DNA from: Xestospongia muta
Taxonomy: Eukaryota > Porifera > Demospongiae > Haplosclerida > Petrosiidae
Assembly (NCBI GenBank): GCA_963693285.1
Contig: OY848926.1
Coordinates: forward strand, 4,324,501 to 4,388,500
Direction of reading: 5' to 3'
Length of the DNA stretch: 64,000 nt
Position 1 is the first letter of the stretch; each line of letters starts with the position of its first letter. Below are positions 1-64,000 of the stretch, in pieces. Under the pieces are notes generated by a model. The model searched no databases. It saw nothing but the letters and a program-made list of their open reading frames with translations, and had not been told where the DNA came from. A program made the position numbers and the translations under genes.

Positions 1-261
1 CACCAAAAGTATAAAATATACCATATTTGTACTTGAATGACAAACATTAAGTTATTATATTGATAATAGATAACATAGAACAAAGCTGTATTTTGTTTGA
101 GCCAATGACCGGAAACTTTTAAGCTAACAAAATAACTTAAGATTACAAATCATAACCAACAGACACATAACTGAGGTTATTGTAATTGGGACACTAACTA
201 TATATGCCTATTACTTACACCCACTACTACAACAAAGTATAATTAAAATGTCTCATTACAG

Positions 262-405
262 AGGGTCATCTTTATTATCTTTATCATTGAAGTGATACCA
301 TTTATTGATCTGTTCATCATTTTATATTATATCAACGAAGAGGATCTTCAGTTACCAGTTGAAGCTGTTGATAATGAACTAAATAATAGTGAATTAGTTG
401 TTTAA
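262..405 (+). CDS. Candidate terminal exon: transmembrane segment plus acidic tail
   Basis: After a plausible acceptor (cattacag at 254-261) an open stretch of 48 codons ends in TAA at 403-405. It encodes a very hydrophobic run of about 23 residues, beginning RVIFIIFIIEVIPFIDL, followed by a short acidic tail ending NELNNSELVV. This looks like the last exon of a single-pass membrane protein whose other exons lie left of the window. A near-identical copy is at 3388-3531. No family is recognised. Because the two copies are almost identical, the shared open frame is weak evidence of selection. Confidence 0.35.
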   Translation, partial: RVIFIIFIIEVIPFIDLFIILYYINEEDLQLPVEAVDNELNNSELVV

Positions 406-3387
406 TATTATTGTGTGTTTTAAAATGTTTAGTTAGTTAGTTATAATAATTGTTTTTTTAATGTTTATTTTGTTGTTTCTTGTGTTTTTTTATAATACAT
501 GTACATATTTGTGATTGCAATGTAAATAAATAATAATGATATTATCGTTACAATAAATTTTATTATTACATTTGACAAAAATGAAGTTAGTAAACATAAC
601 ACAATTAGTTAGCTTAGCATGTGTCAATAGCTGGTTGACATTTGATGGACACAGTATATCTGTAAACAATAATAACATTGATGATGGAGGTATTGTTTTA
701 TATAAATCTTCTAAAGTAAATCTTCCTAGTTGTTGCTCAATCAACAAGCAATTCTGACAAAGACTAATGGCACAAGACAGCAGCCGATCAATCACATGTA
801 CCATAACATATTTCAATATCAATTCTGAGTAACTGACATATTTGTTATCATAACTAACAGTACTGTCAATCATAATTAATAGTGATGTAAATCTAGCCAA
901 CAGTGCAGTCCTGTCTCATGTAGTGAAACTCATTTTAAGGAACTGATTATAATGTTTAGAATTAAGAATGCATGGAATGGATGTATCACTATAAATCTAC
1001 ATTGATGTAACTTAGAGATTTGTCATTGTTGTTTGACATTTGATTAATTTGCCAATCCATTAGTATTGATTTTGGTCATGGCCACCTATCTATCAAGCAA
1101 CTGGTTATAATGCTATGAGTGTGTGGATACAAATACAATGACGTCAAGTGTAACATCTTTTATATTAATTGCTTTTTATTTTTAAAAGCACATCAAATCA
1201 TTCAATACCTTGTACACAAAATAGAATGTATGTCAGTTTACTGGTATAATGTTGATAGTGATAGATGTACATAGATGTTGATTGATACTCAATAGATAGT
1301 CAGTATTAATAAACATCAAATCATTTTCTGTTAAGTTTTTATCAGTATCCATGATTAGTTATTGAATAGATAGTCATGAAACTATAGTCTATAATGAAAA
1401 ATGAAAGCTGGTAAACTAACTAAAATTAAAAATTAATTAGAGTGTCACAAGCCAGAGAATGTGGGCTATAAAGACAGCAACGTGTCCTATAAGTTACTGA
1501 ATATACCAACGTACTATATAACATTACACATTCTTGAAATAGTGACATATAAATGAATAACATTGATCGGCTTATTATCAACATCACAGCTGACGTCCGG
1601 AAGTAACAAAATTATATAAACGATTTCAGAAGTCGCTACTCAAATCAGTTAAAGTTAGTATGCTGTAGTCACATACTGTTCTCTTTAGTATACAAGAGAA
1701 CAACTAAAGCAACTCTCTACTATAAGTCTACTTTAATGAAGTAAGACAAAACTATAGCAACTATAGTACAATATGATTTTGTTACAGGTCAGAAACTGTT
1801 AGTACAGATATATAGCAGTTAATAACTTCTCAACATCTGACAAGTCTATTGAACAACATGGTTAGTATATATAATATAGTACACAATAACTTAGTGTTTT
1901 TTCATATAAATATGTTCTTCATAGTGTATTACTGTTAATATTTATTAGCAAACCAGCCAACAGTAGCTTTAGGATAGATAGTTACAGAGGAAATTGAAAA
2001 GTATTAGTTAATTTGAGCTATATGAGAAGATAAGCTCAAGAAATTATAACACCAAAAGTATAAAATATACCATATCTGTACTTGAATGACAAACATTAAG
2101 TTATTATATTGATACTAGATAACATAAAACAAAGGTGTATTTTGTTTGAGCCAATGACCGGAAACTTTTAAGTTAACAAAATAACTTCCTAGTTGTTGCT
2201 CAATCAGCAAGCAATTCTGACAAAAACTAATGGTACAAGACAGCAGCCGATCAATCACATGTATCATAACATATTTCAATATCAATTCTGAGCAACTGAC
2301 ATATTCTTATCATAACTAACAGTGCTGTCAATCATAGTTAATAGTGATGTAAATCTAGCCAACAGTGCAGTCCTGTATCATGTAGTGAAACTCATTTTAA
2401 GGAACTGATTATAATGTTTAGAATTAAGAATGCAAGAAATGGATGTATCACTATAAATCTACATTGATGTAACTAGACATTTGTCATTGTTATTTGACAT
2501 TTGATTTAATTGTTAATCCATTAGTACTGATTTTGGTCATGGCCACCTATTAGACATTTGTATGATGCTATGAGTATGTGGATACAAATTCTATAATGAC
2601 GTCAAGTGTAACATCTCTATATTATATTAATTGCTTTTTATTTTTAAAAGCACATCAAATCATTCAAGACCTTGTACACAAAATAGAATGTATGTCAGTT
2701 TACTAGTATAATGTTGATAGTGATAGATGTACATAGACGTTGATTGATACTCAATAGATAGTCAGTATTAATAAACATCAAATCATTTTCTGTTAAGTTT
2801 TTATCAGTATCCATGATTAGTTATTGAATAGATAGTCATGAAACTATAGTCTATAATGAAAAATGAAAGCTGGTAAACTAACTAAAATTAAAAATTAATT
2901 AGAGTGTCACAAGCCAGAGAATGTGGGCTATAAAGACAGCAACGTGTCCTATAAGTTACTGAATATACCAACGTACTATATAACATTACACATTCTTGAA
3001 ATAGTGACATATAAATGAATAACATTGATCGCCTTATTATCAACATCACAGCTGACGTCCGGAAGTAACAAAACTATATAAACGATTTCAGAAGTCGCTA
3101 CTCAAATCAGTTAAAGTTAGTATGCTGTAGTCACATACTGTTCTCTTTAGTATACAAGAGAACAACTAAAGCAACTCTCTACTATAAGTCTACTTTAATG
3201 AAGTAAGACAAAACTATAGCAACTATAGTACAATATGATTTTGTTACAGGTCAGAAACTGTTAGTACAGATTCATAACCAACAGACACATAACTGAGGTT
3301 ATTGTAATTGGGACACTAACTATATATGCCTATTACTTACACCCACCCACTACTACAACAAAGTATAATTAAAATGTCTCATTACAG

Positions 3388-3531
3388 AGGGTCATCTTTA
3401 TTATCTTTATCATTGAAGTGATACCATTTATTGATCTGTTCATCATTTTATATTATATCAACGAAGAGGATCTTCAGTTACCAGTTGAAGCTGTTGATAA
3501 TGAACTAAATAATAGTGAATTAGTTGTTTAA
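3388..3531 (+). CDS. Second copy of the membrane-anchor exon
   Basis: This is the same 48-codon frame as at 262-405, again preceded by cattacag and ending in TAA at 3529-3531. It lies in tandem copy 3; copy 2 has lost this section. It could be an alternative last exon of a gene off the left edge or a non-functional duplicate. Confidence 0.3.
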   Translation, partial: RVIFIIFIIEVIPFIDLFIILYYINEEDLQLPVEAVDNELNNSELVV

Positions 3532-4454
3532 TATTATATGTGTGTTTTAAAATGTTTAGTTAGTTAGTTATAATAATTGTTTTTTTAATGTTTATTTTGT
3601 TGTTTCTTGTGTTTTTTTATAATACATGTACATATTTGTGATTGCAATGTAAATAAATAATAATGATATTATCGTTACAATAAATTTTATTATTACATTT
3701 GACAAAAATGAAGTTAGTAAACATAACACAATTAGTTAGTTTAGCATGTGTCAATAGCTGGTTGACATTTGATGGACACAGTATATCTGTAAACAATAAT
3801 AACATTGATGATGGAGGCATTGCTTTATATAAATCTTCTAAAGTAAATCTTCCTAGTTGTTGCTCAATCAACAAGCAATTCTGACAAAGACTAATGGCAC
3901 AAGACAGCAGCTGATCAATCACATGTATCATAACATATTTCAATATCAATTCTGAGTAACTGACATATTTGTTATCATAACTAACAGTACTGTCAATCAT
4001 AGTTAATAGTGATGTAAATCTAGCCAACAGTGCAGTCCTGTCTCATGTAGTGAACTCCATTTTAAGCAACTGATTATAATGTTTAAAATTAAGAATGCAA
4101 AAAATGGATGTATCACTATAAATCTACATTACTTAAAGATTTGTCATTGTTGTTTGACATTTGATTAATTTGTCAATCTATTAGTACTAATTTTGGTCAT
4201 GGCCAACTAACAGGCAACTGGGTATAATGGTATGAGTGTGTGGATACAAATACAATGACGTCAAGTGTAACATCTTTTATATTAATTGCTTTTTATTTTT
4301 AAAAGCACATCAAATCATTCAAGACCTTGTACACAAAATAGAATGTATGTCAGTTTAATGGTATAATGTTGATAGTAATAGATGCACATAGATGTTGATT
4401 GATACTCAATAGTCAGCATTAATCAACATGAAATCATTTTCTGTTAAGTTTTTA

Positions 4455-4572
4455 TCAGTATCCATGATTAGCTACTGAATAGATAACAATGGAATCAGTA
4501 TCCATGATTAGCTACTGAATAGATAACGATGGAATCAGTATCCATGATTAGCTACTGAATAGATAGTTATGA
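4455..4572. repeat. Three tandem copies of a 40-bp repeat
   Basis: The phrase 'agtatccatgattagctact' plus its flanks recurs three times at about 40-bp spacing, at the right edge of the third large repeat. Confidence 0.8.
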
Positions 4573-4937
4573 ATACTATAATAAAGCTGGTAAATTAACT
4601 AAAATTAAAAATTACAACTTTTTAAATGCCAAGTACTGGATTTAATAATTACTTTTTGAACTTGGTCTATATCCAAGGAATATTTACTATTTGATATTGA
4701 TGTGATAGCGACATTTATCAATTGAAGTATTAATAAGTTATGATAATTACATGGGGCATACTCTAACAATACTACCTGAGGATATTTTTTAGTCCACCAG
4801 GTGGCAGGGGAAAGATAATTAATAGGGTTTGCATGAATGTGTGTATGGTGTATGGCTGGATAGCCCAAAATAAAATAAAATTAAAATTAAAAGAAGAGGA
4901 AAGAAGACTTGAAGGAAGAAGACAGAAGAGACCAGGC

Positions 4938-4988
<51 letters not shown>

Positions 4989-6327
4989 CTGGGAACTGAC
5001 CAATCAGAATACATGAGGCCAAATTTGCTATCATACTTATGAGTCATGATCACTAGCTGCCACCTATGAATAAGGTTTTAGTATATTATTAAATTATATT
5101 AAAGAGGTTCCATTAGTGTTAAATTTGTAATATGCTTTCGGTAACTGAAGTGTCATCAGTTTATGGAAATAAGTGATCACCAGGAGGATAGAAATCTTTT
5201 CCAATAGCCAAATTGAAAAGACATCAAATATTTAAAGTAGACAGTTGCTATTTGTCAACCAGGAAGTCCATACACTTTAATTGTATTACAATGCTGATTC
5301 CCTAATCCTAAACATTAACTATACACAACAAAGTATGGACTTCCTGCTTGACTGATAGTCACTTCAGTAGCCATCAATTCAACTAATTACTTATCACACT
5401 TAAAAATTGTGTTATACCTGAACTGTGAACTTAAGAATTGTACTATATGCTATCATTGTTTGAAGCTAACCACTTTTGGATTCATCCACTACTCAAAGAA
5501 AAAGGAAGGTATCATGACGGACACTGCTTTATGAAACAGTTAAGTAGTGCAGAAGCAATCACCATTGTGTACATCTATAACAATTGTATATATGTACCTA
5601 AAGTTTTGAAATATATCTCCCAAATCAGGAGACACATCTGGCTTCCTTTCCAGACGGCAAAGATAAAATACTGTGTCAAAACAAAGTGAAGAATTTTTAA
5701 GAGTTAACCAATTAGACAATTCAATTAATGAAAAGATATCAGAAACACATCCTAATTCACTAAAGGAGAAAAAAAATTGATAATTCAGTTTAGTAGTTTA
5801 GTAATATAATTTTATTACAAGTCTTAGTAAAGTAGTAGCAAGAAAACTTTTTAGTTTAAAATTAATTTTGATGCCTAAAAATCCATAATAAAATACTACC
5901 ACCATTGTACAAACAGACAATGCTAAGATAAGGAGGTAACCATTATGTCAAAATGTCTGCAAATAACATAGTTTGAGGAGACATGTCAATAATACCTGCA
6001 CATGATTATGAAGCTATAAGCATTAGTGTGGACTCTGTCCCTCCATTAAAAGAGGTTTTCATGAGACAGGACATCAAAGCTGGTGACATACTAATCTGTT
6101 GTAACATGTCCTCATGTTGTCTAACTAGTAGAGTTCCTGTTTCTTTTAAAGAAGCTCATGTATTGTACAAATTGTGTATGCAATCTTTCCAGGAATATCT
6201 AAATGAGCAATAAATATCAGACCACACATAGATTTAAATGTTAAAGCAACTTCTTTAATATTCTATGATATGAGTAATATTTGACTGACCTTTATATAAA
6301 AGGTTGTTGTAGAGTGGAAGTTTAGGT

Positions 6328-7035
6328 TGTAATCTCTATAGTAATCTGCCTCATCAAGTTGTCCACCTGGAAATGTATGTACATTATCCTATAATTATAA
6401 TAGAAACCAAGAAAAAATGTAACCAGTAATTGATATATTAAATAATAGTGCAGGATTGGTCTATCGAGCATATGAGTCTTTTTAAATCCATCAATATCTG
6501 TGCTAAGAATTCATTATAAATTGTACTCAAAAGTCTAATGGTCAAACCTAATTAAAATTGAATGTGAAATGATCTGTGGGGGATCAATTTTGGCTGCTAA
6601 AATGGTCTTCGGGAAGGTTACAGTGATTATGTAGTCTCTCTGATCTGTGTGGATCTCATCTAGTCTGTTGATATCTTGTAAAAGTAGTTGGAGACATAGA
6701 ACGTTCTAACTCTATATTAGTAACAGTTTGAGGTAATTCATTGACTATTGCTAGCTCCCTAGCTTGGGCTTATTGAAGTTCACTTTGTAATAGTAACAGT
6801 CTTCCTTCATTGATTGATTGTTACTGTTATGTCATGTATATGTACATTTTGATCCTCATTCCTATAATCTCAGTCCCATATAGGAACACGGACATGTGTC
6901 TAGACATAATGTATGATCATGCCCTTTTGATATACTGTGTGTATATTGTTACCTACTTATTATTTCTATGTAATATAGTACAATCCTCTTTAATGGACAG
7001 TAAATCAGTTTTGGTTTCTATAGAGAGGGAGAGGA
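6328..7035. repeat. Duplicated block, copy 1 (copy 2 at 21162-21880)
   Basis: About 700 bp are closely similar to 21162-21880 in the same orientation. Both copies end in a GA-rich microsatellite. Both carry shared interruptions of a weak minus-strand reading frame, so the coding content had decayed before the duplication. Confidence 0.85.
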
Positions 7036-7047
7036 ATTTAAAGATAA

Positions 7048-7091
7048 GATGTATACATACATAATAATAATTTATTATGTATGTATACATC
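7048..7091. repeat. Perfect 20-bp inverted repeat (hairpin)
   Basis: The arm at 7048-7067 (gatgtatacatacataataa) is the exact reverse complement of 7072-7091, with a 4-base spacer. With small gaps the complementarity extends into the flanking GAGAGAATTT sequence. It sits between the duplicated block and the GA microsatellite. Confidence 0.9.
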
Positions 7092-7191
7092 TAAATTCTC
7101 TCATAATAAATTGAGAGAATAATGAGTTTTCATTCCTTAATGACTTTATTTGATTGATTTGAGAGAGAGAGGGGGGGAGAGGGAGGAGGAG

Positions 7192-7267
<76 letters not shown>

Positions 7268-8245
7268 ATATAGCCCTGACGTACAAAAAGACAATTCTTC
7301 CATTTTGAGGATATCCCTAGTAAATTATTGTCAATGATGAAATGGCACTTGGAAAGTTCAATCTTCCACTTCACTTCAGGGATTTCATCATGTTGTGCTT
7401 TTGTACAGGTATATTGTAGGTAATGGATAATTCATAATCACATGGATGTACTAATGTTTCACTACAGCACTAGAACTATAGTTCTTAATCATATATTTTA
7501 TATATATTTTTACTTTAATCCCTTATTGATGTTTTTTTATTAATATAGCTACTAATCCATAGAACCCACCACTAGATAGACTTTTCTACTTCCTTCAGCT
7601 CACTTTGGAGTGTAGGCCTGCATATCCACATTAATGAAATAATTGAGGAATAGAAACAGGCCATAATAATGCTAAAGATGAGTCTTGATTAACACAATAT
7701 TTGTACAGTTTAGTATAAAATGATATGACATACATGAATACAATGTGTATTATACATAGACTTTATACTTTGTGGTCTCATTTAAAAAATCATGTTTTCA
7801 TATTAACATATTACATTAAATCAAAATTAAAATAAACTCTAAACTAAGAAAACAAAATACACGAGGTGATCTATAAATATGGATTTTACAGAAGGGCAAT
7901 ACATATTGTGAAAACTAACAAACAAACAACTCACCACTAGATAGACTCTTAAAAAATCTTGTTTTGATAGTATCATTTAAAAAAAAACTTGTTTTGATGC
8001 TAGCGCTAACAAATACATTTAAAATTAAAACTAAAATATAAACTCTAAACTAATAAACAGAATACACATATGTGCACAAAACAAAATATAAACAAAGTCA
8101 CATGAGGTGAGCTGTAAATATAGACTTTACAAGAAGAACAATACGTATATTGTAAAAACAAACAAATAATGCATATTTAAATCATGAGTTGGTATTCAAT
8201 CCTTGAAAATAATATACATTAGTAACAGCAAACATACAAAAAATT

Positions 8246-10554
8246 TTAATTTCGCCAAATTTGCCACCAACGTTTAATGGTCTCTTTTTCAGCTAACATC
8301 TTCTCAATTTCTTGCTCTTTCTTCATTTTTGTCATAATATCAGCCTGCTCTCTAATCTTTTGAAGATATTGAATGCGGTGCTGCCACCCTGGTTTCTTCT
8401 CATTTTTTTCTGACTCAATTAGTAGATATTCCACTTCAGTGAGTGGATTGGGTATTAAAGCTATATCACTAAGACGCTGGAGAGATTGACGAGCTTGTTG
8501 TATTTTACTTAATACCAATTGTGTAAGGTCACCCAGTTCATTTTGCATTTTCGAAACCTTAGCCTCGACATAAGCCTTTTTCAAAGTAGCCTCTTGGTAA
8601 CGTTTTTTGAGATCTTGTGAAGTTCTAGTCTCTATCTCATCATAGAGCTCAAAATAATATGAATTACTAACATGATGTGTCCAGGGACAATGACCAGGAC
8701 ATACAGTACATTTTGCATCAGAGTGACCACCATTATCCATAACAGAACATTTACGTTTGTCTTCATCATTACTGCATGAACAATTATCATGGCAGGTATA
8801 ATTACATCTTAGACAATTCATGACATATCTTCCGGTTCCTTTCATGTCTATCTTACGCTGTTTGGTAACTTTAATTTCGTAAGTGAAATTTTTATTGGCT
8901 ATAATTTCTGATTCCCTTTGCTTTAAAATGACTTCTTCTTGTTGTAACTCATCCATTTTCGACAGAACCATGTTAATCTGAGGCTGTAGGGCACTAATAA
9001 GACATTCTAATTGCTGATGTTCCCTCAATACTTCACGTGTTAACTGTAGACTAACACTCCTTGCCTTCTCAAAATGGATGAAAAAATCAGTAAAACTTGC
9101 ATAGCCCATGTCCCAGAACATCTGTGTAAATTTTCCTGTTTGTTGTGCAAACAAAACTGAATTGTTGAATGGAAAGAATGCACAGTATGGAATTTTAGCC
9201 GCTTTGACAGCTTCCAATACTTGAGGTTCAGGCCTGTCAGTAAATGTGGTCATTATAAAAACGTTGTTTTTTATGTCTTTACCAAAAATTCCTAAGGCAG
9301 AATCAAAGATGTATTGTTGAGTTATTGTAAGACGAGGCAATAAAGCTTGCAATTGAGTAACAAATCCAATTCCATGTAGTTGATCAATGTCATCCTTCCC
9401 TTGTGTAGAGAACAGATGTTTCACTTGTTCTATTATTTTTTTATCTCTTTCAATATCTCTTGTATCACCAAACCCTGGAGTATCGATAATGGTGAGATTA
9501 TAAGGTACAGGAAATCCTTCCTGCCAATAGAAAGTATATGCTGTGATCCACTCAGTCTGACTGTGTGCTTGTGATCTCTTGCTTTCTCCATTCTCAGTCT
9601 TGCTCTTCTCATCTTCATCGACAATCAGTTTAAAACGAAAGTCATATGTATATTTAACATCCAACAAAAAGTTTGTCATTCCATTTATTAGTGTACTCTT
9701 ACCAGCACCAGTGGCTCCCATGACCATTAAAACTTTGGTAGGTTTAGGAGGACAACTTTCGCAACCAAATGTGACCTTGGCAATTTTCTTTAATGGATCT
9801 TTCATGGTTGTTTTAGTTGATAATTTATAGATTGGTAATGAAGATTTTTCATCTGACTTTACACGTAATGTTTGACATTTTACAGCTAGTGGAAGTGATT
9901 TGGTTTCAATTATGTCACTGAGTTGGCTCTCTGGACTAAAACCAATGTCATATTCAGCTTGTAATTTAAATATATATTGAGTACTAGGTTGAAGATCATT
10001 GATCACAATATGAGTTTGGCTACCTAGAATTGTTTTCCTTTCCCAAACTCTTGCTTCATTATCCAATGTTTGGTAGAAGACACTGTAAGACTTAACGCTA
10101 CTTTCTCCAGTCATAGGACCACACCATTTTATTTCAATGTTGTCCCAACTTGCTTTTACCACCATTGGTTTTTCCAGTGCTGAAGGGGGTTCAAATGGGC
10201 TGTAGACACCAGATTGATATGATACAAGAATGGCACATTTGTCATCAGGAATTGAAATATGACTAGTATCAGTGACAACAAACTTTATTTTTATGCTAGT
10301 AGCCTGGTTAGCATTGATAAAATCTGAAAAACATTTGATTTGGATCGTTGCATCTGCTATGATGTCTTTGTCATTGTACCATAGCTTTTTAAGCTCAATT
10401 TCTGGTGTGGGTTGTGAGTGTAAGTATGAAAACATCCTTTCTAGGTTAGGGTCTTTCCTTGCATTGATTTTGAATTCAAAGCTAAAAATAAAATCTAAAG
10501 TTTCATCTTTAATTATACCATTGAACTCTAGCTGATCAAAGGCAAAATAAAGGC
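8246..10554 (-). CDS. Exon 21 of the giant gene: thioredoxin-like segment, FN3, GTPase, Cys-rich tail
   Basis: A single 2309-nt exon. It opens with LYFAFDQLEFNGII (thioredoxin-like segment of SNTX-family proteins), then an FN3 domain, then a P-loop GTPase with GATGAGKST (about 9692-9718) and LTIIDTPGFGDTRD (switch 2), resembling AIG1/septin-type GTPases. A helical region follows, then a cluster of CxxC-like pairs (CLRCNYTC, CTVCPGHCPW) likely to bind metal, and a charged coiled coil ending WWQIWRN. SNTX plus GTPase fusions occur in other animals; I do not recall the CARD/Death extension. Confidence 0.85.
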
Positions 10555-13500
10555 CTATGAAAAATATTATAATTATTGTATCTATATAACAGTTGACTCA
10601 CCTGGAACTTCATGTAGCTGTTTTAAATACTGTGAAAGCATACTAGCTTCTCTCTTCTTCTTCTCTAGCCAGGAAGTGAGTGCAAAAATATTTAAAGGGG
10701 ATGCTTGCTGCTGTGTTATAAGTTTGTTTAAGTCTGCCTCTTCACATCTTCCTACTCTTATTTGTGGTATTAAGGCAGCTAGATCTTCAATAAACTTGGA
10801 CTTGTGCTTTTTAATCAGTGATATAAAATCAGCTATTTGTTCTCGGATGCTAGGAAAATAGCTGTAAATATCACAATTCAATAGCTCTCTGCTATTCATG
10901 TTCAGGATATGAAAATTATCAAATAACTCCTCTATTTGTGTCACTAAAACAGACGTTACCCCTTGTACATGTTTAACTTGAACTGTTCTTTTATCAAGAT
11001 TACTCAGAGGATGAAGCCAAGCTAATTTTGGGATTGAGCTAGTGGACAATACTTTTGGTAGTTGTTTGTAAACTTCAACAGCATCTCGAAATGAGGTAGG
11101 GGTTTCTGGTAGTACACAGTCACAATAAAACTTGCATCGAAGTTTTTCAATATGGCTTGTCTCATTGTCATTCTGCTCTTTTTCACCATTAGCAAAACTT
11201 GGAAGTCTCTTTATTAGTCTCTCCATTTCATTTTGCACATCATCAATGTTCTCCTCTTGAGATACCTCTCTCTCAAAGACAAAAAATGCTTCAGCTCCAT
11301 ATAATACTCCAATGACAATATGAGTAGCTATATCTTTAGTAACAACAGAATATTGAAATTGTGCAGGTCGTTTTGTCAAAAGATGTTCAAACTTTGTAGT
11401 GCATCTGTACCTTAGAGTAACTTGAGCTATATGCTGGGAAGATTTATGGTCATGAAGGTATTCAGCTGATTTAGAAACTTTAACAAGACCTCCAATAATG
11501 CTCAATTGTAGATCTGTACAAATACCTAATTGGGACATTTTATTGGATAACATGTCCTCTGAGAAGATCTCAAAGGTTGAGGTATCCTGTTTTTTGATAT
11601 TACAAGGTTTCCATATAGCATCTATTGTAATTTCAGGAATAAGATGATCTTTGACAGAGTCATATAGCATTCCAAGTTGAAACTGACGTCCTAAGCACTG
11701 AGTTACTATTGATACCTCTTTTGGTAATGTACTAGGTGTGTCCTACAAGTCATTGTGAGATAGACCAAATGAACATTATGATAGTAACATAGCTAGCTTA
11801 CTTTGACATATGTTTTATTTGCACGAGTCATTACATCAATTATTCTAGTTAACAAATCCACTTTTGTAGGACACAACAACTACATGATAATGATCCCATA
11901 AAAATGATTAAACTAGATATTATTATACCTTGTCAAAGCGATCAGTTATTATGGTCCTTAGTAGAAAAAACCAGTCTTCATGCACAAGTATATTGTTAAA
12001 ATATGCTGTCTCAAGAATGTCATTCCAACTCTATAGCAACAATGTAAGTAGCTTTAAATATATTTATATTTGACACACCTTCAGTTCAACTTCAATTACT
12101 TGTTCATTTGGTTCGTCTCCATGTAAGTGTTCTATCCAACATTTTACATCACTGGTTAGTTTGTGGATATGTTCTTCCTTTGCTCTCCAACTCATCCAAC
12201 TCAATTTATCCAATACAGTTAGAAACAGTTTGATTGAAGACAGAAATAACTCTAGTGTTAGTGTTGGCTCTAATGATGATGTCTTCTGGATCAAAGTATT
12301 CACATTATTATAACATAGTTGTTCTTCTTCAATGCAAATGTTTCTATGCAAGGACAAATGATCATTATAATGACAAAGATACTATAATAATTGTTTACCT
12401 GTCTCTTATTGAAACTGTAATGGTTTTTATAAGTCTCAGTAATTTCTGAATCTATATAATAAATTATTTGTTGAATTTAAATGGCATATAAAAAGCAATA
12501 CTAACATCAGAACTGTTTAATTCTTGATTACATGGTCTAACAACAACCAATGAACATGTGTAAGGAGATACTTCTGGATAATATTGAAGACAAATTGGTA
12601 ATTGATTCAATGATGAAAGAGTAACCCAAGCTCTTGCCATTAGCCAGTCAACAGCAAAATAATCTTTAATTAAATTATAAGATGTTTCAGCAAAGCTATA
12701 CAGGAAAATTTTCACACACTTGCATTAATTGAATGACAAGTTAACCTGTTATCTTCCATAGCCATTTCACAAAAACTACTGATATCTAGTCCACAAAACA
12801 AAGTCCTCTTAATTTTTTGTTCTGTTATAGGAAGAGAAAATGGCTCAGAAGGCTTAAAGTCATCAAGAGTGATAATGTGAAGGAAGGGTAGAGTTTTCAT
12901 CCACTCGTAATTCGGATTTGGCTGTTCTATTAATACAGTGCACATTAAGTGAACTGCTTTGACAAGAAACCTGTTAGTCCGAGAAAAACATAAGTTATGA
13001 CAACCAATCTGAATAACCAACTGTACCTAAACTCAGGTAATAAATTTTTGATAAATCTGTAACACTCCATAAACTGTGTAACTGGTATAAAGAAAGCCCT
13101 TAGGATTATAATTATTTCTTCAATGTGATGTTCCATTCTAATTTCACTGATCAACAATGCATATGAAATCATAATACCAGTACAGAGTTTCTGCATGTCA
13201 TTTGTACAATTCACCAAGGATGCCATGTTTTGAACATAGACCTGAATGTAATATAATTAAATACTACAAAAAAATTCAAAATTCAGTACCTTTTCAATCA
13301 GATCACTATCAAAAGAATCCTCTGTTCTTTCTTTAGGCAAACAATTTATTGTTTGCTTCAGACAATTAAATACAGTAGAAAACTGTTTTCCCTTAAGTAG
13401 AGCTTGAGCAATTGTAGATGGTTCAATGTCATTCCATTTTTCATTGATCCCAAATTCAAAGAAAGTTGATAAAGCACTTTTGGTTTCAATACAGTGTGTA

Positions 13501-16500
13501 TCATTGGCAGGTTGCTCAATAAGAAAATCAAACTGCTTTTGCTGAGCACCTTATTCAAAAAAGTAAAAAATTAATGAATTCCAGCTATTTTATATTTACT
13601 TTGCTTTATTCCAATGACCCTCCATTCATAAGTGTTTAATGCAAGACTTTCAAACTTTGGCCCCTTCCAGTGACTATAGAAGATGGCATATTTATAACGA
13701 AAGTATTTATTTTGCCACAAAAAATCATCTGGAATAGGCAGACTGCAATACATTACTAAACTGTTTGAATCTGAACTCTGAAAAATGCTGAAATTGAAAA
13801 CGACAATGGTATCCATTAATGTTTGCTACAATAGAAACATATACCTTTCAAATTTTCCAAAGAAAACATTTCCATTGCAAATTTCTTTTGAAAGTATAGA
13901 GAGTGATAAGCTCTGATGAGGCTTTATATTCCAATAACTAAGATTTACTGTAACATAAAAGATTACCCTAGAGCAATCTTTTGTAGAGACATTAGGAGGA
14001 GACCTGGTTAAACAAAATTTATGCTGAGAGTATTAAAAAATGAACTAACCATTTAGTGTGCAGTTTATGAAAAAAATATTTAACAAGCATGTCATCACTG
14101 TTAACATCAGCTTGAAATGACTTCTTACTTGATATGTTACTATGATTGTTTACAAGTTGATCAGCAGGTAGAACTTCAAAATCTTCCAAGCATGAATTTT
14201 CTAATAATGATGCTACCATATTTATGATAGTAAATTGAAATTTAAGTAATATATCATCTTACATTCTGGAATGACTTCCTCTTGTTCATGTTCTAATGTA
14301 ATTATTTCTCCTTCAATTTCTTTTTTCTCTCCAATACTTTTACATGTTACAAGACATTTCCGTAAGCTCTGTATTTCCTTTTCCAATTTATCATGTTCAT
14401 CTTTCAGAAACTTCTATACATAATAATCATTATAACAACAAAATAAAAACAACATTATGAAAAAACTTACGTAATACTTTTTAGAATCCTTCAATTTCAA
14501 TCTATATGCCTCCTGCTGACGTAAAATTTTACTTTGCAATAGAAAATTTTCTTTTTCCAATTCTTGGCGACACTTTTTATTTTCTGCAATTTCATAGTTT
14601 TTCTTTTCCAACTCTGCTGTAATGTCATTTTTTTTCTTGTTATTCTGTTCAATCAGGGATTGTAGCTCTTGATTTCTTTTAGTTAAGTCTTTAATTTTAA
14701 TTTTAGCTTCTTCTATAATTTCTTGAAGAATGTTGCAGCTTTCATCATCTTTAGCCACTTTCAATTGCCTAATAGCCCATATTTTTAACTTCTCTTCTTT
14801 AGCCAATTTGCTAGCAACAGCAGTATGTTCATTTTCACTGCTGTTTATCTCTGCATCAACTCTTTTCATAACAGACCACAATGATTCAATAGCAAGGTGC
14901 AAGTCCAAACTTTCATGATCAACTTTGTCAATTTTCTGAATAACATGGTATTGCTCTTCAGAAAAATGATGTAATATTTCTTCTCTACATCTCTTCTGGG
15001 TTCTTGATCTCTAGAAATATAGAAAACATTGTGAAAAAAAATGTAATAGCATTACATACAGCAAAATGATCACTAGCTAGCTCTCCAGTAGGAAATAATG
15101 AAAGATACTGGCATCCTATAAAAGAAAATGACAAAGCTTGCACATAATTATAACAATAATAAAGTTACCATATTTCAAAGCAATTTTTTTTGCAAGAGGC
15201 TGATATCCATTTTTTTGAAGAGCTTCAATAATCGATGTCCAAGTTTGATCAGGATGCCTTATAAGCCATTCTATAAGCATATCATGAAGATACTGCTGTG
15301 GAGGAATATTTTTATTCTCAATAGATCGTAAAACATGAGGTTTCATTTTTAAATGAATACCTAATCCAAACCAATCTGAGGACACCTCTTCTAATTCACA
15401 TGCTATCTTACTCAGATCTTTCACTAATTAAAATATAACAATTTTAACAGATTCATAATTCTGCACTTACTTGTTAAATGTATTGCCTTAATGCCTTTCT
15501 TTTGGAAGCTTTCCAAAAAATTACAAATCATTCCTTCAGTGAAGATCTGTACACACTCTTCCCAATTAGATTGAAGAACTTCACGAAATAGCAGCTCATG
15601 TTTCTCAATATTTGGAGTGACTAAGTACAGCTCTGTAGATAGGTTTAATGGTTGCCATTCAGTTTGAGTAGATATGACATTACATAAATGATGTTGAAAT
15701 GTTTTATTTGATAAAGACTGCATCAAAACTCCAACTTGACCTGGACTTAAAAAATGAAGTTGAAACACAGGTGTCTTGTCAGATCCACATAATAAAATAG
15801 TCACATCATAGACACCATTTTCCTTAGCCACCTCAAGAAGACATGCTCTTAGAGTACTAACAGGCAATGGTAAGTTTTCTCCATTGTAATCTATAACTAA
15901 ATCTTTATTAATTTCTTTAAGTTCAATTTCTGCGTCAATAGGTGTAATTGCAAGCCAAAATGAACTTTCATAAATTGATGTATGAATATTAAAAGATGTT
16001 TCTAAAAAGAAAGCAAAATTATAATTGTAAAAGTAATCTATAATAAAGATTTTATCAAGATTTATCATCATGTTCATTTGAGCAACAATATAATGTAAAA
16101 CAATTGAAATGGATATATACCCATATACTGTATATATAAATACCAAAATAATGATGCATAATTAACATATCTCCCTACACACACACATTTATAATAAGAT
16201 TCATAGCCTACATATGGAGTGTTCTGTTTATTAGTATTGTGGTAGTGATGCCTATGTAGGGATGGTTCAAATTATCCATTGAAATGTATTAGCAGAAATC
16301 AATGAATAATTCAGATAAAACACGTTAGAATCTCTCAATACATGGCAGCTTTTGTTTTTATAGTAATGCCCAAATAATGAGTGATTTACAATGTTTCTGA
16401 GAATCACAACAAAATACTACTGATTTTGTTTCTCCTTTTGCTTTTGTAGCCAACAATAACTCAGTCACTGATGAAAGGTTTGCCACCATTTTCTCAGACA

Positions 16501-19500
16501 TAACACAAGATGAACTATGTGCTTTTGGTCTCACATTTTGAGTGTTTTAGAATGAACATAGTGATTTCAGCAGTGAGTATTTAATTTGTCTCTCAAATTT
16601 ATGTCATTTTCACATGACATCATCAATGTGTATGTATTTATTTAACGAATATTGAAATATACAGTATAGTGTCTGGCACTAAGTATAGATGTGTTGATGT
16701 TCACCTTAAAAGAACTAATTAATAATTTCTATATTAGTATGTTGTAAAGTTGCAAGCTTATACACATTCATGATTATAAATAAGTAAAAATAAAGTGATT
16801 ACTGCCTGCACGTGTTAGCTATAAAATATTGTATATCTGCTTTTCTTCGTTTTATTATATTATTGTATGCGACTTTCAAAAGTTATCAATAAAAAGCGAC
16901 TAATAAGAATAATTAACTCACATACAGTAACCACCGACACACATAGCAATCAAATTAATATCATTAATTTTACCGTGAGTGTTACAATTGAGTGGAACTG
17001 ATCGAAGCTTTTGAGTCTTTTATGCCTTTGAGCAGATCCATAGCTTCTACCAACTCATCAGTCTTCAAAGTAACAATAATCCAGTCCCTTACAGCAACAG
17101 AAATACTATCAAAGTAATGTTAGCACAATTTTTAAAATTATAATTTGTTCTTGTTACAAAATCACTCTTTTGAGTATACGTATTAAGTTCCGGTTGATGT
17201 TTTGAGAAAAAATTCTATGGTCATTTGGTTTTACTTGAGTTGTTTGTTGTCTTCAAAATATTTGTTGTCCTTGAGCTAAAGAGATTACTTCAAGTACCTT
17301 ATTTTAAGTACCTTACCAAGTACTTCATTTCAGACACATTAAATTACAAGATAAGTGAAAGTACACCTAAAAACCAACGAATACATACTTATACTATGAG
17401 TGCTTTAGTTTGGGCATGACTGAGATTGAAGCTTCTGAGTCTGTTACTTGAGAAATGTCTTTAAGGAGATCCATAGTTTTGCCAAATCTTCAGTATTTAA
17501 AATAAGCAATAATCTAGTCCCTTATAGGAACAGCAGTACTATCAAAATAATCTTAGAACGGTTTTCATAATTATATTCTTGTGCTGAAATGTTTTTTTAT
17601 TATTTGTATATTATGACTTCCTAAACCTTAAACTCCTAAGCAATGAAATGTTTTAGAAAGTACTTCTGAAATAAAATTCATATTACACTTACATGTGAAT
17701 GATGCAATGGATTTCATACATGACGCAACAATGGATAATATACTCTTCAGATTATTAATCACTGTTGGTATTTGGACATTGTACACACATTAAACAAACC
17801 AATGCGAATGGAATATCATACAGTATGTAAGTATAATTCAGTTATAACACTCTTAAGAATACCTAACATACAAAGTGTAACATACAAAGTGTGCTAAGCA
17901 AAAATCATTGCAATTAAGGCTAATCTGAAGGTGGATTGTGGAACCACACAAACAAAAAATGAAAATTCTCATACCTTTTAAAGAATTATTTGGTGGCTTC
18001 TCTTGTACTTGATGGTTTTGTAATCTGGCCATTTCCAACTCTATAAATAATGTATCAATTATTATACTTTATAGGTTATTCACAGGTATAGCATAGATGG
18101 TCTATATGTTATCAATTGTTGCTCAGCTTGGGGTAAAATTCACACTTGATGTTATAACATTCATATACTGTTATACACATATGCATATTCATAAATTATA
18201 TTCATATATCCTATAAGCAACAGTACATAAATATTGTCCCTTATTCAGAATAGATCAAGAAGGCTAGATCTATTTATGTTGTGAAACAACAAGAGCTCCA
18301 TAAAGGCATCCAAACATCATCAACCACAAGTAGAATTAACAAGCATAAGACATCTACTGTAAAATATATTGTATCTGGGTCTTATTGAAATGCCAATAGT
18401 CTCATCACCCACTAATTAGATTCACATTGAAACATTTTGGCTAGCTCAAAGTTTTCAATTATACAAACTTACTTATATCAATAGCAATTTCTTTCAGTGC
18501 GTCATCATCTTCCATGACTAAAATTAAATTGTATATAAATTGGGTACAATCCAGAGACTGAGAAGCTTTTTGCATTAGACCATTTAAGAGTATACTAGCT
18601 GCAGCCTCATCCACATGAAGGTTAGATGCTTCCTTAAAGTTGTCATAATATTCTCGTGAGATAAGTTCTTGATCATAAAAAACTTGAGCTACTTTAGAAG
18701 AGTCAGAAATAGCTTGTAATAAACGTTTCCAATGCTTTTCAATAATGTCTATAGAATAGAGAAAAATAAGTATGATATTGTAAATTATTTGATCAATAGT
18801 GAGCATGCAAACCGTGCGTTTATTTTTCAAAAAGGCAACATTAAGCATCCAGCAGAACCATGTGTATTGAACTGATGCAAATTTCTTAATATTATTTCAA
18901 ACATATAACCACTTCACTGCTGAACGCCTTAACATGTGACCACTATAATCTGATAGTGTATCCTTAGCGTCTACTAGCAGTATTTAATTTCATCACAATA
19001 TTTTTTGTGGATGACCCACGTACAATGTATATAGCTTGTTTGTGTACTAGCTACATTTCCTTTCCCAATCTATCTATTATAGACTCTAATTATACCCAGT
19101 ATAGTTGTTACTCTCAATGTTTCACTCTATTTTGTATCACTTATCACATTCATTGATCACCATATTGTTATCATGGCATTATAAAGTTACTACTACTACT
19201 ACTACTACTAAATTTGGCAATGCAAAAAGACAAAGAGCAGAATGTGAAATTATTAAATGTGTGAATGCTTGCTTATAAAACATCTAGAGCAGTGCAAAAG
19301 TGAATGAGACCATAAAATAATTAAAAATTAGAAGGTACTTTGTATTATGCAGAAATTATTTATCAATACAAATGCTAAAGTTTACTTTTTCTCAATTAGG
19401 ACAGCCAAAAAAGACTAAGAGATCAAACCAGCACTCATCAATATAGTAATCTATCAGGAAATATTTATTGCGCGAAATGGGGACATAAAGCAATGCACTA

Positions 19501-19788
19501 TGATGAGGTCAAATTATAAATGGGAGATCTGAATTATAAATAAGAGATCTAAATTATTTGTTAAAATTGAGTACACAACAGTTCATCGCTTTTTGTCCCA
19601 TTTGTCACCCCATAATTACAATTGCAGCGACGGGCAGCATCGCCAGCGTGCTTGTTTCGTTCCTTTGCTTAAGTAGCTAGCCTCGAGAAACTAGCAACAC
19701 GCATGATTTACTTACTACTGAACTCCACTTCTTGATGTACAGCTTTACAGGTTATTCTCTCAGTAGACATCAACAGCCTCCTCTCCAT
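8246..19788 (-). CDS. Giant CARD / Death / coiled-coil / SNTX-type / FN3 / GTPase protein (21 exons, ~2441 aa)
   Basis: Exons in transcript order: 19788-19716, 18748-18473, 18040-17975, 16001-15471, 15423-15169, 15115-15060, 15010-14471, 14413-14263, 14212-14050, 14003-13845, 13787-13600, 13549-13290, 13241-13027, 12970-12716, 12695-12506, 12451-12399, 12343-12079, 12030-11929, 11879-11802, 11742-10602, 10554-8246. Every junction has GT..AG and a compatible phase; the exons sum to 7326 nt, exactly 2442 codons with a TAA at 8246-8248. Domains by rough residue: CARD 25-116, unknown 139-315, Death 316-400, coiled coil 420-600, long helical region 650-1290, SNTX-type MACPF-like plus helical module 1293-1672, thioredoxin-like segment to about 1790, FN3 about 1794-1890, GTPase from about 1945 (P-loop 1952-1960, DTPG 2030-2033), Cys-rich region, C-terminal coiled coil. 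The start is the first ATG of a short exon 1 joining the CARD in phase. CARD and Death domains recruit partners in apoptosis and inflammation, so an immune or cell-death role is inferred. It could still be two genes, but no internal stop or new start was found. Confidence 0.78.
10602..11742 (-). CDS. Exon 20 of the giant gene: SNTX-type MACPF-like and helical module
   Basis: This 380-residue exon begins DTPSTLPKEV and includes LGRQFQLGMLYDS, a hallmark start of the stonustoxin/neoverrucotoxin (SNTX) family module. Other family-like segments are VIGVLYGAEAFFVFEREVS and, near the end, the WLEKKKREASMLSQYLKQL helical segment. Family knowledge: the N-terminal part has a MACPF/CDC-type fold, and most homologues are non-venom intracellular proteins in fish and invertebrates. 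Here it is embedded inside a long intracellular-type protein with no signal peptide, so a venom role is not suggested. Whether it can form pores cannot be judged. Confidence 0.8.
14263..15010 (-). CDS. Exons 7-8 of the giant gene: coiled coil
   Basis: Exons 15010-14471 and 14413-14263 encode a long run rich in K, E, Q and L with heptad-like spacing (for example KNYEIAENKKCRQELEKENF), typical of a parallel coiled coil. It separates the Death domain from the large helical middle region and could drive oligomerisation. Confidence 0.75.
15169..15423 (-). CDS. Exon 5 of the giant gene: Death domain
   Basis: This is an 85-residue Death-domain exon. It has LSKIACELEEVSSDWFGLGI (helices 1-2, with the typical W), a central hydrophobic/acidic helix, and QTWTSIIEALQKNGYQPLAK (helices 5-6). 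Family knowledge: Death domains mediate homotypic assembly. The same fold type occurs in the caspase-like gene at 38195 and in the small genes at 30249, 33072 and 35851. Confidence 0.8.
16002..17974. other. Intron 3 of the giant gene, with two decayed exon-like copies
   Basis: Between exons 3 and 4 there is a minus-strand exon-like block at 16982-17105 (acceptor tttgatag, then frame ISVAVRDWIIVTLKTDELVE, ending in TAA). A diverged copy at about 17460-17550 is broken by a stop. Its phase does not match exon 3, so it is probably a relic and not an alternative end. Confidence 0.5.
18473..18748 (-). CDS. Exon 2 of the giant gene: CARD-like domain
   Basis: This exon encodes about 92 residues, starting IIEKHWKRLLQAISDSSKVA and followed by a helical pattern containing YYDNFKEASN and a SILLNGLMQKA motif. 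These have the length, spacing and amphipathic helices of a CARD. Exon 1 (19716-19788) supplies MERRLLMSTERITC and joins in phase 1. The CARD assignment is by pattern, not by search. Confidence 0.7.
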
Positions 19789-20560
19789 ACTGCTCAAGTA
19801 ATAGGGCGTGACTATTACTAAGTTAGTATATGCATAGATAGTATAGACTACCGGATGTAGCCTACGTATCTATTGTATATGGGCGTAAATATTACTAGTG
19901 TGTGGGCGGTGGATATTTTCCCTCCCTAGTGGAACAGTCACTCACTTTTGTGCCTAAAACGGGATCTTTTATTTCATAATTTTTTAAAATTCATCACTTA
20001 TTTCCAACTGTTAACTGTGACCAGCTAATGAGACATACACCTGCTGCCAGCTGAAGGCTATTGAAAGGTTATTATTGTAATTGAGGGTTTCATGATAATG
20101 TTAAACCCTAAGGAACGGATGAGTTTCTATTATATTAGATGGAAGTCAACAAATAACAACAAATAGTTAACTAATATCAGATTAATGTTTTAAAAAACCA
20201 TGAACCCAGTAGCCCAGCCAGTAATTCATTCCACTGAATGAAATGAACGTTCTATAAGGGGTATGCATATACATGTGTAACTGCATGATGGTTATCCATT
20301 CCTGGCAATTGGAATCATGACTTCAAATTAATCAGGAGCAGTCCTATTATATATTACAAAAACAGACTACATAAAATCACAGAAGGCATTCCATAACCTT
20401 TAAAGATTATTAATAATGTGGCATGTACACTAGCAGTATGAAAATAAAGAGATAACTTGTAATAACTTGACCTATTAAATTTAGTAATAAAACAAATTTA
20501 AGCCTATTATTAGCAACAATTGTACTTCCACTACTTGAGCACATTCAATACTATAGAGTC
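19789..20560. promoter_or_regulatory. Upstream region of the giant gene
   Basis: No gene is seen. The first 150 bases upstream of the start at 19788 contain GGGCGTGAC and GGGCGTAAAT motifs, and lie next to the predicted first exon. The rest is unassigned AT-rich sequence. Confidence 0.35.
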
Positions 20561-20566
20561 ATTTTC

Positions 20567-20880
20567 TCTAAAATTGCCACCAACTTTTGACCTTCTCCTT
20601 TTTGGATAATGTTTTTAATGTCTTGCTTTGTCTTCATTTTGTCATGAATTCAACCTCTTCTCTAACCTACTGAAAAAAAGGAATGCTTTGTTTCCATCCT
20701 GTATTCTTCTCACTTTTAATTTTCTGACTCAATTAGTCAATCAACGTATTCCACTTCAGTGAGTGGGTTGGGTTTAAAAGCTATTTCATTTAAAAGTTGG
20801 AAACATTGACGAGCTCGTTGTATTTTGTTAAACACTAATTGTGTGAGTTGACCCAATTCTGCTTGCATTTTAAAAACATA
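20567..20880 (-). pseudogene. Broken copy of the giant gene's C-terminal end
   Basis: About 310 bp resemble 8258-8575 (the end of exon 21), including matches around 'ttccacttcagtgagtg' and 'ttgacgagct'. Small insertions and deletions disrupt the frame and no upstream exons follow. It lies next to the duplicated block at 21162-21880, so parts of the 6-8 kb region were copied here. Confidence 0.8.
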
Positions 20881-21161
20881 CTTTCTGTATTACCCTAGTG
20901 CACATGGTTTACACAATAATGTGCTAATTTATAATTTTGTAAGTTAATAGATGATTATGTTCTCCAAAATAATATGCTTTAGCCTTACCTGGTCTTTGTA
21001 AGTCAGCAGTTGAACCTTGGCCATTCGTAGAATAGTTAGAGTATACGGAGGCATACAAAAACATTCCAAAATTTTGTATAGAAATAAAATCCAAAGAAAG
21101 TATGTAGCTCCGTATACTTTCCAACAACTGTTAGGTGAATTTGATTATAAAAAAAATCAGG

Positions 21162-21872
21162 TTGTAATCTCTATAGTAATCTGCCTCATCAAGTTGTCCA
21201 CCTGGAAATGTATGTACATTAGCCTATAATTATAATAGAAACCAAGAAAAAATGTAACCAGTAATTAATATATTAAATAATGGTGCAAGATTGGTCCATC
21301 GAGCATATGAGTCTTTTAAATCGATCAATATCTGTGCCAAGAAAATGTTTTTCATTATAAATTGTACTCAAAAGTCTAATGGTCAAACCTAATTAAAATT
21401 GAATGTGAAATGATCTGTGGGGGATCAATTTTGGCTGCTAAAAATGGTCTTTGTGAAGGTTACAGTGATTATGTAGTCTCTCTGATCATTCTCTCTGATC
21501 TGTGTGGATCTCATCTAGTTTGTTGATATCTTGTAAAAGTAGTTGGAGACAAAGAATGTTCTAACTCTATACTAGTAACAGCTTGAGATAATTCATTAGC
21601 TATTGCTAGCTCCCTAGCTTGGGCTTATTGAAGTTCACTTTGTAATAGTAACAGTCTTCCTTCATTGATTGATTGTTACTGTTATGTCATGTATATGTAA
21701 GTTTTGATCCTCATTCCTATAATCTCAGTCCCATATAGGAACATGGACATGTGTCTAGGTGTAACATATGATCATGCCCTTTTGATATACTGTGTGTTTA
21801 TTGTAACCTACCTATTATTTCTCTGTAATATAGTACAATCCTCTTTAACGGACAGTAAATCAGTTTTGGCTT

Positions 21873-21880
<8 letters not shown>
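21162..21880. repeat. Duplicated block, copy 2 (copy 1 at 6328-7035)
   Basis: Closely similar to the copy at 6.3 kb in the same orientation, ending at a (GA)n run at 21881-21954. It is followed by a short (TA)n run near 21980 and GATA repeats to about 22027. The remaining 22030-22930 shows nothing I can assign. Confidence 0.85.
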
Positions 21881-21958
<78 letters not shown>

Positions 21959-22935
21959 ATTGTTCCTATGATAATAATTATATATATATATATATATATA
22001 GATAGATAGATAAGATAGATAGATAGATACAAACCTTTCAAATTCTTGTAATGACTTATGTTCATTTAATTAACAATAGATACTGTCTGAGGAGTTTTGG
22101 AGCTATAATATTTGTATTTAGTACTAGAAAGGACACTACTTTATCCCTATTATTTACACATACATATACTTAAGAGAATCTTAGGGCAGTTACTTATGGT
22201 GCATAGCTTCTTTGCATATGTGTGCTCATATTCTTGGTTTAATGTTCTTGTTTCATATCTCTTAGTTAATTATTGTTCACACTGTCTAGTAATCCTAAAA
22301 GATACTCTTAACTTTCTTTCTTTTAACTTCAGACAAACTTTGATGCAAATGTTGTCTACAATAGCAATAATAGTAACATAGTCAATGACTTTCCTTATTA
22401 ATTAAATCTTACTTTCTCATTGATTTGTTTAATCCTGATGTTTTGCTAAAGTAGTTAGGACTTTGCAATCACTACTTCACAAGAAATGAAATTGAAAGTT
22501 GTCAAGCAATCATTCTATTACATTTCACTTTCAATGTCTTTTGGTGTGACATGTATGCATCCCTAAGCAAGGACATGTACCCACTATCTTCATAGAATAC
22601 AGATGTAAATGAGTTTGCTGTTAAAATACGTGTGGGTAACACCACATCCTATACTGATATACTCAGAACTAGTAGTCTTGGAATACGGTTTGCAGCATTG
22701 TTCTCCATTTTTATGAAACGGTATCACATATAATTATGATACCATCAATTGCACAAAATACAGAGCTGGTCATACAAGTGTGTTTCTTATTGTGTGATAA
22801 ACAAAAATATTTGTATTATTAGCCTTATAAATAATAAGAAAAATATTGTTCAGTTAGCTTGTAGCAGGTGACATAGTTATTACTATATAGTAATAGAGTT
22901 ACTTTAGTATCTTAATTTGTAATATCCTCTTCTGA

Positions 22936-25762
22936 CTATTGTACATCAATCACCATCTTTAACACCTCTAGTGCCATTTCACCAGCATCTACTGGAGCCT
23001 AACAATAAGAAACATTAGTGTACAATGTATCAGTCAATAAAGTAGTAGTGCCTCAGTAACATCAACCTACCATGTGTCCTGATTTTAGTATCCAATAAAA
23101 GTACAAGTTATTATAATGTTGTATAAAGGCTCCAGTATCCTCAGTTCTTTTTCCTGACGGAGGATACAGAGGTAGACGTGGTGCAGACAGAAATGAACTC
23201 AAATTAGACCACTGGAGTTTCTTAATCCATTCAAGTGTTCCTATATAAAGTGACATTAACTAGGTAAATAGGTGTGTGTCACTTACCCATAGTATCAACA
23301 ATAAGATCTAATTGTCCGCTGTATAATACCACTTTAGTACCAGAACTCAGAAGAGTATCAACTAAACAATAAAATCAATATTAATGTCAATACAAATGAT
23401 AGCATTATTTCTAAAACACAAACAGCAAGAACGTGTGCAAAATAAAGTATAATACAGAGAGAGAAATATGCAGGAATACTAACCGTCATGTATCACATCT
23501 TTCATGAAGTCTTCACGTTGTGCAAACATAACAGCTCCAGATTGACCTATAATGACAGAGGATTTACAATATACAAAACAATTATAAGTAACCTCCCCAA
23601 GTAACATTCTTAGGTATGTTTAATTTCTTCTTTATTGCTCCATTCATTAGTGCATTAAGATCGCCTTGTTGAAATATACCGACATGTCTGAAATACATCT
23701 TGTCCAGTTCATTTTCATTAACTATCTCTTCATTGTTACCATTGTGTCGAAGGATATTATAAAAACTAACATTATCTGTTAGCTAAAGAAAAAAACGAGC
23801 AGTAATTAAAGTTTAAGTAATCAATTTATTGTAACAAACTAAATCCATTCTAAATATAATCAAATATGACTTTATTTGTGAAAAGGGACCACTTCTATCA
23901 AACTATTAAAAACATTTGCATGTATGTAATCAATTTTTAAAAATAAAATGTTTACTAACTTTTGCATTTCAAGTTATCTATTGTTTTAAACTGAGATATA
24001 ATTTAGTAAAAATCCATTGATAAGTGTATGGCCGTGTACACAACAACCGCATTCTTTTGAGATGTTTTAACAGAAGTGATCCCTTCTCACAAATCAGCTC
24101 ACAAATACTTACATTTTCTACTACATCTTCCATCTGTCCCCATATTATAGTAGAGACTGTACCTTGACCTGATACTAATGCAGCTTCAGCTTTGTCTGCT
24201 AATGTATTGAGTTGTTTTAATCCTTCACTGTTAATCAAAGACTATCAAGAGAAGAAGAAATATAAAATAAAAGACACAAACAAGACATGTCAGAGACGGA
24301 GTTATTGTGACAATAGTGTATCTACTTACAGTTGCATAGAGATAAGGACCCCACGTTTTTACTGAATCTGTAGAATAAACAGTACGATATGTTTAGCATA
24401 CATTCTGTATAGTTTGGATTGGAACTAGACATACATTATGTCTATCTGTTTTATGCAGTATTTATATGTAAATCTGTCTAGTTTGTGGAAAGAAGTCCAA
24501 ATTATCAATTTAGCTTTTGTGTCATTCAATAATGAAACTACGACAATACCATCTTGTTTCAATAACTGACCTATTGGTGATATCCAACTATCTCCTAATG
24601 TAACACCTTGAAAGTTAGTGCTGATTTGTCCAGACTTTATGGCCTAAATAACATCACACATATCACTATATCATACTAGAGTATCTAACACTCACAGCAT
24701 TTATAGCAACACCAAATGCAGCTGTCATTTTACCACCATATGACTCACTGAACACGTAAAATGGAAGCCTCTTTAACAATAAAATAACATTTACACACAA
24801 ACTTAATGAAACTGATGTGTTTACTTTAAATATTTGATATTTGTTTAAGAAGGCTATTAATAACGTAACAAGATCATCAGCTATTCCAGTAACGTTGGTA
24901 GTCAAGTCTTTAGTATCATCCACATAACTATATCCAGTACCAACAGGATTATCAACAAATAGTATATTAGCAGCTTGAACCTGTCATACAACAGTACACC
25001 AGTTACATATATATCACATAGTCAATACATTATATTCACACTGTTGGAGTTAAAGGAATTGTACCAGGTCTAATAGTAGCACCACAAATGCATATCTATT
25101 CTAATAATATCCTTATTAAGTAAAAGGGCTGCACCAGTAGTTATCCAATGTTACTATTTATGTCCTTTACACCACAGTATAATTCCTTTAAGAGATGTGA
25201 AGAATCTACTAAGTCAATGTTAAGTATAATTATATGATCAAGACAATATAAACTATAACTTTAGTTGTGAGAATAAAAATATATTATAACTTTGCATTAT
25301 TGTAATTAGAATGGACCATCATCTCTATTTTTAGCTGGTCAAAAAAATTTGAAATGTACTTATCAATTTTATGGCTCAAACTAACCCAAGTTGTATTTCG
25401 AGGAGTAAGATTTACATCTAATGGTCCAATCTCTACAAAGTTACCAAAACCAGTAGATGATGCTCCAGGTCCACCCTATAATAATTAAAAACACAAGATA
25501 TGGTTAATTTGTTTGACTACAAGGAATACAAGCTAACCTGTAACCACATAACAAGAGGTTTAGTATCTCTCAATGGATCAGTACATCCATACAACCACCA
25601 AAACATATGGGCTCCTGGACGTACATCAACATAACCCCAGTCCTCATCAGGAATAGTTGACAAAGGAGTACCTCTTGCTGATATGCAGAGCAAAAGGATA
25701 ATCAGCACCGCCAAAAAAGCCATGACAGAACCATGTGAACGACTGAACGAGGGTGTGGTCAT
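22936..25762 (-). CDS. SCPEP1: Serine carboxypeptidase, retinoid-inducible type (12 exons, ~448 aa)
   Basis: Exons: 25762-25538, 25475-25386, 24980-24825, 24770-24696, 24643-24571, 24367-24330, 24241-24113, 23782-23593, 23546-23484, 23361-23287, 23240-23071, 22998-22936; total 1347 nt, all phases matching. It encodes a secreted or lysosomal S10 peptidase that removes C-terminal residues. A signal peptide is visible (MAFLAVLIILLLCISARG after a short N-terminal extension). It continues DEDWGYVDVRPGAHMFWWLY, the oxyanion-side motif GGPGASSTGFGNF, the nucleophile serine in SESYGGK, the catalytic Asp in YSGQLDLIVD and the His in SGHM-APVDAGEM. The length is close to the human protein (about 450). 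The start at 25762 is the first ATG; an in-frame ATG 13 codons later could also serve. It shares a 65-bp divergent promoter with Chibby. Confidence 0.95.
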
Positions 25763-25827
25763 TATTGGTTGCTATGGTATCCTTCTGGCTCATATAAACA
25801 AATCAGTAGAGATTAGAGAGAGAAACA
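25763..25827. promoter_or_regulatory. Divergent promoter between SCPEP1 and Chibby, with X-box-like site
   Basis: Only 65 bp separate the two start codons. It contains ATTGG (CCAAT box on the other strand) and, overlapping it, GTTGCTATGGTATC at 25768-25781. This is an RFX-type X-box-like inverted repeat differing at three positions from GTTGCCATGGCAAC. Chibby is a basal-body gene, and RFX control of ciliary genes is established in animals. Confidence 0.6.
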
Positions 25828-26568
25828 ATGCCTCTCTTTTCGAGATCAACCTTCCGATCTGGCAAGAAACCTACCAAAAGAAAGTCAGCCTCTCTTGGCA
25901 ATATTTCCTCCCTTGATGAAACCACCTACTCTGCTAATGATCTTAAATTAGAAGCTGGTCCACTAACTATGAGACTGGGAGGACATGAACTAAACTTTGA
26001 GAAAGGACAATGGATGATAAGTAATAAAGAGCATTACATATACCTATCCACCAAATTTTATAATAAGTAGACTACATTGCCTGTAATCTACTTCAGAATG
26101 ACAGGGAGAACAATATGGCTTATTCCCACATGAAAATCTTATATTGTGTCACCATTATACTCACCAAACATTAATAGTGAATAATAATTTATTCCCATTG
26201 CAGTAAACAAAACACTTGTTTATTGTAAAAAAATGATGACTTATTATATTATGGAATGTATCCAGTTAATAACTGCACAATACACATTTAATATTGTTAC
26301 ATTATAGTAATAGTAATATACCAATATATATCATTTTGATATAGCATCCAAAGAAGGTGGTGTTACAATAGGACCAAGAGAATACCATCAGCTTCTAAAA
26401 GAACACACACAGCTACAGGAGGAAAACAACTTGCTCAAATATAAGATTGAACTATTATTGGATATGTTAGCATCCAGTAATGCTGATAATTTTGTTCTAC
26501 AAAAAGAGCTTGAGACATCAAAGAAGGCACCATCCAAAAAGCATTCGAAGAAGACGGATAAAAACTAA
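25828..26568 (+). CDS. CBY1: Chibby homologue (2 exons, 138 aa)
   Basis: Exons 25828-26020 and 26345-26568 (417 nt). The N-terminal part, with KRKSASLGNISSLDETTYSA, then MRLGGHELNFEKGQW, matches the conserved Chibby start. The second exon gives YHQLLKEHTQLQEENNLLKY and IELLLDML, the conserved C-terminal coiled coil that dimerises. A basic tail ends KKHSKKTDKN. Family knowledge: Chibby binds beta-catenin's C-terminus and 14-3-3, and works at the distal centriole/ciliary base. Human CBY1 is 126 aa, so this is full length. The start is the first ATG after the divergent promoter. Confidence 0.95.
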
Positions 26569-26765
26569 GATCTCATAAATTTATGAATGTAATAATTATT
26601 TCAGTCATAAACAAAACTGACTTTTTTATTTACAATAAATAACTGATTCCGATTTTTAATACATCGGTGAATATAATGCAATGAAGATGAGTCAGTGAGG
26701 ACTTTTTTATTTTAGAAATCCAGGAGCTGAAAACATAACAAAACATGTTATGTACTGTGTTTTTA

Positions 26766-27246
26766 TTAGAGATAACTGACTAATTGTGGTAATATTTTCT
26801 CAAAATGCTGTAACTCAACAGTAGGAGAGTCTTCAATCTATATTAAACATTGTCATGATAGTACAATATTTAGAATGTGTGACGTACCTTGGCTTGTTCT
26901 AATGTTCTGTATACTGTCTCTATTTATCAGCATATTGTAGGAAAAAATTTCATATGACTTTATAATAATAGCATACCCATAATAAAAACGTGGATGTATT
27001 TTCTGATTAGTTTCAATGCATCACTATTTACTAAAAAATAAGGGAAAAAATTATGCTCAGTACACTGAGTCAAAAATCAAAAATAAATAATAACTCACCT
27101 TTTGTTTTAGAGTCAGAGAAACTTGTTTTTAATATTTGAAGAATAGTCTCCTACAGAATAAAGAGAAATAAATACTTTGATTGTAAATTAATACAATGAT
27201 CTGTTAGCCTGTGTATGACCTGTCTTAATAAAATATCCTTTTCCAT
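26766..27246 (-). CDS. CENPX: CENP-X / MHF2 histone-fold protein (5 exons, 78 aa)
   Basis: Exons 27246-27220, 27150-27099, 27030-26977, 26919-26888, 26837-26766 (237 nt, phases consistent). The protein begins MEKDILLRQETILQILKTSF and ends QHFEKILPQLVSYL. The pattern of short helix, DSKTKVNSDALKLI long helix and LQHFEKILPQL end is that of CENP-X. Family knowledge: it pairs with CENP-S in the kinetochore CCAN and in the FANCM complex, binding DNA as a histone-fold tetramer. Its length matches the human protein (about 80 aa). The gene was cut into exons too short for simple frame finding. It is divergent from BuGZ. Confidence 0.93.
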
Positions 27247-27375
27247 TCTGCAACTTCTCATTATATTAAGCCACACCCACAATAATTATATTAGGCGCGG
27301 TCAAACTACATCACGTGATATCTACCTCCTCAACGTGTGTGATACTTTTTGTGAATTTTATTTTGCTGTCAGAAG
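27247..27375. promoter_or_regulatory. Divergent promoter between CENP-X and BuGZ, with TCACGTGA
   Basis: 129 bp separate the two start codons. It holds the palindrome TCACGTGA at 27311-27318 (an E-box of USF/MITF/MAX type) and AGGCGCGGTC nearby. The same 8-mer occurs upstream of PSMD12 and of TNRC6. Confidence 0.6.
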
Positions 27376-29973
27376 ATGGGGAGAAAGAAGAGGAAGAATG
27401 TTAAGCCATGGTGTTGGTATCCTAATAGAATAAAGTATTTTAACTTAAAATTGAGCCTCATCAATCTAAGTGAGGGGCTTTAATTGGAATTCTCATATCA
27501 CCTTAACTCTATAATTAGGTATTGTAATAGAGAATTTGATGACGAGAAGGTTCTTATAGGTCATCAAAAGGCGAAACACTTTAAGTGTCACATATGTCAC
27601 AAGAAACTCTACACAGCACCTGGTCTAGCTATCCACTGTTCACAAGTTCACAAGGAGACCATTACCAAGGTACCAAATGCATTGTTGGAAAGAAGTATAT
27701 TGGACTTTGAGATATACGGCATGGAAGGTGTTCCAGAGGAAGCAAAAAGGATGAGAGAACTCGAAAAACATGGTAGGTTAATAGAATATAACGCTATGTG
27801 TTTTTCCCTACAAAAAAAAAACATCGCACAATAGTCTCGTATCATTATTAAGGTATGTTGTTAATGTACGGCAGCTAATACTGTTGTTAGTACTTATTGA
27901 AGTACTGGTTGTGTTGTAGTTATTGTTGTATTTAAAGCATATGGAGTAGAATCATATTGTTTAGCTGTGATCTTAGATACTTATGACGTGATGAGATTCA
28001 CGAGTCCCTTCTTTTGGTGTTATGAATTAAAGGATTAAAGGTCAGATTGTGTAGTGGAAACAAATACAGACTCTTTCCTGAAGGAAATGTGTCGTTAATA
28101 TATCTCAATTGTCTCATTTTATCAAATTATTGGACACATTTCTTGATGGTTGTTGGTGCTCTTCCTGTGTTCAAAAATTATGTCTTGGGAGATTTGAATG
28201 ATGGTTAGTATTTTTATTGACCAGGAGAGCACCATGTGATCTGTAGTAGATTGTTTTATGTTGTTTCTCTCCTCAGTATAATTCCCCTCGAAAACAGGAA
28301 AGTGATTTATATTAAATATTGTTAAAAACTGGAATATATAATGTAATTTATATAATTGTGATATTGTGTGCAGTGAATTCTCTGGTTTGTTCTTACCTTC
28401 TTGGCTGGAGAGCTGTCGACAACTCAATAACATTTAAAAGGCCAGAAATTTATAATGATAGCCTCATTATATAACATACACCTTTAAAAATACTAAGTGA
28501 TAATAACTTCGTGTTATTTTAAAATCTAATTTTTTGTTTATGTGTGACATTACAAATTATTTTTATACCTATAGGTACTGTGAGTGACTCAGATGGTCCT
28601 GACACTAAACGTCCTAAAGTGGACACTCCCTCATCTTCTTCAGAAGGACTCTTTCCAGCAGCTGGTATGGTGCCTGCATTCCCGCCAGTCTTAATGCCAG
28701 GTATGCCACCAATACTACCAGGTATTGTCCCTCCACCAGGTAAGCCCCTATAATAATCAGGTAACACTACATTGTTATTATTGCTTTTAGGTATGATGCC
28801 TCCAATGATGCCGCCAGCCACTGGGTAAGATAAGACACGTGTAATGATTACAATAATGACATAATTATTATATTATAGTGGCATTGGACCTCAACCAGTA
28901 ACTTTTACACAACCACCTCAACGCCCTTTGTTTCCCAGTGCTGTTCAGGTACTTATCCTATTTGTTAATATGATGTTATTGTTCTTATTATTTTAGCCTA
29001 TTGCTAGTAGCCAAACTCATGTTAAGGAAGGAGACTCTTCAGCTACTAATGCAACAGCTCTTCCTCCTAGAAATGCTCCATTAGTTGTTCCATTATCAGA
29101 GAATAGTTTATTAATGCATCCTAAAGAAGATTTGTCTATGGTAAGCAAATTAATATTAATATTACTAGGATAGTAATGAGTAACATTATTAAGCAAAAAT
29201 TACAGTAACCTTGACAAGTCACTTTAAATAGATTCAGGATATGAACTGCTTAATAAAATATTATTTTGCCAAAGGTTCAATATTTCAGACGACTATTTCA
29301 TTAATGGCTACATAGTAAAATATAGATGCTAAAAGCACCTCCCAGTTTGCTTTGATATCATATGTCCTTTGGAGGCTTGGACTGAGATCAAAGTAACCTT
29401 CACGATATAGTTGTCCACAATTTTGGGAAAATATTTTTTGGGATGAAGTATATCCTGAATTTTACTACTATAATGAACTTATCCAAATGTTCAGGACCTT
29501 TCTTAACTTTAATTGCTACTTGTAATCCATACAGTCTGTGGTAATTAATAGATGACAAAAGTTCTGGTATATCTCTAATGCCTAATGAGAGAAATCCATG
29601 CACTCTATGGTAACACATACATGTCAAAATTATGATTTAGTAGTCAAAGGATAGTGTGTATTAAAATTACCACATCTACCTAGTCCTAGTAACAATCTCT
29701 ATCCTCTATGCACAAGGAAGTACTATTTATTCAATATAATCACACCATTAGTATATAGATAATTACTTCTCTTTATAGGAAGAGATAAGAGCTCAACGTA
29801 AGCAATATTCTGGTGTTCTACCACCAGTCCCTCCTTCCTCTCTTCCTGGTCCACCTATTTTACGTCCAGGGATGTCTCCTGGAGCTGTCATGAACATTAC
29901 CTCAGGTCCCATGCCAGTAATTAGACCTGGTATGGGACCTCCTGACATGGGTATTAGACCTCCTATGTTATAA
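27376..29973 (+). CDS. ZNF207: BuGZ / ZNF207 homologue (7 exons, 300 aa)
   Basis: Exons 27376-27416, 27519-27772, 28575-28739, 28791-28824, 28879-28948, 28997-29140, 29779-29973 (903 nt, phases consistent). The start [14 protein letters not shown] continues over the intron into [20 protein letters not shown] and then a second C2H2 finger ([20 protein letters not shown]), the hallmark pair. A long Pro/Met/Gly-rich low-complexity middle follows. Near the end, [15 protein letters not shown] is the GLEBS-type Bub3-binding motif, then GPP/RPG-rich sequence. Family knowledge: BuGZ binds and stabilises Bub3 and phase-separates on spindle microtubules. It is shorter than the human protein (about 480 aa) through a reduced low-complexity region. 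Its last exon is copied twice downstream (32586, 35388). Confidence 0.93.
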
Positions 29974-30248
29974 CATCCTCTATAAAAACTTGAACATATT
30001 CTTGTTATAATTAATTGGTATGCAATTATTTCAAAGAACACACTCACTACTACCAAACAGTTCAAAATTAGCACCAAAATTATAAAATAAAATTTAAAAT
30101 TTTTTTGCAGCAAGGTATATATACTACTAAAATTTAATTTGTATATAGTTGTATAAAAAATACATTTGCATTGAGAGAGTACTAGAGGTAAGCAATTCAT
30201 TTCACTAAGTTTTAGGTGACATTAGTACACACCATGATACACAGCTTG

Positions 30249-30775
30249 TTACTGATGATAATCTTTTAGTTCCTTATATTTCTTGTAAACATCATTCCTA
30301 GCAAGATATTCTCTTACAGTATCGGCAATACGAGGTTTATTGACTGGTGGAGTTTCTAGTACATCAAGAAGGGTCTCCCATGTAACAGGACGGGTTCGCA
30401 TGTCAATCCACTTTTGTAATGTGTCGGAAAGTTTTGAGGCATCAGGTCGAGGATTATATTGTAAGCTTTGTAACTCGCCAAATGGAACTTCAAGAGACTC
30501 TCCTATGCTTCTCCAATCATATGCAATTTCTGATAAGACAGATGTCAAATCTTTCATTGTTGGAGATTTTTTAAGGATTTCACGAATGTTGTTTGCTAAT
30601 GTGGTGGGAAAAAGGGACTTTAATGACTATACCTTCTCTAAACATAACTGGTCCTTAGCATGCATAACATTTTATACTGACTGGTCGATATTAATGCAGC
30701 ATTTACTGCTACACAATACTATATTACACTTTGTATTAGTCTACAAGAAAATCAATGTTGGTACAACTCACCCAT
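30249..30775 (-). CDS. Death-domain-only protein, copy 1 (2 exons, 116 aa)
   Basis: Exon 1 is just ATGG (30775-30772) before a GTGAGT donor; exon 2 is 30595-30249 after a pyrimidine-rich acceptor ending cattag. Joined, it reads MANNIREILKKSPTMKDLTS and continues as a single Death domain: SEIAYDWRSIGESLEVPFGE (helices 1-2 with the W), WIDMRTRPVTWETLLDVLET (helices 4-5) and a last helix ending KELKDYHQ. Nothing else is encoded. Family knowledge: single death-fold proteins often act as adaptors or as inhibitors that cap assemblies. It lies opposite to BuGZ, with convergent 3' ends about 275 bp apart. Confidence 0.8.
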
Positions 30776-31039
30776 CACCGTCTGTATCAAGGAAATATCC
30801 ACTGTACTATGTTAAGTAAATTTTATGACGCATGGGCGTGGTGACTGTGGCCTGTCAACTAAAATCATAGATAGTATAGACCATAGTCTCTCGCGTAGAA
30901 AGCACCTCTGTTTTATTTAAGGAAGAGGTTGGTTACTCGAGAGAACTAAAATCACAGATTATTCGTACATTTATTTTTCAATTCACCTTTATATTTCATG
31001 AAGACATTTTTGTTCACAAGAAAATCTTGAATACTCACA

Positions 31040-31567
31040 GCTATTTCATTTCTCTAATGCCTAGCTTTTCCAACAAATCTAGAAGAGTCTTCAAGGAAAT
31101 CTTTGATTAAGGTCTACCACAACTATCCTTCTTGTACATATAATCCAATAGAAAGTTCAATTCCACGCAATTGGGAATAACACCTTGAGGTACCCCAATA
31201 TATATATTTACCTTACTTCTTTCACTTGCTTTCACTATTATCTGTTGGTTTTAAAACTTCTTTAAGATCATTAATTTCTGGAAAGGTCTCCATAATTATC
31301 TTGAATCAATAATATCTGAAAAGACAAGAACACATCATGACCTATAAATATAACATTGTAAAGCATGTACAATGTATTATATTGCTCAAGTGTTATGTGC
31401 TGTTCATTCAAACTTGCTAACTTATTTACCTTCTTTCTCATCTATTACATTGTTAATACCTCCTTCCCCTGGTACTTGTTGTACTGTGGGTGTAGTATTC
31501 ATCACAGCTATAAGAGCAGGATCACCAATTTTTTTTAAAGACGTTCTCTTTTTTCATTGATAAGGAG
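31040..31567 (-). pseudogene. Unit 1 relics: half Death-domain exon and linker exon
   Basis: At 31040-31200 the minus strand resembles the unit 3 half Death-domain exon but has an in-frame TAA after DSCGRP. At 31430-31567 the linker exon of the caspase-like gene is recognisable with both splice sites, but a CGG codon has become TGA. Neither can contribute to a protein as it stands. Confidence 0.7.
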
Positions 31568-31784
31568 CTAGGCATAAAATTTAAATAATTTTTTTAAAAT
31601 CTGAATACTCAGTACGAGAGCCATGCCACAAAATCTACCATGTCATTATTGTCTAAAAGATTTGTTGCTGTGTGCATTACATATGGACTACTGAAAAGTT
31701 TATCTCAAGGCAGTGTTATGTACAAGACTTGGAATATACAGTCTATACTAAAGGATCTATTAGTTATTTCTAAATAGAAACCAA

Positions 31785-32150
31785 CCTCTGAGAAATAGGC
31801 TTCCAACTGAGGACACATAATGAGGTCCTTGAATATTTTTACCCAATTTCTGGCATGTTTCTTCAACAACATCATTCCAGGTCATATCAAGTATAGTAGA
31901 AAGACACATTATACTGGAGGTTATTACACAACTTCTTGGTCCATATCCCTCCAGTTATGTAATCACCACTTGAAGCAGCTGCCAGAGATGTACCATAGGC
32001 AATGATACATTGACCACAAGGTGGTAGAAATGAGGGTTGTTTAAGGAGGTCATGTAGGATCAGATTTTTGCGTGCCAGGTACCTTTCCTGCTTTCAGAAC
32101 TTTTTTGAGATAACAATTAAAAAGAACAATCAGAGAGATGAGGGCTGGAA
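31785..32150 (-). pseudogene. Unit 1 caspase-like fragment
   Basis: The 3' third of the caspase-like exon (compare 38966-39300) with frame breaks. It stops abruptly near 32150, where BuGZ intron sequence begins. This junction is the breakpoint of the tandem duplication. Confidence 0.8.
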
Positions 32151-33071
32151 TAGAATAATTACAATTGTATTGAGGGAGTTTATATAAAGAAACCCTCATC
32201 ATGAAGTAGTTGTCCACAAGTTTGGGAAAACATTTTTTAGGTGAAGTGTATCCTGAATCTTACTACTATGAACTTACCCAAATGTTCAGGATCTTTCTTA
32301 ACTTTAAATCACTACAATTTGTAATCCACACAGTTCATAGATGACAAAAGTTCTGGTATATCTCTAATGTCTAATAAAAGGATGTTCTCCATGTACGAAG
32401 TGCTACGTTCATCTTTACATCATTGCACTCTATGGTAACACATACATGTCAGAATTCTGATTTGGTAGTCAAAGGACCACATTTACCTAGTCCTAGTAAC
32501 AATCTCTATCCTCTATGCACAAGGAAGTACTATTTATTCAATATGATCACACCATTAGTATATAGATAATTACTTCTCTTTATAGGAAGAGATAAGAGCT
32601 CAACGTAAGCAATATTCTGGTGTTCTACCACCAGTCCCTCCTTCCTCTCTTCCTGGTCCACCTATTTTACGTCCAGGGATGTCTCCTGGAGCTGTTATCA
32701 ACATTACCTCAGGTCCCATGCCAGTAATTAGACCTGGTATGGGACCTCCTGACATGGGTATTAGACCTCCTATGGTATAACATCCTCTATAAAAACTTGA
32801 ACATATTCTTGTTATAATTAATTGGTATGCAATTATTTCAAAGAACACACTCACTACTACCAAACACTTCAAAATTAGCACCAAAATTATAAATAAAATT
32901 TAAAAATTTTTTGCAGCAAGGTATATATACTACTAAAATTTAATTTGTATATAGTTGTATAAAAAATACATTTGTATTGAGAGAGTACTAGAGGTAAGCA
33001 ATTTATTTCACTAAGTTTTAGGTTACATTAGTACACACCATGATACACAGCTTGTTACTGACGATAATCTT

Positions 33072-33577
33072 CTAGTTCCTATATCTCTTGTAAACATCAG
33101 TCCTAGCAAGATATTCTCTTACAGTATCGGCAATACGAGGTTTATTGACTGGTGGAGTTTCTAGTACATCAAGAAGGGTCTCCCATGTAACAGGACGGGT
33201 TCGCATGTCAATCCACTTTTGTAATGTGTCCGAAAGTTTTGCATCAGGTCGAGAATCATATTGTATGCTCTTTAACTCGCCAAATGGAACTTCAAGAGAC
33301 TCTCCTATGCTTCTCCAATCATATGCAATTTCTGATAAGACAGATGTCAAATCTTTCATTGTTGGAGATTTTTTAAGGATTTCACGAATGTTGTTTGCTA
33401 ATGTGGTGGGAAAAAGGGACTTTAATGACTATACCCTCTCTAAACATAACTGGTCCTTAGCATGCATAACATTTTACACTGACTGGTCGATATTAATGCA
33501 GCATTTACTGCTGCACAATACTATATTACACTTTGTATTAGTCTACAAGAAAAGCAATGTTGGTACAACTCACCCAT
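33072..33577 (-). CDS. Death-domain-only protein, copy 2 (shortened, ~109 aa)
   Basis: Exons 33577-33574 (ATGG) and 33397-33072. Same as copy 1 except for a one-codon deletion in the middle (SRPDAKLSD) and a small deletion at the end. The latter replaces the KELKDYHQ tail with a quick stop after DVYKRYRN. The Death fold itself is probably complete. It may be functional or an early decay product. Confidence 0.7.
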
Positions 33578-33841
33578 CACCGTCTGTATCAAGGAAATAT
33601 CCACTGTACTATGTTAAGTAAATTTTATGACGCATGGGCGTGGTGACTGTGGCCTGTCAACTAAAATCATAGATAGTATAGACCATAGTCTCTCGCGTAG
33701 AAAACACCTCTGTTTTATTTAAGGAAGAGGTTGGTTACTCGAGAGAACTAAAATCACAGATTATTCGTACATTTATTTTTCAATTCACCTTTATATTTCA
33801 TGAAGACATTTTTGTTCACAAGAAAATCTTGAATACTCACA

Positions 33842-34960
33842 GCTATTTCATTTCTCTAATGCCTAGCTTTTCCAACAAATCTAGAAGAGTCTTCAAGGAA
33901 ATCTTTGATTAAGGTCTACCACAACTATCCTTCTTGTACATATAATCCAATAGAAAGTTCAATTCCACGCAATTGGGAATAACATCTTGAGGTACCTCAA
34001 TATATATATTTACCTTACTTCTTTCACTTGCTTTCACTATTATCTGTTGGTTTTAAAACTTCTTTAAGATCATTAATTTCTGGAAAGGTCTCTATAATTA
34101 TCTTGAATCAATAATATCTGAAAAGACAAGAACACATCATGACCTATAAATATAACATTGTAAAGCATGTACAATGTATTATATTGCTCAAGTGTTATGT
34201 GCTGTTCATTCAAACTTGCTAACTTTTTACCTTCTTTTTCATCTATTACATTGTTAATACCTCCTTCCCCTGGTACTTGTTGTACTGTGGGTGTAGTATT
34301 CATCACAGCTATAGGAGCAGGATCACCAATTTTTTTTAAAGACGTTCTCTTTTTTCATTGATAAGGAGCTAGGCATAAAATTTAAATAATTTTTTTAAAA
34401 TCTGAATACTCAGTACGAGAGCCATGCCACAAAATCTACCATGTCATTATTGTCTAAAAGATTTGTTGCTGTGTACATTACATATGGACTACTGAAAAGT
34501 TTATCTCAAGGCAGTGTTATGTACAAGACTTGGAATATACAGTCTATACTAAAGGATCTATTAGTTATTTCTAAATAGAAACCAACCTCTGAGAAATAGG
34601 CTTCCAACTGAGGACACATAATGAGGTCCTTGAATATTTTTACCCAATTTCTGGCATGTTTCTTCAACAACATCATTCCAGGTCATATAAAGTATAGTAG
34701 AAAGACACATTATACTGGAGGTTATTACACAACTTCTTGGTCCATATCCCTCCAGTTATGTAATCACCACTTGAAGCAGCTGTCAGAGATGTACCATAGG
34801 CAATGATACATTGACCACAAGGTGGTAGAAATGAGGGTTGTTTAAGGAGGTCATGTAGGATCAGATTTTTGCGTGCCAGGTACCTTTCCTGCTTTCAGAA
34901 CTTTTTTGAGATAACAATTAAAAAGAACAATCAGAGAGATGAGGGCTGGAATAGAATAAT
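33842..34960 (-). pseudogene. Unit 2 relics of Death, linker and caspase-like exons
   Basis: Equivalent to 31040-32150. The half Death-domain exon is at 33842-34001, the linker exon at 34231-34368 carrying the same TGA, and the caspase-like fragment at about 34586-34960. Confidence 0.75.
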
Positions 34961-35850
34961 TACAAATTGTATTGAGGGAGTTTTATATAAAGAAACCCTC
35001 ATCATGAAGTAGTTGTCCACAAGTTTGGGAAAACATTTTTTGGGTGAAGTGTATCCTGAATCTTACTACTATGAACTTACCCAAATGTTCAGGACCTTTC
35101 TTAACTTTAAATCACTACAATTTGTAATCCACACAGTTCATAGATGACAAAAGTTCTGGTATATCTCTAATGCCTAATAAAAGGATGTTCTCCATGTACG
35201 AAGTGCTACATTCATCTTTATATCATTGCACTCTATGGTAACACATACATGTCAGAATTCTGATTTGGTAGTCAAAGGACCACATCTACCTAGTCCTAGT
35301 AACAATCTCTATCCTCTATGCACAGAGAAGTACTATTTATTCAATATGATCACACCATTAGTATAAGATAATTACTTCTCTTTATAGGAAGAGATAAGAG
35401 CTCAGCGTAAGCAATATTCTGGTGTTCTGCTACCAGTCCCTTCCCTCTCTTCCTGGTCCACCTATTTTACGTCCAGGGATGTCTCCTGGAGCTGTCATGA
35501 ACATTACCTCAGGTCCCATGCCAGTAATTAGACCTGGTATGGGACCTCCTGACACGGGTATTAGACCTCCTATGGTATAACATCCTCTATAAAAACTTGA
35601 ACACATTCTTGTTATAATTAATTGGTATGCAATTATTTCAAAGAACACACTCACTACTACCAAACACTACAAAATTACCATCCAAAAATGAAAAAAAAAA
35701 TAAAAAAGATTTTTTTCAGCAAGGTACAGAAAATATATATACTACTAAAAATTTTGTAGTTATAAAAAAATTTCAACTATACTGAAGGAGGCCTAGAGGT
35801 AAAAAATCCATTTTACTAAGCTTTAAATACACACCATGATACATAGCTTA

Positions 35851-36384
35851 TTACCGATGATAATCTTTTAGTTCCTTATATCTTTTAAAAACGTCATCCC
35901 TAGCAAGGTATTTCCTTATGGTAGTGGCAATACGAGGTTTATTGACTGGTGGAGTATCTAATATTTCAAGAAGGGTCTTCCATGTAACAGGACTGGTTTG
36001 CATGTCAATCCACTTTTGTAATGTGTCGGAAAGTTTTGAGACATCAGGTCGAGAAGTATATTGTAAGCTCTGTAACTCGCCAAACGGAACTTCAAGAGAT
36101 TCTCCTATGTTTCTCCAATCATATGCAATGTCAGATAAGACAGACATCAAATCTTTCTTCTCAGGAGATTTTTTAAGGATTTCTTGAATGTTGTTAGCTA
36201 ATGTGGAGAAAAAAGGGACTTTCATGACCATACTTTCTCTAAACATAACTGGTCCTTAACATGCATAGTGCTCTATATTGACTGGCCGATATTAATACAA
36301 CACCTACTGCTACGCAATACAATATTACACTTTGTATTACTCTATGTATCTACAAGAAAAGAAATGATGGTACAACTCACCCAT
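35851..36384 (-). CDS. Death-domain-only protein, copy 3 (116 aa)
   Basis: Exons 36384-36381 (ATGG) and 36197-35851. The frame is full length with many amino-acid differences from copies 1-2: MANNIQEILKKSPEKKDLMS, then SDIAYDWRNIGESLEVPFGE, ending KELKDYHR. Retention of an open frame, the ATGG mini-exon and both splice sites despite divergence argues that the protein is used. Confidence 0.78.
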
Positions 36385-36638
36385 CACTGTAAGTGACAAC
36401 AACTGACAAGGAACAAGTATCCACTGTCCTAAGCAAATTTTATGACGCAATGGGCGTGGTAACCGTGGCCTACTAACTATAATCATAGATAGTATACAAT
36501 CTTTGCAAATTCATAGTCGTGTATACATCCCCTCCCGTTTAAGGGAGGGGCTGGCTACGCGATCAAAAGTAGTTATGAATCACTCAAGAGTTATTAATTA
36601 TTTGTTCATTTAGTTTTCAATTCATCTGACATCTTTGT

Positions 36639-36831
36639 TCACAAAAAATCCAGAATAATGTCTACTGCTTCATTCTCTCTAATATCTGAAATTTCCAATG
36701 AGTCTAGAACAGTCTTCCAGGAAATCTTTAATTTGGGTCTATCACAACTATCCTTCTCATACACATAATCCAATAGATAGTCAAGTTTCATGCAATTGAA
36801 AATAATGTCTTGAGGTACCCCAATAAATTTA
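36639..36831 (-). pseudogene. Half Death-domain exon in unit 3, open but orphaned
   Basis: A 64-codon open exon reads KFIGVPQDIIFNCMKLDYLL and then SWKTVLDSLEISDIRENEAV before TGA at 36639-36641. This is the C-terminal half of a Death domain. Its acceptor phase (2) does not fit the nearest upstream linker or the small exon-like stretch at about 36855-36885. It therefore seems cut off from any complete gene, but it is less decayed than its copies in units 1 and 2. Confidence 0.55.
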
Positions 36832-37019
36832 CTAAACTGCTTTCACTTACTTTTGTTAATTATCTCAATATAAATAATACCTGAAAAGACAAGAACACAT
36901 CACAATCTATAAATATAACATTGTGCAAAGATAAAAGAAAGCATGTACAATGTATTTATTGCTCAAGTGTAATGTGCTGTTTATGCAAACTTCAAAAATT
37001 ATTTTAATTTTATGCCTAG

Positions 37020-37153
37020 CTCCTTATCAATGAAAAAAGAGGACATCTTAAAAATTGGTGATCCTGCTTCTATAGCTGTGATGAATACTACACCCACAGT
37101 ACAGCAAGTACTATGGGAAGGAGGTATTGACAATGTAATAGATGATGAAGAAG
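37020..37153 (+). pseudogene. Inverted linker exon in unit 3
   Basis: The linker exon that reads on the minus strand at 31430, 34231 and 38600 here reads on the plus strand, with its acceptor (gcctag) and donor (gaagaaggtaaat) also reversed. The flanks keep the normal orientation, so about 180-200 bp were inverted. It has the TGA and a small deletion. Confidence 0.85.
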
Positions 37154-37349
37154 GTAAATAAGTTAGTAAAATCTGAATGCTCAGTATGAGAAACATGCCA
37201 CAAAATGTCATTATTGTCTATAAGATTTGTTGCTGTGTACATTACATATGGAGTACTGAAAAGTTTATTTTTGTTAATTTTAAATGGATTATTATGTACA
37301 AGACTTGGAATATACAGTCTATACTAAAGGATCTATTAGTTATTTCTAT

Positions 37350-38050
37350 ATAGAAACTGACCTCTAAGAAATAGGCTTCCAACTGAGGACACATAATAAG
37401 GTCCTTGTATATTTTGGCCCAATTTCTGACATGTTTCTTCAACAACATCATTCCAGGTCATATCAAGTATAGTAGAAATGGACACATCATACTGGAGGTT
37501 ATTACACAATGTCTTGGTCAAGATCCCTTCAGTTATGTAATCACCACTTGAAGCAGCTGCCAGAGATGTAGCATAGGCAATGATACAATGACCACAAGGT
37601 GATAGAAATAAGGGTTGTTTTGGGAGGTCTTGTAGGATCAGATTTTTGCATGATAGGTACCTTTCCTGCCTCAGAGCTTTTTTGAGACAACAATCAAAAA
37701 ATAACAATTGATAATGATCAGAGAGACGAGGGGCTTGGGATGGCTGGAATGGAAAGACAATGCCTTCATAAAACCTTGGATCCTTATCCTTACAAGGTAT
37801 GAGATAACCTTTACCATCTTCCCTCCCTCCATGTCCAGCATAATACATTACTACAAACTGGTATGATGTAGGATATACTGCTGTGCTGGCAACTTTTATG
37901 ACATCTTATCAATGTCTGGATTTTTGACAACATACACTCCAACTTAAGGTTTTCAAATGTGGTTTTGATCAGTTCAACATCAATGTCGGTGCCTTGAGGA
38001 CCGTACTTATTAACAATGCCCAATATATATGATAGCAACACCAACATTTT
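37350..38050 (-). pseudogene. Caspase-like pseudogene, unit 3
   Basis: A near full-length copy of the caspase-like exon at 38966-39718, including the YYAGHGGREDGKGYLIPC region and FFDCCLKK. A frame break falls in the first third: the start is read in one frame to about 37900 and the rest in another. With its linker exon inverted, it cannot give the normal protein. The catalytic His and Cys codons are still present. Confidence 0.8.
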
Positions 38051-38194
38051 ATTTTGTAATCAAAATTTTGTTAAACTTCTCCTTCACTTCATATTTAGTA
38101 AAGTACAAAAGGAAAGTATTTATAACTATTTTTCTAAATGTGTAAAAACATTTTTAAAAATCAATTCAAAAACCTATCTTTAAGTTACCAAAGT

Positions 38195-41100
38195 TTAATG
38201 ACAACACTTTGGACAAGTATGAGGACTGGCTAAGAATTTGGTAATACCATCAGCTTTGTCTTCACCACAACTGTTCCTTATTGCTCCAATGAGATGAAAC
38301 CATTTGAGATTGGTACATTTTGAGATCATTAATTGGATAGCTATAGCATTATCTCCCCTAATGTTCCTTAATTTATTAGGATCAAGCACTGTGGTTTGTA
38401 ATCTTCCACCAATTTCCCGCCACTTATCAGCAATACCTTGATTAGTAAATGCTTCAAAAACATGGCCAGAACAAGGTGGATCTGAATTTTTATAAACTCG
38501 GTCTATATAACAAATACATAAGATCTTAATATCAATAATATCTGATAATTATTGTTCAAGTGTTATGTGCTGTTTATGTAAGCTTGCTAACTTATTTACC
38601 TTCTTTCTCATCTATTACATTGTTAATACCTCCTTCTCTAGGTACTTGTTGTACTGTGGGTGTAGTATTCATCAGAGCTATAGGAGCAGGATCACCAAAT
38701 TTTTTTAAGATGTCCTCTTTTTTCCGTTGATAAGGAGCTAGGCATAAAATTTAAATAATTTTTAAAAAATCTTAATACTCAGTACGAGAGCCATGCCACA
38801 AAATCTACAATGTCATTATTGTCTAAAAGATTTGTTGCTATGTACATTACATATGTACTACTGAAAAGTTTATTTTGTTAATTCTCAAGGCAGTGTTATG
38901 TGCAAGACTTGGAATATACAGTCTATTCTAAAGGATCTATTAGTTATTTCTATATATAAACTGACCTCTAAGAAATAGGCTTCCAACTGAGGACACATAA
39001 TGAGGTCCTTGAATATTTTTGCCCAATTTCTGACGTGTTTCTTCGACAACATCATTCCAGGTCATATCGAGTATAGTAGAAATAGGCACATCATACCGGA
39101 GGTTATTACACAACTTCTTGGTCCAGATCCCTCCAGTTACATAATTACCACTTGAAGCAGCTTCCAGAGATGTAGCATAGGCAACAACACATTGACCACG
39201 AGGTGGTAGAAATGAGGGTTGTTTGGGATCAGATCTTTGCACGACAGGTACCTTTCCTTCTACAGAGCTTGTTTTGAGACAACAATCAAAAAAGAACAAT
39301 CGATAACGATCAGAGAGATGAGGGGCTTGAGATGGCTGGAATGGAAAGACAATGCCTTCATCAATGTAAAACCTTGGGTCATCATCACCACAAGGTATAA
39401 GATAACCTTTACCATCTTCACTCCCTCCATGTCCAGCATAATACATCACTACAAACTGGTATGATATAGGATAGACTGCTGTGCTGGCAACTTTTATGAC
39501 AGCGGCAATCTTATCAACATTTGGATCTTTGACAACATACACTCCAAACTTAAGGTTTTCAAATGTGGTTTTGATCAGTTCAACATCAATGTCGGTGCCT
39601 TCAGGACCATACTTATTAACGATGCCCAATATGATGGCAACACCAACGTTTTCTTTTGTAATCAAAATTTTGTTAAACTCATCCTTTACCTCTTCATACA
39701 CTTTATTAGAAGGTATAGCTACATAGACAAAAAATTGTAATTATTTTAAATACAATAGCATCATTACTTACGACGTGTCCATGTATTAGAATGTCCCTAT
39801 AATAAGAAAAAAAAGAATAAATTTTTCACTAAACATGTATTTTAAAAGTTAAAATGATGAAATCTATATCTCCTTACTGATTGAGCAGGCAAGCATGTAG
39901 CATTTTCAAAATGGTATCCAGTCCCTCCTTGTGACTGAGGAGGGTATGTAGGACCTCCTTGTGACTGAGGAGGGTATGTAGGATTTCCTTGTGACTGAGG
40001 AGGGTATGTAGGACCTCCTTGTGACTGAGGAGGGTATGTAGGACCTCCTTGTGACTGAGGAGGGTATGTAGGACCTCCTTGTGACTGAGGAGGGTATGCA
40101 GGATATCCTGGTAGCTGAGGTGGGTATCCAGGGCTTCCTGGTAGCTGAGGTGGGTATCCAGGGCTTCCTGGTAGCTGAGGTAGGTATCCAGGGCTTCCAG
40201 GTAGCTGAGGTGGGTATCCAGGGCTTCCAGGTAGCTGAGGTGGGTATTCGAAGCTTCCTGGTAGCTGAGGTGGGTATCCAGGGCTTCCTGGTAGCTGAGG
40301 TGGGTATCCAGGGCTTCCTGGTAGCTGAGGTGGGTGGTATCCAAGGTTTAATGATAGTTGAGGTGGGTATCCAGGATTGTCTCCTTGTAGCTGAAGTGGG
40401 GTACCTGTAACTAGTGAAAGACAGTACTGTCAATGTAATAGTGTTATTAGCTTACCATCTACCATATTTTGGGGTGGTACTTGACTACTTGTAGTTTTGC
40501 TAATTAAGATTCATAGATCACAAGATGGGAAGAATAATTAATTATGCATGCTACAAATTTAGTTTTTTGAACAAGTATGAGGACAAAAAATCTTCAGTAA
40601 TATCTGCCTTATCACAGTCACCCATGCATCCCATTGCTGAAATGGAATCAAATTACTTTATGAACTTTTTGAAAATGTAAACTCAATGTTGAATTCTAGC
40701 TTTATTCAGAAACTTCTCACAACAATCCTTGTCAGTCAACATTTATTTGGGAGTACCACATATACCAGACTGGAAAGTGTTAACTTCAATAATTTTCCAA
40801 AATCTTTCAAGTTGGCATCATAAACTACTAGTGCTCTGTAAACTTGTATATGTATAACAGACAGTGCATGTGTTCCTTCTTTTATACCATTAGTTCTTAT
40901 GATAACATAATTTTAATTTTTTGCCATCTGACCTTCAAAGTAAAAAAAAAACCTTTAGGAATCAATTTACCTTCCTTCTTTTCCCTACATCGAATGTATA
41001 TGTACAATGTAAATATTTAGAGGACAGTTAAATTTACTGAATATTCTTGCTGATCATGAGATGTACGAGAGACTGTTGATAAGATTGACTACACCAAAAA

Positions 41101-41412
41101 TAATAGCAATATTATCTGGTAGCACTTTCAATATTGATGTGTCCTTTATCAACCAATAGTGCCGTGAACTTGAGGCTATTACATAATTAAAATTGTTTGG
41201 TTTGCTTCTTTCCGAAAAGTCTCTGGTGATGCTTTATTTTCACATATCACCACTGCTTCAAGACGACATTGGCAATCTTCATGTGATTTGATAGAATGTT
41301 TTCATCTTTTGCTGAGTTACCTAGAGTTTAGAAAATTAGTATAAGTTCATTGACTTTATGTCATGAGAATTCTTAGCTAAGCCAAATGCCATAGATTGTA
41401 AAGTAAGAACAC

Positions 41413-41503
<91 letters not shown>

Positions 41504-41697
41504 CTTACCAGTTACAGGTGCAGCACCTGTACTACTTATACCAGGTGGACTTGAGAGAGTGCTCCAAAAATGTTTAACTGCTTCGTCATAAAGATGTAAT
41601 GGTTCTATATAATTAAAAATAATTATTAATAATACAATGTTCTCTACTCACGTTTGAGATACATTAGTCCTGTTGATGCTACATATTGAGGTGACAT
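38195..41697 (-). CDS. Caspase-like (C14) protease with Pro-rich repeats and C-terminal Death domain
   Basis: Firm exons: 40499-40456, 40404-39878, 39796-39772, 39718-38966, 38737-38600, 38502-38195 (phases match; stop at 38195-38197). Likely 5' exons are 41697-41652 and 41604-41509, but their phase does not fit 40499, so a small exon is missing. Order: short N-terminus; a repeat region of ten-residue units (GYPPQLPGSP, then PTYPPQSQGG); the C14 domain with IILGIVNKYGPEGTDIDVEL, the His in YYAGHGGSEDGKGYLIPC and the Cys in RLFFFDCCLK; a linker; then a Death domain beginning near ADKWREIGGRLQ. The YYAGHG/DCC signature is nearer to paracaspase or orthocaspase than to classical caspases (SHG/QACRG). 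A Pro-rich prodomain recalls type I metacaspases. Substrate preference is unknown. A Death domain after the protease implies recruitment to a death-fold platform. Confidence 0.8.
39905..40404 (-). repeat. 30-bp coding repeats in the caspase-like gene
   Basis: Two families of 30-bp units lie side by side in the coding frame: about six units of the PTYPPQSQGG type (39920-40100) and about eight of the GYPPQLPGSP type (40100-40340). The unit length keeps all frames in register, so other frames also stay open; only the Pro/Gln/Gly frame joins the flanking exons. Confidence 0.85.
40500..41508. other. 5' intron region of the caspase-like gene
   Basis: Mostly unassigned sequence. A stretch near 40560-40660 faintly resembles the Death-domain exon end at 38210, and may be a relic. 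(TA)n runs fill 41419-41500 directly next to the donor side of the exon at 41509. Confidence 0.4.
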
Positions 41698-42058
41698 AGT
41701 TGAAGGTAGTTGATGTTGTGTTAAATCCAATATTGTCGTATTGGAAGATCATGTTTGTTAATGTTATCACATAAAATGTGGACAAGTGGTGAAGACAGGA
41801 CATTGTTACTGACACAAGTTCTAGTCATCTCTTTCACAAATTTATAAATAATTTTTTTTTAATACTTTACAATCTATGATACAACTACCACTAAAATAAT
41901 GTGAAATTTAAATTTAAAATGTTTTTAAATACAGCATATATCCCAATAAATGGGATCTCAATAATTAGTATCAATTATTAACAGTACTTTGTCATTGACA
42001 ATAAGATAATAGGATACATAGACAAGGCAATAATAGAACCTATTAATTAGAAATTGTC

Positions 42059-44719
<2,661 letters not shown>

Positions 44720-44943
44720 TTTGTTCTACTTCTAAATGATATGAACAAATATTATGAAAACAAGCTATAGTACCTTCTGTCTCTTTTACCACTCACCACG
44801 TGATAACTGATTTTTGCTCACGTGACTTATGCAACCCTTCCTCCACACCGAAATTTCTGCGATTCTATAATTGTATATATCGGCTAATGAAGATATCCTA
44901 CTGATTTTGACGTGATCTGTGGTTTGTATGAATAGTCCTGATC
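44720..44943. promoter_or_regulatory. Divergent promoter between PSMD12 and the PH/coiled-coil gene
   Basis: 224 bp separate the start codons. Two E-boxes are present: CCACGTGA at 44796-44803 and TCACGTGA at 44818-44825. Confidence 0.6.
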
Positions 44944-45145
44944 ATGACAGACACGCTACTACATCAAGTAAGTCTGTGAGGGGGGCGTGGTACCTCGATG
45001 TTGTGTAACAATAGTCTAAACATAAACTAGATCCTAATCACAATTGATTTGGAGATTATGTTAATTCTTTTGATATTTACTGACTCTACTGAATCTTAAC
45101 ATTTTGTATGTTCACAAATCACAATTCAGCAGTGGGAAATTGATG

Positions 45146-45178
<33 letters not shown>

Positions 45179-45373
45179 ACAAGAATTGAGGTACAGAAGA
45201 ACAGATCTCTGCTTAGTTGCTGTTACTCCGAGTTTCACGCATAACGCGTGAAACTTGGAGTAACAGCAACTAAGCAGAGATCTGTTCTTCTGTCCCTCAA
45301 TTCTTGTCTAACCCGCTCTGTCTAAATGAGATCGAGCACTCTCCATACAACAGACCTAGATACTTTGGTATAT

Positions 45374-45404
<31 letters not shown>

Positions 45405-48400
45405 GTATATATGTATGTATGTATGTATGTATGCATGTATGTATGTATGTATGTATGTATGTATGTATGTATTGTACCATTTTGTGATGTGAGAGAATTT
45501 AAAGCATAAATATTATTAATAATTACAGTAATGATTTTATTATTATCTAATTCACTAATATTTTTATGCAGGCTCATTTCAATACTAAAGAAGGATGGCT
45601 GGCAAAGACAGGCTCAAACAATAAGGTAATCAACTATTGCAATAAAATACACAAAGTTAACTTTATTTTACAGGGCTGGAGAGATCGGTATTTCATACTA
45701 TCCAATGGTAAACTCTCTTACTTCAAATCAGAGAAGGTGTGCTCAATATAACATGTATAGTGTCTTTGTTGGGGATGTAATAACAATCATTTATTTGTTC
45801 TTGTTTGTTCTAGTATTATAGAGCTGTTATGGGGTAGTCCCTTCAATAACAATAATACTTTATATACTTATAATTACACTACCTTGTTTATGTTTGATAA
45901 AAATGATTTAATGTTCAATCCATAGAAGTTTATTCTAGAAATGGAGATGTGTATATTTGGTATGCACATGTGATCATATAGGGTATGCACATGTGATCAT
46001 ATAGGGTATGCACATGTGATCATATAGGGTATGTACATGTGATCATATAGTGTATGTACATGTGATCATATAGTGTATGTACATGTGATCATATAGGGTA
46101 TGTACATGTGATCATATAGTGTATGTACATGTGATCATATAGTGTATGTACATGTGATCATATAGGGTATGTACATGTGATCATATAGTGTATGTACATG
46201 TGATCATATAGGGTATGTACATGTGATCATATAGGGTATGTACATGTGATCATATAGGGTATGTACATGTGATCATATAGGGTTAAACATACATTGTATG
46301 TCAGTCTATATATAGTATTGTGTGTTGTATAGTAAGTTGCTTGATAGCTGGTATGTAATAGTGAGTGTGGATATTTGGTCATCTGACAAATTTTGAATGT
46401 TCATTTTATTAGTGATATATGGAAGCGTGCATTTTCTAACACAAAATTCATATATTGCAAAAATTAACCCCTAACAAACACTATTTTCACTAATACCCAA
46501 TATAGTGATACCTCTTTATAATATTTTGATATTCCGTCTTACTGTAGAGAATTAATTATAGAATGTCTTTAATACACCAACTAGGCCATTAGTATGGAAC
46601 TAGAATAAGTGACCTAAATATAGAGCATGTCTTTATCTTACAATGTCTTATATGAGAGAATCTGTCTTTTTTTAAAGTTGACATTCCATGATAAATGTTT
46701 CTTTTATTATTTAGGATGATAATCCCCAGGGATTTATTGATCTTCAAGAAGTTCATGAGATGACCAAGGCACCGGGAAGAAAAGGATTTGGATTCGATTT
46801 ATTGGTTAGTTTTTGCCAGAGTTTCGTATGTTTTTGAGATTATAATATTACAGGTATCTGGACGAGTTTACAATATGTCTGCTAAATCTGAATTAGAACA
46901 AGAAGAATGGATGGCTGCTGTACGAGAGTCACTGGAGACTGTTAGAAAAATATATGTTAGTAAAAATCAAATGAAATTAAAAAAATAGCCTTTAATTATT
47001 AGTGGGATGAGAATGAAAAATCGTAGTTTAGTTTTATCAATTAATGAAACCTCTAATCTGAAAGTGTTTCAAAATTGAAAAAGTGATAACAAGAATGTTT
47101 TTAGTTTTCTCTTTGTAATTTTCTTGCTTATGTAAACACACGTGAATAAACCAATGATGTGCATTGATATCACTTTCAATTTAGTTACTGTTTGCGAGTT
47201 CAGCTCTTACATTTTAGGGCCCTCCAGTGGACTCTGTTCCCAGCAGTGGCTCTATCAGTAGTATCAGAAAACCCAGTGGTAGTGTTTCTGGAGGCTTCTT
47301 GGGAAGAAAGAAAGGCAGACTAGAGAGTGTCGGTTCTGGTGATCAGGAGTCAGAGACATCTGAACTTCAACGAAGGTACAATAAATAATACTGTGTTAGT
47401 AGAAAATGGTTAGCACAACAAAAAGAGATTGATACTTTTAATGCTGCCGGAAATTTCTAATGTACTCTAATGTAAAGTCAATGAACCAGGACTAGCTGTG
47501 ACTTCAAACTTGACCTGGACTTGTATCTATGTTTTTCCTTATCTTTCCTGCAGTATAAGTCCACCATCATCATCAATGCATTCACAACAGGCTAACAGAA
47601 AATCTGACACTGTTCTCAACTCATTACTTGAAGTAGAGGTGAGAGATCTTATAGACAATCTCTCTTGATTTTTTGATACTGTTTCTATTCTCAGGTGGAT
47701 GCCTTGAGAAGTAAGGCTAGCCAATTGGAGGAAGATCTGGAGTTAGCTCAATCTCATAGGAAAATTCTTCAAATGAAACTTGAGGAGAATCGAGTGAAAT
47801 ATGAAGACAATATTAAACAAATGAACAATGAATTAGTTATATTGAGAACGAGGGTTAGTGACTAGAAAATTGAATGTGAGGTTTATGTTTAATTATAGAT
47901 TGGATCTTTGGAGAAAGCCAAGTCACATTTAGAGGCAGTTAATGATAGCTTGGTTGTTCAAGTACAAGACAAAGAGGATGCTATCGCTGTGAGTATTATA
48001 ATTGATACTTCTAATAATTACAATAACCATTACTTCTGTTAACATAATTATTAAAATTTGAATTATAACTTTGCAATTTTAGACATTGTCTTCTTACCAG
48101 TCATTTTAACTGTCCTTCCTTTCCTTTGAAATTAGACTAGTAAATTGTGCATGAAATTTTTATTGATCCTTTACAACTAAAACTACTCATCTTCTCTCGT
48201 AATTACTCATAATTATTAAACTAATATTTGCTCTAAATATCTATTGTTACAGTACATTCTACTATTTTTGAATACTAAACTTTACCGTTGTAAAATTTTG
48301 AACAGCAAATGACAGATGATGTGAAAGATTTAGAAGAAGAATTAAAACAGTGGCAAGAGGAGGCCTCTAGAACTAAAGTGAGATATGGTATACATCAAAA

Positions 48401-49701
48401 ATTATGAATAATCATCTCAAAACACTTCAGGAAAGACTTGATGAAGTTGAAGAAGTCTTTGAAGCACTCCAGAAAAAGATGATTCAGGAAAAAGAATCAT
48501 TTAATAGACTTGAAAAAGAGAGAGATGAGCTGAAAGAGACATTAGATAATGAGAAAGAACAACACCAGAAAGCTGAAGATCAGCTGCGACAATCGGCTGA
48601 AGTTTGGCAAAGACTAGAAGCAGCTGAAAACGAGAGAGATCATCTAAAAGCTCTGATGAACTTACAAAATCAGAGAAATGAAGTGAAGTCACCTGTCGAT
48701 GAAAATGAATTAAAAGAAGAGAAACTTCAGCTGCAACTTGAACTAGAGAACTTAAAATCATCCAATATAGAACAACTTGGAACAATAAGAGAAACTCATG
48801 ATAAAGAAAAGAAGGAGCTACTATCACAATTAGAACAGAGTCAGCAACGGGAGACTCACTTAAACCAAGTCATTAAAGTAAATTGGTCACACAATGAACA
48901 ATTATTTGAGTTTTCATGTATCTTGTTTGAAGGAAAAAAATCAGGAAATAGAGGAGTTTCAACATAAAATAGTTGAATTAAGTGAACAACTGAGAACAAC
49001 TGAAGAAAGAAGAAAACAATTGCAAATTGAGAAAGAAAAAGCTGTGTCTGATCTTATTACCATGAGAAAATCAATCAAAGAAAAGGAAAGGTGAGAGAGA
49101 GACATTGTTTGTTTGGTTGATACTCTACTTGTTTCTTGCCAGAACTGCTGTTGTAGATGATGAATCTCCTCTGGCACGACCCAAACAAGGCCAATCATCA
49201 TCACCAACACTCACAGCTAAGGTCTGTGCTATTATATATAATGTAATATATCTTCTTTTGATAGCTTGCAGAAGCTGAGAATAGAGCAGAAATGGCCACT
49301 AGACTATTGCAAGAAATACAAACGGAAAGGTAAGATGTTTTGTAGAAAATATTATTATGTAATAATGACTCGTTTGTTCTAAAGAGACGTTTTGAAAGCT
49401 CAATTGAATAAGATACAGTCACCATCACAGAGTAATGGAGGTCATTCTATTTCTGAGAAAACTAGTTAGCAAAAGTGTCTGTTTGTGTTTATTTTTATTG
49501 TATTGTTTTAAAGGAGAGTCTGTAGATGGTCTAACTCCTCCTCTTCCCTTTCTTATCAAGTCTCAACCTATAACAGGGATTAGTTCTCCTGGTAATTTCT
49601 CTCTCTTTCTCTCATACATTATTTTCATTTCAGATATTCCTCCAACTAAACCAAAGAGACCTTCCAAAGAGCTGCTAAACAATTTGTTGCAACCAAGTTA
49701 A
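44944..49701 (+). CDS. PH-domain and coiled-coil protein (17 exons, 623 aa)
   Basis: Exons 44944-44967, 45572-45625, 45674-45736, 46715-46804, 46854-46955, 47218-47375, 47554-47638, 47695-47853, 47899-47988, 48306-48377, 48431-48877, 48933-49090, 49143-49221, 49265-49329, 49385-49464, 49514-49591, 49634-49701 (1872 nt, phases consistent). After MTDTLLHQ comes a PH domain (residues about 9-105): KEGWLAKTGSNN, WRDRYFILSNGKLSYFKSEK and the C-terminal helix EEWMAAVRES with its invariant W. A Ser-rich linker, a long coiled coil (about 200-470) and a Pro-rich tail ending LNNLLQPS follow. PH domains bind phosphoinositides or proteins; the rest suggests a membrane-linked scaffold. I could not assign an orthologue. 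Intron 1 holds a 61-bp hairpin, intron 3 a 23-bp minisatellite. Confidence 0.88.
45180..45306. repeat. Long hairpin: 61-bp inverted repeat
   Basis: Arms 45180-45240 and 45246-45306 are reverse complements with two mismatches over 61 positions and a 5-base loop (ataac). A (TA)n run lies on the left, and TATA/GTAT repeats lie to the right. It is in intron 1 of the PH/coiled-coil gene. Likely a fold-back element of MITE type. Confidence 0.95.
45958..46282. repeat. 23-bp minisatellite, about 14 copies
   Basis: The unit gtatgtacatgtgatcatat plus agg/agt is repeated head to tail inside intron 3 of the PH/coiled-coil gene. Each unit contains the palindromes ACATGT and TGATCA. Confidence 0.95.
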
Positions 49702-49900
49702 TTTTTTAATCAAATTTTTAATCTTTTTTTTTGTTTTGGAAACATTTTCAAACGATTGTAACAATTAGTTTTATCTCAATAATTATTATTCCAGAGAGAA
49801 TACGGAGACTTTCTTCCTTTACACTTTTATGTAAATTTCAGAATGTTTTCGTTTATTACCGTAAATTTGTATATCACGTGACAAAAATTCGCGCGATCGT
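49702..49900. promoter_or_regulatory. Upstream region of TNRC6 with TCACGTGA
   Basis: Between the PH/coiled-coil stop (49701) and the presumed TNRC6 leader exon. It contains TCACGTGA at 49874-49881 and a CG-rich patch (TCGCGCGATCG) at about 49889. Confidence 0.5.
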
Positions 49901-50032
49901 CAAGACAAAATTACTGTCGACTCAGCGAGGGCAGTTTTGCAGAGTCTAAGCTGATCAAGGGAAGCCTCCAGCAAGGAGGAAGGGAAGGGAAGGAAAACAA
50001 GCTCCCAGGAGAGAAAGAAATTCTTTAAGGGG
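49900..50032 (+). other. Probable 5' untranslated exon of TNRC6
   Basis: A purine-rich, stop-containing stretch ends at a strong donor (ggGTAAGTAA at 50033), just after an E-box and CG-rich patch. The next good acceptor in the same direction leading to an ATG is at 52081. The left edge is a guess. Confidence 0.45.
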
Positions 50033-51060
50033 GTAAGTAAGAGAGATAAAAAGGCATATTGTTCTTATAATGGCATGAATATTGATACTTAAACTCAAGG
50101 TAGGCGTGTCACCATTACTGCTTTAGTCTAAACATTGTCGACACCACTTTGAAACTAGTCACAACAAAAATAAAGCAATTGCTGCAAAACATGTCTGTAA
50201 GATACCCAAGTTGGTATAGAGGCTTCTTACAAAAGGATTAGAGCTATAGATAACTAATACGATATCTAAAATATATATGTTTATTGGAACAAATTTACCA
50301 CCAAGTGAATGAATTATATATATTACTGTCATAGAATGAATCAATATTGACACACGAACATGAATCATGCTTGTAAAAGATAAATACATTATTATAATTG
50401 AGATTTTGACAGCAATATTATTATAAACCACAACTGTGATCTGATGGATAGGCACACGACTTTGTCTTTCCATGGACTCTGAATGCTAGTGTCTTTTAAT
50501 TTAATTGACACTAAGTAACTGTACAATATCACTAACACTTGTATATTTCCTCGTATATTTCCTCTCTCTTTTTTGAATTGTTGCTATGGTGACAGTGTAT
50601 TCACTGTGACTATGAATAAAACACAGTCATTAACTGCACTAAAATTGTTTGAAGATAGCAATGTGGTGTTGTAATAATGTTTAAAATCCTGTAGCAGAAA
50701 TTATAGTGGTATTCTTCTAATAGAGAAATGGTATAATGGTTCCAAGTAGAGCTGAACTGGTTGTGGTATACTAATACAGAAATCCTATAATGCTTTCAGG
50801 AGAACTAAACTGAATTCATTGGTTGTGTGATATACTAACAGAGAAATGGTATAATGTTTCCAATATAGCTGAATTGAATTGAATTCATTAGCTGTGGTAA
50901 ACTAATAGAAAAATGATGTATTGCCTTTAGTAGAGGTGAACTGATTTCATTGGTTGTTGCTATATGCATTTAAATATAGTATCATGTATACTTGTAACAT
51001 TTAGCTGTATTCAAAAATGAACTGAAAAAGTAGTAGATGCAAAGTTTTGTAATCTGTTGG

Positions 51061-51092
<32 letters not shown>

Positions 51093-52081
51093 AGGTAATG
51101 CCCACTAATTTCTCTTTTGGATCAACACAAGTCACTTGTCATTTAGTTGATGCATGAAATCTCTTCTTTGCTGTTTCTGTCAGGAACAAACAGGTTATAA
51201 AACTAATGATACTGATGTTATTTCTATTATATCCTTATAATATAGTTGTGCTTTACATGTCAGATACAGACAATTAAGTTTGAATTAATAAATTAATATT
51301 AGGTACTTTCCATTATACCACAAGTATAGTTTGTTCACGAGAGGAAATCTTAATTGTTTCTTTTCCTTGTTGTCATGACGTTGGATTTATTTCCTTCAAA
51401 GCTAAGTTTTATTGTTACAGTAAATAAAGCAAGCTTTTATAATGATATATAGTACTTTATCGCTTGTAGTCAGTTATAAAGTACTTTATCACTTGTAGTC
51501 AGTTATAAAGGACTTTATCACTTGTAGTCAGATATAAAATGAAGTTGAAGTTAGTGTTTTTAAAAGATTTGTCCTAAGATTATTTTGATGGTGTTTGATT
51601 GAAACATAAAGGGTTAATAAAACTGTGTTATGGAAGCTAAAATCATGGAATTATTTTCTTGTCATGATCATAATTGATCACAGTGTGTATAGATTTGAAA
51701 TTGTTCTTCAACAATGGATGTGTGTTTAATTTTGTTGCTCTTAGGTCTTGTATGTGTATGAAGTGAAAAATCATCTCAGTAGTATTTGGCATGTATGCAA
51801 AGGACAGCTGGAAAAAGATGTAGGACAGGAATGTATTGTAAATATATATATTGCAGGATATAAATATAGGAACTGTTACTTTATAGCAGACAAAGCTCCA
51901 AGGACTCAAAGGTTATTAAGATGTTTTTGTTATCAATCTCCCGTGACGTTTGAACTAGATAATTTTTAGGAGAATTTTTTCTAAAGAACTCATGTAAAAG
52001 TCTATTTGTTTATCATTCTTTGATTCACTTGTAGTAATAATGATTGTTTCCTCCCCCTCTCTCTCTCTTACCTACATACAG
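50033..52081. other. Long leader intron of TNRC6
   Basis: No gene is seen. It contains a (CT)n run ending in an acceptor-like ctctag at about 51094, three tandem 31-bp repeats (ctttatcacttgtagtcag) at 51450-51540 and an isolated X-box-like word at 50580-50593. Confidence 0.5.
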
Positions 52082-52090
52082 GTGATACAC

Positions 52091-64000
<11,910 letters not shown>

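Follow-up and report, generated by a model that had tools for sequence, protein, structure and literature searches.

Analysis of a stretch of 64,000 nucleotides from the sponge Xestospongia muta (the window; contig C10:4324501-4388500, in a genome of 158 Mb on 28 contigs) points to a gene that joins an RNF213-type head to a SNTX-GTPase core, a combination that appears to be new, while proteins that combine death folds with TRADD-N and differ in their C-termini are already known and SNTX-FN3-GTPase proteins are widespread. We put it at about even chances that a single chimeric gene of unbroken frame is present, composed of RNF213-like exons 1-19 and SNTX-thioredoxin-FN3-GTPase exons 20-21, and that its product works as the sensor-to-membrane protein proposed below.

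On the minus strand, 21 exons from position 19788 to 8246 with GT-AG borders and matching phases join into one predicted frame of 7296 bases, i.e., 2431 codons and a single terminal stop. This chain was merged from dynamic-programming runs on codon and splice scores (exons 13-14 stemming from one run, exons 11 and 16-19 from the other) and was fixed before any relative was known. Alternative chains of 25 and 33 exons, with extra small exons inside the long introns, were dropped. The 21 exons on one strand and their phases, as given in the initial annotation, stood, but its 2442 codons were not reproduced exactly, the present count being ten lower. Introns 4-20 measure 46-59 bases; the long introns 1-3 (967, 432, and 1973 bases) are a weak point of the model. 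Exon 1 (19716..19788, minus strand), which is defined by an open frame and a GT donor and carries the proposed start codon, is the least certain exon. It has no homology support, with the alignment to the paralog described next beginning only at residue 25, and its DNA has no second match anywhere in the genome. The whole gene is presumably expressed as a single transcript.

When exons 2, 4, and 10-19 were searched against the same genome, a single locus was found to host all of them in order (C10:5671355-5675927). The gene model of this paralog comprises 4455 residues, with an AAA+ region that aligns to structures of RNF213 at 1.8e-191. Residues 25-1256 of the window protein align with residues 10-1236 of the paralog at 54% identity (679 of 1263 columns, 1213 bits). 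This match includes the RNF213-like N-terminal arm (residues 704-1282; exons 10-19, 11802..14003, minus strand), encoded by exons 10-14 (14003-13845, 13787-13600, 13549-13290, 13241-13027, and 12970-12746) and 15-19 (12695-12506, 12451-12399, 12343-12079, 12030-11929, and 11879-11802). Seventeen of 19 introns occupy the same column and phase in both genes; the remaining two share the phase, intron 1 being offset by three columns and intron 19, which ends an exon of different length in the paralog, by seven. The paralog exons come from the same gene finder as those of the window, except exon 19, which was placed by DNA similarity. Judged by sequence, the exon chain and its homology to the paralog are far beyond chance, and the N-terminal half corresponds to the start of a protein of the RNF213 type. 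Values of dN 0.292 and dS 0.78 over 1222 codons of this half point to constraint, its lineage being unassigned between window gene and paralog.

Residues 1237-4455 of the paralog, covering AAA+ and later RNF213 sequence, have no match at E 0.01 within the window. On contig C5, a further three RNF213-like stretches show the arm at 27-30% identity and run past the exon-19 region; in one, the arm is preceded by a Death-like domain scoring 22.1 bits and thus just under the cut-off of 22.6. Searches beyond the genome were negative: an arm profile returned only chance rows from the PDB (E 0.28 and above, unrelated protein), the arm sequence matched nothing in Pfam or the PDB, CBM20 included, and neither head nor arm could be matched by sequence to RNF213 or to another relative in the PDB. 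Likewise, no match to the N-terminal half was found in the protein database at E 0.001. Considering that the whole half is 54% identical to the paralog and that an RNF213-like array lies on the same contig as the window gene, the protein might be a decoy or regulator joining the complexes of the paralog by means of the common head, the C-terminal half being secondary. We regard this as improbable, as that half stays open over 1149 codons with its GTPase motifs in place.

The arm is preceded by the head domains and linkers of exons 2-9. Exon 2 (18473..18748, minus strand; residues 25-117) is predicted to form a six-helix death fold closest to CARDs. The CARD assigned in the initial annotation is therefore retained on the basis of its predicted fold, but it has no match to the Pfam profile. 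A weak relative on contig C3 reached only 0.14 with Pfam CARD, below cut-off, and a PDB profile search with the CARD alignment gave no match. A link of this domain to a large CARD-like family was set aside, its E being only 0.07. After a linker in exon 3 (17975..18040; residues 117-139), whose flanking introns 2 and 3 agree with those of the paralog in column and phase, exon 4 (15471..16001; residues 139-316) is predicted to adopt a TRADD-N (RRM-like) fold. Ser73 of the exon 4 model lies, as judged by eye, between strands 63-71 and 76-83, i.e., at the beta2-beta3 turn, and a serine at this turn is named as a TRADD-N feature in a figure legend (PMC8195603). The turn serine is present in three of the five rows of our TRADD-N alignment and absent from both rows of contig C4. 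By sequence, exon 4 has no Pfam match; in the PDB, the five-row TRADD-N profile and the 377-residue head likewise gave nothing beyond chance (E 0.41 and above). NCBIfam gave no matches in exons 4 and 20 and only weak ones, below cut-off, in exon 21. Neither the TRADD-N fold of exon 4 nor the RNF213-like origin of the N-terminal half had been part of the initial annotation.

The Death domain was confirmed in exon 5 (15169..15423, minus strand; residues 316-401; Pfam Death 3.8e-8, over cut-off), directly after the TRADD-N-fold exon, so that the coupling of TRADD-N with the Death superfamily is present. A linker in exon 6 (15060..15115; residues 401-419), bordered by introns 5 and 6 that are conserved in the paralog, leads to a coiled-coil-like stretch (14263..15010; residues 420-650) in exons 7 (15010-14471) and 8 (14413-14263), likewise conserved in the paralog. 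The coiled coil claimed earlier failed a heptad test on the whole stretch, in which 1728 of 2000 shuffles were as periodic, but passed a later test in 28-residue windows (12 of 500 shuffles as good). The linker of exon 9 (14050..14212; residues 650-704) follows; its equivalent in the paralog is split by an extra predicted intron of 43 bases without counterpart in the window.

This head resembles the marine-invertebrate TRADD-N proteins of Kaur et al. (2021), for which a Death-like domain before TRADD-N and a variable C-terminus are described in the main text. The same text reports 357 NCOA6-clade TRADD-N proteins in the sponge Amphimedon, mentions AIG-GTPase fusions in other animals, and proposes that TRADD-N, located between flanking domains, keeps them inactive and frees effectors upon a signal (PMC8195603). 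Within that main text, RNF213, MACPF, SNTX, and stonustoxin do not appear (PMC8195603). In contrast to the superfamily, exon 4 is without significant sequence match, and its membership is assigned by the predicted fold.

The C-terminal half is composed of only two exons. Exon 20 (10602..11742, minus strand) encodes a SNTX MACPF domain (~11700-11197) and a stonustoxin helical domain (~10923-10645), both over the Pfam cut-off (MACPF_SNTX 5.8e-9, Stonustoxin_helical 3.6e-20), and matches both stonustoxin subunits in the PDB by sequence (4wvm; 1.5e-59 over 366 residues, and 6.9e-56). Exon 21, on the same strand, continues with a thioredoxin-like SNTX domain (10256..10540; Thioredoxin_11, 8.3e-14), a fibronectin type III domain (9920..10162; fn3, 1e-10), and a septin/AIG1-type GTPase (9248..9730; Septin, 2.7e-8), each over its Pfam cut-off. 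A Cys-rich segment (8672..8824) with CxxC motifs at residues 2243 and 2278 follows, and the exon chain ends with the C-terminal tail and stop codon (8246..8644). The MACPF_SNTX, helical, and thioredoxin-like domains stand in the order of the SNTX/stonustoxin family. The GTPase shows the motifs GATGAGKST, DTPGFGDT, and TTFTD and matches septin CDC3 in the PDB at 2.9e-5; AIG1 itself is not listed by Pfam for the window protein. GTPase and tail are 47% identical to a copy on contig C14. The SNTX-type MACPF-like module, FN3, P-loop AIG1/septin-like GTPase, and Cys-rich tail named in the initial annotation were thus all recovered, and its domain order within a single signalling-plus-membrane protein is borne out, as annotation, by Pfam, PDB, and predicted folds.

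A protein-database search with this half, covering proteins up to ~2010 residues, yielded 65 matches, namely uncharacterised proteins of the SNTX-Thioredoxin_11-FN3-septin/AIG1 GTPase type, vertebrate ones included. They share the families of this half, with identities of up to 43% over 97% of it (P0003), but neither Death nor CARD is listed for them. Within the best 40 of the 65 (P0002-P0041), a GTPase family is listed in 39, and the SNTX motif is reached by residue 46 in 36 and at residue 67 in P0027, its pattern not being found in P0002, P0010, and P0014. The protein searches were incomplete, with P0002 and P0025 being missed by one and recovered by another. According to these sequences, the C-terminal half is usually a stand-alone protein, whereas in the window it has been placed 3' of an RNF213-like head. 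A signalling head combined with SNTX MACPF and GTPase is also found in P0001 of Glomus cerebriforme (kinase-SNTX-DUF7656-GTPase; AIG1 with 25.7 bits, narrowly missing its cut-off of 27), which differs by its protein kinase head and has no death folds listed.

With stonustoxin, the window protein has the MACPF, helical, and thioredoxin-like domains in common. PRY/SPRY forms the C-terminus of stonustoxin-type toxins; in contrast, a Pfam scan of the whole window protein at E up to 0.1 revealed no PRY/SPRY, and a signalling head and a GTPase are found instead. The missing PRY/SPRY would also suit a chimeric scaffold without lytic activity, in which the SNTX MACPF domain is structural or tethers the protein to membranes and the protein only assembles death-fold complexes under GTPase control. 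The occurrence of the SNTX-GTPase core in uncharacterised vertebrate proteins, and in fusion with a fungal kinase, fits such a signalling scaffold, whereas the similarity of exon 20 to toxin subunits across 366 residues speaks against it. We consider this reading possible, although on the unlikely side.

The two halves meet in intron 19 (11743..11801, minus strand), a phase-0 intron of 59 bases defined by the exon chain. Exon 19 and its GTAAGC donor are also found in the paralog; therefore, exon 19 probably splices onward. Past this exon, the paralog runs on into RNF213, and the window proceeds to the SNTX exon, with the acceptor of exon 20 located 59 bases beyond the donor in matching phase. 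An in-frame TAG at the acceptor of exon 20 lies 16 codons before the LGRPF motif, with no Met in between. The genome holds at least six SNTX loci, the window included, and all five other copies have an in-frame Met 9-14 codons and a stop 12-41 codons before this motif. By its reading frame, the SNTX sequence of exon 20 is without a start codon of its own.

The same region could be read as two overlapping genes, a truncated RNF213-like one and a SNTX-GTPase gene with its own promoter within or close to exon 19 and starting at the exon 19 Met. An in-frame ATG ten codons before the exon 19 donor and the mostly stand-alone relatives are in line with this. The missing start of exon 20 and the donor conserved with the paralog, in phase with exon 20 59 bases on, make it rather unlikely, and a short isoform could exist beside the long one. 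The genomic evidence speaks against an interruption anywhere from the exons of the coiled coil to that of SNTX. Our simple gene finder also joined the SNTX copies on C5 and C14 to upstream exons, running neighbouring genes together, and these joins are not claimed; the one on C5, which includes Death-like exons, may be real.

The surroundings carry traces of related sequence. Just upstream of the gene lies a decayed copy of the C-terminal tail (20563..20877, minus strand; 74.8% DNA identity to 8250-8557) with stops in all three frames, and a second tail fragment with stops is found at C10:4318226-4318483. An RNF213-like AAA sequence (C10:4321337-4321553) is called a putative fragment, its decay being unproven, because internal stops occur even in the paralog, probably by reading into introns. 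The region has probably been rearranged more than once. An assembly error fusing two genes would find some backing in these flanking RNF213-like and GTPase-tail fragments, as signs of past rearrangement. Nevertheless, the contig extends over 6.49 Mb and the junction falls within an intron whose 59 bases are usual in this gene and whose phase matches, and we regard such an error as highly improbable.

The comparison with RNF213 (mysterin) is informative for a possible function of the preferred single chimeric gene. Up to residue 1256, the protein agrees with the RNF213-like paralog in sequence, order, and most introns, whereas the AAA+ motor, the E3 module, and later RNF213 sequence are absent and SNTX-FN3-GTPase stands in their place. 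RNF213 is described to coat intracellular bacteria and parasite vacuoles, with the role of its N-terminus in recognition being open; in the human protein, positive selection acts on the N-terminal CBM20 and the stalk next to it, and a variant lacking both (residues 1-586) was recruited to none of the pathogens tested (PMC11549300). The authors caution that this mutant forms bright structures, possibly sequestering it, and report no effect of CBM20 point mutants, an outcome they call ambiguous (PMC11549300). NLR inflammasome receptors are similar by analogy, combining a death-fold head with an NTPase, but the window protein has a GTPase in place of NACHT and no LRR. Neither NACHT/NB-ARC nor LRR came up when the whole protein was scanned against Pfam at E up to 0.1, and the label "inflammasome-like" thus holds as analogy only. 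Protein-database searches, which were not exhaustive, did not find the join of an RNF213-type head with a SNTX-GTPase core, and literature titles and abstract openings named no SNTX-RNF213 or SNTX-Death protein.

Beyond exon chain, domain identities, RNF213-like N-terminal half, and mostly stand-alone relatives of the C-terminal half, all of which come from sequence or predicted fold, we infer a ligand, oligomerisation, GTP gating, membrane action, and an immune role. In the proposed sequence of events, the arm would recognise the surface of a microbe or vacuole, or else membrane damage, and the coiled coil, CARD, and Death domain would bring the chains together and attract partners with death folds. 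TRADD-N would relay between head and output, the septin/AIG1-type GTPase would control assembly on the membrane, and membrane action would fall to the SNTX MACPF domain, replacing the AAA+/ubiquitin output of RNF213. As a tentative extension, the gene could represent a natural effector swap at a phase-0 intron, in which an RNF213-type pathogen-sensing arm and a CARD/TRADD-N/Death head drive a GTPase-gated, SNTX perforin-like module. The membrane of the invader, of a vacuole, or of the own cell would then be attacked where the paralog would ubiquitylate, and the RNF213-like array may trade N- and C-termini for further sensor-effector pairs.

A chimera combining the N-terminal half of RNF213 with another output would suggest a portable sensor, and two genes of one animal with the same head and different effectors provide a pair for testing the N-terminal sensor of RNF213. 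Stonustoxin-type domains, best known from venoms, are here placed inside an apparent signalling protein. To the pattern of constant head and variable effector proposed for TRADD-N proteins, the gene would add a case with a mapped junction.

Upstream of the proposed chimera gene, on its strand and at a distance of ~10-20 kb, a group of ORFs with Death-like or caspase domains was found in the window. The three Death-like ORFs (30255-30626, 33078-33428 and 35857-36255, all on the minus strand) resemble one another, with E-values of 4e-4 to 8e-3, none of them reaching the cut-off. The two caspase-domain ORFs, likewise on the minus strand, both exceeded it (37342-37905, E = 9.5e-11; 38946-39740, E = 2.1e-21). 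The gene itself is flanked on both sides by a 730-base repeat, perhaps a mobile element, at 21159-21888 and 6324-7033 (92.6% identity). Two almost identical ORFs of 141 residues are located at 493-915 and 3620-4042 (-).

Elsewhere in the assembly, two SNTX-FN3-GTPase copies are found at 1498411-1524863 of contig C5 (loci L008-L010), described by a rough gene model with uncertain borders. In this model, the first copy is preceded by a GTPase-Hint-like stretch. Downstream of the second copy, whose GTPase is assigned to AIG1 (6.7e-24), the model places a Hedgehog-type Hint module (2.7e-48); Death-like stretches that fall short of the cut-off, at 21.5 bits, lie on the upstream side of this copy. 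Among the database proteins matching the C-terminal half of the chimera, P0062 of Megalobrama amblycephala, named NLRP14-like, has the SNTX helical and thioredoxin-like families among its listed domains, perhaps representing a further case of SNTX parts joined to an immune receptor.

A CARD-like family comprises at least 150 matches in the genome (150 of 337 candidates scored), with nine contigs (C1-C8 and C12) represented among the matches listed. The RNF213-like family is large, the genome search giving matches on C10, C2, C5, C15 and C1. On C10, the window's contig, RNF213-like places occur at 5.48-5.68 Mb and 4.07 Mb, and nine such places form a tandem-like run. Close matches to the CARD, TRADD-N and RNF213-like arm were obtained in the assembly searches only at the window and at the paralog locus (C10, 5.67 Mb); the remaining RNF213-like family members may thus carry different N-termini.
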